From: Thermoplasmata archaeon
GTDB taxonomy: Archaea; Thermoplasmatota; Thermoplasmata; Thermoplasmatales; GCA-001856825
Length of the DNA stretch: 64,000 bases
Assembly: GCA_021816725.1 (NCBI GenBank)
Contig: JAKAXD010000001.1
Span: 124,001-188,000, forward strand
Reading direction: 5' to 3'
In this document: positions 1-64,000 of the stretch, piece by piece
Position numbering within the stretch: the stretch's first letter is position 1
Layout of the letters: each line of letters opens with the position of its first letter
Program-made: the position numbers and the translations under genes
Notes under the pieces: generated by a model
What the model was told of the DNA's origin: nothing
What the model saw: the letters and a program-made list of their open reading frames with translations, nothing else
Databases searched by the model: none

Positions 1-196
1 CGATTATATCTACCAGCCATATATTCATTGTACCTGCCCTTCTCGCCACAACTGTCATCTTAAACGAACTAATCTATTTTATGACAGTATTCTTCAATGA
101 TGTGAGCTGGCAAAGACGATTGCGGTTCAGACATTGAAAAACCACTATGAGGCTATAGATCGGTATATGTATATGTGCTCTCCAACAGATGAGTTG

Positions 197-1672
197 TCAG
201 GACGATTCCACGGCATTTTCGGCTCTTTGAGTGCTGATTGAGAGATGGGGTTGAACTGATGAGAACAGGCTTTTCTGTGTTGATAGCCACATGAATGGAA
301 GCATTACTATCCACAGAACTATTGATAGGTCTGCCTGCTGTGGAGCTGTCCAAAAGGTCCATATTGATCTTTGAAGTGAGAAAACTAGATAATAAATGAC
401 GATGGGAATGATGCCAATCGATACTGCAAATGCCTCAATGAATGCAATGCCGATAGATGGTTCGGAAGAGAAGTAGACTATGGATATCAGGAAACCTGCT
501 AAGAAAGCAGCATAGGACATTGTGGAAAACCAGAGGGGGTTTGTTACAGCCTTCAGCGTGATATCAGGAATGAACCAGACAAGAACTGAAACTACAGATA
601 AGATGAGGAAGAGGGTCGAATACAGCGGCCCAATAGTCCTGCGTGGAAAGAGGAAATATACAAGATAGTAAGCAAGGAAACCGTTGAGGATCATTTCCAT
701 GGAAGTTCCAAAGAGGAATATCGGGACGTCCTGCAGACGGAAAAATATGCCCGCTACAACAAGTATCTGTGACAGCACTATAAGGAGCTCTATTAGCATC
801 ACCTTGCTGCGTTTCTTCAGTGAAAATACATGAGGAAATTTTGGCAAACGTCTTGGCTCGTAGTATCTTACAATCATAACGTATGTCAGTACGAGTAGAA
901 CGACACTGAGCAGGAGGAATGGAACAAGCAAGAAATTGAATACGAGCATGGTGGCAGCGGGAAAGATGCCAATTGCGCTCTCGCACTGGCAGCCGAGGGC
1001 GCTCACTGCCCCGTATCCGGCAGTCACCAGTCCCCTTCTCTTCTTTGTCAGAAGGAGAATGATGCGGTGGTAGTTTTCCACCAAGAGTGAAGATATGAAG
1101 AAGAACAGGAGGAATTCAAACGGTCCTGTTATGAAGTCAAGGTACCTTGTACTTATGAACAATCCGAGGTATTCCGTTATCGGAACTGGAAGACCAACAG
1201 TGGTCAGCCTGTCAGCAAGCAGTTGAATGGTCAAGGGCCCCGGTACCTGCTGGGGTGATATAACCAGGACCTTTCCTATGATGTCCATAAACACAAGTAC
1301 GGCAACCAAAGAAACTCCTTTCGTAACCTTGTAGCGGGTGCGGAGGGTAAAGAGTGCAAGGAAGGAAGCGCATATCGAGGGCACTATTAGAAGAGCCGTT
1401 GTCAAATTGCCAACAAAGATGACAAGTGCGATCAAGTATATGGTAACATAAAGTATGGAATAGAAAGACGCTCCATCTTTCTTCGTTACTAGGGGAAAGA
1501 TGAGGAACAGGTTTACAACCAATGCAGAAACGAAGAAGAGGAGTGTGGAATCTGAGGATGTGAAAACGAGTCCTACAAAGTATCCAAATAATATATAGAA
1601 GTCCAGAAAAAAGAGGGAAAGAATCAAGAAAATTGCTTTCAGTGGAATGCTCCTTCTACTCATTGTAAGCAT
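197..1672 (-). CDS. Polytopic membrane protein of unknown function, in the cytochrome b/Rieske cluster
   Basis: 491-aa ORF with many hydrophobic segments and a conserved-looking GCQCESAIG motif; overlaps the start of the downstream-coordinate cytochrome b gene on the same strand. Confidence 0.75.
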   Translation of the reverse strand: MLTMSRRSIPLKAIFLILSLFFLDFYILFGYFVGLVFTSSDSTLLFFVSALVVNLFLIFPLVTKKDGASFYSILYVTIYLIALVIFVGNLTTALLIVPSICASFLALFTLRTRYKVTKGVSLVAVLVFMDIIGKVLVISPQQVPGPLTIQLLADRLTTVGLPVPITEYLGLFISTRYLDFITGPFEFLLFFFISSLLVENYHRIILLLTKKRRGLVTAGYGAVSALGCQCESAIGIFPAATMLVFNFLLVPFLLLSVVLLVLTYVMIVRYYEPRRLPKFPHVFSLKKRSKVMLIELLIVLSQILVVAGIFFRLQDVPIFLFGTSMEMILNGFLAYYLVYFLFPRRTIGPLYSTLFLILSVVSVLVWFIPDITLKAVTNPLWFSTMSYAAFLAGFLISIVYFSSEPSIGIAFIEAFAVSIGIIPIVIYYLVFSLQRSIWTFWTAPQQADLSIVLWIVMLPFMWLSTQKSLFSSVQPHLSISTQRAENAVESS

Positions 1673-3269
1673 GAGACCTGTAAAGGGCTATGAATGCAGT
1701 CCCTAGAAGAAACAGCAGTCCCAGTCCGACTCCGTACAATGACTGGTTGAATGTTGTCGTAGGTGGAATTACCGAAATGATAGAAATAATTGCCAGTGCA
1801 AGGAATCCGTAGAGGCCACCAAACACAACATATCCCTTTCCAGAGAGCTTCTTTTGCTCACCGGTTCTCTTCACTCCGTATATGCTGGCGTAGAGGGCAG
1901 TTATCGATATCCCTAGAATTACAAGCAGGAATATCGTTGCGGTCGTGTAATATATCGTTCCCTGTTTAACTGCGGCATATATGGATATACCTGCCAGAAT
2001 TGCAATGAATCCTGCAAACGGTAACAGCGCATACATTTTCCACGCATTTTGAATCTTAACCTTTCCAGATTCCAGTCTCCCTGATATCAAGTAGACTAGG
2101 GCAATCACGACCACAAGGGGTATGACGAAGAACAGGAGTCCGACTACATTATTCACTGGTATACCTGGCATGGTCGCACCCCATGTCGAAAGACCGATCA
2201 GATAGATGATCCCAATGATTCCCGTAGCAACAACGACAGGTCTCCTGGTAGTCTTCAGCGTGCTGGATCTATCGATATAGGGTAGTAGCAGAAGGTATAT
2301 GAGTGGTAGTCCAGTGAATATGGTTGTTGCCCAGAACGGGCCCACGGTTGAAGAAATGCCGAAGTCAAGTTCTTTGTATACAAAAAGCAAGAACCAGGGT
2401 GGATACGGAGGTACCTGGGATGCGAGCGGGCTTGTTGCAGAAACCTGCGGGAAAGGTGAGAAAAGCGCTGGTACGTGAGGTATAAGGGCAAGGACGGAAG
2501 GGATGAGCAATATCAGAGCTATTGTGAAGAGTGCAATCTGTATCATGTAAAGGAGGTTGTATGGATACCATTGCTTGTACGAGCCGTCTTCCTTGTCTAT
2601 TGCGGGGACTCTGTAATTTGCCTTCTTTGGATCAGGCATTATTGTGTTGTACTCAGCTATGAAGAAGTGTGCTGCAAATGTGATGCCAATGAGACCGGCA
2701 AGTATTATGTGCCACCCCTCGAATCTGGTGAATAAAGATATGGACTGGCCATTGCCCATGAATATTTCCATGAGGTATGTTCCAATCACAGGAAATCCAC
2801 CTGCAATACCTCTTGCAACATCGGTGGCATCTGCTGATAGCACATCACCCGTAAGGGAATATCCAAAATAGGCCACTGCAACGGTGAGAATGAGAAGGAT
2901 TACTCCACTGAGCCATTGAATTTCCCTCGGCTTCTTGTAGGCTCCAACGAACAGGTTCCTGAGTAGATGGATGTATACAAGGGCTATCATTATGTATGCT
3001 CCGTAAAGGTGAGTGGTCAGGATGACCGAGCCGTATGCAATATTAAGCACGCCCTCAGTGCTTACATAAGCGTTTGATGGCTGATAGTAGATGAAAAGGA
3101 TCAATCCTGTGATTGCCTCGTAGAAGAAGGCGATCATTATCATTGCCCCTGTCCAGTACCACAACCCTCCCCTCTTTCTCATGTAATCTGGTACCTTCCT
3201 CGGAATTGGTTGTGGATCATTCATCACTTGTTCAATGATACTTTTATCAGGCATTATATCACACTCCAA
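1656..3269 (-). CDS. Cytochrome b/b6-family protein (bc-type complex)
   Basis: Multi-TM protein with TTHLYGAYIM...LVYIHLLRNLFVGAY, FEGWHIILAG and YKELDFGI segments typical of cytochrome b; adjacent to Rieske gene. Confidence 0.88.
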   Translation of the reverse strand: MECDIMPDKSIIEQVMNDPQPIPRKVPDYMRKRGGLWYWTGAMIMIAFFYEAITGLILFIYYQPSNAYVSTEGVLNIAYGSVILTTHLYGAYIMIALVYIHLLRNLFVGAYKKPREIQWLSGVILLILTVAVAYFGYSLTGDVLSADATDVARGIAGGFPVIGTYLMEIFMGNGQSISLFTRFEGWHIILAGLIGITFAAHFFIAEYNTIMPDPKKANYRVPAIDKEDGSYKQWYPYNLLYMIQIALFTIALILLIPSVLALIPHVPALFSPFPQVSATSPLASQVPPYPPWFLLFVYKELDFGISSTVGPFWATTIFTGLPLIYLLLLPYIDRSSTLKTTRRPVVVATGIIGIIYLIGLSTWGATMPGIPVNNVVGLLFFVIPLVVVIALVYLISGRLESGKVKIQNAWKMYALLPFAGFIAILAGISIYAAVKQGTIYYTTATIFLLVILGISITALYASIYGVKRTGEQKKLSGKGYVVFGGLYGFLALAIISIISVIPPTTTFNQSLYGVGLGLLFLLGTAFIALYRSHAYNE

Positions 3270-3963
3270 GGGTGGTTACTGTTGTACCAGAAGAAGATAC
3301 TGGATTCCCGCCAGAAAGATCGGTGGTATGGCCATATATTGTCGATCCTACAAGCATGGTTGCTGAATATGTATCGTCTTTTGAACTGTACGATAGCACT
3401 AGGCCTGGAAGGGGAGACTTGGTAGGTCCTGTCACCACGCTGAACCCTTTGTAAGGGTCGTAGGTGCTTCCGTGACAATCGCAGTGTATTTGCCCCGGGA
3501 AGTTGGTAGAGGAAGGAGGATGGAACCTGAGTTCAGGCGGTATGCAGCCAAGATGCTGGCATATTGCAGATGAGGAGACAACAGATCCATAGGGTCCTAC
3601 TCCGGCAGGTGAATGATATTTCCCGCCAGTTGCAGGAACATCCACCGTCGTAGATTCTATCTTCACATCGTTATTAGCCGCATCCCCTAACCTCAGAAGG
3701 AAATTAGGTTCGTTCTGAAGAGGATAGTCGAACGTAACGACGGACGGGTTGTTCACAACAAGATCGGACGTGTGTACAGGGTTTCCATTTGGCAAAAGGA
3801 GAAGGAGTGTTGGAAATGACGATTCGGCATTTGAAACGGGGGGAATGGCGTATTGAACGACGCTCCTGAGGGTCCCGACGAGTCCCGCACCTACGATCAT
3901 CACTCCAACCACTTTCAAGAAGTTCCTTCTTTGCTCATCTATGGGCTTTTCATCTTTAGGCAA
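3259..3963 (-). CDS. Rieske [2Fe-2S] iron-sulfur protein
   Basis: CQHLGC...HCDCHGSTYD cluster-binding motifs, N-terminal RRNFLK..G Tat-like signal. Confidence 0.93.
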   Translation of the reverse strand: MPKDEKPIDEQRRNFLKVVGVMIVGAGLVGTLRSVVQYAIPPVSNAESSFPTLLLLLPNGNPVHTSDLVVNNPSVVTFDYPLQNEPNFLLRLGDAANNDVKIESTTVDVPATGGKYHSPAGVGPYGSVVSSSAICQHLGCIPPELRFHPPSSTNFPGQIHCDCHGSTYDPYKGFSVVTGPTKSPLPGLVLSYSSKDDTYSATMLVGSTIYGHTTDLSGGNPVSSSGTTVTTLGV

Positions 3964-3973
3964 TTGGATCCCC

Positions 3974-4732
3974 TTATGAAACGACTTCGACTTCTCCAGT
4001 CATCCATCCTGCGGTTGCCATTGCTCCTCCCCATCCATTGAGTTCATTACCACAAGGAACGAAACACTGCCATGTGAAGGAGCCAGTGTTGTTGAGGTAG
4101 AATTGAGTGACCGTTATCGATCCTCCAGATGGATTTGTCCCAGCATAGGTTGGCACATTAAGCAAAACCTGACCGTTTTGAACTATGGTGAAGGTGTGTG
4201 TTACCTCCCAGCCGCCTGATGCCCCACCAACCCATGGGAGTGATGAGACTGCCCATCCACTCCCTTTCTGTATAGTTATGTTGTTGGACGCATTTCCGGA
4301 AAGAGTTGCATTTATGTAAGATGTGCTTCCATTGTAGACATATTCCACATTGCCGACTGTTCCTATCACCTTTGCGTATGTTGAATTGTTGGATGTGCCA
4401 TTTTCCCCTATTATCGGGGTAACTCCAGAATCGTAATCTATTATCGTTAGTGTTATAAGCTTATGCGCAGGCAATTTTATCAGAGCGGATGATGACAGCT
4501 GTCCATTTGGCTCAACCACAAAGAATGCAGGCTGTCTGTGATGGATCGTCGAGTTATTGAACCAGTTGTTAGGTGATATGACCAGAGTCAGAGAAGTTGC
4601 TGCCTGTTCTGAAGTTGTACTATGAAGAGCAGAAACAGACTCGTAATACGCAACTCCTATTCCCAATCCACCTACAATGACAATTGCAGAAATTATTGCA
4701 TATATCGTCTTTTCAGAGACCATTAAAACCAA
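3974..4732 (-). CDS. Cupredoxin-domain protein (cytochrome oxidase subunit II-like)
   Basis: N-terminal TM, C-terminal FTWQCFVPCGNELNGWGGAMATAGWMTGEVEVV resembling a copper-binding loop; adjacent to Rieske/cyt b. Confidence 0.6.
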   Translation of the reverse strand: MVLMVSEKTIYAIISAIVIVGGLGIGVAYYESVSALHSTTSEQAATSLTLVISPNNWFNNSTIHHRQPAFFVVEPNGQLSSSALIKLPAHKLITLTIIDYDSGVTPIIGENGTSNNSTYAKVIGTVGNVEYVYNGSTSYINATLSGNASNNITIQKGSGWAVSSLPWVGGASGGWEVTHTFTIVQNGQVLLNVPTYAGTNPSGGSITVTQFYLNNTGSFTWQCFVPCGNELNGWGGAMATAGWMTGEVEVVS

Positions 4733-5015
4733 AATTATACGTTGATTATAAAGGTTATTTGAGTTTAAGTATAACTAATAAACTTAGGTAAATTTATGAA
4801 ATATTCATAAAATATCTTTGGTGCTAAATCATAACAATAAATGAAATCAGAGATATTGTAATAATTTAATTGTCCTTCTGTAGCGTGAAATATGCTCTCA
4901 ATAACTCTCCTGCGCCTGACATAGTCAATTTGGCTAGTTCTAATTCATTTTTTCACCACGCGAAATCGCTCTTTCACGCGGATGGTAATGCATTATAACA
5001 AAATGTATAAATAAC

Positions 5016-5822
5016 GTGGACATTTTTTTGGGGGTGATAGAGTCAGTCGCTTTCGTACCAAACTCCCCTACCCTCATAGGCAATCTTGGTATTAACCACT
5101 CTAAAACAGTGACTGCACTTCAATCCATTGGGGAGTCCTTGGCCGACAAGATTGATGCTGTCATTGTAATGACTCCACATTTCCAAACTTTTGGTTCATT
5201 TCACTTGGTCTCCTCGAAGAAGCTAAAGCAGATATACGATTTCTACGGATTCCCAAAAGAGCTATACACCGTGACGTATGAACCACCTGGAGATCCAGAT
5301 CTAGCCGGTCAAATAGTTAGTCTAGGAAAGGCTGCTGGAATCCCTGTTTCTGAAACCAATGACTGGGGCCTAGATCACGGGGCATGGTCACCGCTTTTTC
5401 ACGTATTCCGAGAGGCAAACGTTCCGGTAGTACCTGTTTCAATATCACCAGATTTAGGGAAGGGCGCTCACAAGTCACTGGGAGCAACGATGAAGTCTAA
5501 CTCCATCACCAAGCGACTCTTTCTCATTTCCTCTGGTTCCTTAATACATCGTCTCGATCTTTTCCAGGCGGGTAACAAATCTCTCCCCCTGGAGGCTAGA
5601 GAATACCTAAACCTCTGTCTGACCTCATTCGAAAGGGGGAACTGGGATACGATTAGAAATGCACCAAGCGAACTCTTCAATGCAGCTGCTCCAGAGGGTT
5701 ATAATCTTCCTCTTAACTTTATTGAGGGTGCTGTGGGAGAGAGGTTCAAGGCAAGGGTCATGAGTAATGAGATGGAATTCAATGCAGCCTCTCTTACCAC
5801 CGTGGTCTTCGAGAGTCTGTAG
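5016..5822 (+). CDS. LigB-family class III extradiol dioxygenase-like protein
   Basis: VIVMTPHFQT, DHGAWSPLFHVF and VPVSISPD motifs of the LigB/MEMO fold. Confidence 0.8.
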   Translation: MDIFLGVIESVAFVPNSPTLIGNLGINHSKTVTALQSIGESLADKIDAVIVMTPHFQTFGSFHLVSSKKLKQIYDFYGFPKELYTVTYEPPGDPDLAGQIVSLGKAAGIPVSETNDWGLDHGAWSPLFHVFREANVPVVPVSISPDLGKGAHKSLGATMKSNSITKRLFLISSGSLIHRLDLFQAGNKSLPLEAREYLNLCLTSFERGNWDTIRNAPSELFNAAAPEGYNLPLNFIEGAVGERFKARVMSNEMEFNAASLTTVVFESL

Positions 5823-6052
5823 TTTATTCATAACCAAGAAAGGTGAATTTTGGATTGGCTGCGCATATTATTGGGGAAATCATTTCCTTGAGGAGGAAAG
5901 ATATAGGAAGGTGCTTCTCGCCATATTGAAGACACTATACCAATACTATCACGCATATAGATTTGACATTCATTTCCCCGATAATGAAAACTTCACTCCA
6001 CTACCTTTTGTATATATTTCACTACTCCACTGACAACGGAGCGTGCTCATTT

Positions 6053-7648
6053 TTATTGTTTGTCCACAGTGATCCTCAGGGCCTTCTTGTCTATTTTTCC
6101 TGTGCTAGTCATCGGCATGTTTTCGGCCATGATAAATCGGTCTGGTATCCACCATTCCTTGATTATGCCCTTTGATGCAAGATCCGCAAGATAGGATTTT
6201 ATTGTTTTATCTTGTGCAGGTTCTCCTGTTTTTGTACGGTATATCGCCACCGGCCTCTCAACCCATTTATCATCGTGCACACCTATGACGGCTACATCTA
6301 GTATCTCACCTATGCCTGAAATGTAATATTCCAGAAGCTCGCTAGGAATGAACTCTCCTCCGCTCTTGATTAGATCCTTTATTCTATCCCTTATTCTTAT
6401 TTTTCCATCCTCTGTAAATTCAGCGGAATCACCAGGGTAAAACCAGCCGTTCCTGTATGCATTTTCCTCTGGCAAATTGAAATACCCTTCAGGTATCCAT
6501 GGTGCCGTGAACTTCAGCTCGCTATTCTCTCCTTCAATTCCAAAATCCGTAAATACAAGTGGTGTGATGGAATTGACTGCATCGGCGTTCCTACGAGAAA
6601 AATGATCAGTGGTGTTTGATGTACCAATACCTGCTGCAAGGCCGTCGGTGAAACCATAGATTCCAGTCAGTTCTATTGCGTGGTCAGAAGCGAAGTTGAG
6701 TATTCCCGAAGGAATGGCCGATCCCCCTATAAGTATCTTCATATGGTCCAGTGAATTTTGCTCAGTAGCAGTTAGCGCATTGAACATGGTCGGAACCATG
6801 CTCATCCACGTCACCTCGTTTTTCCTTATGGTTTCAGCGGTAGACTTTGGATCAAACCTTCCACCCAAAATATAGTTTGAGCCAATCAATGTAGAGATAA
6901 AGATAGTTCCCCAGGACCACAGGTGGAAGAAAGGAATAAGAGAGAATACGGTGTCAGTTGAGGTAAGTCTTGCTGGTCCTGGGAATGCAGAGAGATTTGT
7001 CTCCATGGCCCACGTGGTCAGCACGATGTCCCTGTGCCTGTATTTGACACCCTTAGGTTTTCCCGTTGTACCACTGGAAAAAAGTACTGATGCGATACGA
7101 CCTTCTTCCAATACGGGTAGCTCGTTCCCTTCGTGGGAAGAGTGTTCATATTCACGAATCACCTTCCCAGATTCTCTAACATCCTCACCTTTCATAAGAC
7201 CGGAACTTGATATGGCCAAAGCTAGCTTCTCGAAATCGCCTGAATATAAAAGATGAGTGCTCCTGGCCTCTTTCATGGAGGAGATAATCTGGGCTGGTGG
7301 CTGTCTTACGTCCACGGGATGGAGGATGTTTCCAGAAAGAGGTATTGCAAATATAAGCAAGGCAGAGTCTATGGTATTCCAGTCCATAACTGATATGGTC
7401 CTGTTTTCCCCAAGCTCTTTATGTAGGCTATCAGCTATTCTGACAGCCCCTTCGTAAAATTCTCTGTAACTTATGCTTTCGTTCTTCTCTATTAGCTTAC
7501 CTGTTTTACTCGTCCGCATCGTTTTCAAGAATAGCTTATCTAGAGTTAAACCGTGATTGTTAAGTTTCGAATACGCCATGCCCACATATCCATCATTTCG
7601 TATATCACTTTTTGCTGAAGCGAGCATTAAGCCTATCATTTGAGGCAA
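6053..7648 (-). CDS. AMP-forming acyl-CoA synthetase/ligase
   Basis: SVLFSSGTTGKPKGV motif, GIYGFTD, YPGDSAEFTEDGKIRIRDRIKDLIKSGGEFI, C-terminal TGKIDKKAL. Confidence 0.9.
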   Translation of the reverse strand: MPQMIGLMLASAKSDIRNDGYVGMAYSKLNNHGLTLDKLFLKTMRTSKTGKLIEKNESISYREFYEGAVRIADSLHKELGENRTISVMDWNTIDSALLIFAIPLSGNILHPVDVRQPPAQIISSMKEARSTHLLYSGDFEKLALAISSSGLMKGEDVRESGKVIREYEHSSHEGNELPVLEEGRIASVLFSSGTTGKPKGVKYRHRDIVLTTWAMETNLSAFPGPARLTSTDTVFSLIPFFHLWSWGTIFISTLIGSNYILGGRFDPKSTAETIRKNEVTWMSMVPTMFNALTATEQNSLDHMKILIGGSAIPSGILNFASDHAIELTGIYGFTDGLAAGIGTSNTTDHFSRRNADAVNSITPLVFTDFGIEGENSELKFTAPWIPEGYFNLPEENAYRNGWFYPGDSAEFTEDGKIRIRDRIKDLIKSGGEFIPSELLEYYISGIGEILDVAVIGVHDDKWVERPVAIYRTKTGEPAQDKTIKSYLADLASKGIIKEWWIPDRFIMAENMPMTSTGKIDKKALRITVDKQ

Positions 7649-7858
7649 GCCAATTCCGTATGGTTCTTGTCAGAAAGGAAGTAAATATCAGGATTGGTCC
7701 TTTACCGGTATTGCTCGAAACAGGGAACACCATTCTGCTTTTCTTCCTAAGGTAAATGCACCTCTACTACCCCCCGTCTCTTTACATTTGAAAAAGGGTT
7801 TACCCTAACTGGTTCTCAAGCACTTTCATTAATAAGATGTTTTTATAATTTCTTGGCT

Positions 7859-7897
7859 ACGGGCTCGAGGGGAATCTACCCCTCTAGGAGTACGGGC
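7859..7897. other. Degenerate tRNA 3'-end/att-like fragment
   Basis: tacgggctcgaggggaatctacccctctaggagtacgggctc: reverse complement has a T-arm-like hairpin (gaggggtagattcccctc) followed by gagcccgta. Confidence 0.25.
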
Positions 7898-8075
7898 TCA
7901 CCACTTAAATTTTAGGCGATGGATATTAAACATTTTTCTGATCGTAATGTCTAATAACCTCTTGCTTAATTTACTCTCTCACTGTGCTTTCAACTGAAGC
8001 AACGTCACATGCATTGCTAAACGTTCAGTCTCTATGAGATGTTGTTACACCAGGTGCGATGGTATGCAGGGTACA

Positions 8076-8220
8076 ACAGTCTTTTCCAATAGGCCGCGTC
8101 CACAGATATCTGGTTTCTACGATAGGGATAAGGAACTCAAGCAGATACAGGGCGTCATTGGAATAGATAGTTGGCTATTTATACCGGGGTCCAAGATGGT
8201 AGGAAGGACAAGCCACACCA
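8076..8220 (+). pseudogene. Fragment resembling the N-terminus of an archaeal AAA-type ATPase
   Basis: FYDRDKELKQIQGVIGIDSWLFIPGSKMVGRTS resembles the 'F.R..EL..L......l.v.G.R..GKTS' start of archaeal ATPases, but the Walker A is degenerate and the ORF stops shortly after. Confidence 0.35.
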
Positions 8221-9583
8221 CGCAATCTTCGGCTTCTATGTGACAAAACGATGGAACGTTCTCTAGGAAGCACCGCAAAAATTCTTCGGCTACAAGGCTC
8301 ATATTTTAACTGATGGCAATTTCGTCCTAGTTACTTGCATACCGATATATTCCACTTCAATTACTCACTATTACGAGGGTCGTCATCGAGGTCGCTGGAT
8401 GTAGAAAACTCCCTGTACTTTACACATTCATAGCAAAAGGTTGCAATTCCATGATCAGGCACAATTCCCGTTCGCCTGTAGAATACTTCCTCTTGCTATC
8501 TAGAGAATCCGCATCCCATGATAATATCCGGGTTATCTTACCGTCCTTGATTAGGAACCGTGTATGTTCTTTTCTCAGTTTTTCAAGTCGTTCATTGTCC
8601 ATGCTCTCACCTCGTGAACTGGAAGAGTTGGAATGCTTTTATAAAAAGCATAACAAATCCAAATATGATAAGCGTGTTTCTCTCTATATTAATCACCCAT
8701 GCATCATGCCACGGGGCATGCTGTTTCGCTGGGTTATTACCAGCTCGTCAGTGGGTTTATAGATGGATGGTAACTGTGCCATCCGGTGCGCTTTGTTATT
8801 TCCTTTTCATCTGTTACATTTTCTCGCTTCTCTTAATCTTTTATTATAGGCCAACAAATAAGTCTTTACGTACAAATGAGTAGAATGAGCACTATTAGGA
8901 ATATGGATTAAGTCGAACTAAAGTGTGTAATTAGGCCTCAAACCACCAGTAGGAATCTGAAGATTAAACCGCTTTGTGCAAAAGGAAAATACTATCTCGA
9001 CAGAGCACTGACGGTATTGCTGTTCGTCATTGCTGCTATTGGAATTCCAACATTGATCTGGGCAAATATGACAACGCAGAGGTGGATACCTGTTGTATTC
9101 AGAAAGAACTCTGAATCCCACGGGGCTTATCGGTAAGTGGATGGTTCCAATCGGGTCTTGATCGACAGTATTGATAGGTAGACCTCTTCTATTGAAAGAT
9201 GCGAAAAATCCATTCGTGTTATAGTGAAGGAAAACCTCAAACAGTCAGATTCGTCTATAGATGTCTAACTACCTAAGTTATTATGTCATCTCATCCCACT
9301 CTGACCTTTCAGAATTACAGTCTTGCAAAGATATCAAACCTATCACCACCCTTTCATATTGGTACAACCACCGGCGACCTAGTAATGTTCAGGACTGCTT
9401 GGGAGAAGATGTGTAGCAGTAACACTACTACAAAGTTAGCCAAATCGGTTCAGTTTCACTCAAGATTTGAGTAATTTCATTTATCCCGTCGTACCAAAAT
9501 AGGGCAAACAAAGGATAGAAATGGAAGCTTATAAATGTCAGTAAAGAGTTTGATAGTCTTGAGGAGATTAAGTATCAGGACTG

Positions 9584-10840
9584 TCAGTGTACTTTCCTAG
9601 CTTCTTCTAAACTTCTGATCGATTCTAATGCACGCGCTTTCATGCGATAGTTGAGTAGTTTCTCAGGTTCAAGGGTAATGGACCTATCAAATTCTACAAT
9701 AGATTCTTCATATCTTTTAAGCTCATAGAGGGAGAGACCTTTACGGTAAAAAAGGGTAGGGTTCTTGGGATCAAGAAATATTGCTTTATCATACTCTGAA
9801 ATAGATTCTTCATATCTTTTCAATTCATATAACGCATTACCTTTAAAAAGATGGTACTCTGAATTGCTGGGATCAAGTGCTATCGCTTTATCATACTCAG
9901 CAATGGCTTCTTCATACTGATCTTCAGCATATAACAAAGAACCTTTGGTGTAATGGTAATCTGGGTTATTAGGATTAAGAAAAATGGCTTTATCACACTC
10001 ATCAATGGCTTCCTCTCTACTTATATGTCCCCAGAATAATACCATACCTTTGTGGTGCAGACAATCAGAATTGTTAGGATCGATTGCAAGCGCTTTGTCA
10101 TACTCCGCTACCGCTTCCTCGTATCTTTTCTGTACATAAAGTGAGTCCCCCAGAATGAAGTGATAAACCGAGTTGTTGGGATCGGTCGTCATGGCCTTTT
10201 TAGATTCTTCAGAGGCATTTCCTAACATCTTTAGTTTATCTAGTGCAAGCCTCTTATTATCACGAAGAAACATGTTTTCGTGATTAAGAGACATGGCTTT
10301 ATCGTATTCGACAACAGACTCTTCATATCTTCCCTGTACATAGAGTAAGTTACCCTTATTGAAGTGATAAATCCAAGAGTTTGGATCGGTTGACATGGCT
10401 CTTTTAGTTTCAGGGAGAGGCATTCCATACTCATCGAGACCATACAGATGTTCTAATGCGTAGGCCTTTTCATTAATGTATAAAGGATTGCGTGGAGCAA
10501 GCGAAATCGCTTTATCGTTTTCAGTAATCGCTTCCTGATATCTCCCTAGCTCACTTAACATGACGGCCTTACCATAGTAATTATCTGGATTATGGGGATC
10601 AAGCAATATAGCTTTGTTATATTCAGCGATAGATTCTTCGTATCTAGCTGCTCCACCCAGCGCGTAGGCTTGATTGTTATGATAAAGTGGATTGTTTGGG
10701 TCGAGCAATATTGCCTTATCGTATTCACTGGTTGCTTCCTCGAACCTGTTCTGAGAGAAAAGCAAGTTTCCTCTCTGGTTATAGTAATTAGGGTCATTCC
10801 TATGAAATAGCATTATTCTACACTCCTCCCTTTTATACAA
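9584..10840 (-). CDS. TPR-repeat protein
   Basis: Repeated 34-aa units of the type YDKAIxLDPNNPxYHxxKGxxLxxxxRYEEAI. Confidence 0.9.
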   Translation of the reverse strand: MYKREECRIMLFHRNDPNYYNQRGNLLFSQNRFEEATSEYDKAILLDPNNPLYHNNQAYALGGAARYEESIAEYNKAILLDPHNPDNYYGKAVMLSELGRYQEAITENDKAISLAPRNPLYINEKAYALEHLYGLDEYGMPLPETKRAMSTDPNSWIYHFNKGNLLYVQGRYEESVVEYDKAMSLNHENMFLRDNKRLALDKLKMLGNASEESKKAMTTDPNNSVYHFILGDSLYVQKRYEEAVAEYDKALAIDPNNSDCLHHKGMVLFWGHISREEAIDECDKAIFLNPNNPDYHYTKGSLLYAEDQYEEAIAEYDKAIALDPSNSEYHLFKGNALYELKRYEESISEYDKAIFLDPKNPTLFYRKGLSLYELKRYEESIVEFDRSITLEPEKLLNYRMKARALESIRSLEEARKVH

Positions 10841-11199
10841 AAATAACTCCTTTTCCTATTTAATCTTGACTCTGCAATTTTGATAGTATATGTACGAGTT
10901 GTATTTTTGTTGTGTGATGGGAAACAGGCATTTTACCGGGTCTTTTACCAATGGTTGTAAAGGAAATGTCAATATGCATATTGCAAGTATATATACGTTA
11001 TCGGGAGCCTCTAAAACCCCCTTTGTTTGATCGGGTCTTGTATAACATTATAAGACTCACAACATGAGTCTATGAATCAGGGAACGCGCACTCAGGTTTT
11101 GAGGATAAGGATGCCTCGATTATCAGCATGCGCCCCCCCTTTCATGCCCGTGTCACGTATGGTACGTTGTAATAAACGAATGTACAAGACTGCGAGGGC

Positions 11200-12364
11200 A
11201 TGATTGCGGGGTTTAGTTCACCTGATTCTGGAGGGCCCATGATATACGTAGGCACGGATATCGGGAAAGAGAAGTTTGATGTGTGCAGCATGGACGGCAA
11301 TGGAGACCTTATTTCAACTGAGCAGTACACAAATGGCTCTAGAGGATTTGGGAAGTTCATTGAGTATCTGAAAACTATGACAGGCCTGACAGATAATGGT
11401 ACGAAAATTGGAGTGGAGAGCACTGGAGTATATCACATTCAGTCCTGCCAATATTTGAGTGACCACGGTTTTAGGGTGAAGGTGCTCAACGGAATAGAAA
11501 CAAAGGGCCTCAAGGACTCCAGGGTAAGGAAGGGCAAATCAGATAGGAGGGATGCAGAAGCAATAACCAGATATCTCATCATTGCATCAAATGTTGACAT
11601 GCCCTTTCCAAAGGAACTGGAGAATCCGAGAGAATATGCAGGAATATACGACAGGGTCAGGAAGAAGATCAGGATAACAAAGAACAACCTGACGAGGGAT
11701 ATAGATCTCGTATTTCCAGGTCTCACAACTTCAGTGAATATATTCTACGAAAAGATTCTGAATCTTCTTGAGAAGGACTGCACTCCTGAAGGCATTCTCA
11801 AAATGGAAGTATCTGAGCTGAAAGGATCATCAATCTGGCAAAAGAAAGCTCTTCCCCCAGGGAAGAAAGGAAGCAATAACATTAGAAGTCTGCTCTCTAA
11901 TCAGAACGCTCAGATTCCTCGAATCTGAGAAGGATGCAGCACTCCATGCTCTTGTCACGGAATTCCAGAACATTAAAACACCCCTGAAGAGCATTCCTGG
12001 CATAGCAGATGTGACAGGCGCAATAATAGTTTCCAGGATCGGAGACATAAGAAGATTCAGCACCCCTGAGAAGCTCGTTGCATTTTCTGGATTGGACCCT
12101 GTGATATACCAGTCGGGTAGGAGCAGGAAGGAGTCGAGGATATCTAAGAGGGGAGATTATCTGCTGAGATATGCGATATATAAGAGTGCACTTGCAGCAA
12201 CAAGATTGAATTCTGTAATTCAGGATTTCTATCAGAGAAAGGTCAGAAAGGGGATGCCAAACCAAAAGGCTATAGTAGCAGCGTCCAGGAAAATGTGTCA
12301 CATAATATGGTTCGTCTGGCACAACAGTAAACCATTTGAGGTGCCTGAGAGACCCGAGCCTTAA
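11200..12364 (+). pseudogene. IS110-family transposase disrupted by a frameshift
   Basis: N-terminal DEDD-type domain (YVGTDIGKEKFDVCSMDGNGDL...VESTGVY) in frame 1; C-terminal Transposase_20-like domain (LKSIPGIADVTGAIIVSRIGDIRRFSTPEKLVAFSGLDP...ISKRGDYLLRYAIYKSA) in frame 2; frame change about 11840-11880. Confidence 0.85.
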
Positions 12365-12947
12365 TAGCGGTGGGTAATGTGTGAAAATCCCACAACGCTT
12401 AACGATAGCCATCGCATACAAATGTTTGTGACTACCGATAGTAGCCTTATTATAGTATGCCATAGCAATTAAAAAAGGACGAAGTCAGGTAAGAAATGAG
12501 AGACAATGTAATTCAAACTGCTGTTTACTGTTTGAAAAAGTATTTTAAACGGTAAAGCTATTTTTTGAAATAGATTATGAATAGATCCTTATCTACTGCC
12601 GAAATTAATTTAGCTGCATTACTTCGAGGAACCGGATTGAGTAATGCAACTGCGATGATCGGAGAGACTGGTGTGCCGTAAGCAATTGATTAGATGACTA
12701 TGTTGGTTGTCAATATAGAACTGGCGATCTTATTAGCTATTTTAAAGGAAAAGTCAACCGGCGTATACAAAACGGACAATCTCGATGAAACGCCCATGAT
12801 AAGTGGATAGGAGGTGAATATTGGAAGAATGACTATAGAGGAGAAAAATGTGAAAGTGAGAAAAGGAAGTGTGATGGCAGGTCCCACAACTAAATTTAAG
12901 CCGTTATTTGACTGAGTAGTAAAATCTCCTGTCGGTCAGCCTTTCTA

Positions 12948-12977
12948 TGCTGCTCTCAGTCAGTATTAAGAGCAGCA
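12948..12977 (+). other. Perfect 8-bp hairpin upstream of an IS110-family transposase (candidate part of a bridge-RNA region)
   Basis: TGCTGCTC tcagtcagtattaa GAGCAGCA, immediately 5' of the 12990 ORF. Confidence 0.3.
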
Positions 12978-12989
12978 GGGAGGGAAAAC

Positions 12990-14084
12990 GTGAATAAGAA
13001 AAGAAAGAATAATCAAAACATGAACAGCTTCGTGGTGGGAATTGACATAGGTGAAGAGAAGAGCGTTGCAACCTACCTCTCCCCTGATGGAGAAGTGAAG
13101 GACAACTTTGAATTCACAATGAACAACGATGGATACAATGAGTTTGCATCAAGGATACCAATGGAAACAAGGATTGCATTTGAGGCATCCGGATCTGCAT
13201 ACGTTGTCAACAGCACTCTCAGGAAACTTGGATACTGTGACATAACTGTAGCTCACCCCAAGGAACTTTCGTGGATCGTGAAATCCAAGAAGAAAAACGA
13301 TAAGGTGGATAGCTTAAAATTGGCGAAACTTCATCTCGTTAACATGCTTCCTGAATCCCACCTGCTGTCAGAGGAGGACAGGATATTCAGGGATCTCCTC
13401 ATACAGAGGGTGAGGCTATCTAATGATATCGCCTCCGTCAAGAACTCCATAATAGGCTATCTCAAGAGGGAGGGACTGTATTCCTCCCTGCCTGAATCAA
13501 ACGACAGCTTCTCCGAGAAAAGAAGGGAAGCCATCAAGGAGATCAGGTTCGACAACCAGAAGGACCTTGTTCTCTAAACTATGATTGACAGGCTTGAATT
13601 CCTGGAGAGAAAGAGGGAGCCTTTGGACGTGGAGATAAAGAAGATAGCAAGGGATAGTGAGGACGTCCGTCTCTTAATGACCATCCCTGGCATTGACTAC
13701 TATCTCGCTTCCCTCCTGTCATCTTACATAGGGGACGTGAACAGATTCCCAAATGCGGATAAGCTTGCTTCCTTCTTCGGCGTCATTCCTGAGACCAGGG
13801 ACTCATCAACAATAAAGAAAAGAGGCCACATGTCAAAGGAGGGTGCAGCAACAGCAAGATGGGCGTTGTCAATAGCAGTTGACACAATAACACTGAGAAA
13901 CAAGCCGCTGAAGGAATACTACGATTCAGTGAAAAGCAGGAAGGGATCCGGGAAGTATGCCCATGTATCAACGATGAGGAAGCTCATAAGGATGATATAT
14001 ACTATGCTCAAGGAGAGGAAAGAATGGAAGTACGAGAATACAGCGCTCACAGAAAGCAAACTCTCAAGACTTGATGATGACTGA
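12990..14084 (+). pseudogene. Second IS110-family transposase interrupted by one in-frame TAA
   Basis: FVVGIDIGEEKSVATYLSPDGEV...FEASGSAY...KKNDKVDSLKLAKL then LLMTIPGIDYYLASLLSSYIGDVNRFPNADKLASFFGVIPE; both halves share one frame, separated by TAA at 13575-13577. Confidence 0.85.
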
Positions 14085-14411
14085 ATCCGGACACTCTGGC
14101 AAATGGGAACTGCTGAATGGCTATTTGAGACATGAATCCAGAATTCTTCCTTTTGAGTGCTCATTATCTGCCGCCGCTTTATGGTCAGATTGCATGAAAA
14201 TGTTTATGCGTGTATGCGGAAAGGGCAGTGAAGGTGGTTTCCATCCAGGTCCAATGGATACGTTCATAAACGAGGTCTTCATCATGTAACGCAAGAAGGG
14301 CTGACCTGAGATTTTACATGCGTGTCTCATATTGGCATGAATGCCAGAGCCACTATTGCAGTGGTCTTTGATTTTTTGAATAAAGACTAAATATCCAAAC
14401 ATTATTTTAAC

Positions 14412-16604
14412 GTGATTTATATCATGGAATCTCCAAACTACGAAGAGACTGGAGATAAACTATTGAAAGGCGGGAATTTCGAAGAAGCAATTAAAGTGTA
14501 TGAGGCTGCAATTAAACTAGCTCCAAATAACCCAGAGTACCATTTTAAAATTGGAATGGCCCTAGAAAGCATTGGCAATTTTCAAGAGGCTCTCAAGGAG
14601 TTTAAGATTGCTATAAGCATGGATTCTAACATTTCTAGATACCACGATGCCGTGGGAAGACTTTTATTTGACTTAAAGGAATTTGGGGACAGTCAAGTAG
14701 AAATTGATAGGGCAATAGCATTGGAACCTAAAAAGGCTGACTACCATTTAGAAAAGGCTAAATTACTCTCTAAAAACGAAAAATACCAAGAAGCTATGGC
14801 TGAAATTGAAACGGCTGAAAAGCTCGAACCAAACTCAGTTTCTTTGCACCTTTCAAAGAGTTCAATCTTTTTTGCTTTAAGGAGATATGAAAACGCCGTT
14901 CAGGAATTGGATGTTGCTATTTCCTTTGAGCCAAGTAACCCTCAAGCTCACGCGGATAAGGGTCAAAGCCTTGAGCGTCTAGGAAGATATGAGGATGCGG
15001 TCAGGGAATACGATACAGCGATCAAATTAAGTCCCAATAATCCTGAATTGTATGTTTCTAAAGCTACAGTATTAAGGGGGATGAAAAAATATGACGAAGC
15101 TGATGCCGAAGTTGAAAAAGCTATCAATCTAAAACCGAACGATCCCAGGTACCGCAGATTTAAGTTCGACATCTTAGAAGATAAAAGGAAGTTCGAGGAA
15201 TTAGAAAGGGTAAAGGAGAAGGGGGGAACAGGCGTTAATTACGAGAAAACCAATCAGTTATCTCCTCATGATAAAGGATACCAGTCGCTCCCTCACAATA
15301 CAGCTCTCATCCCGAGCTTCAAAGATTTGAGCAATTTTGAGTACCTAATAACAAAGAGCGTTCCAGAGAGAATCTTACTTAATGGTGAACATTATGTGGG
15401 GGTTGCCTTCTACATAACAAATTTAAGAGTGGGTGTGATGAATCTCGATGGCTCCAATGGCTACTGGATCTGGTATCATATGCTCAAAAATGCGGAAGTG
15501 GGAAAATTCAAATTGCCAAAAGTACCAACCGGTGCAACAACTATTTCTGGATACGTAGGGGCCAAAATCGGCCAGTCAGTCACGAGATCAATTATGTTGG
15601 GGGTAAGCCGAGATGCAATCTTTCTTCGAGATTCAAATGGGAATTGGTTGAGTATAAAAGACAAATCTGCCAATGACCTAGTTGACGTCGTTAGGAAGAC
15701 ATATACCATAGGCAATGAGGTTTCCTCAATGCTGATCCAAGCTCAAGAGAGGGAAGCCAATGATGACATAGCTGGAGTTCTTTCATTGTTTAGGAAAGCT
15801 GTCGAACTGGACCCCAGGATACCAAATGCAGAATATGTAGAAGGGAGCCTCGAGTTCGCAGTCGGGGAGTACGGAAGAGCCCTTTCCAAATTTAGAGCTG
15901 CGGTAAATAAGACGCCGACGGACAGTTCGGTTATTTATTTATTAGCAGAGTGCTATTATGCACTGCACGAATTTGACCAAGCTAGTGCAACTATAGAAGA
16001 ATATCTGTCCAAAGGGTTGACACCAACTGATGGAATTCTTTCAAGGAGGCCTCTATATGATTTATTTGCTGGCAAAATCAGTCACGCTCTTGAAGAGGCG
16101 AGAGAGCGCGTAAAGATGGAGCCCGCGGACTCTGAAACTGTAGCTATCTATGCAGCGTGTTGTGCCGCGGCAGGATATACCGAAGATGCACTGACCAACC
16201 TAAAACAGGCGATTAAATTTTCGCCAAGTAAGAGGACAAAATTTTCAATCAATGTAGCACGAGGGTTCATCATGGCAAACGATCACGACTCAGCTGAAAG
16301 AATTGTAAAGGAATCGCTTTCGTTCGACCCATACAATCAGGAACTGATTGATCTCAACAATCAGTTTGAGGGCAACAAACCCAACAAAATAAATGGAACG
16401 AAAACTTTAGCGAACTCTTATAGTATTCTTGGTTTGCAACCTGGAGTAAGTAAGGAGATAATCGAGGCAGTCTATCAAACCCTCGTAAAGCAGTATCATC
16501 CTGATTCAAACATAGGAGCAACTCCTGCGTTAAAAAAAATTGCAGAAGAAAAAATGAAGGAGATTACGGAAGCCTACAAGGAAATAATGAGTCATTCCAG
16601 TTAA
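14412..16604 (+). CDS. TPR protein with a C-terminal J-domain (DnaJ-like)
   Basis: N-terminal TPR units; C-terminal SYSILGLQPGVSKEIIEAVYQTLVKQYHPDSN...KMKEITEAYKEI with HPD motif; non-TPR middle domain. Confidence 0.85.
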   Translation: MIYIMESPNYEETGDKLLKGGNFEEAIKVYEAAIKLAPNNPEYHFKIGMALESIGNFQEALKEFKIAISMDSNISRYHDAVGRLLFDLKEFGDSQVEIDRAIALEPKKADYHLEKAKLLSKNEKYQEAMAEIETAEKLEPNSVSLHLSKSSIFFALRRYENAVQELDVAISFEPSNPQAHADKGQSLERLGRYEDAVREYDTAIKLSPNNPELYVSKATVLRGMKKYDEADAEVEKAINLKPNDPRYRRFKFDILEDKRKFEELERVKEKGGTGVNYEKTNQLSPHDKGYQSLPHNTALIPSFKDLSNFEYLITKSVPERILLNGEHYVGVAFYITNLRVGVMNLDGSNGYWIWYHMLKNAEVGKFKLPKVPTGATTISGYVGAKIGQSVTRSIMLGVSRDAIFLRDSNGNWLSIKDKSANDLVDVVRKTYTIGNEVSSMLIQAQEREANDDIAGVLSLFRKAVELDPRIPNAEYVEGSLEFAVGEYGRALSKFRAAVNKTPTDSSVIYLLAECYYALHEFDQASATIEEYLSKGLTPTDGILSRRPLYDLFAGKISHALEEARERVKMEPADSETVAIYAACCAAAGYTEDALTNLKQAIKFSPSKRTKFSINVARGFIMANDHDSAERIVKESLSFDPYNQELIDLNNQFEGNKPNKINGTKTLANSYSILGLQPGVSKEIIEAVYQTLVKQYHPDSNIGATPALKKIAEEKMKEITEAYKEIMSHSS

Positions 16605-16920
16605 GGTCACTAGCAATTTAGACAAATATATCCCCAACAAAGCAATACTAAAAGGTCCAGGAAACCATATTACAAAGGATGTTGACTCATGCACCTAATT
16701 CCACACTAATACTGTTTATTAGCATTCAGGAATGTTAAGTATTTTGATGACAAATAATGAATCTACCACTAACTCATTCATATTGCGATTAAATCTTGTA
16801 GTAAATAGTGTCATGAATTATGTATAGAACATGTAAACCCTTCCTGTTACAGGAGACATGAATCTCATGTAACCAGGAAGGTATACCTCTGCTGTACAAC
16901 CAACGGAGGTACGAAGAAGT

Positions 16921-17927
16921 ATGGAAGAGATTGATAAAAGAATAGTGGAAGTAGCACGAAGTGCTGTGAAGGAATACCTTGAGAGCCTCATGAACACGGA
17001 GAGGGATGTTTTCATAGAGGAGCATGGCGGATTGAGGAACGGGTTCTATGAGAGGAAGGTGAAGACGAAGTTCGGGGAGATAGAAGATCTCTCCGTTCCC
17101 AGGGACAGGGAAGGGAGATTCAGGTCTGCTGCTTTGGAGCCCTACAGCAGATCCATAGGGTTGGAGGAACTGAAGAGATTCCAGAGCAGGCCTCTTGAAT
17201 CCCGCTACATCGCCATATTCCTGGATGCACTCTTCTTCTTCCTGAGGAAGGATACAGTGGAGAAGGAGCCAATACTGTTCGCAATGGGCATCAGGGAATC
17301 GGGTGAATATGAATACTGGGATTCTATCTTGCCTCCAAGGAATCCCATCTGTCATATACAGCAGTGATAAATGATCTCTACAGCAGGGGAGTGAGGGAGC
17401 CTCTCCTCTTCATAGCTGATGGATTGCCCAAGCTTGACGAGGAGATTAGAAAGGTGTTCCCCAGAGCAGATTTCCAGCTCTGCACTATCCATGCTTCAAG
17501 GAACTTTGAATCTGAGGTTAGGGAATCTGACAAGATTACAATAGACAGGGAGCTGAAGAGGGTGTTTACAGCTGACACGAAGGAAGATGCACTGGCCAGG
17601 CTCAGCATGTTCAAGGTTCAGTGGAACAAGAAGTATCCGAGGCAGATATACAATCTGGAGAAGAAGGTGAACTACCTGTTCACCTATTTCTCATATCCAC
17701 AGGCAATAAGGAGATCAATACACAGCAACAACATCATAGAGAGGATGAACAAGGAGGTAAGAAGACGCATAAAGGTGATAGATTCCCTTCCAACAGAGGA
17801 ATCAGCGCTTAAGATCGTATATCTTAGGGTTGCGGAACTGAATGAGAAGTGGTCTCACAGAGTGTTAAACGGATATTTTAAATGCAGGGACGAGTTGAAG
17901 GAAATGTTCAGCAAGCGGTATCCGTAA
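16921..17927 (+). pseudogene. IS256-family (Mutator) transposase with a frameshift
   Basis: GLRNGFYERKVKTKFGEIEDLSVPRDREGRF...YIAIFLDALF..GIRESGEYEYWDSIL then AVINDLYSRGVREPLLFIADGLPKLDEEIRKVFPRADFQLCTIHASRNF...SNNIIERMNKEVRRRIKVIDSLP; halves lie in different frames, meeting at about 17340-17365. Confidence 0.88.
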
Positions 17928-18058
17928 TTTACACTTACTTTGTGACATAGTCATTTTGTCTACGCATTATAATATTATTCGTTCAATTCACTGCCCTCAT
18001 GTTAAATAAATTCATTTAAAATGTGATTAGCCATTTACTTTCCAAGGTTTACTTTTAA

Positions 18059-18529
18059 TTATGGACTTTTTGGTTTATATTCCTTCTCTTTTTCCTCTAC
18101 ATTTCCTTCTATATAATTCCCATTCTGATCATAAGATTCTGGGTATTCTTGAAGCTCCTTTATGTCTAGAAGATTGCAGACCTCCTCCTCTTTCATAAAG
18201 AACTCTGGAGTATGTCCCAGTTTTGGTTGGTTTAAACTTCCATCCCAGGAAAGTATATGGCAATACTCATGTAAGAGATAGAATGCGTTTGCTTTAGGAT
18301 AGGGGGTCCTCTTAACTATAATTAATCGTAATACTGGTAAAGTCATACCAAAATACTTTTCCGCTTTGATTCCGTCGATTGTTTCCCTAACATCTTGATA
18401 CCTTTCTGCTAATTGAGCCGCCTCTCTGCTAGGGAAATAAACCAAAGAGTAGCCCCTTAGTTTGATAAAATCCATTAGCTCACGAACAACTATTCCGTAC
18501 TTGAAACCCTCACGGACAGATTTGAACAT
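18059..18529 (-). CDS. Putative zinc metallopeptidase with HExxH motif (ImmA/IrrE- or SprT-like)
   Basis: AFYLLHEYCHILSWDG motif in a 156-aa protein. Confidence 0.5.
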   Translation of the reverse strand: MFKSVREGFKYGIVVRELMDFIKLRGYSLVYFPSREAAQLAERYQDVRETIDGIKAEKYFGMTLPVLRLIIVKRTPYPKANAFYLLHEYCHILSWDGSLNQPKLGHTPEFFMKEEEVCNLLDIKELQEYPESYDQNGNYIEGNVEEKEKEYKPKSP

Positions 18530-19236
18530 TCATGTAACCCCCTAAATTGATGCTGCGTAGTATCCTGTCCCTGCTTAAGACGTCAAATTTCCTGAACATT
18601 TTATTATCGAACGTAATGATGACCAAGATGTTCTTTAGTCTATTAAAATGTAACTCAGACTTCAATTAAAACTATTCGGCATAGTAATTTGCCCTATCTA
18701 TACTATCTTCTAACAAACACGAAAATTTCGAGAGTGTAATGGAATTTAAATGATAATAACTGGTTATTTCTCAGCATCTTATGACAAGAAGTCCAGGAAG
18801 GTGCTTTAGAGTTTCAATTGTCACCGGCAATCCTGGTATTTTCACAGAACCTCACGCTGTATGATATTAGACGTCCTATGTGGGATTCGCTACCCATAAA
18901 ACTTCATCCCTTCCCCTACACATTCTTGTTCAAGGAAACATTTTTGGAATTATTCACTCTACTCTTTCCTATAATAAGTGCTTTCAATCGTACACCTCAG
19001 GCGCATAAGTGCCCATTTATCAGTTGCCCTCTGACCCGTGACCTGTCCAGAAAGAACAAATGGGATACTGATCTCATCTGTTAATTTTACATTGACTACA
19101 TCTGTCTGGCTTTCGCGTTCTGTCCGACCGTCATCCTTTAACTCTTCACCTTTCCTCTCTTGCTTATTTAGGTGATTTAATTTTTCTTCTATATAATGCG
19201 AAAGGTCTGAGCTATTGCATACAACCAGTGTCGGTC

Positions 19237-19536
19237 TTATAAGTTCAGAATCTCAGATAGATATGTCTTCCATCCTTGGTCTATGGCATCCTGCAGCTTA
19301 TCATCCGCTTCCTCTTTTCCTGCTTTCTTGCCTTTTGATAATAATTCAATCAGTTTTTCCTTACTGCCACTTTTTATAAGTACGGCATCAGTAAACTTGA
19401 TATTTGGGTCAATTTCTCTAAGATTCATACTGAATTTCATTTTGTCTATCTTGTTAACGGGACATTCATTGCATTCCTTATGAACGTCATTATTCCCTAC
19501 TGTGAACAGTCTAAAGTAGGGATACTTGGTTAACAA
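19237..19536 (-). CDS. Hypothetical protein
   Basis: 99-aa ORF with coding-like composition; no recognised domain. Confidence 0.4.
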   Translation of the reverse strand: MLTKYPYFRLFTVGNNDVHKECNECPVNKIDKMKFSMNLREIDPNIKFTDAVLIKSGSKEKLIELLSKGKKAGKEEADDKLQDAIDQGWKTYLSEILNL

Positions 19537-20291
19537 GCAGTCGTAAGTGTGCCGCCATGTTGAAGGTGGTTAGCACGGTCGTCTGCCTTTATAACGAGGG
19601 AATTGCCATCAAGAGCTTCCCCCCTCTTCATTCTCCAGTTCAGGTAGTCGGCAATGTATCTGGCTCCCTCTGGAGGGACCATTGTGAGATACCTCCTCCT
19701 TGTATTGCTCAGCTCCTGTCTCACAGCAATCACTGCGGGCAGCTTCTCGAAAACAACTTCGTTATCCTTGATCTTCAGGTCCTTGATGTCCCTTATCCTC
19801 AGTCCGTCCGAACCGTCAACATTACCCATCACCTCCGGCCTTATGCCGCTGAATGCAGCCAGAGCAATCATTGCGCGTGTTCTCATTGGAGCTCTCCGGA
19901 GCATCATTGCCACCTCTTCCTGTGTGGGAGGTGATTCGTCTGCAACAGAATCAGCGAGGCTCGCATTCCTGATCTTTATACCCTGCATTACCCCCTTCGT
20001 CCCCTTCCACGCACATAGAGAGTTGAGAACCTTCTTGAACCTCGCTATGTAAGATCCCCGGTATCCCTTATTCTCCATCCTGGTCACGAAATCAACAAAG
20101 TCATCCCGAAGTTTCCTTGACTTCGCGTCCTCCAGTATCCTTTCAGGAGTGGTATGATTGAGCTCACAGTAGAGGCCCAGCCTTCTGACGTACACCTCCG
20201 CTGTGTTTTTGCTCCCCTGCAGCAGATTATGATACCAGCTCGCCGTTGGTTTTGCCGTTTTGATGTATGAATATTTGTCCGCGGATGCCAT
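19530..20291 (-). pseudogene. Truncated tyrosine recombinase/integrase
   Basis: From MASADKYSYIK, parallels the two complete integrases (TAEVYVRRLGLYCELNHTTPERI..., AAFSGIRPEVMGN) but ends before the RPYVLRAYF...Y catalytic region. Confidence 0.75.
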
Positions 20292-20345
20292 GAATTCAGG
20301 CAAAAATGGTATATTTAAGGATTGAGATTCGACCACCCTAGGGAT

Positions 20346-20358
20346 ACGGGCCCGAGGG
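20346..20358. repeat. Distal att core of the 13.7-kb element
   Basis: acgggcccgaggg identical to 34049-34061 and to the tRNA-Lys 3' end at 41067-41079. Confidence 0.85.
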
Positions 20359-20422
20359 TTTCCGACCGTAATATAGTGTAGATAACTATATATCTGTCTA
20401 TGTATTTTGATAGTCGATAGAA

Positions 20423-21730
20423 ATGGGGAAGGAGAAGTACCAGGGTTTACGAGACAATAAGGAAATTGCAAGGTGGTATGGCGATGTTGGAAGAGGATCA
20501 AAGATAACTGCTGACGTTTACATGAGAAGATTAGGTGCTTTCTGTGAGAACGTGGGAAAGGATCCAATTAAATTGCTGAAGCTTAAGGATAAAACTCTAG
20601 CAGACCTGATGACTGATTACGTTTCAGACCAGGAAAGAAAAGGTAGAGCAGGAAGTTATGTTAAGTCCACTCTAAAGGCCGTAAGGTCTTGGCTAGCTTT
20701 CAATGGGATAAAACTCCCAAGGAGAGTAAAGATAATGGGAGTTGAAGATACCCCGACACTCAGAAATGAGAGGGTGCCGACACCGGAGGAATTGAAGCAG
20801 ATATTCCTAGCCGGAAATTCAAGGTCAAGGGTAGCCTGTGCTTTGATGGCATTTTCAGGATTGAGACCCCAGGTCCTTGGAAATTACCTAGGCACTGATG
20901 GACTGAAAGTTTCTGATATTCCCGATATGCGAATAGGGAGAGAGGAAATAAAGTTCGATAAAGTTCCGGCCAGGGTAATAGTCAGGAAAGAACTGAGCAA
21001 GGCCAGGATCGAGTATTTCTCCTTCATTGGTCCGGAGGGATGTTCATATCTGGAGGCGTACTTCAAGGAAAGGATAAGCCAGGGTGAGGACATAGGACCA
21101 GAAACCCCAATATTGACACCTTCAAAGTTTGCCCTGAGAAAGAGAAGGTTCATTCGCACTTCCAAGGTTGGGGAACTCATAAGAGAGACTATCAGAAAGG
21201 CTGGGCTGAATTCAAGGCCGTATGTACTGAGGGCATACTTTGACACCAGGTTGATGATGGCGCAGGATGAGAGACTGATAATCAGGGATTACAGAACGTT
21301 CTTCATGGGCCACAAGGGAGATATTGAGCATACTTACACAACTAATAAAGCCCTTTCAGGTGAAACAATAGAGAGCATGAGAGAAGCATACAAAAGGGCT
21401 ATGAAGCTAGTGGAGACGGAGAAGAAAGGCATTCCTGAGGAAGATCTCGCCAGGAAGCTGAGAGAGTTCGCCATAATGATGTTTGAATCTCAGTTTGGGG
21501 TCAGGCTTGACGATAACGAGAAGGAAAGGCTTTACAGTTTGGGCATTGAGGAATTCCAGGACGAATTGAGGAAAATGACAAGCAGCAAGAAGGCGGAGAT
21601 AATCAATAACGGACATAAGCAAAAGCCAATCGCTCTAAGCGAAGTTGAAAGCTATATAGAAAGGGGATGGGAGTTTGTAGCAGCTCTGCCAGGTGATAGG
21701 GCAATAGTTAAGCTGCCTGACCGTCTTTAG
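20423..21730 (+). CDS. Tyrosine recombinase/integrase
   Basis: AFSGLRPQVLGNY, RPYVLRAYFDTRLM, FMGHKGDIEHTYTTNK catalytic-region motifs; starts 65 bp after an att core. Confidence 0.9.
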   Translation: MGKEKYQGLRDNKEIARWYGDVGRGSKITADVYMRRLGAFCENVGKDPIKLLKLKDKTLADLMTDYVSDQERKGRAGSYVKSTLKAVRSWLAFNGIKLPRRVKIMGVEDTPTLRNERVPTPEELKQIFLAGNSRSRVACALMAFSGLRPQVLGNYLGTDGLKVSDIPDMRIGREEIKFDKVPARVIVRKELSKARIEYFSFIGPEGCSYLEAYFKERISQGEDIGPETPILTPSKFALRKRRFIRTSKVGELIRETIRKAGLNSRPYVLRAYFDTRLMMAQDERLIIRDYRTFFMGHKGDIEHTYTTNKALSGETIESMREAYKRAMKLVETEKKGIPEEDLARKLREFAIMMFESQFGVRLDDNEKERLYSLGIEEFQDELRKMTSSKKAEIINNGHKQKPIALSEVESYIERGWEFVAALPGDRAIVKLPDRL

Positions 21731-21737
21731 TCATAAT

Positions 21738-21808
21738 TGAAAGAAAAGTGCCTTCAAAATTAGGCTTTTCAGGCATGATTAGCTTAAAAGATAGAATCTA
21801 TCCAGGCA
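21738..21808 (+). repeat. About 71-bp direct repeat, copy 1
   Basis: tgaaagaaaagtgccttcaaaattaggcttttcaggcatgattagcttaaaagatagaatctatccaggca, near-match at 23151-23220. Confidence 0.8.
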
Positions 21809-21856
21809 TAGCAGCAAAACGTGAAAATCCCAATAATTCAAGAACACTTCATTAGA

Positions 21857-21993
21857 TTACTTCTTATCCCACGGGTATCTTTGCATATACTCAGGGATGG
21901 CTAGCGATGTCTCCTTTCCAATTGTCCTAGTAGACCCTTTCGTATCAACTCGTATTTAGCCCATTCGGACCAGAGGTCTTTGTCTAGATTCAT
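21857..21993 (-). pseudogene. Frameshifted copy of the small gene at 35503-35664
   Basis: MNLDKDLWSEWAKY...(frameshift)...STRTIGKETSLAIPEYMQRYPWDKK* parallels MNLDKDLWPEWVRY...STRTIGSETSLAIREYMKRHPLDKK*. Confidence 0.7.
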
Positions 21994-22009
21994 AGAAGTC
22001 TAGTGTTTC

Positions 22010-22747
22010 TCAGGAATCCTCTATCATGTTCAGGCACCTCATTATAACTTGCCTTACATCACCCAAGTGTGGCTTTATTCCATCAATTTCGAAGTGCCCT
22101 GGATACCGTGCCGTTTCATAAGGTCTCAGAAACTCATAAAGGATGATTGAAACAATCATGGACTGGATTATAGGCAGTAAGCTTTTACCCCACGAAAGCA
22201 GTGCATCACCATTTATATTTTTTCCTGAAGGCTTAGTTAATTGCCTGATTCTATGTTTTAAAATTTTAAGCCTCTGGTTTAATTCGTCTTTGAGTGGACC
22301 CTTTCTAGTAGCTTCAAGTAAGCTATTTGCAATATTGATTAACTCATTCACTTCTTTGTCTGTAGGATTTAATTTGACCTTTACTTTTTTTGCCCTTTCT
22401 ATAGTTCTATCAAAATTTGTATATCCTAGGGCTTTAAAAAATATAGAAAATATAGGAGTATCTAAAATTGCTTTGAGCTGGTCTAAGAACTGGTCCTTGT
22501 ATAAGTGGCCATAATCCTTTGGGGTTTTTATCGGAATATTAATTTCCTTGTAAAGTGTGCTTCTTTTTTCACTCGATGCAAAGCCTATCTTTAGTGAGGC
22601 AGCTTTAAAGGCTTTCTCTGAAGCTTGTTGGAGAAAATAAAGAGACCGTGCATATTCTTGATTTTCATGATTGCTCTCTGAATCTCGTAAATCTAATCTA
22701 GCGCTTTTTATCCACTCTTTGTAGCTATCAACAGTCATCTGGAGCAA
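22010..22747 (-). CDS. HEPN-domain-like protein
   Basis: YKEWIKSARLDLRDSESNHENQEYARSLYFLQQASEKAFKAASLKIG ... DYGHLYKDQF pattern resembles HEPN helices. Confidence 0.55.
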   Translation of the reverse strand: MLQMTVDSYKEWIKSARLDLRDSESNHENQEYARSLYFLQQASEKAFKAASLKIGFASSEKRSTLYKEINIPIKTPKDYGHLYKDQFLDQLKAILDTPIFSIFFKALGYTNFDRTIERAKKVKVKLNPTDKEVNELINIANSLLEATRKGPLKDELNQRLKILKHRIRQLTKPSGKNINGDALLSWGKSLLPIIQSMIVSIILYEFLRPYETARYPGHFEIDGIKPHLGDVRQVIMRCLNMIEDS

Positions 22748-23150
22748 CCCCTCAGACCGAGATACAACAAACTCGATTTCCGTGCATTAAGCCCTAATCT
22801 CCATCTGATTTTCTCTCACATCCTTAAAACCGACTTGTCTTATAATTACCATATGGACAGTTGTTCGCAAGGACCTGCCACTTCTAGGGGCTCTGGTTAT
22901 CGAAATTATTTCTCCCTTTGCCATTTCTAAATATTAAGAAAGGGAGTATAAATAATACGTTAGACTTGGCAGCTTTTTCACTTAAGCGCATATATGCATG
23001 TGGGTACCCCTTAGTGTCACGAATTTTGTGTAAACTTCTGGAACAAGAGAAGTAAATCTCTTTCCCAAGGAGACATACCTCGCCTTAACGCAAAAAGGGT
23101 CATAACTGCGAAATTTCTCACCTCAAATAAATTTTAAATTGCTTTGATTC

Positions 23151-23220
23151 TAAAGAAAAGTGCCTTTACAATCAGGCTTTTTCGCAACGATTAGCTCGAA
23201 AGGTAGAATCTATCTAGGCA
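23151..23220 (+). repeat. About 70-bp direct repeat, copy 2
   Basis: taaagaaaagtgcctttacaatcaggctttttcgcaacgattagctcgaaaggtagaatctatctaggca. Confidence 0.8.
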
Positions 23221-23412
23221 CTATCTTAAAACTTTGATATCCACCTGGAAGAAATGCTTACGACTATTCTACTCGGTTAAGTTAGGGTTCTGTTAAGATA
23301 TCGGGACATAGTGGGAATCTGAAAATCCGTTAAGTGTCGGGACATGTAAGGAAAGAGGTAACGGGATAAGTATTTAAAATAGATAACCATTAATTTAAGG
23401 AGCCAATTTTTC

Positions 23413-23967
23413 ATGCCAATAGATAATAGAGAGAGAATATGGTTTGAATCAATTAAATCAAGTGGGACTTTCCCCGATGGAAGGATAAAATTGGATGTGT
23501 TGTTCAGAGGTAGCAATAATAGAGAACTAGTTTGGACACCACCATGGAATGCAGTAATTGAACTTTCAGCCACAGCGAAGTTTTTAGAGGAGACAAATAA
23601 GCCTAAAAGCGAGTGGAATCAACCACTTACAAATGCTTACTCTAAACTAGAGCAGTCGACCAAGCTCTTAGAAAATATAGCGAATGCGGCAAATTTGATC
23701 GCAGCCAATTTAGGCAATCTTTTTGGAGATAAAGCTATAGACAAATTATTTCCAGCTATTCCGCCTGATTTAAGTCACAAACCTGAACAGATACGATATA
23801 TACTGTCTGGTGCCGAGGACATCGACGATTTTATAGTGAGGCTTACTCCAATAATTTCAGTTCACGAGAAAAACTTCAATGATAAGGTTCTAAAACAAAA
23901 TTTCAATAGAATACTGAAACCTCTTAATTTGAAGCTAGATGATAACATGAATATCGTAAAATTATAG
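23413..23967 (+). CDS. Hypothetical protein upstream of the methyltransferase-nuclease fusion
   Basis: 184-aa ORF, same strand, ends 66 bp before the methyltransferase ORF. Confidence 0.6.
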   Translation: MPIDNRERIWFESIKSSGTFPDGRIKLDVLFRGSNNRELVWTPPWNAVIELSATAKFLEETNKPKSEWNQPLTNAYSKLEQSTKLLENIANAANLIAANLGNLFGDKAIDKLFPAIPPDLSHKPEQIRYILSGAEDIDDFIVRLTPIISVHEKNFNDKVLKQNFNRILKPLNLKLDDNMNIVKL

Positions 23968-24032
23968 CGTACTGAAATAGAATTAACCTGACCACAATTA
24001 TAGGAGGGGATTGGGATATATTTTAATCCTCA

Positions 24033-25358
24033 ATGAAATTATCATTAGTTATTATGGAGATTAATGCAATTTATGAAGGCGATAATTTAGGGATAATGAG
24101 TAAGTTTCCAGACAAGAGCGTTGATCTCATTTACGCTGACCCTCCCTTTTTCTCTAACAAACAGTACGAAGTGATATGGGATGACAAAGCAGAGATCAGA
24201 AGTTTCGAAGACAGGTGGGAAGGCGGCATCCTACACTATATCACCTGGATAGAACCTCGATTAAGGGAATGCCATAGATTACTGAAAGATGCGGGTGCTT
24301 TATATCTCCACTGTGACTGGCATGCAAGCCACTATCTGAAGGTTGAACTTGACAAGATATTCGGAAGAGAGAACTTCAGGAATGAGATCTCCGTGAAGAG
24401 AATCAGGAAGAACGTCCACGAACGTGAAAAGGTTAAGAGTCTAAACACTGCCTTCGATTCAATCCTATTTTACGCCAAGAGCGATAAGCATTTTATTACA
24501 CCACCGATGAAAGAAGAATACAGGCCGGCTAGATGGCACGCTTTCGATGCCAATGGTATTAGGACTGGAATGGATTATGAGCTGTTTGGTCACAAACCAA
24601 AGAGGGGTAACCACTGGAGATGGACTAAGGAAAGGGCAGAGCAGGCAATCAAGGAGGGGATACTAAGGCCAAACCCATCAAGCGGTAAGCCCGAATATCT
24701 CATTCCGGAAAGTGACCACACGATTATAACGAGTGTTTGGGATGATATTCCGGCCTATTCATTTGAAAGCGGTTATCCTACGGAGAAGAGCCCGGAATTG
24801 CTGGAACGGATTATAAATATGTCAAGCAAGAATGGAGATATAGTGCTAGACCCTTTTTGCGGTTGTGGCACGGCTATCGTGGCTTCGCAGAAACTGAAGA
24901 GAAACTGGGTTGGGATTGATATTAGCCCAACGGCCTGCAACCTGATGAGAAAGAGGATGATCCATGAATTTAGAATCAGTCCACAAGTGATCAGGGGAAC
25001 AGTTGATGTGAACTATGTTAAGAAATTGGAGCCTTTTGAATTCCAGAACTGGGTGGTCACGAACAAATTCTTTGGGACTGTGAGTAAGACGAAATCAGGT
25101 GACTTCGGCATAGACGGACTTACACCACAGGTTGCAGGCGGTTATCCAATTCAGGTCAAGCAGAGTGAAAATGTTGGTAGAAACGTCATAGACAACTTCG
25201 AAACGGCCATGAGAAGAATGAATAAGAAGAAGGGATATGTTGTAGCTTTCTCGTTCGGTAGAGGGGCAGTAGAAGAAGCAGCTAGGGCAAAGAATCAGGA
25301 AGGATTGGAGATCATCTTAAGAACTGTCAATGACCTGATTGACGGAAAAATAGAATGA
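24033..25358 (+). CDS. Site-specific DNA methyltransferase fused to a PD-(D/E)XK-like (Mrr-type) nuclease domain
   Basis: LIYADPPFFSNKQYEVIWDD (DPPF), VLDPFCGCGTAIVASQKLKRNWVGIDISP (AdoMet motif I), C-terminal SGDFGIDGLTPQVAGGYPIQVKQSE resembling the D...(x)VKQ nuclease core. Confidence 0.85.
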   Translation: MKLSLVIMEINAIYEGDNLGIMSKFPDKSVDLIYADPPFFSNKQYEVIWDDKAEIRSFEDRWEGGILHYITWIEPRLRECHRLLKDAGALYLHCDWHASHYLKVELDKIFGRENFRNEISVKRIRKNVHEREKVKSLNTAFDSILFYAKSDKHFITPPMKEEYRPARWHAFDANGIRTGMDYELFGHKPKRGNHWRWTKERAEQAIKEGILRPNPSSGKPEYLIPESDHTIITSVWDDIPAYSFESGYPTEKSPELLERIINMSSKNGDIVLDPFCGCGTAIVASQKLKRNWVGIDISPTACNLMRKRMIHEFRISPQVIRGTVDVNYVKKLEPFEFQNWVVTNKFFGTVSKTKSGDFGIDGLTPQVAGGYPIQVKQSENVGRNVIDNFETAMRRMNKKKGYVVAFSFGRGAVEEAARAKNQEGLEIILRTVNDLIDGKIE

Positions 25359-25654
25359 GAGCATCTCTATCGTTAAAACATACCCGCCCCCCAAAAACTT
25401 AGGAGGGGCCTTTGAAGGGCAGGCATAACCTAGATTTGGGGCTTAAATAAATAGACTGCCTGTAAGTTAGAAAGTAACTTAAATGCCTTAGGAGTAAGAA
25501 AATGAAGGGCAGGCAGCATGTCAATATTCAGAGGAATAAATAGTCATTTTGGTCAATTACACGCTGATAAAACTTGGAGTTCCAAACATTGCAAATATTT
25601 ATCTTTATATTCTGTTAAGCAGTGTTAAAAATTATGTGTAGAAGACAATCTGTA

Positions 25655-25823
25655 GAACACTGCTTCTCAAGTGATGCTCAAGTGATTCTCGGTGATGCTC
25701 TGATAACAGGGTCATGTTCTGAGAACTGATTACTATACGACTTAGTTAATAAAGTTAACAGGGCCGTCCTTAACCGATGCTCTGAGTGCTTCTCTAGCAC
25801 CTCAGAGAAGCACCCTGTTATCA
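25655..25823. other. Candidate structured RNA or iteron region in module A
   Basis: tctcaagtgat/gctcaagtgat/tctcggtgat/gctc tandem units; TGATAACAGGG (25701-25711) complementary to CCCTGTTATCA (25813-25823); local hairpin 25780-25807. Confidence 0.45.
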
Positions 25824-26187
25824 CTGAAAGCAAAACTTCTCTTTCCTATAGGTTCAAGACAAAGGATAGGAGCCATTATTTAACAAACTTAACAAGGGGA
25901 TATTTTCCATACATCACTGGGAACAGACTAGGACCGTGGTATGTGTCTAAGGACATAGAGCTGTCCTCAATATTTACTTACTTCACCTGAATAATCTTCT
26001 GCTGGATCCTTTGAGGCCTATAAGAACACGCCACGTTAACTGTTAAGAACACCGCACAATCCTTGTTGGCAATATAATTTATGTGCATGAAAGCTGATGT
26101 TTTTCCCCATGTATAGTTTTGCGGTGCCTGATGGAAGTGGTAAAAGCGACAGCGATAGCACAATGCGGACGGAGGGCGAATTTTGTC

Positions 26188-26320
26188 AGATGCCCCAATG
26201 ATTAACCCACATCAATAGAAGTACCAATCCTCCTAGTGTCAAAGAGGTAGGAACGTAGGCGAGGATGTTCCTAGTTCGTTCTGCCCTGAGTCTCTCCCTT
26301 CTCCTAATCTCTAAAAGAAA
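26188..26320 (-). pseudogene. 3' remnant of a paralogue of the HTH/TM gene at 28224-28685
   Basis: Minus-strand translation RRRERLRAERTRNILAYVPTSLTLGGLVLLLMWVNHWGI* parallels REMERTRKEERDRSILESILVILLLIGLIFLLMWANHLNI*; no start codon, 5' part missing. Confidence 0.65.
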
Positions 26321-26351
26321 AATTGAATAACTGGTAAATCAATTTCATTAC

Positions 26352-26756
26352 ATGGAGAAGAGCAATGAATTCAGTGAACCTCCTATTCTACAGATTAAAA
26401 CGAATTTGGATATTCCTCTGACCGGCCGAGTAACAATTCAGATTTACAAGTTGATAGTTTCGGGAAGCGTCAGCCAAGCCAATATAAGAGCTCAGAAAGG
26501 GAGTTTGCAGGCCGTCTTCCTCGTTTACCTTCTTCTTCCAATGGAGGCTGCATTATTTGGTAATATTTTTGAGAAGTTATTCAGATACTTCTCAAGAATT
26601 CTACGGGATGAAACAAGGAAAGGGAGGGCACTTCCCCCAAGCATTGAAATAGAGTACGTAAGACCAGATGGAGAAAAAATGACAATAAAACTTACGGGGG
26701 AAATTGAAGACTTTGAAAATATTTTTTTATTCTTGACAAAATCTGGATTGAAATGA
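26352..26756 (+). CDS. Hypothetical protein, first gene of a two-gene cassette
   Basis: 134-aa ORF whose stop overlaps the next start by 4 bp. Confidence 0.65.
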   Translation: MEKSNEFSEPPILQIKTNLDIPLTGRVTIQIYKLIVSGSVSQANIRAQKGSLQAVFLVYLLLPMEAALFGNIFEKLFRYFSRILRDETRKGRALPPSIEIEYVRPDGEKMTIKLTGEIEDFENIFLFLTKSGLK

Positions 26757-27511
26757 AAAATGAAGGAAAATTGAATAAGATATCCTCAATACTGATAGCC
26801 TGGTTTACCCTCAAGCGTGCCTGGCTGATATATGCTATTGCATTAGTTGCATACGTGGCATCAGTTCTGTTGAGTCATAATGCTCTTTTGGTTTCTTTGG
26901 GCACTACTGCAATGACAATTTTTGTTCTTTTCCTAATAATGATGCAAAGTAATAAAGAGGTGAGAATAGGACTGGAAAAGGAGGCCAAAACCTTCGAAGA
27001 GAGTCTGAAACTAGTAACGTCCGAACTGAAGAAAGTCTCAGAGGCTACCCTAAAGTCTGCTGAGAGCATTTCGAGGGTTGAGGTAGGTATCTCGTCGATG
27101 GCGGGCAAAACAACTGAATTAGTTAGCATTGAGCAGGATAAGGAAAATGAAAGAACTAGTCTATTGAAACCGAGAATTTTTGCATCTGTATTCATAGATA
27201 AATGGGGTTGGTTTGGACTTTACAAACATTATTACATCTCAATATCTAATATCGGTGGAGATGCAAGAGATTTAATCTTATATTTCCCCAGAGCGGGAAT
27301 TAAGATGCAAAGTTCGAATCAGTCGCTAAAACGAGGGTCCCCGTGGAATATTGACTATGGCGATATTGCCGTTTTTAAGATTTCTAATCCTTTGGATGTT
27401 GAGATTTCACTGTATGATATGGAAGGTAGAAACTACTATGGAAATGGTGCGATATATTCCGACAAGGGACAGATCACAGAAATTATTACGAAACGTCAGA
27501 AGGTGTTATAA
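26753..27511 (+). CDS. Membrane protein: two N-terminal TM segments, coiled-coil, C-terminal soluble domain
   Basis: LIYAIALVAYVASVLL and ALLVSLGTTAMTIFVLFLIMM hydrophobic segments, then KEAKTFEESLKLVTSELKKVSEATLKSAESISRVE heptad-like region. Confidence 0.7.
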   Translation: MKNEGKLNKISSILIAWFTLKRAWLIYAIALVAYVASVLLSHNALLVSLGTTAMTIFVLFLIMMQSNKEVRIGLEKEAKTFEESLKLVTSELKKVSEATLKSAESISRVEVGISSMAGKTTELVSIEQDKENERTSLLKPRIFASVFIDKWGWFGLYKHYYISISNIGGDARDLILYFPRAGIKMQSSNQSLKRGSPWNIDYGDIAVFKISNPLDVEISLYDMEGRNYYGNGAIYSDKGQITEIITKRQKVL

Positions 27512-27562
27512 GTACCAAATGACGTATTCAAATTTTGCACTTGGTTATTGATTTAATGGACT

Positions 27563-28290
27563 TACTCGCCCTCCAAAGACCTTAGGAGTATGAAAATGAA
27601 GGGCAGGCAGCAGGTCAACCTTCAGAGGAATAAATAGTCATTCCAGTCAATTACACGCTGATAATACTTCCTCTTATTTTGTTATAGAATATTTAAAGCA
27701 TTTTTATCAGTTACTTTCAAGAGCATAGACTAAAGCCAATCCGCAGAACACTGCTTCTCAAGTGATGCTCAAGTGATTCTCGGTGATGCTCTAAAATCAG
27801 GATTATGCTCTACAAACTACGGATAATTCATAGGCTTGACAGTACCTGATAGAATAGTCCCCTACTGATGCTCAGGTGATTCCCTGACGAGTCCGAGCAT
27901 CACTCTATGATTATTGTCAATACCCAAAGTTGAACTCTGTGTATTGAAACACTGTACTGTCCATAGGCTTGACAGTACTTGATAGAACTACTTTTAAGTA
28001 GTATTTTGGCCGATTATCTGGGCCAACTAAAGGTCATGCCCTCGGCTCTGTCAAGACATCGCACAGTCCAAATTGACGAATCAATTCATGTGCGTAGAAG
28101 TTAACGATTTATCCCATGTATAGTTTTGCGGTGCCTTATGTGAGTGGTATAAGCGATAGCGATAGCACAGCGGGCATATGTGTATATGTCTTGTCCGCCT
28201 CAAGTTTACATAGTTCCCTTCTGTCAGATGTTCAAATGATTGGCCCACATCAGAAGAAAGATTAAACCTATTAACAATAATATGACTAAA
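27563..28290. repeat. Duplicated non-coding module, copy B
   Basis: Homologous to copy A; runs into the 3' end of the intact minus-strand gene 28224-28685. Confidence 0.85.
27746..27903. other. Candidate structured RNA or iteron region in module B
   Basis: 47-bp block identical to module A; GTGATGCTC (27783-27791) complementary to GAGCATCAC (27895-27903). Confidence 0.45.
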
Positions 28291-28685
28291 ATGCTTTCAA
28301 GAATGCTTCGGTCCCTTTCTTCCTTCCTGGTTCTTTCCATTTCCCTCTTGCTTCTCACATATAGATTGCGTGACTCTGCTTCATTTATCTTAATCACATC
28401 ACGGCCTTCCGGCAATACCCGATCGGCCTTGCTCTGATTCGGAATGTTAGCATTAGGACTTGAAATGGGTTCTGTCCTTTCTATTATGCTGCTCTGTATG
28501 GTTTTGAATATTTGACGAACCTTTTCATGCGTCATGATAATGGAATATGACTCTCTCAAAACGTTGGAGATTTCCCGATAGCTCAATCCCCTTGAACGAA
28601 GATCCTCGATTATTTCCTTGACCTGGTCCTTGTCCACTCTCTCACCTCTTTGCTCCCAGGTCTCCTTGGACAGTGACGATTGCAT
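28224..28685 (-). CDS. HTH protein with a C-terminal TM helix
   Basis: IIEDLRSRGLSYREISNVLRESYSIIMTHEKVRQIFKTI HTH-like region; SILVILLLIGLIFLLMWANHLNI terminal TM. Confidence 0.65.
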   Translation of the reverse strand: MQSSLSKETWEQRGERVDKDQVKEIIEDLRSRGLSYREISNVLRESYSIIMTHEKVRQIFKTIQSSIIERTEPISSPNANIPNQSKADRVLPEGRDVIKINEAESRNLYVRSKREMERTRKEERDRSILESILVILLLIGLIFLLMWANHLNI

Positions 28686-28944
28686 GCTTCATCACCAGGA
28701 TGCTCTGGCCTGTCCTTGAATCCATCAGGATAATGTCATACTGCCCGAAGCTGACAAGCTTTCCCGTTATCGTCTTGTTGTTCACCAGCTCCAAAGTTAG
28801 GATCCTTCCTATAAGCTGCTTGCCGAAGTTGTCGATCTGCCCTGGATAGATAGTCTGATACCTAAAGTTTGGTACTGATTTTTCCGAATCGGTGCCATTC
28901 GAATTTGCAAATTCCTTTCTGGTTGCGTCTAAACTCTCAGTCAT
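28642..28944 (-). CDS. Sm/Hfq-like RNA-binding-fold protein
   Basis: IGRILTLELVNNKTITGKLVSFGQYDIILMDSRTGQSILVMKHAIVTVQGD resembles Sm1 and Sm2 motifs, with an Hfq-like KHAI. Confidence 0.65.
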   Translation of the reverse strand: MTESLDATRKEFANSNGTDSEKSVPNFRYQTIYPGQIDNFGKQLIGRILTLELVNNKTITGKLVSFGQYDIILMDSRTGQSILVMKHAIVTVQGDLGAKR

Positions 28945-29064
28945 TTTTCTCTCTCCATCTTTTAATCACTTTCCAAAATCGACTGAAATATTCCATCGAA
29001 TCAAGGGCCATTACAAGCAGTACGAACTGGGGTAAAAAAGCGAGAGCAAGGAGCTTAACGTATA

Positions 29065-29604
29065 TCATTCTTCATTGCCTCCGTTATCTATTGATTTTAA
29101 AGGAGATTGAGGGCTAAGACTACTTACTACACCTTTTGAGTCCATCATCTCTTTAAAGTGAATAGCTGAAGACGTTTTCCGAATGGACTTCATAGGAAGA
29201 CGTCTCCTTTCTATCTCCTCACCGGAAAGTTGTTTTTTCTCCGGATGATTCAATATCCATTTCCTTTCCTTGTCTGAATACCACTTCTCAATATCCCTGA
29301 TGGTGTCAGGCGGTTCCGGTATTCCCTCTATGTCTGATCTCATCACGATATTGCGATTCAACATATTGAAAGAAAAGATGTCGTCTCTCCCACGCCTCTT
29401 ATTCCTGGTTGTCCTGGCTATCCTCTTCTGTGTCCTTTTGAATTGCAGGCCTGCAAATTCCCTATTCTTGCAGACATCGTCAAGCTCGCTTTCTTCAGGG
29501 CACCACAGCAGTTCTTTCAATCTAGGGTCCAGAGGGCACAAGTTAGCTGAGCAGCTATCAAAGAACTTGCAGCTCTCAGGTCCTATCATTTCATTTTCAT
29601 TCAT
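29065..29604 (-). CDS. Hypothetical protein
   Basis: 179-aa ORF in a compact co-directional block. Confidence 0.55.
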   Translation of the reverse strand: MNENEMIGPESCKFFDSCSANLCPLDPRLKELLWCPEESELDDVCKNREFAGLQFKRTQKRIARTTRNKRRGRDDIFSFNMLNRNIVMRSDIEGIPEPPDTIRDIEKWYSDKERKWILNHPEKKQLSGEEIERRRLPMKSIRKTSSAIHFKEMMDSKGVVSSLSPQSPLKSIDNGGNEE

Positions 29605-29899
29605 GTTTATCGCTCTCCTTCTCGTTAGTCTGCAGAAAACTCACCTCAGGATAGAAGGCAAAACCTCCGAGCTGTGTGAGTGGGATCTTCCTCTTTTTGC
29701 CCGTGATATTCTCGGAATAGAGGGAATCGAAATCGTGGTAATCCCTAGGTTCCAGGATGGTGATCCCTGATGTGTCGTAACCTAGAAGGAATCCCTTGAC
29801 TGCCCCTCCAATAGGTCTATAGACCTTGATTCGTGACCCATAGGCAACCGTGACGATGCCGTTCTTGTAGGGCAGAACTATCATTGGTCTATCATTCAT
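29597..29899 (-). CDS. Small protein, possibly a second Sm-like fold
   Basis: YGSRIKVYRPIGGAVKGFLLGYDTSGITILEP ... GKKRKIPLTQLGGFAFY has an Sm-like strand pattern. Confidence 0.4.
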   Translation of the reverse strand: MNDRPMIVLPYKNGIVTVAYGSRIKVYRPIGGAVKGFLLGYDTSGITILEPRDYHDFDSLYSENITGKKRKIPLTQLGGFAFYPEVSFLQTNEKESDKHE

Positions 29900-29901
29900 T
29901 C

Positions 29902-30177
29902 TTAATCACTCCTCGTCAAAAAATAAGGCACCATGAAAGAGAAGAAACTCTCATGGGCCTCCAAATATCTCGAAGGAACTGGAACAGCATGACCGGAAGG
30001 AGATTTTGATTCTTGGTTCGGCTTACTGCTCCTTGCCCTTCCATTCAGATTGAAACACTGAGCTGGGCCTAATAGCTCGTAATGGTAGAATCTGATGCGG
30101 CTTGAAGTGTCCTCATAATCGATGACTTTGACAAATTCAAGTGGCATTATGATCCCTCCTGATTTGTTGGAATACAC
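29902..30177 (-). CDS. Hypothetical protein
   Basis: 91-aa ORF overlapping the end of the ATPase gene; later start MPLEFVKVIDYED is likely. Confidence 0.45.
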   Translation of the reverse strand: MYSNKSGGIIMPLEFVKVIDYEDTSSRIRFYHYELLGPAQCFNLNGRARSSKPNQESKSPSGHAVPVPSRYLEAHESFFSFMVPYFLTRSD

Positions 30178-32144
30178 TCCTTTTCGTTAGGATCCCATGT
30201 TTGGCCATTAGGACATGGTAACTCAAGAAAACCTTTCTCAATGTACTTTTTAGCTTCTACTACTGGGAATTTTGATAAGTTGCCTTTTTGATAAGTGTAT
30301 TTTCTGAAACTGAAACTCTCCTTCACCTTGAAATATTGCCAATCATCTCCTTGTCTATTTTTTTGATTAGGTGTATTTTCTGGTGGTACATCCGGTACAT
30401 CTGGTACACTTTTCTTAGCCTTTGTACCACTTGTACCACTTGTACCGCTGTTATATACGTCTATGTCATTTTGTTTTTGATATATCTTCTCCAGCTGATA
30501 GGTTGCAGACACAACATACTTTTTAAATTCCCTGTCAAGTCTCTTAGGGTCGTGGATAAGGACCAGTCCCCTATACTTTTTCCCTTCAACTCTTTCTTGG
30601 TCCTTAACAGTTTGCCCCAACCCTCTCCAATATCGAGCTATTTCACTACTGGAATACGCATTTCCAAGGGCTTCCGATATAATCTTAAGAGTAAGTGGGT
30701 AGATAATTTCTTCTTTATCAACCTGCTTTTCAAGGTCAATGCGAAAATCTGTTCCATCCAGTATTAGTTCTTTGGCTTCAATTATTGCGCCGTAAATAAC
30801 GCTAAGGATCAATCCTGTAGGCGATGATGATCTTTCTTCAACCAGTCTCTTATCAATTTCCTTGGCAATCTCTAATATATCATCCAGAAGGCTTGGTTCT
30901 TCCTCACTCAATGCGGATAGAATCAGAAATGCTTCCTTCACCCTGAAAGACTGAATGTCCTTCATTGTGATTTTGGAAGGTATCTTGATTGTCCCTCCAT
31001 ATATCTTTGCTAGATGCCTCAATCTCCAGAGAAGAAGCTTCCTTTGAATCTGCCTCCCTCTTTCAATCCATTCTGGTGGTGGTATGAGGTCAATGTCCTT
31101 CGTGGTCTGCTCAGCTCGCATGGCAATAGTCCTAGAATTTACTCCGTCATCGTTGTATGCCTTTCTTGTTGCAACGATAGTATTCCCGAAATCTACCCAA
31201 AGCTCAACTTTGTCCTTTTCCGAAGAATATCTGGGAATCACTGTTCCCGTAGCCCTCGCATTGAGGTATTCAATGAACTCGCTTGAATCGCTGTCATTTG
31301 CTAAATCAGCTTCGTCAAGTATGAGCGTTCCTTGCCATGGTTCTATTGCCCTGAATATAGTGGGAACTTTCGTTGTTTTAAGAAAGAACATCCCCCTATA
31401 GACGAGCATTCTCATCACAGTCAAATTTCGTCTCTTACCAGATTCGCTAGTGCCGGTGATACGCAATATAGATGCGTACTTCTCAATGTTCCCTTCAAAA
31501 ATTTCTCTGTTTATATGAGTGGCAAGCGCAATACGTATCCATACTTTCATGATTGGTCCTTCGTTAACGTGGTCGTAAAGCTCTGAGAAACTTTCCATTT
31601 CTCTTATGAGGTCGGAAGTGCTGCCGTACTCTTCTACACCATCAGGTAACGTCAGTGTCTCAATGAGCTTACTATCAACTGCTCTGGGCTTTATTTTAAG
31701 CCCATTCTCATTGAGTTCCGCTTTAATTTCCCAAGCTTCCGGTTCGGGCGTGTATATCAAAAAGGCGGCTCCCTTATCAGAAATATAAATTTCCTCAGCA
31801 ATCCTTCCATCTTCGAATCTATGTGTTGTTTTGAAAATTTCGCTTTCTGAGCCTTTCTTATTTTTATCTATAATGTCTTTCGTCAGTTTTGTATTCCGGA
31901 TTTTGTCGTTATCCGATGGAGCAAAGAACTTGCCATGTTTTGTTAAAATTGACTTTGCTTTTCTAAGGTCTGCAGCTGTTTTAAATTCTTTTGTATTGAT
32001 ATAAGTTAACGTTTCTCGTTCCTCAGTTGGTAAGCCATTCCACTCAAGAAGATGCCGGATTGCTCCGATTACAATATCCCGATCAGATTTGATTCCAGGA
32101 TCAGAGAGAAATCCTTTATCGGGCCCTCCTGTGTCGTTTGTCAT
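30147..32144 (-). CDS. Replication-type P-loop ATPase (helicase/primase-like)
   Basis: ILRITGTSESGKRRNLTVMRML (Walker A), GTLILDEADLANDSDSSEF (Walker B), sensor-like GNTIVATRKAYNDDGVNSRTIAMRAE. Confidence 0.65.
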   Translation of the reverse strand: MTNDTGGPDKGFLSDPGIKSDRDIVIGAIRHLLEWNGLPTEERETLTYINTKEFKTAADLRKAKSILTKHGKFFAPSDNDKIRNTKLTKDIIDKNKKGSESEIFKTTHRFEDGRIAEEIYISDKGAAFLIYTPEPEAWEIKAELNENGLKIKPRAVDSKLIETLTLPDGVEEYGSTSDLIREMESFSELYDHVNEGPIMKVWIRIALATHINREIFEGNIEKYASILRITGTSESGKRRNLTVMRMLVYRGMFFLKTTKVPTIFRAIEPWQGTLILDEADLANDSDSSEFIEYLNARATGTVIPRYSSEKDKVELWVDFGNTIVATRKAYNDDGVNSRTIAMRAEQTTKDIDLIPPPEWIERGRQIQRKLLLWRLRHLAKIYGGTIKIPSKITMKDIQSFRVKEAFLILSALSEEEPSLLDDILEIAKEIDKRLVEERSSSPTGLILSVIYGAIIEAKELILDGTDFRIDLEKQVDKEEIIYPLTLKIISEALGNAYSSSEIARYWRGLGQTVKDQERVEGKKYRGLVLIHDPKRLDREFKKYVVSATYQLEKIYQKQNDIDVYNSGTSGTSGTKAKKSVPDVPDVPPENTPNQKNRQGDDWQYFKVKESFSFRKYTYQKGNLSKFPVVEAKKYIEKGFLELPCPNGQTWDPNEKECIPTNQEGS

Positions 32145-32255
32145 TTAAAATTCCCCCTAAAAATTTTCCAATGCCTTGTCCAACAGAAAAATATTTTTAG
32201 TCTGAAACTGATTACTATTTGTATTATTTCCCACATTCCCTTCCTTTTTAGGCAT

Positions 32256-32459
32256 TTACCGCATTACCTCCTTATTTATTTTTAACAACCTCTCAAAAGT
32301 TCCAAGGTCCGTTACTAGTCTTTCCGGATCCGCAAAGTCGGGCTCCTGCATAATTAAACTCCGGACGGGCTCTGGAAACTCACCAGCATGGCCCTTAAGA
32401 GTCCTAGTAGATATTTCAGGCAACGATCTCCATCTCCTTTCGTACATTGATCGAGCCAT
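32256..32459 (-). CDS. Small hypothetical protein
   Basis: 67-aa ORF overlapping the AbrB-like gene. Confidence 0.4.
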   Translation of the reverse strand: MARSMYERRWRSLPEISTRTLKGHAGEFPEPVRSLIMQEPDFADPERLVTDLGTFERLLKINKEVMR

Positions 32460-32604
32460 CAGACTCGATCCTGATTTCCATATATTGCCCCGGAGTGAGC
32501 CTTGAAGCTTCAGCGTAGATGGCTGGGATGCTCACATACAGTGAATCGCGGATCCTGAGTATTTTCCTCCTCCATTTCAGGTCTAAGTTGTTGCTCGTCT
32601 TCAA
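32416..32604 (-). CDS. AbrB/SpoVT-like DNA-binding protein
   Basis: WRRKILRIRDSLYVSIPAIYAEASRLTPGQYMEIRIESDGSINVR swapped-hairpin pattern. Confidence 0.65.
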   Translation of the reverse strand: MKTSNNLDLKWRRKILRIRDSLYVSIPAIYAEASRLTPGQYMEIRIESDGSINVRKEMEIVA

Positions 32605-32709
32605 TCACCTAATTAGTTGAATACATAGGAATTATTAGTTAAATTGTTGTCAAAAAGAGTTAGCCAAATACATTGATAGTGATAAATAATACTGTAGAAG
32701 ACAGTAAAA

Positions 32710-33903
32710 TTGCCAATAAATAGGAAAAGTTTATGTTTATGTTTAGGTTCTCCTATTACGTCAAAAGGAGATAGCAAATCAGAGAAAACATCAGAAGAGA
32801 ATAAGCCAAAACGCCTTCCATTGGAGACGAGGGCAAAGGTCCTCCTTGAGATAATGAAAGGTCCAATCTCCAGGGTCAAACTAAAGGAAAGATTCACCGA
32901 TGTCAGCACGAAAACGGTCGATTTTCACGTTCAACGAGCCGACAACTCATTGCTTAAACTAAAAATAATCAAAGAAAAAAACAATGTCCTGACAATGAAC
33001 CTGAGAGACCCTAAAAGTTTGGTGGAGATTTGTAATATTTTACGAGCCGATGAAGAAAAGGGGCCAGTCATTTCAAAAGCAATAGATTCGGCTTTTGTCA
33101 AGTGTTTCATAAGTAGTTTTGGAGACCATGCAGGCTCTATAAGGGGAGAAAGAGGAGAGGATAGTGACGCCATCGGTTCATACATGGAGAGCAGAAGACT
33201 GACGGATGATGTTATAAACACAGTTTTGGGCCTTGCTGCCAAAACCTATCAAAAAATAGATTTAGGTTTCAAGGTACACTATATAATCAAGGTGATGGGA
33301 AACGTGAGAGAAGCCCAGGAGTGTTATCTTGTAAACAGTTCCAAAGGTTACGGATACCTTGATTCTTCCAGCGCAGAAGAAGGTTTAAAGAGAGTCTATA
33401 GAAAATCAGGAACACGGCGATGCCGATTATGGGACTTTACTAACTCGATTTTGAGTTCTGAATATGTCGAGCTTATGGCAAGCGCAGTCACAGATTTGTT
33501 TCCTGAACTTTTACAGAATTTTTACAATAAGATTATCCTAGAACCACTCTCGAAGGGGGAAACAAGTTTCAAGGTCATTGATGAGGAAATCGTGAAGGAT
33601 ACAGGCACTTGGTGGGCCCTAATTTATACGGGCATGTTGCTAACCATGGTTGGTGGTGATCATTATAGAGACAATGATTATGACCCGTTTGAATCCGGAA
33701 TGATATTGCGGGGAGTTGAAAAGGTGAAAGCGTCAAAGATGGAGGGGGGAAACATTCAGGAAAGAGTTCTTAAATTAAAAAGTCCGTTAATGGAAGAATA
33801 TGTTGAATGGAAGTTAGAAAGACTAGAAGCCAATTTAAATCAAATGAAAGCGGAGCTAGTTAATGTCTCCCAAGTACCTGAAAAGTCAAAAACTTTCATC
33901 TGA
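32710..33903 (+). CDS. Winged-HTH-type regulator-like protein
   Basis: RAKVLLEIMKGPISRVKLKERFTDVSTKTVDFHVQRADNSLLKLKII, 397-aa ORF. Confidence 0.5.
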   Translation: MPINRKSLCLCLGSPITSKGDSKSEKTSEENKPKRLPLETRAKVLLEIMKGPISRVKLKERFTDVSTKTVDFHVQRADNSLLKLKIIKEKNNVLTMNLRDPKSLVEICNILRADEEKGPVISKAIDSAFVKCFISSFGDHAGSIRGERGEDSDAIGSYMESRRLTDDVINTVLGLAAKTYQKIDLGFKVHYIIKVMGNVREAQECYLVNSSKGYGYLDSSSAEEGLKRVYRKSGTRRCRLWDFTNSILSSEYVELMASAVTDLFPELLQNFYNKIILEPLSKGETSFKVIDEEIVKDTGTWWALIYTGMLLTMVGGDHYRDNDYDPFESGMILRGVEKVKASKMEGGNIQERVLKLKSPLMEEYVEWKLERLEANLNQMKAELVNVSQVPEKSKTFI

Positions 33904-34048
33904 TTTAATTTCCTATATTTTATATTATTAACTTAGTGCCTTGAGTATATAAATCCAATCGGTTTATCAACAAGATACATATACAATTATAATGATTAGC
34001 AAACCCATATTATCTGACATCTTGCATTCTATATATCCCTAATACAGA

Positions 34049-34061
34049 ACGGGCCCGAGGG
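34049..34061. repeat. att core at the junction of the two tandem elements
   Basis: acgggcccgaggg. Confidence 0.85.
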
Positions 34062-34116
34062 TATTGCCTTATGATGATAAGCGAATACCTTATATTCTAG
34101 TGTTTTATTATTATTT

Positions 34117-35409
34117 ATGACTGTCAAGGAGAAATATAATTTCCTTCTAGATAACGAAGACGTTAGGAGATGGTCCGATAACGTGAAAGCAGGGTCTCCC
34201 ATTACCGGAGAAGTCTATCTGAGAACACTAGGGCTATACTGTGAATTGCAGAATACCAGTCCGGAGAAGATAGTGCGTGATGCAAAAGAAGGAAAGCTGA
34301 AAAATGATTTCCTGGACTTCGTTAGGAAGATGGAGAAAGAAGGGAAAGCAGGTTCTTACATAGTGCGATTCAAGAAGGTATTGTCCTCGTGGATAAGATT
34401 CAATGACATTCCGTTAGACTTCAAGTCCGTTAAGATCAAGGATGCTTTCAGGAATCCAACTATCGAGAATGAGAGAGTTCCTAGCAAAGAGGAGCTGTCC
34501 AAGATAATAAGAGCATCCACATTGAGAGGGAGGTCCTCAATTTCACTGATAGCCTTCTCAGGATTGAGAATAGAGACGATAGGGAATTTCAAAGGTAATG
34601 ATGGACTGGTGATTTCTGACTTGCCAGAAATGAGGGTATCTGACGGAAAGATCGAATTTGAGAAAGTTCCGACAATCGTTAAAGTCAGGTCCACACTGAG
34701 CAAGGCAAGGCATGAATACATCACGTTCTTGCCAAAAGAGGGCACAACATACCTCAAAGAGTATCTTGAATCCAGGATGGCTAACGGTGAGAAGTTAACG
34801 GACAGTTCCCCACTGATCACACTCGAAGGACCTGAGAATATAGTCCATGAAAGAATGAGAACTCAGCTAGTATCCAGGGAGATAAGAAAGGCGACCAGGA
34901 AATCGAATTTCCAATGGAGACCATACGTATTGAGGGCATACTTCTCAAGTGCCCTGGATGTATGCGAAAATAAGGGCCTGGTATCTCACAACTGGAGGGA
35001 ATACTGGACAGGACACAAGGGAGACATTTCTGCTAGGTATTCAACAAACAAGAAACTAACGCCTGACAAGATTGAGGAAATGAGGTCAACTTACCTGAAG
35101 TGCGTTCCGTATATAGAGACGGAGAAGAAGGAGATAAGCGAAGAAGAAAAGGAGAAATGGAAAGTAGAGTTCAAGAGGGAATACCTGAAGCTATTCTTTG
35201 ACGACAAGGAGATAGACGACAACAAGCTGCTTGAATTACCCACTGAGGAAATGCAAAAGAAGATCAAAGAGAAAATGGGTATGTCACTAAATAACGGCCA
35301 TTCCCAGAAGGTGATTCCATTGAAAGAGGTCAGGGAATACATCGAGAAAGGATGGGAATTTGTCCAGGGGATAAGCTCTAAGGAAGCAATCGTAAGGATC
35401 CCAAAGTGA
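34117..35409 (+). CDS. Tyrosine recombinase/integrase
   Basis: AFSGLRIETIGNF, RPYVLRAYFSSALD, WTGHKGDISARYSTNK; C-terminal NNGHSQKVIPLKEVREYIEKGWEFV shared with the 20423 integrase. Confidence 0.9.
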   Translation: MTVKEKYNFLLDNEDVRRWSDNVKAGSPITGEVYLRTLGLYCELQNTSPEKIVRDAKEGKLKNDFLDFVRKMEKEGKAGSYIVRFKKVLSSWIRFNDIPLDFKSVKIKDAFRNPTIENERVPSKEELSKIIRASTLRGRSSISLIAFSGLRIETIGNFKGNDGLVISDLPEMRVSDGKIEFEKVPTIVKVRSTLSKARHEYITFLPKEGTTYLKEYLESRMANGEKLTDSSPLITLEGPENIVHERMRTQLVSREIRKATRKSNFQWRPYVLRAYFSSALDVCENKGLVSHNWREYWTGHKGDISARYSTNKKLTPDKIEEMRSTYLKCVPYIETEKKEISEEEKEKWKVEFKREYLKLFFDDKEIDDNKLLELPTEEMQKKIKEKMGMSLNNGHSQKVIPLKEVREYIEKGWEFVQGISSKEAIVRIPK

Positions 35410-35502
35410 GGTTAAAAGGTGAATCGATCTAACTAGGCTGGTAGTATATAGCCATAACCTTAAAACTCGGAATCCATAGCAATCGAGGCCTGTTTCATCA
35501 GA

Positions 35503-35664
35503 TTATTTCTTGTCCAATGGGTGCCTTTTCATATATTCACGAATGGCTAATGATGTTTCACTTCCAATTGTCCTGGTGGATCCCGTCTTATTGACAACAT
35601 ACCTGACCCATTCAGGCCACAGATCCTTATCGAGATTCATTGACGTTTTGTGCTTTTCTTCCAT
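35503..35664 (-). CDS. Small convergent protein downstream of the integrase (absent from the ORF track)
   Basis: MEEKHKTSMNLDKDLWPEWVRYVVNKTGSTRTIGSETSLAIREYMKRHPLDKK*, 53 aa; frameshifted homologue in element 2. Confidence 0.6.
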   Translation of the reverse strand: MEEKHKTSMNLDKDLWPEWVRYVVNKTGSTRTIGSETSLAIREYMKRHPLDKK

Positions 35665-35760
35665 TCAGCTAGACATACCTGGAGTCTATTTAAGTATAGT
35701 GGTATGCTGATACTTACCGCAATGTTATTATATCTCGTAATATTGTAATATCGTGGTAAT

Positions 35761-35958
35761 ATGGACAGAGAAAGCATCGAGTTTTGGAATGGCGCATTGA
35801 AGTGTGCCATAAGGATGGAAAGGAATATTGGGGAGTGCAAGACGCTAGACCAGGCCAGAAAGGAGATCGCATATCTCAAGCAGAGAATAGAGAACGTCCA
35901 CACCAACAATTTCGATAAGGCCCTTGAATGGCTAGGGCCTGAGAAGGTGATGGAATGA
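35761..35958 (+). CDS. Small protein, paralogue of the next gene
   Basis: MDRESIEFWNGALKCAIRMERNI...IENVHTNNF. Confidence 0.55.
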   Translation: MDRESIEFWNGALKCAIRMERNIGECKTLDQARKEIAYLKQRIENVHTNNFDKALEWLGPEKVME

Positions 35959-36248
35959 ACGCTGAGGAACAGAGGTTTTGGGATGGGTTCCTGAAGGGAG
36001 TAATGGCAAGCGAGTTCGAGGCCTGGCATACGGAAGTTGAGGGGCCAGATCAATGGAAAATGAAAGAGAACATCATTAAGGCCCTGTCAATGTTGGAGAG
36101 GAGAGTCAAGCTCCTTCACACTGAAGACATCCTGGCATTTCTGAATACATACAGGCCAGACGAGGATGAGGGCTTGAGTTGGTCTGATCGCTCGGACCAT
36201 AAGGACCCCAAGATGAAGGTCAGTATTAGCGAGGAGCACGAATTATAA
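35955..36248 (+). CDS. Small protein, paralogue of the previous gene
   Basis: MNAEEQRFWDGFLKGVMASEFEA...VKLLHTEDI; 4-bp overlap with 35761-35958. Confidence 0.6.
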   Translation: MNAEEQRFWDGFLKGVMASEFEAWHTEVEGPDQWKMKENIIKALSMLERRVKLLHTEDILAFLNTYRPDEDEGLSWSDRSDHKDPKMKVSISEEHEL

Positions 36249-36644
36249 CACCATTCCGAATCTGACCTCTCTCTAACTTCTTTTTTCTATCTTTCTTTTG
36301 AGTCTCGCTTTGTTTGTGTCTGGTAATCCCTATTATTCCTTACTCTCCAGACATAACTTACTTTCAGGATATCTCTCCGGGTCCTTCTTTCCTGGAGGGC
36401 AGCTGCTCTCAGGTCCTGGAGGCCTGTGATTGGAGATAATTTTAGCAATAGGAACTAATCATCATGGGTTCTCGACTTCAACACTTCTAACTGCCACTTC
36501 TCAAGCCTGAAAGAAAAGAAGCGAAGAAAAATAAATCATTCTCTCCATGCGTGCGTACATACTAGTATATAGGGAAAGGAAAGGGTATGGATAACGGATA
36601 ACAAGGCTTGGAGATAGCGTATTGTGCGATATCTCGAATGTTAT

Positions 36645-37700
36645 TTAATCGTTATCCTTGTTATCGTCTCCATCCTGATATTCTCTTAGCGCTTTTTGAA
36701 TGGTATTTGGGGATATGCCTAACCTGTCCTGGATTTCCCTGTGCGTCATTCTCTCAGCGATCATCATCCTGATTTTGCCATAAAGCTCTTGTTGCGCATT
36801 TCTTTCTTCGATCTCCCTGAACTTCTTTTCAACTTTCTCATCAGTGATTATTGCCTCCGGTAGCGCTTCCTCCATCCTGTCCAGGGCTTTCAGTGGGGAA
36901 ACGCCTTCAAGTCTGCGATAGAGATACCGCATGTCAACGTTGGTCTCAAAGGGATAGGATCCATGAGAGGCATACGGAGGGATAAGCCCGTCTATGATGA
37001 GGTCCCAGGGCCTTGTGAACTCTGCGAGAAGGTATCTCTTGCCTTCATGGTATTCCAGGAATATGACTCTGGCCATGCCTCCATTCCTGAGATATGCCGG
37101 AATATGCTTTGCATAGTGGTAAACTAGGATAGGACCTTTCACGTAAAAATGCCTCTGGAATTGGGTGAATATCCTCCAGGATCTTGATTCCTCGCTCTGC
37201 CAGGAATATGAATCAATTTCTGCATCCATCTCGTCAAGTATTATTGCCGGATACCTGCCATTCCGTCTTGACCTTATGATTCCCCTGAGCATCTCTTCCA
37301 TGCTCCGGACAAGATAGACGTTGGGGAGAATTGCATCCGGCAATTGCTCAGGATAGTCAAACCAGAAAAACGGAACGTTGGTATAGAAATCCCAGTCCGG
37401 ATTGAGGACCACGGCCCTCAGTATGGACCATGCACAAGTGTATGTTTTTCCCTGGCCCTGGGCACCGTAGATGATCGTTGGCCTCATCGTGAAAAGGATT
37501 GAGTTCAGCCAGTATTTGGGATTTGTCTTGCCTGATTCAGATTCCAGATACGCTCTTCCCTGTTTTATTCCCTGCACGTAGTCTATGTGTGATTTCGCCC
37601 ACTCTGCGGCTTTCTGAAGGGATACGTTCAGGTCCTCCCTTATCAGCTGTGCGAGGAACCGAATCTGTTGATCCACTGCCGGATTACCATCTTCAGTCAT
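36645..37700 (-). CDS. P-loop ATPase (possible packaging/DNA-translocation type) with C-terminal HTH
   Basis: IYGAQGQGKTYTCAWSILRAV (Walker A), YPAIILDEMDAEIDSY (Walker B), ERMTHREIQDRLGISPNTIQKALREYQ. Confidence 0.65.
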   Translation of the reverse strand: MTEDGNPAVDQQIRFLAQLIREDLNVSLQKAAEWAKSHIDYVQGIKQGRAYLESESGKTNPKYWLNSILFTMRPTIIYGAQGQGKTYTCAWSILRAVVLNPDWDFYTNVPFFWFDYPEQLPDAILPNVYLVRSMEEMLRGIIRSRRNGRYPAIILDEMDAEIDSYSWQSEESRSWRIFTQFQRHFYVKGPILVYHYAKHIPAYLRNGGMARVIFLEYHEGKRYLLAEFTRPWDLIIDGLIPPYASHGSYPFETNVDMRYLYRRLEGVSPLKALDRMEEALPEAIITDEKVEKKFREIEERNAQQELYGKIRMMIAERMTHREIQDRLGISPNTIQKALREYQDGDDNKDND

Positions 37701-38161
37701 TTCAGCTCCTCCAGTCTCGCCTGGATCCTCTCATCCTGCCAGTTCTCCCCTCTTTCCCTCATCCTGGTCAGGCCCAAAGTATTGAGATAGGTCATGACGA
37801 GGAGATATCTGTCCGCATATTCACTAGTGAGTTTATCCCCTGCATTAGTGCCATGCCATCTCCTTTCTCCCCTCTCGAATTTCTCGCCATATTGATCGTT
37901 CAATGATTCCCACTTCTCTTTGAATTTTTTGACCTCCGGACCATTCGGATTGTTAGCATTGTGAGGGAATATGATTGAATTCAGTATTGCATTGAGGGAG
38001 GCTACGGCCCTTGGGTAAGTCTCGTACTCAAAGTGGAGCTGCTTCGATTGATAAAATGCTGTGTAGCTTTCTATTGCCGTTTCTATTACATCATGGGCCG
38101 TCTTGTAATATTCCGTCTCGCTCAGTCTAGGTTCTATTTCGTCACCGTCGTCATCGGTCAT
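37697..38161 (-). CDS. Hypothetical protein
   Basis: 154-aa ORF with 4-bp overlap to the ATPase gene. Confidence 0.6.
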   Translation of the reverse strand: MTDDDGDEIEPRLSETEYYKTAHDVIETAIESYTAFYQSKQLHFEYETYPRAVASLNAILNSIIFPHNANNPNGPEVKKFKEKWESLNDQYGEKFERGERRWHGTNAGDKLTSEYADRYLLVMTYLNTLGLTRMRERGENWQDERIQARLEELK

Positions 38162-38426
38162 ATCCTTTCTCCCTCAGCAATTTCAAAGCGAGAATGTCCG
38201 ACTCATAACACATGTGGTTATAAGCTGAAAGCAGCTCTGCCCTTTTGATTCCTTCCATGTCTGCACCGTTTTTTATCAGATACTCAAGTTCTGCGTCCGA
38301 TCCTTCCATGCTGATACGTGCTAGCTCTGTATCATCCTCAAGTTTCTTGAGGGGGAGCTTGTAGGCCTTCCAGATTTGCACTAAATCTTTCGCTAAGTGT
38401 TCAGCAGCTGTGCTAAGATTCCTCAT
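38151..38426 (-). CDS. Hypothetical protein
   Basis: 91-aa ORF in the same compact block. Confidence 0.5.
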   Translation of the reverse strand: MRNLSTAAEHLAKDLVQIWKAYKLPLKKLEDDTELARISMEGSDAELEYLIKNGADMEGIKRAELLSAYNHMCYESDILALKLLREKGYDR

Positions 38427-38602
38427 TTCTTATTCTCTGTTTTGTCGTTTCTCTGAGATTCCTCTCCGTCTTCAGGGATTTCCCTGGTGAGCACGCCTTT
38501 GTTTTTCACTTCCTGATTCCTGGTGTGCCCTCTCACGTGCTCTGTCGTTCCCGTCTCTCCACGCCTCTCATGAGGTTTTACGTACACTTTTTTCTTAGTC
38601 AT
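38423..38602 (-). CDS. 59-aa basic protein (absent from the ORF track)
   Basis: MTKKKVYVKPHERRGETGTTEHVRGHTRNQEVKNKGVLTREIPEDGEESQRNDKTENKK*; stop overlaps the next start. Confidence 0.55.
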   Translation of the reverse strand: MTKKKVYVKPHERRGETGTTEHVRGHTRNQEVKNKGVLTREIPEDGEESQRNDKTENKK

Positions 38603-38767
38603 TTTCTATCACTTCTTCCAGGAACTATAGCATCCTGGTCTCTGTCCTTAAAAATGGTGGACCTTGAATTAAAAATCGGCCTTTTTAGCATTTCCAGATA
38701 CCCTCCTTGATTGTTTACACCTTTCGAGGGTCTTCCATTGAAATTAGGCCATGTTTTCGATGGGCAT

Positions 38768-39265
38768 CTAGGATACATCTTGGGTCTCTCCTTTTGGGCT
38801 AGGTCCGTTCTTGATGCTTTCAGGCCATAGCGATTGATCTAACATCGACCAATCCAATTTGTAAACGGCAACCTTCCAACTCTGCCTGATAGTCTCTTTG
38901 ATGAACCCAACCTCTTCAAGAGTCTTCTTCCATCCCTTAAGCGTTCTTGGGTCATGACCTCTTACCGTTCTAATGGCTTCCTCTATATCCGCCTGCGTTA
39001 TTTCATTGTCGAATCCTTTATTCTTGATTGTCTGTATGATCTCCTTAATGCCTGGAGTTAACCCTATGCCATTTAAATAGTCCGACTTGTGTGTGTGCGC
39101 TTTGGAAGAATGAAGGTCCAAGTACCTGGAGATTGCTTCATTGACAACATAACCTTTAGGCAAATGATATTCTGAAATGAACTTATCTAGCCTATTTCCC
39201 GTGTCTTTCTCGATCTTGATATGCAACTCTTTTTGAAGCGTTGATATCTTCTGATTCTTCTTCAT
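38768..39265 (-). CDS. DNA-binding protein (RHH-like N-terminus plus winged-helix-like C-terminus)
   Basis: ELHIKIEKDTGNRLDKFISEYHLPKGYVVNEAISRYLDLH ... DIEEAIRTVRGHDPRTLKGWKKTLEEVGFI. Confidence 0.55.
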   Translation of the reverse strand: MKKNQKISTLQKELHIKIEKDTGNRLDKFISEYHLPKGYVVNEAISRYLDLHSSKAHTHKSDYLNGIGLTPGIKEIIQTIKNKGFDNEITQADIEEAIRTVRGHDPRTLKGWKKTLEEVGFIKETIRQSWKVAVYKLDWSMLDQSLWPESIKNGPSPKGETQDVS

Positions 39266-39290
39266 TGGGGTAATCCTCCTAGCCTAAACC

Positions 39291-39552
39291 AGACATATTT
39301 ATGTCTCAAACCATGCATATTCTTGTCTATTCTTGTCCATTTATGTCTCTGAATATGTATGTATATGGCAAAAAAACGACATATTCGTGTCCATAAATAT
39401 GTCGTTCTTACTCTATCCTTTAATTTCGCTAAAATTCGAGAACTCGAAAAATGGCCCATTTCTGAATTTTTGAATCCGGTCTGATCCTCAGAGGATATTT
39501 CTCCCCTCTGCACACACATACAAAACTTGCATATTCTTGTCTCTAAATATGC
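39291..39552. repeat. Iteron-like repeats around catattYtTGTCY/gacatatttatgtc
   Basis: 39291-39306 agacatatttatgtct; 39315-39328 gcatattcttgtct; 39327-39338 ctattcttgtcc; 39337-39348 ccatttatgtct; 39378-39391 gacatattcgtgtc; 39392-39404 cataaatatgtcg; 39529-39552 gcatattcttgtctctaaatatgc. Confidence 0.65.
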
Positions 39553-39801
39553 ACACTTGGAAATCCTTAAACTCTGTGAATTGTTGACATATTGCTGCTT
39601 GTTGCTCCAGGGATCTGTCGGGATCCCTTCTTTTTTAATATGCATCTCATTAATTCTCCTTCTTCGCATCAATAATTTTAAGGATAACGTCCATTTTGCT
39701 CACGAGGTCGGATTTTTCTATTTCGTCTGGCAGCGAGAGGATCAAGGTCCTTAAGGGCTCGTCTGCGTGTAATGCTTTTGCTTTTAGGTTTTTAATATCC
39801 G

Positions 39802-39990
39802 TCATTGCTCTTTCACTGGGACCCGAATAATCAGCTCGTTTCTGCTGAGAAATTCTACTTCCACAGCGTCATTTTTCTGGAGCCCGACTTCCTCGGCCCA
39901 ATACTTTGGCAGGGCCACGTATAAGCTCGTGTCCATTCCCCTTACGTACCTCTTTACTTTCAGATGGTATGTGTCTTCCAGTTTTATCAC
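39802..39990 (-). CDS. AbrB/SpoVT-like DNA-binding protein
   Basis: LKVKRYVRGMDTSLYVALPKYWAEEVGLQKNDAVEVEFLSRNELIIRVP. Confidence 0.7.
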   Translation of the reverse strand: MIKLEDTYHLKVKRYVRGMDTSLYVALPKYWAEEVGLQKNDAVEVEFLSRNELIIRVPVKEQ

Positions 39991-40099
39991 CTTCTAATTC
40001 CCGTATCACGTAAGAGACTATCATCACTTCTTTCTGGAATTGATGCACATTCTATAATATATACAAAATATTTAAGTAAAACTTAGGGATAACGTAAAT

Positions 40100-40963
40100 A
40101 TGGATAAAGGGAAGACCGGAGAGACAGTCATGACAGTGTTATCGGAGCTGCTAGCTGATTCCTTGACTGAAGTTAGTCCTGGTCTTCCCCTTGGGATCCT
40201 GGAAGCCAGAGTGAAGAGGAGACTGGAATATCTTAAAGACGGAAGATCAAGGTCCACAAAGAAAGCACTGGAGACTCTATCCAGGGAGAACCTGATATCG
40301 ATATCCAGAAATGGGTATGGAGAGAACGTTTATTCCCTGAATTTCGACAGTTATCGAGGTCTGTGGAGGCTGCTCTTATTCATTTATGATAATGCCCCCC
40401 CATTCAGTATGGAGGGCAATACAGTTAGGGTCATCTCACCCAAGGAGGATGACATGGCCTATCTACTGAAGGAAGACGGAACTTACTGGTTCGACATCGT
40501 TGTATCTCTCATAAATAACGGACTTTTGACGGATACCGTAGTCCAGGGCCTTCGAGGAAAAGGAGAGGACCCTATGAGGTATGAGCTTTTTTATTTAACC
40601 ACTAGAGATAGACGCAATAAGCATGAACTTGTGGAAAGAGCGTTCATAAATCTGATTGTAGGGAATTTACTCACCAAAGGGAAAGGCCCCGATTATGAAC
40701 TATTAACGAAATGGAGAGGTCAAGGGATCTCAGACTGGAAACCGGATAAATACTGGAATATTCGATTTGAAATTTGGATCGCTATCAATAAATGGCTTGG
40801 CCTAATTCAGGGTAGGGAAACGCCTTACAGCTTATTCACATACTTCGCAAGGAAATCATATAATTTTGCCAACTGGGATAAGGAGAACTGGCCTTCCGAC
40901 AAGGAAGTGGAAGAGAATATCGCTTCTACTCTTAACCTAATGTCAAAAGCTATAGACCTGTGA
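40100..40963 (+). CDS. Hypothetical protein with HTH-like N-terminus
   Basis: 287-aa ORF, last gene before the tRNA-proximal att. Confidence 0.5.
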   Translation: MDKGKTGETVMTVLSELLADSLTEVSPGLPLGILEARVKRRLEYLKDGRSRSTKKALETLSRENLISISRNGYGENVYSLNFDSYRGLWRLLLFIYDNAPPFSMEGNTVRVISPKEDDMAYLLKEDGTYWFDIVVSLINNGLLTDTVVQGLRGKGEDPMRYELFYLTTRDRRNKHELVERAFINLIVGNLLTKGKGPDYELLTKWRGQGISDWKPDKYWNIRFEIWIAINKWLGLIQGRETPYSLFTYFARKSYNFANWDKENWPSDKEVEENIASTLNLMSKAIDL

Positions 40964-41067
40964 TAGATTTTTATTTTCCCGTATTCAGACAATTATATAT
41001 TATTCAAACCGTATTTTCTTTATATACTCTTGATACACTGAAATAAGGACTCGCTTATGAGCAAAAA

Positions 41068-41141
41068 CGGGCCCGAGGGGATTTGAACCCCTGACCTACT
41101 GGTTAAGAGCCGGTCGCTCTACCTGTCTAAGCTACGGGCCC
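41068..41141 (-). tRNA. tRNA-Lys (anticodon CTT)
   Basis: Minus strand: GGGCCCGTAGCTTAGACAGGTAGAGCGACCGGCTCTTAACCAGTAGGTCAGGGGTTCAAATCCCCTCGGGCCCG; 7-bp acceptor stem and T-arm form; one C-A mismatch in the anticodon stem. Confidence 0.92.
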
Positions 41142-41246
41142 AGCGAAGGTTATTCGTTCCAAAGCATAAATATTTCCGGCTTAAAAGACAAAAATCGTTA
41201 GTCTCCCTGAAGCTGAACTTTCACAGGGTTTGTTTCTGAAGGATGA

Positions 41247-42413
41247 TTACTCGTTCAATACATCCCCATTTTCAAGTATTTTAGCCACTTCCGGTCTAAT
41301 TATCTCCTGAGGGATTTCCTGTCCGCTTTTCAGCATCTCCCTTATCTTTGTTTGACTAATTATCATCCTATCTTCCATACCATGCGGGCATACGCTTTCG
41401 GACGTTATCCCCCTGCACTTCTTGCAGTAGAATGTTTCCTTGAACTTCAATGGGATGATGCCGATGTCCAATTCATCAAATATCCTCTGGGCTGCGTACG
41501 GGTCATAATAATTCCCAACGCCCGCTTGATCCCTTCCAATTATGTAGTGGGTTGCACCGTAGTTCCTCCTTACTATAGCAAGGAAGATTGATGCCCTGGG
41601 GCCTGCATATCTCATTGTTATTGAGAGGGAGCCCATTAGCGTCTTCTCTGGTCTGTGATAATTCTTGAGCAGCGCATCGTATGTATCCAATATAACATTC
41701 GCCTTGTAGTCACCCTTCTTCAGCCTCCCAATGACCAGGTGTATGAAGAGGCCGTCTATGCCAGGTAACTCGAGGGATACCTTCTGCAGGTATTCATGTG
41801 CTACATGCGGAGGGTTCCTTGCCTGATATGCAACTACATTCTTCCATCCTCTTCTCGCAAACTCTTCCCTTATTTCAGAGGGGTGCTTCTCGTAACCTCC
41901 TCCCGGAAGTTCCGGTACCCTGAAAATCCTCACCCTTCCTGAAATCGCATAATCCCCATACTTCTCGAAAATATCCTGAACGTTCGGGTGCCTGGGATCA
42001 AGTGTTCCGTAAACGTCCTGAGCCACCTGTTTCTTATTCAACACGAATTTCGTCTCAACGTCCATTATCCCGTAAGGTCTTTCATTCTGGTCGAGTAATG
42101 CGATCTGCTCTCCTGCCGTCACCTTATCATTAGCGGAAGCATCCAAAGTAAATATTATCGGTATTGTCCAAGGAAGGTCATTTGGCATGGCCTTCCTCTT
42201 TAGAACACCCTCCAATTCCTCCTCATTCATGAAGCCTTCCAGAGGACTGTATGATCCATCTGCAAGTTTTAGTGAGTCATAGTAGAAATCGATGAAGGGT
42301 TTCACTGGAGTCATGCCCTTGAGTGAAGCGATGTGCTTTTCCTCATTTCCCAAATCCATCGAAATCTTCAGACTTCCTCCGTACGGCGTGTTAACCATAC
42401 ACCAGTTAAACAC
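41247..42413 (-). CDS. sat: Sulfate adenylyltransferase
   Basis: AYQARNPPHVAHEYLQ, RYAGPRASIFLAIVRRNYGATHYIIGRDQAGVGNYYDPYAAQ. Confidence 0.95.
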   Translation of the reverse strand: MFNWCMVNTPYGGSLKISMDLGNEEKHIASLKGMTPVKPFIDFYYDSLKLADGSYSPLEGFMNEEELEGVLKRKAMPNDLPWTIPIIFTLDASANDKVTAGEQIALLDQNERPYGIMDVETKFVLNKKQVAQDVYGTLDPRHPNVQDIFEKYGDYAISGRVRIFRVPELPGGGYEKHPSEIREEFARRGWKNVVAYQARNPPHVAHEYLQKVSLELPGIDGLFIHLVIGRLKKGDYKANVILDTYDALLKNYHRPEKTLMGSLSITMRYAGPRASIFLAIVRRNYGATHYIIGRDQAGVGNYYDPYAAQRIFDELDIGIIPLKFKETFYCKKCRGITSESVCPHGMEDRMIISQTKIREMLKSGQEIPQEIIRPEVAKILENGDVLNE

Positions 42414-42463
42414 TATTCTTACTTGTATGTTGCCGTAATGAAGTTTAATTACCCAATTCCAGA

Positions 42464-43627
42464 ATGATACTCTACTTAATTTGTAATTTCAATGAAAGAA
42501 ACTTTATGAGTGAGTTGAGGTTCCCAGCGAAAATGGATGCACTTTGGTGGGGCGTATTCTCACTGAACTTTCTCCTTGCCGCTGGCGTTATGCTCACATA
42601 TCTAGGCAGGAGAAATAGGGAAGTTCCCGATGGGCTAAATGGAGGGACATCCGATCCTGGCAAGAGGGCTCTTGTGATCCTGCCAATCAAGGGTGTGGAT
42701 TACGAGTTAGAGAAAAATCTTGCGTCTCTGAAAGACCAGGAATACGACCCGTACGACATAGTTGCTATAGTGGACAGCGAGAATGACGGATCAGTGCCGT
42801 ATCTTAGGAATCAGAGGATCAGGTTCTCCATCGCAAGGGCGAACTGCATGAAATGCAGCGGAAAAGTAAGGGCTATTTACTCTGCGCTCCTGGAATTTCC
42901 GGATTACGATTATTACGTGGTTGCGGACTCAGACTTAAGGGCAAGCACAAGGTGGCTGAGCAACCTCCTGATCAACTTAAATGATCCTGATGTGGGGGCA
43001 GCGACCACATTTCCAGTATTCTTTCCAAATGGGGGGTATTGGAGCAAGTTGAAGATGTTCTGGGGGTTGGTTGGGCAGTCCATGATGGAGTCTAGCCTGA
43101 CAAGGTTCGTGTGGGGTGGATCAATGGCCTTCAGGAAGGATCTCATGGACGAAGCTTCGCTGAAGTCTTTTTCAGAATCTCTTTCTGACGATATTGCTGT
43201 CCTGAGGATTGTAAAGGAGAAAGGGTTGAGGGTCTCGTATGTTCCTAGATCAAGGCCGGAAATTCATTCGGCTGACAACTTCGGAACATTCGTCGAATGG
43301 GCAAACAGGCAAACAGCTTTTTCAATATATTCAACGAACAAGACTTTCATTTTCGGGATGGTGTACTACGTGGCCACGATTTACCTCATTCTTTCATCCA
43401 TAATCCTCTCCATTTTTGTAAGCATACTGTTCCTCGTATTCCTATTTCCATTCTTCTACAATTCCATCAACAGTCAAATGAAGGTACCTGTCAAAACTTG
43501 GTACTTTTTATCACTCACATTCATACTTCCGTTCGTCTACGTCTGGAATCTCATTTCCGGATTTACGAGGAGGAGTGTTACTTGGAGGGGTAACACATAC
43601 TCGCTCTCAAAAATGAACGGAAAATAG
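42464..43627 (+). CDS. Family 2 glycosyltransferase, membrane-associated
   Basis: LPIKGVDYELEKNLASLKDQEYDPYDIVAIVDSENDG, YYVVADSDLRA, C-terminal TMs. Confidence 0.82.
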   Translation: MILYLICNFNERNFMSELRFPAKMDALWWGVFSLNFLLAAGVMLTYLGRRNREVPDGLNGGTSDPGKRALVILPIKGVDYELEKNLASLKDQEYDPYDIVAIVDSENDGSVPYLRNQRIRFSIARANCMKCSGKVRAIYSALLEFPDYDYYVVADSDLRASTRWLSNLLINLNDPDVGAATTFPVFFPNGGYWSKLKMFWGLVGQSMMESSLTRFVWGGSMAFRKDLMDEASLKSFSESLSDDIAVLRIVKEKGLRVSYVPRSRPEIHSADNFGTFVEWANRQTAFSIYSTNKTFIFGMVYYVATIYLILSSIILSIFVSILFLVFLFPFFYNSINSQMKVPVKTWYFLSLTFILPFVYVWNLISGFTRRSVTWRGNTYSLSKMNGK

Positions 43628-43677
43628 ATTCATAGCTATCTCCCGTCGGAACTTGTTAGTAGGGTCTCCAGGATATT

Positions 43678-45360
43678 TTAAGCGTGTGCGAGCGAGCTTA
43701 CTGAGGAAAACTCCCTTCTCTGCTCCAGTCCATATCTCTTTACCTTTGATATGTCCACCCCTCTCTTCCTTGCTATGTCCTCGACAACCTTCATCATGAG
43801 GTAACCTCCGAAGGATATTATGGCCCCAGTTCCAGCCTTCACCAATAGGTTTCCACTGCCTTCAGATTTCCTCCTTGACGCCATCTTTGCAAGATGTCTG
43901 TACGATGCATAATACACTGCAAGCTCAGCCTCATTTAGAAGATCGGTGTCGAACTTCTTCGATGTCATTCTTCCCATGGGCACGTTCTGGAGGGGCGTGA
44001 CTGTAAATTCAAACGGCCTTCCATCATCTATGTTGGAGTTGCTCAGCCTATTGACCATTGCAACAGTATCCCACAGGTCATCGTCCGTTTCACCTGGCTG
44101 GCCAACCTGGAGCGTGAATGCTGATCTCCAGTAGTACTTTGTCTCGTTGTAGACCCCTTGCCAGACAATCTCTTCCCAGCTACCGTCAACACCAATTTTC
44201 AGGGGCATCGTCTTGTTTGGCATGTGCTTCTTTGCCAGTGACTCGCTACCCGTCTCGAGTCCTGTCTGAATTCCAATCCAGTTGTCTGGTCCTGCCTTGA
44301 GTATTTTTGATAACTTGTCCATCAATTCGGGGAATCCAGAAGGTATCGATATCCTCCCGTGAGTGGGATTAGACCCTGAAACTCCCGGGGTATCCATCAC
44401 AAGCTTGAACATGTCTGTTAGAGCATCTTCATTTGGTCTGAAGAAATTGTCGTGCTTATAACCCCATATATCGTCAGAATGGAGCCACACATGGCTGTTC
44501 CCTCCCTTCCTTAGATTTACATCTATTTCCGCACTTATCATTTCAGGTGTGTAGTATCTCAATGGCCTGAGCGTGACTTCACAGAAATCGCAGCCAACGC
44601 CGCACCCCCTCATGACCTCGATCATCCCCTTCATTGCAGGGTTGACTATAGTTGGTATCTCCTCTAACCTAGGATATAGCTTTCCGGTCAGCGTCCTTGA
44701 CAGTATCTTGTTGTCCTGCCTGTAGCTTCTGCTGAATTTATCGTCATACTCCGTGTACCCCTTGTAGAAGAGTTTCGGGTCTATGTCGTCATGCGCGACC
44801 TGTTCGAAAAGGTCAGGAAGAATGTCGTCCGCCTCGCCGGAGAATGCATAATCTATCCCTTCATTGTCTAGCTCTGACCTCATCTGGAAGAATTCCAGGA
44901 CGCCAGGTCCTCCAACAAGCAGTTTTGCCTTCTTTCCCTTTCTTGCTGCATTTATCTTTGCAATAAGGGCTTCCCATTCCTTCCTTACCCATGCGTATGG
45001 GTCTCCTCCGAAGAGAACTAAGTAGGACATTGTCGTTGGCCCCAAGCCAAGTGGGTCCATGGTACTTACGCCGATGACCTCAGTGTCATCCTTTATTGCA
45101 TTTTCTATGCTTTCGTTCTGGGCAACGTAAATGTCTTCCCTCTTATTCTTCCTTAGCAGGGATGCTTCAATCTTTCTTACGGCGTAGGATGTATGGACCG
45201 GCTGTCCATCACTGAGCATTGGGTATGGAGGCCCCTTCAGAAAGTTGAATATCGGTGCAGGTACTTTTGAGACTGGCGCAGATGGTAAGAAATCAAGTAG
45301 AGGGAAGTCCCTATAACCGTACATCAAAGTGTTATCTGATATCAGTACATACTTAGCCAA
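43678..45360 (-). CDS. Radical SAM protein (B12-binding-type N-terminal region)
   Basis: MRGCGVGCDFCEVTLRPLRYY CxxxxxCxxC motif; LLVGGPGVLEFF, YAFSGEADDILPDL. Confidence 0.85.
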   Translation of the reverse strand: MAKYVLISDNTLMYGYRDFPLLDFLPSAPVSKVPAPIFNFLKGPPYPMLSDGQPVHTSYAVRKIEASLLRKNKREDIYVAQNESIENAIKDDTEVIGVSTMDPLGLGPTTMSYLVLFGGDPYAWVRKEWEALIAKINAARKGKKAKLLVGGPGVLEFFQMRSELDNEGIDYAFSGEADDILPDLFEQVAHDDIDPKLFYKGYTEYDDKFSRSYRQDNKILSRTLTGKLYPRLEEIPTIVNPAMKGMIEVMRGCGVGCDFCEVTLRPLRYYTPEMISAEIDVNLRKGGNSHVWLHSDDIWGYKHDNFFRPNEDALTDMFKLVMDTPGVSGSNPTHGRISIPSGFPELMDKLSKILKAGPDNWIGIQTGLETGSESLAKKHMPNKTMPLKIGVDGSWEEIVWQGVYNETKYYWRSAFTLQVGQPGETDDDLWDTVAMVNRLSNSNIDDGRPFEFTVTPLQNVPMGRMTSKKFDTDLLNEAELAVYYASYRHLAKMASRRKSEGSGNLLVKAGTGAIISFGGYLMMKVVEDIARKRGVDISKVKRYGLEQRREFSSVSSLAHA

Positions 45361-45449
45361 TCTAATTACCTCTTGTTGCTGAAGAGATTTCGGGACCGTT
45401 TATTAATTTTTCTTACTGGTATATATAAAATAGGGGCTTCGGAACGGAG

Positions 45450-46463
45450 TCACGCCTTATTCGGTTCTATCACTATAACTGCATCCCAGTTCATTATTGT
45501 GTCACCTTTTGGTCTGATCTTCAAATCATTTTCTGACTTGAATGCAAGGACTGCACTGCCTTCCCTCTCTAACTCATCATAGACTTCCTTGCACTTCTTC
45601 CCCCTGAACTTTGATTCAAGGGCATACTCCCTAATCCTGTTGCCTTTGTCCCCTCTGAGCAGTTCATACATGAGCTTGCTCACTCCTGGTGACGTAACGG
45701 CATTTGCAAGAAGGAGGGTAGACATGGATCCCCTGACTACTACCTCGTTCACCCCCACCAGGAGAGCATGATCCCTGTTTTCTTCCTTCAGCAGCTCAGC
45801 CACTATGTACGCATCGCCTCGAACTTTCCTTATGACCATGGATGTAAGGATTGACTTCGCATCTGCTGAAGAAGGGTCATTAATGCCCTTCTCCGGAAGG
45901 ACGACTATCTTGGACGACTTTGATATGCCCGCCAGGTCCAGGTCTCTCTCAATTGAGCATTTACCTTTGAGGAAGCTGTAATTTACCTTATGAAGTTTTG
46001 GGTCTTCTGAATCAACAAGAACAACGTCCATCCCATTGTTGTTAATCTCCTCTATAAGTTCTGTCAGTCCTTCAACAGAGTTGCATATTATCACATGTTC
46101 TTTCATTCTAATCCTCCTTTCTCCGAGTTTAGCTGCCACGTTCATCTCCACAAGGTTAGCGCCGATAGAAGCAGTAAGTATTCCCAGGCTCCCGATACCT
46201 ACCAGCATAATGAACATGCCGTTGACTTTGCCCCAGAAGCTGACTATCGGCACATCACCGTAACCAACCGTGGTTATAGTTTGCACAACCCACCATAAGC
46301 TTTCGAAAAGTGAGTGAATGCCGGAAGCATTGAACGGATTCTCTATGTAGAACTCTGATATCGTTCCATAAATCACCACAATGAACGTTGAAGCTATGGC
46401 ACCATAGAAGGCACCCTCCAGCTTCTTCCTTAGTTTTCTGAAAAGTAAGACGAATGGAAACAT
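45450..46463 (-). CDS. Potassium channel with RCK (TrkA-N/TrkA-C) domains
   Basis: TITTVGYGDV selectivity filter, HVIICNSVEGLTELIEEINNNGMDVVLVDSE, C-terminal FRGKKCKEVYDEL. Confidence 0.9.
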   Translation of the reverse strand: MFPFVLLFRKLRKKLEGAFYGAIASTFIVVIYGTISEFYIENPFNASGIHSLFESLWWVVQTITTVGYGDVPIVSFWGKVNGMFIMLVGIGSLGILTASIGANLVEMNVAAKLGERRIRMKEHVIICNSVEGLTELIEEINNNGMDVVLVDSEDPKLHKVNYSFLKGKCSIERDLDLAGISKSSKIVVLPEKGINDPSSADAKSILTSMVIRKVRGDAYIVAELLKEENRDHALLVGVNEVVVRGSMSTLLLANAVTSPGVSKLMYELLRGDKGNRIREYALESKFRGKKCKEVYDELEREGSAVLAFKSENDLKIRPKGDTIMNWDAVIVIEPNKA

Positions 46464-46600
46464 GGCGTAGAAAATCTAACTGTTGCAGATATTTCTAAAT
46501 TTCGGTGCGTTTTCAATCACATAGTAACATTTCATTCTCCCAAAAGTTCAGTGAATCGTGAAATATTGATGTACTTGCTATAAGAAATAATGGAAATATA

Positions 46601-47347
46601 TTGGCAAAGACTAAAAAGTCTATTTTTATCTATTATCAAATGAAGGTCCTGATTTTCAGCGATATTCACTCAAACCTATATGCGCTGAACGAGATTGTGA
46701 GGAGGGAAAGGTTCGACGAAGCTGTATTCCTCGGGGATATTGTTGATTATGGGAGTATGCCGCTGGAAACTGTTGACGAGGTGAGGAGGTTATCCAAATA
46801 TATCGTTTCGGGGAACCACGACTATGCTGCAGCATTCAACAAGGATTGCCTCTGCTCCCAGGAAAATCACGAACTTTCGGTTTACACAAGGGAGAATATC
46901 ACCATGAAGGACCTTGGGAAGAAGGAGGTTGATTTCCTCCAGTCTCTGCCAACGTCACTTGACATCGAGTTGGATGGATCACCTTTCCATCTAGTCCATG
47001 GGGCACCTTCCGACCCCCTCTACGGCTACCTTTTCCCATGGAAGGTTTCAAACGATATGCTGAAGGGTCCTATGAGCTTCACGAATGAACCTGGAAATTT
47101 CCTCGTGGGGCATACTCACTACCAGTTTCTCTTGAATTTCGGAGGCAACCTAATAGTGAATCCAGGCTCCTCAGGACAACCGAGGGACGGGAACCCAAAA
47201 CCGTCCTATGCGATATATGATACAGACAACAATTCATTCGAGATGAAACGCTTCAGCTATGACAGGTCTCGACTGAAGTCAGACCTCAAGAGGAGGGTGA
47301 ATGACCAAAAGCAACTTGAAAAGCTTTACAAGCTATTCAAGCTCTAA
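46601..47347 (+). CDS. Metallophosphoesterase (likely start MKVLIFSDIHSN)
   Basis: FSDIHSN, VFLGDIVDYGS, VSGNHDYA, VGHTHYQF. Confidence 0.9.
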   Translation: MAKTKKSIFIYYQMKVLIFSDIHSNLYALNEIVRRERFDEAVFLGDIVDYGSMPLETVDEVRRLSKYIVSGNHDYAAAFNKDCLCSQENHELSVYTRENITMKDLGKKEVDFLQSLPTSLDIELDGSPFHLVHGAPSDPLYGYLFPWKVSNDMLKGPMSFTNEPGNFLVGHTHYQFLLNFGGNLIVNPGSSGQPRDGNPKPSYAIYDTDNNSFEMKRFSYDRSRLKSDLKRRVNDQKQLEKLYKLFKL

Positions 47348-47350
47348 TTC

Positions 47351-48814
47351 TCAGTCGTCAGTGTCGAAATAGGAAACGTCGCTCACTCCTATACCCTTAC
47401 TCTCAAATGCAAGGTCAAAACCGGATATCTGTGAAACGCCTCTACCCACCGGTGAACCATCCTTCACAAGGACAACTTCCATCCCAGGTTTCACGTCATC
47501 TGAGACCCCCTTTATCCCTGGTATGAAAAGGTTGTCCCCCTTGAATATCCCCTCAGTTTCCACCATCCTCTTCCCCTCCTTGAGAAGAATTTCAGCAAGG
47601 CCCCTCATCATCCTTATCCCAGAAACAGTCCTTATAAGAATGGGCGAATCGTTCATGAGGACGAACCTCCTGTTCCCCTCCTTCCTCTGGCCCAACGATT
47701 CAGGCTCAATGTCCAAACCATAAAGAAATTTAAGGACGTTCGAATATTCTGCAGCCTCTTTTCTTTTCCTGTTCCCGGACACTCTGTGAGAAAGCATGAT
47801 CTTTGAAAGTTTCTCCGAATTCTCAAAATTTATGCTGCCAGTGATCCCTTCAGCGCCCTCGAACAGTTCAAGTATTTCTCCCTCCTCCTTCGGGAGGATG
47901 TAGAATATGGAAGAATATTTCTTGTCCCTGAAATAATCATTTGAAAGGTTGTACAGCACTCTCTTTTCCTCTTCAAACCAGTGTCCGGTGACGGGTATAT
48001 CGTAGTACATAGCTGGGAAGAAAGATTCAATCTCTCGTGGAACCAGGCCTAGAGGGCTTGTAACTATGACCTCCTGAATCCCGCTGATGTACGGGCCGAT
48101 GAAGGAGTGGAGGATCCTGTGCGTCTTCGACCTTGAATAGGGTTTTATCGCGGAACACGGTATCAGGAGCAGTTTGTCTGCGGTCTGCCTGAGTGCCTGG
48201 ACCCTTGTCCTGTAATCTACAATCTCTGGCCTGTATATGCCCTCTACGCTCGTCGCCATGATCTTTTTCGGCCTGTAGTCCATATATCTGTCCATGAAGC
48301 CGTAGAATTCCATGTCAAAAATCCTGAGGACCTCCTTGGAGAAGTTGGAGAAGCTGTGATTTTCCACGAGTTCCCTGAACTTCCCATTCTCAAGGGAAAG
48401 ATGAATGAGGTCCAGGACCCTCGTCCTTTCTGCGTTGTTCTTGTCATTACATCCTTCTCCTTCGTAAGTGCCGAATTCGCTAACGCACTTTCCATCACCG
48501 AGCAATCTGATGGGTGAATCGTCAAGTAAATCTATCCCTGCGTAAAATAGAACGGGATAGTCGTTCGGGAGACCAAAACCTGGAAGATATACCAGCTTGT
48601 CGGGGAAGCTAGCTTTTATTTCTGTTACAGTCTTCACGAGTTCCCGGGCGTTAAGCCTGTTGATGCGGTTGATTGTCACAACATTCCCGCTCACATAAAC
48701 TCGATCCTTCCGCGTTACCAGGTCCTGTCTCTTGAACGGTAGTTTGTCTGCGCTTAGAACGTCAGGGATTTTGAAGCCAAAGAATTCACCGTATCTCCTA
48801 GCAAGATACCTCAT
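47351..48814 (-). CDS. arcS: Archaeosine synthase-like protein (TGT-related with PUA domain)
   Basis: LLLIPCSAIKPYSRSKTHR...EVIVTSPLGLVPREIE, C-terminal PUA-like region. Confidence 0.8.
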   Translation of the reverse strand: MRYLARRYGEFFGFKIPDVLSADKLPFKRQDLVTRKDRVYVSGNVVTINRINRLNARELVKTVTEIKASFPDKLVYLPGFGLPNDYPVLFYAGIDLLDDSPIRLLGDGKCVSEFGTYEGEGCNDKNNAERTRVLDLIHLSLENGKFRELVENHSFSNFSKEVLRIFDMEFYGFMDRYMDYRPKKIMATSVEGIYRPEIVDYRTRVQALRQTADKLLLIPCSAIKPYSRSKTHRILHSFIGPYISGIQEVIVTSPLGLVPREIESFFPAMYYDIPVTGHWFEEEKRVLYNLSNDYFRDKKYSSIFYILPKEEGEILELFEGAEGITGSINFENSEKLSKIMLSHRVSGNRKRKEAAEYSNVLKFLYGLDIEPESLGQRKEGNRRFVLMNDSPILIRTVSGIRMMRGLAEILLKEGKRMVETEGIFKGDNLFIPGIKGVSDDVKPGMEVVLVKDGSPVGRGVSQISGFDLAFESKGIGVSDVSYFDTDD

Positions 48815-48887
48815 ACGCAGAACCTTAGTCCAAAAAACTTACCGGCTAATTAACCTTCACTGTGATTATTTTGTAACAGAGGGCTGT

Positions 48888-49757
48888 TCAGAATGAACCG
48901 AAATTCAGGATAATGAGGCCGAATTCCCCCTGGGAGTGGATGAACCCCTGCCTGAAGTCTATGTTCCCCAACCTGTTCTTCACCTTCTTGACGAACTGGA
49001 TCACGTCGTTTGAATCCACGTCGCTCCCTATCTCAAGTACCATGTAAATCCTCTTTATCTTCTCCCTGGGAAGCTTGTTGACTTCTTCAAAAAGGTCCCT
49101 CTCTGCTATGCTGAAGTTGACGAACGGGTAAGTGAAACTGGATACCTTCACCGGTCCGTAAAGGTTGGTAAGCATCTTAATGTCGTGAAGTGATATCCCA
49201 AGAGCAGTTGAATTATCCACCACCTTGGCGATGCTGACAACTTTCTGCCAGATGTGTTTGTAATATCTGTTGTTTATGTCAAGTAGCCTCTGATTTTTGG
49301 AATCTGAAAGAAGGTACTCAGAATCCACGAATTCCAGCATGTCAAGGTCCCCCCTGAACCGCTGAACCTTTTCCAGCTCCCTCTTCCTGTCCGCGCCTAT
49401 CGGAATGATCGGGAAGAATCCCATGAATGCGCCCGTTGACCTCAGTATCTTCAAGAGCGGCGGTATTACGGCTTCCTGAAATCGTCCCTCCGCCTGGGCG
49501 ACAATGAATACAATGTTCGCTGAAAAATTGTCAAGAATAGTTTTCCTTTCCATTCCTAGAAGATCTGACACTGCAGGACCGAACCCGCCGTCAAACTCCT
49601 TCATCTGGAGGGCGTTATCTACCTTGCATTCCATCACGCTCTCCGGATTGTAGTCTAATCCTGATGTGAGCGTGTCCCCATTGAAATATGCAGCAATTGC
49701 AATTCCCAGGTGCCCAACCCCAAGAACCCTAACGTTGCCAAGCTTGACGTCAGCCAT
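48888..49757 (-). CDS. Divergent FtsZ/tubulin-superfamily-like protein lacking a canonical GGGTGTG loop
   Basis: VRVLGVGHLGIAIAAYF, SANIVFIVAQAEGRFQEAVIPPLLKILRSTGAFMGFFPIIPIGADRKRELEKVQRFRGDLDMLEFVDSEYLL parallels FtsZ domain order. Confidence 0.55.
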   Translation of the reverse strand: MADVKLGNVRVLGVGHLGIAIAAYFNGDTLTSGLDYNPESVMECKVDNALQMKEFDGGFGPAVSDLLGMERKTILDNFSANIVFIVAQAEGRFQEAVIPPLLKILRSTGAFMGFFPIIPIGADRKRELEKVQRFRGDLDMLEFVDSEYLLSDSKNQRLLDINNRYYKHIWQKVVSIAKVVDNSTALGISLHDIKMLTNLYGPVKVSSFTYPFVNFSIAERDLFEEVNKLPREKIKRIYMVLEIGSDVDSNDVIQFVKKVKNRLGNIDFRQGFIHSQGEFGLIILNFGSF

Positions 49758-50091
49758 TATTCGCAGCTCTGGATAGCTGTTCCTTCTCGAGCTCTCTAAT
49801 CTTGTCCCTAATGTAGTCCCTTACGGCTGTCCTTATCAGGTCTTCTCCGTCTACTGCCATTCCCTTGTTGACTATGACGTCTATGTTTTCCACTTCATTC
49901 CTTGGAAGTCTCAGTGTCATCTTCTTGGATGGACCAGTGCTTGTCAGCTCGTCAAGGTGGGACTCTATCGCTTCTCTTATGAACTCGGAAATATTCTTGA
50001 ACTTACCTTCTTCTATCAGCTCGTTGATCTTGTTGACGGCACCGAGCGAGAGACGTACAGTAATTCGAGACTGGTCTGGTAGATCAGACAT
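49750..50091 (-). CDS. RHH protein with two RHH-like segments (CdrS-like)
   Basis: RITVRLSLGAVNKINELIEEGKFKNISEFIREAIESHLDEL and KMTLRLPRNEVENIDVIVNKGMAVDGEDLIRTAVRDYIRDKI; overlaps the FtsZ-like gene by 8 bp. Confidence 0.75.
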   Translation of the reverse strand: MSDLPDQSRITVRLSLGAVNKINELIEEGKFKNISEFIREAIESHLDELTSTGPSKKMTLRLPRNEVENIDVIVNKGMAVDGEDLIRTAVRDYIRDKIRELEKEQLSRAANNG

Positions 50092-50242
50092 TTAACATCC
50101 TACTCCTGACTTTCTGTCAGACATATATCATTTTCTAAATATTTAACCTTTAAATTAATTCTCATTGTAATATTTATATTTATATATTTTTAAATGAGGC
50201 TAATGAGCAAAGGTATTATCGGAATAAGCAATTATAATTGCA

Positions 50243-50611
50243 ATGATGGGCGGGCGGATGAATGATAGGCAGATCAGGCGGATGATGCAGCAGGCAGGCA
50301 TTAAATCAAGTGAAATGGATGGAGTCATTCAGGTGGACTTCATATTTAGCGACAGGAAAATTTCTGTGAAAGGCCCTCAGGTGACAATCCTGGACATACA
50401 GGGTACAAGGACGTACCAGGTTGTAGGGGGTGAGGAGGTCACTGGTGATGTCGGAGTAGCAGCAAAATCAAAGGATACAGACATCAACGAGGATGACCTA
50501 AACCTGGTTATGCAGAAGACGGGCGTTGACAGGGAGAAGGGGATAGAGGCTCTTAGGAAGAATGGCTATAAGCCCGCCGAAGCCATTATCGCCCTGATGA
50601 CTGGCAAATGA
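50243..50611 (+). CDS. nac: Nascent polypeptide-associated complex protein (NAC, with UBA)
   Basis: MNDRQIRRMMQQAGIKSSEM...VTILDIQGTRTYQVVG; C-terminal UBA. Confidence 0.93.
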   Translation: MMGGRMNDRQIRRMMQQAGIKSSEMDGVIQVDFIFSDRKISVKGPQVTILDIQGTRTYQVVGGEEVTGDVGVAAKSKDTDINEDDLNLVMQKTGVDREKGIEALRKNGYKPAEAIIALMTGK

Positions 50612-51915
50612 CAGACATAAACTCCAGTAACCGCATGGCTGTTCTTGAAGCGATAATGGAGAAACCTAACGCAAGGAAGAAGGTACTCGCAAGGATAGAA
50701 GAGGTAGAGGCCCGCCTTCTGGACATAGGGAAGGAGGAGGGCTTGAAATTCGAAATTTTTCTTGGCGGATCATATGCGAAGGGTACCGATATCAAGGGTT
50801 CGGATGCAGACATATTCATGCTCTTTCCTGACGATTTCGATGCAATCAAGGTGCTGAAAGTACTCAAGAAGGAATTCCCCGAAGGTAGGGAGGAATATTC
50901 GGACCATCCGTACCTAATGCTGCCACAGAAATCATTCTCAATAGACATAGTTCCAGGCTATAAGGCAACTTCAGGAAGGGACCTGAAGACCGCGGTCGAC
51001 AGGACACCGTTCCACGTTAAGTTCGTTCAGGAGAACTTCTCAAATGATATGAAGGACGAAGTGAGGATACTGAAGCAGTTCCTCAAGGGAATAGGATCCT
51101 ATGGTGCCGAATCATCTGTCCAGGGTTTTTCAGGATACTTAGCGGAACTGCTGATATACCGCTTCAAGACATTTGATGATGTGATTTCAAATGCGAGGAA
51201 GTGGAAAATACCCTGCATACTGGATAAAGGGAAGAAGGATTTCAACGGCGCAAGCCTTGTTATCATAGACCCGGTGGATTCAGACAGGAACGTTGCTGCC
51301 AACGTTTCAATAGAAAATCTCTCTACGTTCATTCTTGCTTCTGGACTTTTTACTTGGGAGAAATGGAAGGATTTCTTTTTCCCTGAGAAGAAGGAATTTT
51401 CATTTCCAAAGGAAGCGGTTGTTGTATTCATCCCATGCAGGAAGTGCAACGAGGAGGTGCTCATCCCAAATCTAAGGAGGATCAGTTCAGTACTGAGGGG
51501 GGAACTGGAAAGCATTGGCTTCAGGGTGATCTTTTCGTCAGTGTTCGTAGAAAAGGGAGGCTACATAGTAGTTGTACCTGATGCGGTGAAGCTTGGGCAG
51601 GCATCTCTCCACATCGGACCGCCAGTTACAAGCCAAAATATCCGTTCTTTCCTCAAGAAGTGGAAGGATGGGACTCCCTTTGGAATGCCATTCATGGTCG
51701 GGGACAGGGTGTGTGTTCTCCGTGAGAGAGAGGTAGACGATATCTCACATGCAATTGCAGGGATTCTGCCCAAGATAAAGCTTTCCAGCGATTTCGACCA
51801 GAACAGGATGATCGTTATTTCTGGGAAGGATCTAGGAAAAGTTCCTGCATCTGTCAGGAACGGATTCCTTTTCCCGTCTCTAGGAAAATGGGTCGGCAAT
51901 CTAGGGGATGTTTAA
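50608..51915 (+). CDS. cca: Archaeal-type CCA-adding enzyme
   Basis: FEIFLGGSYAKGTDIKGSDADIFMLFP class I NTase motif; full-length archaeal CCA architecture. Confidence 0.93.
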   Translation: MTDINSSNRMAVLEAIMEKPNARKKVLARIEEVEARLLDIGKEEGLKFEIFLGGSYAKGTDIKGSDADIFMLFPDDFDAIKVLKVLKKEFPEGREEYSDHPYLMLPQKSFSIDIVPGYKATSGRDLKTAVDRTPFHVKFVQENFSNDMKDEVRILKQFLKGIGSYGAESSVQGFSGYLAELLIYRFKTFDDVISNARKWKIPCILDKGKKDFNGASLVIIDPVDSDRNVAANVSIENLSTFILASGLFTWEKWKDFFFPEKKEFSFPKEAVVVFIPCRKCNEEVLIPNLRRISSVLRGELESIGFRVIFSSVFVEKGGYIVVVPDAVKLGQASLHIGPPVTSQNIRSFLKKWKDGTPFGMPFMVGDRVCVLREREVDDISHAIAGILPKIKLSSDFDQNRMIVISGKDLGKVPASVRNGFLFPSLGKWVGNLGDV

Positions 51916-52188
51916 GGATATTATCCAGAATCCAATGAACGTTAGCAAAGTCACGAAGAATGCTATTGCATAATCACTTCTCTTCTTTGTCTCGTGCCTA
52001 GCCTTGCGCATGATATATATCGCGATGAACAGTACTACGATTAACAGCAGAAACCCTATGTACCCCTGAGATGACGGGAACAGTCCCGACAGGAATCCAA
52101 GGAATGCCGAAATGAAGAACGATGCTAGCATCGCCTTCCCCCTCGTGAAATCTGCAACAACGTATTTTCCCCTGTCAAATGTCTCCAT
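51901..52188 (-). CDS. Small membrane protein
   Basis: 95-aa ORF with three hydrophobic stretches. Confidence 0.6.
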   Translation of the reverse strand: METFDRGKYVVADFTRGKAMLASFFISAFLGFLSGLFPSSQGYIGFLLLIVVLFIAIYIMRKARHETKKRSDYAIAFFVTLLTFIGFWIISLNIP

Positions 52189-52833
52189 TCAAACAACCTC
52201 TTCCATCATTTCTACTATCACCTTGATGGGCTCCGGGGATTTAACAACTCCTGAAGATACAAGTATACCCTCTGCGCCAAGCTTCCTGCTCATTCGCACA
52301 TCAAGCTTATTCTTTATCCCCGCACCTACGATCAGCTTTGATTTCGTCCCCTTGAGCAACTTGACTGCCTCCTCTATAATTCCAGGTTTTGCAGTTGATA
52401 CAGATATATTTCCGCCTATGAGTTCAGGTGGCTCGTAGGCTATGAAATCTGGCTTGAAAGGCATGACTTCCTTGATCTTTTCCAACCCATCAGCGCACAC
52501 CAGAGACTTCAGCCCCAGATTTGAGGCCATGGCAACAGATTCTCCAATCTTGTCCGTGCTTATTCTGCATTCTGAGTGGTTGAGCATGACACCTGAGTAG
52601 TTGTACTTCCTGACGACACCAATTGGAACGTGGCCAGTGAACGGTCCAGCAGCCAACGGCTCTGCCGTCTGTATGTATTTCTGCAATGTCGTATCAATCA
52701 TTGAATCCAGCGGATTCAGGACGACTATCATGGAAGAATTGCCGGAGAATTTCTTCTCTATGGTCCTGATAAGCTCTGCCGCATTCTTCCCTGTTGATTC
52801 ATCGTAAGTCTTGAAATTAATAAAAAATAACAA
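52189..52833 (-). CDS. tpiA: Triosephosphate isomerase
   Basis: INFKTYDESTGKNAAEL, GVMLNHSECRI, YEPPELIGG, VGAGI, GILVSSGVV. Confidence 0.93.
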   Translation of the reverse strand: MLFFINFKTYDESTGKNAAELIRTIEKKFSGNSSMIVVLNPLDSMIDTTLQKYIQTAEPLAAGPFTGHVPIGVVRKYNYSGVMLNHSECRISTDKIGESVAMASNLGLKSLVCADGLEKIKEVMPFKPDFIAYEPPELIGGNISVSTAKPGIIEEAVKLLKGTKSKLIVGAGIKNKLDVRMSRKLGAEGILVSSGVVKSPEPIKVIVEMMEEVV

Positions 52834-52837
52834 CTAT

Positions 52838-53305
52838 TCACCTGAGTTTTGCTACCGCTTCCTGCACTTCCTTGTAGTCAGGCTCCTTTCCCGGGTTTTC
52901 GCTTACCCATCTGTATGCTACCTTTCCTTCCTTGTCGAGAACGAAGACTGCCCTCTTGGAAACGTTCAGTCCCTTCACGTTGAAGGCATTTTCATGCACT
53001 CCTCCGAATGCCCTGCTTACAGATTCCGTGAAGTCGCTTAGAAGCGGGAAATTCAAATTGTTCTCCTTCTTGAACTGTGCAAGTGAAAATGGCTGGTCTA
53101 CGCTTACACCCAGGACTGCAGCATTTATCTTGTTGAAGTTTGCCATTGAGTCCCTGAATGTGCAGAGTTCCTTCGTGCACACAGACGTAAATGCCCCCGG
53201 GAAGAATACAAGGACTGACGGACGTCCTGTCAGGCTTGAAGACTTTACCGGTTTCAGATCAGTATCTACCAATTCAAATTCTGGTGCTTTGTCACCTATG
53301 TTCAT
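52838..53305 (-). CDS. Peroxiredoxin (AhpC/Bcp type)
   Basis: VLVFFPGAFTSVCTKELCTFRDSM. Confidence 0.93.
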   Translation of the reverse strand: MNIGDKAPEFELVDTDLKPVKSSSLTGRPSVLVFFPGAFTSVCTKELCTFRDSMANFNKINAAVLGVSVDQPFSLAQFKKENNLNFPLLSDFTESVSRAFGGVHENAFNVKGLNVSKRAVFVLDKEGKVAYRWVSENPGKEPDYKEVQEAVAKLR

Positions 53306-53384
53306 GGTTGGTCTATCAGATTATGATATATAAAAAATTTAGTCAGTAGGTCCCACAGTGCATTCCTTTTACTTTCAGGGCATT

Positions 53385-53882
53385 TTATGCCTGCTTCTTC
53401 CTGAGTCTCTTGGTCACCTTCAGCCTCTTGACCCTCTCGTTGTACCTCTTCAAACCTGCATTGTAGAGCTGCTTGTCCTCATCGGTTACCAGCTTGAGTT
53501 TTGGAACCTCTATCGGCTTTCCATTCCCGTCAAGTGCAACCATCGTTACTGTCGCTCTTCCCGCAAAGTTTATGTCTCCAGTCTCGAGATTTTCTGCGAA
53601 CACCTCAACGCCCACCTCCATGGACGACTTCCCGACAAAATTCAGCCTTCCCCTGAGCTCGAGAAGATCACCGATATGGACGGGATAGATGAAGTCTATA
53701 TGCTCTATATTGGCTGTAACAGAATTCTTTCTGCAGTGCTTTATTGCTACAATCCCAGCAATCTCATCTATCATCTTCAGTATCGTTCCACCAAATACGT
53801 TCCCAGCAACGTTAGCATCCGGTGGAAGCATCACCCTAGAAATGATCGCCTCACTTTCCTTCGCAGTTTTTTCTTCCATCAA
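53385..53882 (-). CDS. Acyl-CoA thioesterase (hotdog fold)
   Basis: MLPPDANVAGNVFGGTILKMIDEIAGIVAIKHCRK. Confidence 0.9.
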   Translation of the reverse strand: MMEEKTAKESEAIISRVMLPPDANVAGNVFGGTILKMIDEIAGIVAIKHCRKNSVTANIEHIDFIYPVHIGDLLELRGRLNFVGKSSMEVGVEVFAENLETGDINFAGRATVTMVALDGNGKPIEVPKLKLVTDEDKQLYNAGLKRYNERVKRLKVTKRLRKKQA

Positions 53883-54109
53883 ATCATTCCCCTTGCCTTC
53901 TTTATGTGCACTAACCGCACAATTGTAATATGAGTATTAAGCATATTTGTGTCTGGACAGCCTTCAAATTCTCGAAGAGCATCCGCATTTACCGTCGATA
54001 TTCCCTGGGAGTCATTTCGGCAACATTAATTATGGAGTAACAAATCATAAACGAATTCAATGCCAAATGATCTGAATCTGGTGGCTAGTGAAAGGGGCAA
54101 GGAAGCTGT

Positions 54110-55336
54110 TTGCTGGAATGCTGGCAGTTTGATAATGTTGTATATGGTGATCTAATGAAATCTGATGACGAGAGGGTGGCAATAGTTGGGGTTGGGCACT
54201 CAAAATTCGGGAAAAGGCTTGACGTGAGCATGAATGAGCTCGGCTGGGAGGCAATCAAGCCTGCACTTCAGGATGCAGGCATTGTTCAGAAGGATATTGA
54301 TTTCTATTCCGTCGGCAATTTCGGCTACTGGAGCGAGGAAATACTCCCTGCCGTCACCATTGGGGAATACGCAGGTCTAGCGTGCGGCAGCCTGAAGACA
54401 GAGGCAGCATGCGCATCTGGCAGCGCATCCCTGAAGATCGCAATGGATAGCATACTTTCAGGCACTGCCAAGATTGCTATGGCAATGGGAATAGAGAAGA
54501 TGTACAATTCACCAAATGGTACTATTATAGAGCTGATAGGAAGGGCAGGCAATTATTTCTGGGAATTCGAGAACTTTGGGATGACGTTCCCTGGTTATTA
54601 TGCCCTTTACGCAACGAAATATCTAGCCGCTTACAACGCGAGAGAAGAGGACCTGTGCGAGGCAGCAGTGAAGGCGCACCACTACGGCAGCCTGAACCCA
54701 TATGCTCAGTTCCAGAAAGAGACGACTGTTGAAGAATGCATGAAGTCGAAATACGTTTCCCGTCCCCTGAAACTAATGGACTCGTCACCCATCACCGATG
54801 GTGCAGCTGCAGTAATACTCGCCAGGGGGGATATAGCGAAGAAGATGACCGATACTCCTATATATATCGAAAGCCAGGGGACAGCTACAGGCACTGCATA
54901 CATAGGAAGGAGGGACGAATATACTGGCCTTGAGGCTAGCAGGAGGGCTGCGGATATTGCATTCAGAGGTGCAGGGTTGGAAGGGGTAGGAAGCAATTTC
55001 GATCTGTTCGAAGTGCACGACTGTTTCACTATAGCAGAGGTCATGGCGTATGAAGACATCGGTATTGCGAAGAAGGGGGAGGGAATTAAGCTGCTCAAGG
55101 AAAAGCAGACATACAGGGACGGAAAATACCCTGCGAATCTAGATGGTGGCCTCAAGTCAAAAGGGCATCCCATTGGTGCAACAGGCATAAGCCAGGCGGT
55201 TGAGATAACGAAGCAGCTGAGGGGGGATGCGGGGAAAGGCAGGCAGGCTGATATAAAGAGGGGAAGGGCACTACAGCACAATGTCGGGGGAACAGGACAC
55301 TACGCTTATGTAACGATATACTCGAGAGGTGACTGA
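54110..55336 (+). CDS. Thiolase-family acetyl-CoA acetyltransferase (start probably at about 54155)
   Basis: RVAIVGVGHSKFGK, ACASGSASLKIA, GHPIGATGISQAVEI, QHNVGGTGHYAYVTI. Confidence 0.92.
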   Translation: MLECWQFDNVVYGDLMKSDDERVAIVGVGHSKFGKRLDVSMNELGWEAIKPALQDAGIVQKDIDFYSVGNFGYWSEEILPAVTIGEYAGLACGSLKTEAACASGSASLKIAMDSILSGTAKIAMAMGIEKMYNSPNGTIIELIGRAGNYFWEFENFGMTFPGYYALYATKYLAAYNAREEDLCEAAVKAHHYGSLNPYAQFQKETTVEECMKSKYVSRPLKLMDSSPITDGAAAVILARGDIAKKMTDTPIYIESQGTATGTAYIGRRDEYTGLEASRRAADIAFRGAGLEGVGSNFDLFEVHDCFTIAEVMAYEDIGIAKKGEGIKLLKEKQTYRDGKYPANLDGGLKSKGHPIGATGISQAVEITKQLRGDAGKGRQADIKRGRALQHNVGGTGHYAYVTIYSRGD

Positions 55337-55768
55337 ATGCCGGACGAACCGATTTTGGAGGACAGGAGAATCCTGGAACTGAGATACAGGATGCCAATAC
55401 TGCAAATAAGGGAATTCTTCACCGGTCTTGAGGAAGGGAAGGTGAGGGGCACGAAGTGCAGGGATTGCGGAAAGATCTATTTCCCACCGCAGTCAGAGTG
55501 CAGTTCCTGCATGACGAAGAACATGGAATGGATTGATTTCGGCGGAGATGCAACACTGGAAACTTTTACCACCGTCGAGGTCGCTCCAACCTCTTTTGCC
55601 GCCGAAGGGAAGTACGTTGTTGCTGTTGGAAAACTTGATGAGGGAATAAACGTCCTTTCGTGGCTCAACTTAAATGGTACCAAGGACATTAAAATAGGGA
55701 TGAAGATGAAGCTGAAGTCCTTAAGGAAGAAAGAGGGCTATTACAGCTACGAGTTTTTCCAGGAATAG
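55337..55768 (+). CDS. Zn-ribbon/OB-fold (DUF35) acyl-CoA-associated protein
   Basis: KCRDCGKIYFPPQSECSSC; adjacent to thiolase. Confidence 0.92.
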   Translation: MPDEPILEDRRILELRYRMPILQIREFFTGLEEGKVRGTKCRDCGKIYFPPQSECSSCMTKNMEWIDFGGDATLETFTTVEVAPTSFAAEGKYVVAVGKLDEGINVLSWLNLNGTKDIKIGMKMKLKSLRKKEGYYSYEFFQE

Positions 55769-55814
55769 AATTCGATCTACATTCGTGGAAATTTGCTGAC
55801 TTAAAAGGCGGATG

Positions 55815-57095
55815 TCAGTTGAAGACCTTCTCCTCCTCCAACTTGAAATCGAGGGCATCCTTCTCCACGTCCCTCTTGGTATCGGAGTAGCCTCTGGATG
55901 TGAATTCCCTTACAAATTCGTGCTGTATTATCAGCTTCATGACCTCGCTGCTTCCTGTCCATATGAGTCCAAGCCTTGAATCCCTCAGCAGTCTCTCAAC
56001 AGGGTAGACAGTTGTGTATCCAATGCCTCCAAGCATCTGCATTGAATCGTTGACGATCTTCCACATCGCCTCTGTGGAATGGAGTTTTGCAATCGAGACC
56101 AGCTTTCTCACGTATGGAAGGTCGGCCTTCCCCTGTTCAAGCTGATCCGCAGCCCTGCTTGCAACATAGACCATTGAGGATGCACTCTGGAGTAGTGCGA
56201 TGCTCTCTGCAAGCTTGAAGTTGATGCCCTCATGGTCGATGAGTTTCTTGCCGAACGATTCCCTCCTCAATGCGTAAGAAGTAGCAACCTCAAGCGCTGC
56301 CGTGGCAACACCTATCGACCCTGAAGCCGTGGTGAGCCTCTCAGGTACCATCATCCTGTTGAATATCTCATAGCCCCCGTTCATCTCCCCTATGAGATTC
56401 TCCTCCGGCACCTCAGCATCCTTGAAGACTATCCTGGCCGTCCCTCCACCCTTGTTTCCCATTAAGCCGTACATGGTTTCAACCTTCAGACCCGGAGTGT
56501 CCCTGTCAACTACGAAAGCGCTTATTCCTCTTGTCCTGGATTTTGCATTCTTATCCGTTATTGCATATGTGACAAAGAAGTCTGCTCCCTTCCCTCCAAC
56601 TATGAATCTCTTCTGCCCGTTCAGGACAAACTTTTCACCCTTCTTCTCGGCAGTTGAATGCATCATTCCGAACAAGTCAGATCCACCAGAAGGTTCAGTG
56701 ATGGCTTCGGCTCCGTATTTGTTTCCATTTGTTATTCCTTTCAGATAAATTTCCTTCTGCTGGTCCGTGCCAAACCGCAGTATCGGCTCCCCTACTATTG
56801 TACCAAGAGAATACATGCAGCTCAGGGTGAATCCAAGATACCCCATTTCTTCTACTGCCGCGGCCTCGGCAGTCCAGGTACTTCCCCTTCCGCCGTACTT
56901 CTCTGGATATCTCAACCCAACCGTGTTGTTTTTCGTTATTATATCAATGAACTCCCTCGGGAAAATGACCGTTTCATTCTCTATGTCCCTGATCAGTTCG
57001 TGCGGAACGGATTTCACCACCCTTCTCACGTCATACTTTATTTTCTTTTCACTTTCACTCAAAAGGAAGTCTTCCATCAATTCCACCTTCCACAA
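55815..57095 (-). CDS. Acyl-CoA dehydrogenase
   Basis: AEAITEPSGGSDL, QMLGGIGYTTVYPVERLLRDSRLGLIWTGSSEV. Confidence 0.93.
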   Translation of the reverse strand: MWKVELMEDFLLSESEKKIKYDVRRVVKSVPHELIRDIENETVIFPREFIDIITKNNTVGLRYPEKYGGRGSTWTAEAAAVEEMGYLGFTLSCMYSLGTIVGEPILRFGTDQQKEIYLKGITNGNKYGAEAITEPSGGSDLFGMMHSTAEKKGEKFVLNGQKRFIVGGKGADFFVTYAITDKNAKSRTRGISAFVVDRDTPGLKVETMYGLMGNKGGGTARIVFKDAEVPEENLIGEMNGGYEIFNRMMVPERLTTASGSIGVATAALEVATSYALRRESFGKKLIDHEGINFKLAESIALLQSASSMVYVASRAADQLEQGKADLPYVRKLVSIAKLHSTEAMWKIVNDSMQMLGGIGYTTVYPVERLLRDSRLGLIWTGSSEVMKLIIQHEFVREFTSRGYSDTKRDVEKDALDFKLEEEKVFN

Positions 57096-57286
57096 ACGTT
57101 AATGCACACAATATTGCTAATCAATACTTGGATAAAAAACGTGGCCATCTTTGCAAGGTCGATCTCAAAGGCAATCAATTGCAACTGCGGAATAAAGTGA
57201 ATGTTGATTGAGGAAGGCGAAGAATATGGAGTTGAAGTTTAGTGCGAGTTTATGTTAGGCAGGCCTAAGAATATTTAGGATTTTAT

Positions 57287-58990
57287 GTGCCTGATATCGA
57301 TATGTTTAATTACGGGACTACTTTTAATATTGTGCAGCAGTCATCAGATAATGGCAGGATATGGTTGAAAGTTTATGATAAGGGCGTACCGGCGGATGTT
57401 GAATGCAACGAGGGCAAGCCGTACGACTTCCTGAAGAATACAGCGTCAAAGATACCGAGGAAGCTTGCGATCGTCTTCTTCAATTACAAGATTGATTATG
57501 GCAGGCTGATGGAGAAGGTTGACTCATTTGCCTCATACCTGAAATCACTGGGTGTGGCGAAGGGGGACAGGGTTGCTCTTGACCTTCCAAACTGCCCGCA
57601 GTACATCATAGCGTACTATGCAATCAACAAGATAGGCGCTGTCATAACGCAGATTTCACCGACTTACTTCAAGGTCGAAATAAATAGAATTATAGAAGAT
57701 TCTGGTGCCAAGGTCCTGATAATATACGACGACCTTCTTCCAAGGATAGAGGAAACAGTCAGGGCATTCCCGAACATGACAGTTGTCGCTACGAGAATAG
57801 AGGACTACCTTGCCTTCCCGCTCAATTTCCTTTACGGACTGCAGAGGAGGGCAGGCAAGAAATTTGTGAAGATTCCTGACAAATACAGGAAGTTCAAGGA
57901 GTTCGAATCATTCAAATCAGATCAGGAAGAAAACAACGACAACCAATCACTTGCAGTCCTGCAGTATACCGGCGGGACAACTGGGGTACCAAAGGGGGCA
58001 ATGCTCACAAACAGGAATCTTGTGTGCAACACGATCCAGTCAATTTCAACCATGCCTAATCCGAAATTTGGGGAAGACACGATGCTGAGCGTGATACCAT
58101 TCTTCCACGTGTTTGGGATGACAGTTGCCATGAATTTCCCAGTGAAGATTGGTGCCACCATGGTGCTACAACCCAAGCCTGACGTTGAAGGCATCTTCAA
58201 ACTTATCAAAAAATACCGCCCGTCCTTCTTCCCGGGGGTACCTACACTTTATTCAGGCCTTCTTTCAAACGAAAAGATAAAGGACGTTGACATGAAATCT
58301 GTGCAATACTGCCTCTCAGGTTCAGCTTCCCTTCCAGTAGAGATAATAGATCAGTGGGACAGGATAACTGGAGGGCATCTTGTTGAAGGCTACGGACTGA
58401 CGGAAGCTTCGCCCGTCACTCATGTCAATCCTCTTTTTGGAAGGATAAAGCCCGGCTCCATAGGAATACCAATCCCTTCCACTTATGCGAAGGTCGTCGA
58501 TCTTGAGACAGGGACGAAAGAAGTGCCAATAAATGCTGAGGGGGAATTGATAATAAAGGGGCCACAGGTGATGCAGGGCTATTACAAGAATCCTGAGGAG
58601 ACCGCGGGCGTATTGAAGAATGGATGGCTCTACACCGGTGACATAGCCAAGATGGATGAGGAAGGATACTTCTACGTAGTTGACAGGAAGAAGGACGTTA
58701 TCATCGTAGGTGGGTTCAACGTTTACCCCAGAGAAATAGAGGAGATACTCTACCAGAACCCGAAGGTGAAAGAGGCAGCTGCCGTTGGCGTCAAGGAAGC
58801 GGAACATGGGGAAGTGGTAAAGGCATTTGTCGTGCTCAAGGAAGGGCAGACCGCTACGGAAGAGGAGATTAAGCAATTCTTCCAGGGAAAGATTGCGAAG
58901 TTCAAGATTCCGAGATATGTCGAATTCAGGCAGGAACTGCCGAAGACGCTTGTGGGGAAGATACTGAGAAGGGAACTGAGGGAGAAATAG
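57287..58990 (+). CDS. Long-chain fatty-acid--CoA ligase
   Basis: LQYTGGTTGVPKGAMLT, EGYGLTEASPV, YTGDIAKMDEEGYFYVVDRKKDVIIVGGFNVYPREIE. Confidence 0.95.
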   Translation: MPDIDMFNYGTTFNIVQQSSDNGRIWLKVYDKGVPADVECNEGKPYDFLKNTASKIPRKLAIVFFNYKIDYGRLMEKVDSFASYLKSLGVAKGDRVALDLPNCPQYIIAYYAINKIGAVITQISPTYFKVEINRIIEDSGAKVLIIYDDLLPRIEETVRAFPNMTVVATRIEDYLAFPLNFLYGLQRRAGKKFVKIPDKYRKFKEFESFKSDQEENNDNQSLAVLQYTGGTTGVPKGAMLTNRNLVCNTIQSISTMPNPKFGEDTMLSVIPFFHVFGMTVAMNFPVKIGATMVLQPKPDVEGIFKLIKKYRPSFFPGVPTLYSGLLSNEKIKDVDMKSVQYCLSGSASLPVEIIDQWDRITGGHLVEGYGLTEASPVTHVNPLFGRIKPGSIGIPIPSTYAKVVDLETGTKEVPINAEGELIIKGPQVMQGYYKNPEETAGVLKNGWLYTGDIAKMDEEGYFYVVDRKKDVIIVGGFNVYPREIEEILYQNPKVKEAAAVGVKEAEHGEVVKAFVVLKEGQTATEEEIKQFFQGKIAKFKIPRYVEFRQELPKTLVGKILRRELREK

Positions 58991-59202
58991 GGCAGCGCTT
59001 AAAACTGTTTAAGCCAGAGAAGAAAACGGTTGGAATAGGGCTTATGGTACAGGGTAAATTTTGGAATAAGTTGAGTTACATCGGTGCAAGTGGATGTTGA
59101 AATTCGACCTTGTAGTTCAGGCACTGGCTCTATGAACCCTATTAGAAATAAAGGAGAAAAAATAAGGGCAGGGCTCCATCCTTCCGCCCCCATTTCAATG
59201 GA

Positions 59203-60240
59203 TCAGACGAATCCAGCCCTTGAATCAAACACAAGTCCTGCGAGTTTCTCCATGTCCTTCTCCTCGTTATGGAAGAGGACAGAAAGGGCCATTGCATCGC
59301 GATAGAATTTTTCAATCCCGAAGTCCTCCAGATAGCCGTATCCGCCGTGTATCTGAAGTGACGTCCTGCTGATGTCTTTTGCAAGGACTAGTGCCTTGTG
59401 CTTTAGGAACAGCGCCTCCTTATCGCTGGGTGTGCCCCCTAGCAAGTCATGGAAATACCTCTTCAGTATGTCCATCTCTGCAACCAGGGATGCAATATCA
59501 AATGCCAGTGGCTGGAAGTCCTTTAGGTAATGGCCGAATGCAGTCCTGACCTTGGCATAGTCGAGAGCCTTCTGCGAAACTCCCTCGCTCATTCCCAGTG
59601 CAATTGCTGCGACTGGTATGGACAGTTCCTCATACATCCTCTCGAGTACCTTTCTCCCTTCCTTGCTTAGAATCAAGAAGTCAGCCGAATCCACCGTGAT
59701 GCTCGAGAAGCCGATGCTCCTGAAACCAAGTTTCTTGTGTTTCTTACCCGTCGTAAAGCCGGATTTAATTAGGGCAAGTTCCCCGGAATCAAGGAGAGTG
59801 ATGACGAAATTTGAGTCACTGCCAAAGACAAACTCCTTTCCTCCCTTGACCTTCCCCCCCTCCATCCTGAGGCTACCGTTCTGATCCTTTCCTACAAGCA
59901 GGTCAGAAAAAGTGACAGTTCCCGATTTCGAGCCGTTGGATATGGAATCTATTATCTCCTTCTCTTTCACCGCTGCTGAAAATGAATTCATCATGAGCGT
60001 CTTAACCGCTACTGCGGGAGCTGATTTGGCAAGATTTTCAAGAACTACAGAGAGCGCCTTGACGTCCGTGCCCTTCCCATCTTCTCCCTGACCTGCCATG
60101 GAGAAGAAGCCCTGGTCTGCGAGAATCTTAACGAACTCCTTGCCCATAGCTTCATTCTCAAGTTTAAGAGAATTGTTATCCACGTACTTGGAGTTGAAAT
60201 CCTTTACAGTGCTCTCTAAAATCTCATATTCCTCTTCCAT
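59203..60240 (-). CDS. Divergent acyl-CoA dehydrogenase-like protein
   Basis: LQIHGGYGYLEDFGIEKFYRDAMALSVLFHNEEK; likely start MEEEYEILEST, not the upstream ATG at 60315. Confidence 0.85.
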   Translation of the reverse strand: MEEEYEILESTVKDFNSKYVDNNSLKLENEAMGKEFVKILADQGFFSMAGQGEDGKGTDVKALSVVLENLAKSAPAVAVKTLMMNSFSAAVKEKEIIDSISNGSKSGTVTFSDLLVGKDQNGSLRMEGGKVKGGKEFVFGSDSNFVITLLDSGELALIKSGFTTGKKHKKLGFRSIGFSSITVDSADFLILSKEGRKVLERMYEELSIPVAAIALGMSEGVSQKALDYAKVRTAFGHYLKDFQPLAFDIASLVAEMDILKRYFHDLLGGTPSDKEALFLKHKALVLAKDISRTSLQIHGGYGYLEDFGIEKFYRDAMALSVLFHNEEKDMEKLAGLVFDSRAGFV

Positions 60241-60245
60241 CTCTT

Positions 60246-61373
60246 TCACGCTCCCTCTTCCTTCAGCATCATCCTCGTGATTATAAGTTTCTCCACTTCC
60301 GTCGTCCCTTCCCATATGTCCAGTATCTTTGCGTCCCTGAAGAACCTCTCAAGGTCTGTCGTCAGTCCGTGCAATGACATGAGCTCCATTGCTCTCCTTG
60401 TTGAAAAGACCGCCGTATCTGCGGCATAATATTTCGACATGCTTGTAATTATGGGGTTGGGGGTGAACTTGAATAGGTAGGAAGCCGCCTTGTAAGTTAG
60501 GTTCCTTGCCGCCTCAACCCTTGTTGCTATTTCCGCAATTGCAAGCTGCAGATTTTCATTCAGCTCCCCTGTCTCTGACATTTCGCCGTATTTCTTTGAG
60601 TATTCTACAAGTCTGTCGAGTGCCCCATGGGCAATACCCAGACCCTGGGCTGCAACATATATCCTGCTTATGTTGAAGAACGTCATGATGTAATAGAATC
60701 CCTTTCCCTCTTCTCCCACAATATTCTCCTTCGGTACGCGAACGTTGTTGAATATGAGTTCAGCAGTATTCGTTGCCCTCACCCCCAGTTTACCGTGAAG
60801 CTTGTTCACCGCAAATCCTGGGCTCTTTGCATCTACCACAAAGACGCTCAACCCCCTGTGTTTCTTCTCCGAGGATGGTGGAGGGCTAGTCCTTGCAAGG
60901 ACAAGGAAGTAATCTGCGATCTGGCCGTTGCTGATGAACATCTTCCCTCCGTTCAGGATGTAGGTATCTCCATCCAGTCTAGCCTCAGTCTTGATGTTTG
61001 CAACGTCCGACCCTCCTCCAGGCTCAGTAACGCCCAGTCCTAGCGTCTTCTGGCCGGCGAACACGGGATTCATGTACTTCTCCTTCTGTTCATCATTTCC
61101 AAAGAGCATGAATATCTCTGACCCGAAGGCCGATATTGTCACGGAAATACCGAGACCCGGGTCCCTGCGCACAAGTTCCTCTATCGTAACAAGGACTTTC
61201 CACGGGTTGGAAAAGTCAAGTATTTTCTCCTTTTTCGATATTGCAACTATGTCAGTTGGAAACTGTTCTTCCCTGTCTGACCTTTCAGCTACTTCCTCCG
61301 TGAAATGTGTTCTTGCAAATTCCTTTGCCTTTCCTATTGCTTCCTTAGCCTCATCACTCAGTTCGAAATCCAT
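60246..61373 (-). CDS. Acyl-CoA dehydrogenase
   Basis: LGVTEPGGGSDVANIKTEA, LMSLHGLTTDLERFFRDAKILDIWEGTTEV. Confidence 0.95.
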   Translation of the reverse strand: MDFELSDEAKEAIGKAKEFARTHFTEEVAERSDREEQFPTDIVAISKKEKILDFSNPWKVLVTIEELVRRDPGLGISVTISAFGSEIFMLFGNDEQKEKYMNPVFAGQKTLGLGVTEPGGGSDVANIKTEARLDGDTYILNGGKMFISNGQIADYFLVLARTSPPPSSEKKHRGLSVFVVDAKSPGFAVNKLHGKLGVRATNTAELIFNNVRVPKENIVGEEGKGFYYIMTFFNISRIYVAAQGLGIAHGALDRLVEYSKKYGEMSETGELNENLQLAIAEIATRVEAARNLTYKAASYLFKFTPNPIITSMSKYYAADTAVFSTRRAMELMSLHGLTTDLERFFRDAKILDIWEGTTEVEKLIITRMMLKEEGA

Positions 61374-61376
61374 TTT

Positions 61377-62582
61377 TTACACCTTCTCTATTAAGGCAGA
61401 ATAACCCTGCCCTCCTCCCACGCAAAGTGTCGCCATTCCCTTCTCCTTCCCCTTTAAATTCAGCAGTCTTGAGAGCGTTCCTGCGAGCCTCGCCCCGGAT
61501 GCTCCTAGAGGATGCCCGATAGCGATTGCGCCTCCATTGATATTTACCTTCTCTCTTGGTATATTCAGCTCCTTCATTGCGTTGAGCACTACGACTGCAA
61601 ATGCCTCGTTTATCTCCCACAGGTCAATATCGTCAGCTGTGAGGCCAGCACTAGCCAGTGCTTTCTTTGATGCCGGAACTGGGCCTTCTCCCATAATTGA
61701 CGGGTCCACAGCAGCCCATCCAAATGCGCTCACCTTCGAAATTGGCTTGAGTCCATACTCCTTCACCTTCTTCTCTGAGGCAAGCATGACGAGGGATGCT
61801 CCTGCATTTAGGGGTGAAGAGTTGCCCGCAGTAATAACGCCACCTTCCTTGAATGCTGGAGGAAGCTTCTTCATCTGCTCAACCGTGCCATCCTTCCTTA
61901 TTGACTGATCCTTGTCCACAACCTTCACTTCACCTTCTATTTCCACCTCTATGGGGAGAATTTCTCCCTTGAAGTAGCCTTCATCCTGAGCCTTAGAAGC
62001 TCGCATCTGGCTCTCGTATGCAAACTGGTCCATCACGTCCCTCTTAATGCCCTTTAGGGCAGCAAGCTTTTCAGCCGTCAACCCCATGTAAAATCCTGTC
62101 TTCATGTCATATTTCATGTATTCAGGCCTGAGGAGCAGCTTGAGATTTGGGCTTACCATCGGGTTGTCGCCCAACGGCACATGTGTCATATGCTCCATTC
62201 CGCCAGCCAGGACAATTTCAGAATTTCCAGTCATTATTTCCATCGTTCCTATCGTCACTGCGTTAAGAGAAGATGAACATGCCCTGTCTATTGCCATTGC
62301 CGGCACCTCCACTGGGAATCCCGCAAGTAGAAGTGGCTGCCTGCCACCGTACATCCAGTTCTCCCCAACCTGCAGGGCGGAGCCAAGTATCACATCGTTT
62401 ATCTCCTTGGGTTTCACGCCCGTCTCCTTCACAGAATCCTTCATTAATTCGGCAAGTGCTTCGTCCATCCTGATGTTGTTGAATACATCTTTTGACGGGT
62501 CGTTTGGCCTTGACCGAGAGAAAGCTGTTCTCTTGTAATATACAATATAAACTTCGTTTTCCTTTTCGCGCATCGGAACCAA
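61377..62582 (-). CDS. Acetyl-CoA C-acyltransferase (thiolase)
   Basis: RACSSSLNAV, NINGGAIAIGHPLGASGARL, CVGGGQGYSALIEKV. Confidence 0.95.
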   Translation of the reverse strand: MVPMREKENEVYIVYYKRTAFSRSRPNDPSKDVFNNIRMDEALAELMKDSVKETGVKPKEINDVILGSALQVGENWMYGGRQPLLLAGFPVEVPAMAIDRACSSSLNAVTIGTMEIMTGNSEIVLAGGMEHMTHVPLGDNPMVSPNLKLLLRPEYMKYDMKTGFYMGLTAEKLAALKGIKRDVMDQFAYESQMRASKAQDEGYFKGEILPIEVEIEGEVKVVDKDQSIRKDGTVEQMKKLPPAFKEGGVITAGNSSPLNAGASLVMLASEKKVKEYGLKPISKVSAFGWAAVDPSIMGEGPVPASKKALASAGLTADDIDLWEINEAFAVVVLNAMKELNIPREKVNINGGAIAIGHPLGASGARLAGTLSRLLNLKGKEKGMATLCVGGGQGYSALIEKV

Positions 62583-62636
62583 TCATTTATACAATTCTTC
62601 TATTTAATTCGTGGCGCTACTGTGGATAAAAAATTT

Positions 62637-63101
62637 TTACGAGGCTAAAATATTGATTACAACAGAACCAGCGTAACCATGATTTGGCGTCTTGATCGTG
62701 AGGGTGATAGTTTGCGTTGAGTGTGCCCCCATCTGGGCTGGAAGAGGGGCGCTTGTTCCCAAAAGGGTGAAGCCTCCTGTGGATATGGAAAATGATTCAA
62801 TCATCCTGGTTGAGTTTGCAGAATTTGATATTGGGAGAGTGAAATGGAACGTCTCCCCTGCATTGAGCGTCTTTACGTTCCAAGTAAAATTCTGGTACAT
62901 GTTTCCGAAGTATCCCTGCTGCGTTCCCGCATAGTCGATATGCACCTGAATTCCCATGACGTTCACGGTACCAACAGTGTTGAGCGAAAGACCCAAAAAG
63001 ACTGATACAGTAATGATGGAGACAACCACGCTGACTATGACGACTCTCCTCCTGTTCTTGTGCAACTCCTCAGTGACCGGAATCCTAACAGGTTCCATCA
63101 A
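62637..63101 (-). CDS. Membrane-anchored secreted protein
   Basis: N-terminal TM then a beta-rich extracytoplasmic region. Confidence 0.6.
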   Translation of the reverse strand: MMEPVRIPVTEELHKNRRRVVIVSVVVSIITVSVFLGLSLNTVGTVNVMGIQVHIDYAGTQQGYFGNMYQNFTWNVKTLNAGETFHFTLPISNSANSTRMIESFSISTGGFTLLGTSAPLPAQMGAHSTQTITLTIKTPNHGYAGSVVINILAS

Positions 63102-63228
63102 GATTCAGCAGTTCAGTCTTTCTTCATTTAAAAATTGAGTGGTAGTTTGACTCGCCTTAGGAAGAAAGAACAGTTAAGGTACCGGAAAAGAGTTATAATA
63201 ATGAAGACATTTTTGAATTAGACCTATA

Positions 63229-64000
63229 ATGGCTGCTGGAATAGTTAGTCCAACCCTTGTTTTTATACCAGAATTAGAACTCATAATCCTCTACGTGACC
63301 TCGTTCTCTGCAGCCATTTTCGTGCTCTACTGGTGGTACAGGTCATACAGATGTCTTGGCATTAGCATCACTGCAATACTTGACTACATAAGAAAGAACT
63401 GGAAGGCGATGATATCTCAGGCCCTCAGCTATGGTGCATTCCACAAGAAGACAGCCAAGAATGCTTATGCTGGGGTCATGCACCTGCTCATTTTCTACGG
63501 CATGCTCATCCTCTTCATCAGCACTTCCCTCATTGCACTTTCGCACGACATATTGAAGCCACTCTTCCATTTCGGGATACTGACAGGAACTTTCTACCTG
63601 AATTTTGAGGTATGGGCAAATACAGGCGGGCTCATGCTCATTGCCGGTCTCTGCATGGCGCTATATCGGAGGCTAGCTAAGAAGATAAAGCTGGAATCCG
63701 TGTTTGATGACTACATCCTGATCTCTGGGCTGATCATACTGTCCATAGAAGGTTTCTTCCTTGGGGCACTGAAGATAGCGCTCTTCAGGAACGGGTTCGA
63801 CATATACAGGTACATAGAATGGTATCTTTCCTACATCTTTCCGGCAGGCATGAACGTCAATACTGCCATACAGGTCTACAGGGAGTTGTGGCTTGTGCAC
63901 ATCCTGACGGCATTCGCCCTTGTCATATACCTTCCATTCTCGAAATTCTCCCACATAGCACTTTCATGGACTAATGTGGCTATCAAGAAATTCCATCCAA
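63229..64000 (+). CDS. Partial CDS open at the window edge: NarI/HdrE-like membrane cytochrome subunit, possibly fused to further domains
   Basis: MAAGIVSPTLVFIPELELIILYVTSFSAAIFVLYWWYR... multi-TM, reads through position 64000 without a stop; absent from the ORF track. Confidence 0.65.
   Translation, partial: MAAGIVSPTLVFIPELELIILYVTSFSAAIFVLYWWYRSYRCLGISITAILDYIRKNWKAMISQALSYGAFHKKTAKNAYAGVMHLLIFYGMLILFISTSLIALSHDILKPLFHFGILTGTFYLNFEVWANTGGLMLIAGLCMALYRRLAKKIKLESVFDDYILISGLIILSIEGFFLGALKIALFRNGFDIYRYIEWYLSYIFPAGMNVNTAIQVYRELWLVHILTAFALVIYLPFSKFSHIALSWTNVAIKKFHP

Follow-up and report, generated by a model that had tools for sequence, protein, structure and literature searches.

In the plasmid centromeres P1 parS and F sopC, a cluster of repeats lies just past the 3' end of the gene for its binder, a protein of the ParB type, and specificity varies between related plasmids. 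The repeats of the module analyzed here, within a window of 64,000 nucleotides from a Thermoplasmata archaeon (contig JAKAXD010000001.1, positions 124,001 to 188,000), likewise lie directly after the 3' end of the gene for a presumed binder, but neither a ParA-type ATPase nor a ParB was found here, and the sequence of the units and their layout differ from those of parS and sopC. Another described system is that of plasmid R388, for which the part of the report used here presents StbA as a DNA-binding protein acting on clusters of 9-bp direct repeats (stbDRs) with spacers of 2 nt, equivalent to a period of 11 bp, and providing plasmid stability without a required motor (PMC3098194). The units of the module are similarly placed 11, 11 and 10 bp apart, whereas the sequence TTGCATCAT is a point of difference between the module and the stbDRs (PMC3098194). 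In the same part of that report, R388 is a bacterial conjugative plasmid with its stbDRs around the stbABC promoter, unlike the module with its converging 3' ends, and no membrane helix is mentioned for StbA, in contrast with the HTH protein of the window, the two proteins being likened by description (PMC3098194).

The combination of an N-terminal HTH with a C-terminal membrane-binding part is found in TubY of type III partition systems (PMC7762940), and the window protein resembles it in pairing an N-terminal HTH with a putative membrane part at the C-terminus. However, TubY is MerR-like, has an amphipathic tail and works together with TubZ and TubR (PMC7762940), whereas the tail of the window protein is hydrophobic and neither TubZ nor TubR was identified here. 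For the element as a whole, a parallel is offered by the pT26-2 family of integrated archaeal plasmids, which combine a conserved core with a variable region and in which replication modules are often replaced (PMC6972569). The element considered here is integrated too, and the origins of that family have been sought in repeat-rich intergenic DNA, but the family has been described from Thermococcales and Methanococcales, with no conserved origin consensus reported (PMC6972569). By function and layout, we set the module beside both StbA-stbDR and parS, like which it may work. We do not assign it to any of the canonical partition types, because no motor NTPase of the ParA, ParM or TubZ type was found among the backbone proteins scanned with Pfam, a scan that covered the small ORFs in part.

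Composition and distribution of the module

The window stretches 25381-26320 (copy 1) and 27563-28290 (copy 2) share collinear, conserved non-coding blocks with diverged DNA between them, as stated in a preliminary description of this DNA. The blocks form four repeat families (table 1) and their homology is far above chance (BLASTN E 1.7e-45 and 1.3e-21). Two details of that description proved exact, namely the identity of 47 out of 47 bases between 25655-25701 and 27746-27792 and the invariant 23-mer CCCATGTATAGTTTTGCGGTGCC, present at 26106-26128 in copy 1 and at 28113-28135 in copy 2; each module does start shortly after a plus-strand stop, 23 bp past that at 25358 and ~52 bp past that at 27511. 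The picture of a conserved, block-structured non-coding unit at the cargo junctions of an integrated element is retained. The view that the unit is non-coding throughout applies to the two parts, A and B, of the module but not to the right end of copy 1 (about 26192-26329, ~140 bp), which encodes, on the minus strand, the C-terminus of a broken second version of the gene at 28224-28685, hereafter called the HTH-membrane gene. Since it ends in this truncated gene, copy 1 is a relic of another backbone and has no clean cassette border.

Table 1. Coordinates of the module, its repeats and neighboring features (window numbering unless a locus is named)
Feature	Position	Strand	Remarks
Repeat family, copy 1/copy 2	25481-25575/27575-27669		89%
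Repeat family, copy 1/copy 2	25642-25727/27733-27818		86%
Repeat family, copy 1/copy 2	26049-26162/28056-28169		78%
Repeat family, copy 1/copy 2	26181-26231/28219-28269		75%
Part A, copy 1	25381-25575	+	~195-bp non-coding, directly after methylase gene
Part A, copy 2 (right portion only)	27575-27669	+	89% to copy 1
Part A or its first 45 bp elsewhere	L011 9022-9180; L012 8430-8572; L013 5074-5114; L014 167-211
Part B, copy 1	25598-26162	+	iteron-bearing; 83% to copy 3 over 565 bp, BLASTN E 8e-161
Part B, copy 2	27690-28217	+	iteron-bearing module (alignment)
Cluster 1, copy 1	25661-25700	+	four units: 25661, 25672, 25683, 25693; within 47/47 patch
Cluster 1, copy 2	27752-27791	+	four units: 27752, 27763, 27774, 27784
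Cluster 2, copy 1	25775-25812	+	two direct units, one inverted
Cluster 2, copy 2	27866-27902	+	two direct units, one inverted
Direct repeat 1, copy 1	25742-25760	+	partner 25876-25894, 134 bp away, 15/19
Direct repeat 2, copy 1	25876-25894	+
Direct repeat 1, copy 2	27829-27854	+	partner 27962-27987, 133 bp away, 25/26
Direct repeat 2, copy 2	27962-27987	+
Conserved 3' block, copy 1	26049-26162	+	holds the 23-mer at 26106-26128
HTH-membrane gene remnant, right edge of copy 1	26192-26329	-	last 46 residues; 54% aa to sister-element protein, E 5e-11
Two-gene cargo between copies 1 and 2	26352-27511	+	ORFs of 134 and 252 aa
HTH protein with C-terminal hydrophobic helix	28224-28640	-	ORF to 28685; candidate unit binder
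Hfq/LSm-like protein, conserved backbone gene	28642-28944	-	PF17209 E 2.7e-5, below gathering score
Counterparts of Hfq/LSm-like and second small protein	L010 6360-6659 and 7321-7623
665-aa backbone protein	30147-32144	-	no Pfam family; relatives in 13 other genomes
Unit R	21701-21808 and 23152-23233; L010 10744-10864; L067 3855-3971
Window-type integrase 3' end (...IVKLPDRL stop) after other-type integrase	L010 10830-10864; L067 3945-3971
Putative chromosomal neighbors of elements	L010 12435-15175; L069 14139-16736; L070 6008-6520

The module is a composite of part A and part B, each with its own distribution. Part A was found in two related genomes (84% over 160 bp in L011 and 85% over 144 bp in L012); in G008 and G010 its neighbors are a winged-helix-like gene and a methylase-like gene, names that were read from their sequence. 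Part A, or just its first 45 bp (CGCCCCCCAAAA..TTAGGAGGGG..GGGCAGGCA), also occurs alone in other genomes of the genus. Part B has a third copy in the same genome (G000:C17:426475-427039), which lies in a second integrated element (L010, hereafter the sister element) with the order P-loop protein, primase-like protein (so labelled by appearance only), 99-aa protein, 185-aa protein, Hfq/LSm-like protein, HTH-membrane protein, module, cargo and tyrosine recombinase (PF00589, E 3e-26). The gene order of the window element mirrors this backbone. All three copies are flanked by genes whose 3' ends converge on them, so that the module is not the promoter region of either neighbor, and they lie at or next to the final gene of the backbone operon (its remnant in copy 1). 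Because copies 2 and 3 occupy the same backbone position and copy 1 adjoins a truncated backbone gene, part B belongs to the backbone and not to the cargo.

A sequence-profile search with the 190-bp block across 117 genomes of the order retrieved three copies, all in this genome, and no fourth copy of part B; BLASTN against the own genome and its relatives gave no part B copies beyond these three, and the module had no match in plasmid and phage collections or in a scan of a genome-contig collection. The best foreign profile match (in G112, E 0.005 per genome) has as its neighbor a gene resembling that of serine hydroxymethyltransferase and was dismissed as chance. The LSm-bearing elements of G001 and G005 have different genes and DNA at the place of the module, which is not detectable there. 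The comparisons below thus concern three homologous copies from a single genome of ~79% completeness. Copies next to a variety of cargo genes, which the preliminary description suggested looking for, did not turn up in the 117 genomes. Only part A lies beside other genes, in two related genomes.

Arrangement of the repeats in part B

The basic element of part B is an 8-bp unit of the approximate form TG[AC]T[GT]CTC (with one variant CGATGCTC and one TGATTCCC), of which there are seven in copy 1, seven in copy 2 and six in copy 3. Its exact form GTGATGCTC occurs six times in the window, five of them inside the two modules, with 0.39 expected in 64 kb. The units are grouped in two clusters of conserved geometry: in all copies, cluster 1 measures 32 bp from first to last unit, cluster 2 follows at a distance of 82 bp and its inverted unit ends 25 bp further on, while the direct units of cluster 2 are 12, 11 and 12 bp apart in copies 1, 2 and 3, respectively. 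In copy 1, cluster 2 includes a perfect 10-bp inverted repeat, GTGCTTCTCT/AGAGAAGCAC. Cluster 2 lies between the two members of a longer direct repeat, at a distance from each other of 134 bp in copies 1 and 3 but 133 bp in copy 2. The repeat sequence of copy 2 is unlike that of copies 1 and 3, yet the two members match within each copy. The direct-repeat scores of copies 2 and 3 were reached by none of 300 dinucleotide shuffles; that of the best direct repeat of copy 1, taken alone, was reached by 19/300 and is not significant.

Block-specific conservation, as envisaged earlier, is seen in the alignment of copies 2 and 3, in which the spacing is kept (as partly expected from plain homology with few indels) while 28/69 columns agree in the DNA between the clusters. 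The units of copy 3 are all TGCTTCTC, those of copy 2 mostly TGATGCTC, and this combination of kept spacing and changed repeats is the pattern expected of sites tracking a changing DNA-binding protein. In copy 1, the patch containing cluster 1 is identical to copy 2 (47/47) vs 35/47 to copy 3, and its flanks are copy 3-like (35/43 just before it and 154/172 at 25819-25990), as if the units of the neighboring module had been copied into copy 1.

A descent of the copies from decayed genes, or their nature as functionless neutral duplicated DNA, seems to us scarcely credible. Copies 1 and 3 do share an open frame of about 85 codons, the copies are few and the array of copy 1 may already be a relic; however, the mismatches that separate copies 1 and 3 are spread evenly across the codon positions (30/26/26), without a third-position bias, so that a protein-coding gene in this common frame was rejected. 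Moreover, the adjacent HTH gene has changed more than the non-coding DNA (89% identity between copies 1 and 3 over 25810-26162, with the adjoining HTH remnant of copy 1 at 64% in nucleotides), and block conservation and spacing are kept between copies 2 and 3.

Beyond these homologous copies, the corresponding position in an element of G010 contains a tandem of two 10-bp units, one inverted unit and a pair of 20-bp direct repeats at a distance of 168 bp (0/300 shuffles); a 67-aa ORF overlaps one of the repeats there. The repeat architecture across elements is suggestive but not universal, because of this ORF overlap and because no significant repeats were seen at that position in the elements of G001 and G006.

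The HTH-membrane protein and the reading of part B

The HTH-membrane gene, the 3' end of which abuts the module, probably starts with a GTG near 28640 that aligns with the ATG of its counterpart in the sister element. Its Pfam matches are weak, to generic HTH, and its AlphaFold model (mean pLDDT 69, with confident ends) combines an N-terminus of three helices (pLDDT about 80-88) with a disordered linker and a long C-terminal helix; a fold search with this model gave no match below E 0.25, with generic small HTH domains among the best. The gene and the module diverged together, since the HTH-membrane proteins of the window and the sister element are 41% identical in amino acids, vs 92% for the LSm-like and 80% for the 179-aa proteins, an unusually fast divergence. 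A second small protein, encoded at 29597-29899, has a Sm-like pattern by eye and no Pfam match. The 665-aa backbone protein has relatives at the same operon position in other elements, a position that suggests a helicase or replication role.

In all three copies, the non-coding DNA next to the backbone genes holds short direct repeats in clusters, as in iteron-type sites, and they adjoin the gene of an HTH protein, a candidate binder that would make the site centromere-like. We infer that part B is bound by protein and contributes to maintenance. Part B is probably a cis site of the element backbone to which protein binds; the chance that it is also centromere-like, with the HTH-membrane protein serving it, is about even. 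The best overall reading, in which we place middling confidence, is an element-specific iteron-type maintenance site, centromere-like or, less likely, an origin, in agreement with the replication or partition site that was one option of the preliminary description. A multimeric protein would read the two clusters of 8-bp units at their fixed spacing together with the direct-repeat pair ~134 bp apart, and the likeliest reader would be the protein of the adjacent gene with its HTH and hydrophobic C-terminal helix. By binding there, it would hold the excised or replicating element at the membrane, forming a centromere-like or incompatibility site with no motor ATPase. As a counterpoint, a membrane-bound HTH protein could be an ordinary regulator.

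The module might instead be the replication origin of the element, its units and direct repeats binding a backbone initiator such as the 665-aa protein or the P-loop or primase-like proteins of the sister element. Direct and inverted repeats are indeed present, and archaeal plasmid origins are sought in repeat-rich intergenic DNA beside the backbone operon (PMC6972569); but the module lacks AT-richness (its GC of 0.41 is like that of the other gaps), genes converge on it, G-C skew passes from positive to negative across it (which, as the AT skew shows, may be due to gene direction alone) and its fast-diverging neighbor is the HTH-membrane protein, not the putative replication protein. We therefore regard an origin as rather unlikely.

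An improbable alternative is that the module encodes a long, structured non-coding RNA, to which the Hfq/LSm-like protein might bind and in which the inverted unit would form a hairpin; structured RNA was also among the earlier proposals and is not sustained by our results. A TATA-like sequence lies upstream of cluster 1 in all copies, the LSm-like gene is nearby and the pairing of the inverted unit survives two double changes that distinguish copy 2 from copies 1 and 3, but such pairing would also be kept in a dyad protein site. Compared with shuffles, the folding of copy 2 is mildly better (z -2.1), whereas that of copies 1 and 3 is not (z -0.9 and -0.3), nor does the conserved 3' block (z -0.6, 0.4 and -0.3), and the covariation term of the consensus is just -0.9 kcal/mol. 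Rfam has no match in the module (a lax threshold gave three chance-level matches, all outside it), and the elements with an LSm gene in G001 and G005 lack a detectable module.

Cargo, unit R and probable recombination between backbones

In G008, a relative of the 252-aa cargo protein from between copies 1 and 2 is encoded at L011 10413-11144 (BLASTP E 5e-14). The gene at 24033-25358 joins a DNA methylase (PF01555 E 8e-43) to a restriction domain of the Mrr type (PF04471 E 3e-7) and is likely a single-protein restriction-modification cargo. Related integrases are encoded at 20423-21730 and 34117-35409, with a further partial integrase at 19530-20567 that was recognized by translated-sequence similarity and has weak DNA matches. 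A second duplicated non-coding unit, R, lies where an integrase gene has its 3' end, and R and a partial copy of it flank a HEPN-domain gene (22010-22747; PF05168 E 3e-8). Its shared motif GTAGAATCTATC[CT]AGGCA (GATAG.. in the first copy) is possibly an attachment or terminator sequence. At L010 and L067, R follows integrases of another type, with the 3' end of the window-type integrase just past their stop, suggesting that the integrase gene was replaced there, with the junction near its 3' end. From translations inspected by eye, the elements of three genomes seem to have similar chromosomal neighbors (genes for a small membrane protein and an MCM-like protein), and a shared insertion locus is possible.

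The cargo between the two module copies, the similar duplication of unit R around a cargo gene and the presence of part A beside restriction genes in two other genomes could be taken as signs of a recombination site for the exchange of cargo cassettes. We consider this very improbable, for copy 1 runs into a truncated backbone gene and has an unclean border, copies 2 and 3 lie at the same backbone position, no scatter of copies appears in the 117 genomes and shared homology alone suffices for such exchange. Clean identical sites at many loci, as in integron attC or plasmid dif sites, were not found; there are a gene remnant and three copies only. The earlier claim that the units mark cargo junctions stands as a description, but that of a dedicated device driving cassette exchange does not, homology of the backbone being the likelier cause.

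Most likely, a second, related element that brought along a module and an HTH-membrane gene of its own would have recombined into or beside the first, producing the duplication and leaving copy 1 with its truncated gene as the displaced relic. Successive recombination between related elements, with the shared R and B sequences as homology, would explain the cargo between the R and B copies as well as the truncated gene of copy 1, and such recombination between related backbones probably left the cargo between copies as a by-product. Going further, the maintenance site may be part of a motor-free, membrane-tethered system of segregation or incompatibility, in which a tail-anchored HTH protein and an iteron array of fixed geometry change specificity together and related elements displace each other's module, leaving cargo between old and new copies; this extension is doubtful and we offer it tentatively.

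In the literature we found no description of the replication or segregation of integrative elements in this archaeal group. The module provides a concrete DNA target, together with a candidate binding protein, for element maintenance, and comparing its three copies amounts to a natural experiment, with the spacing kept and the recognition sequence changed. It would also account for the gathering of restriction, HEPN and membrane genes as cargo, namely via recombination between shared backbone sequences.
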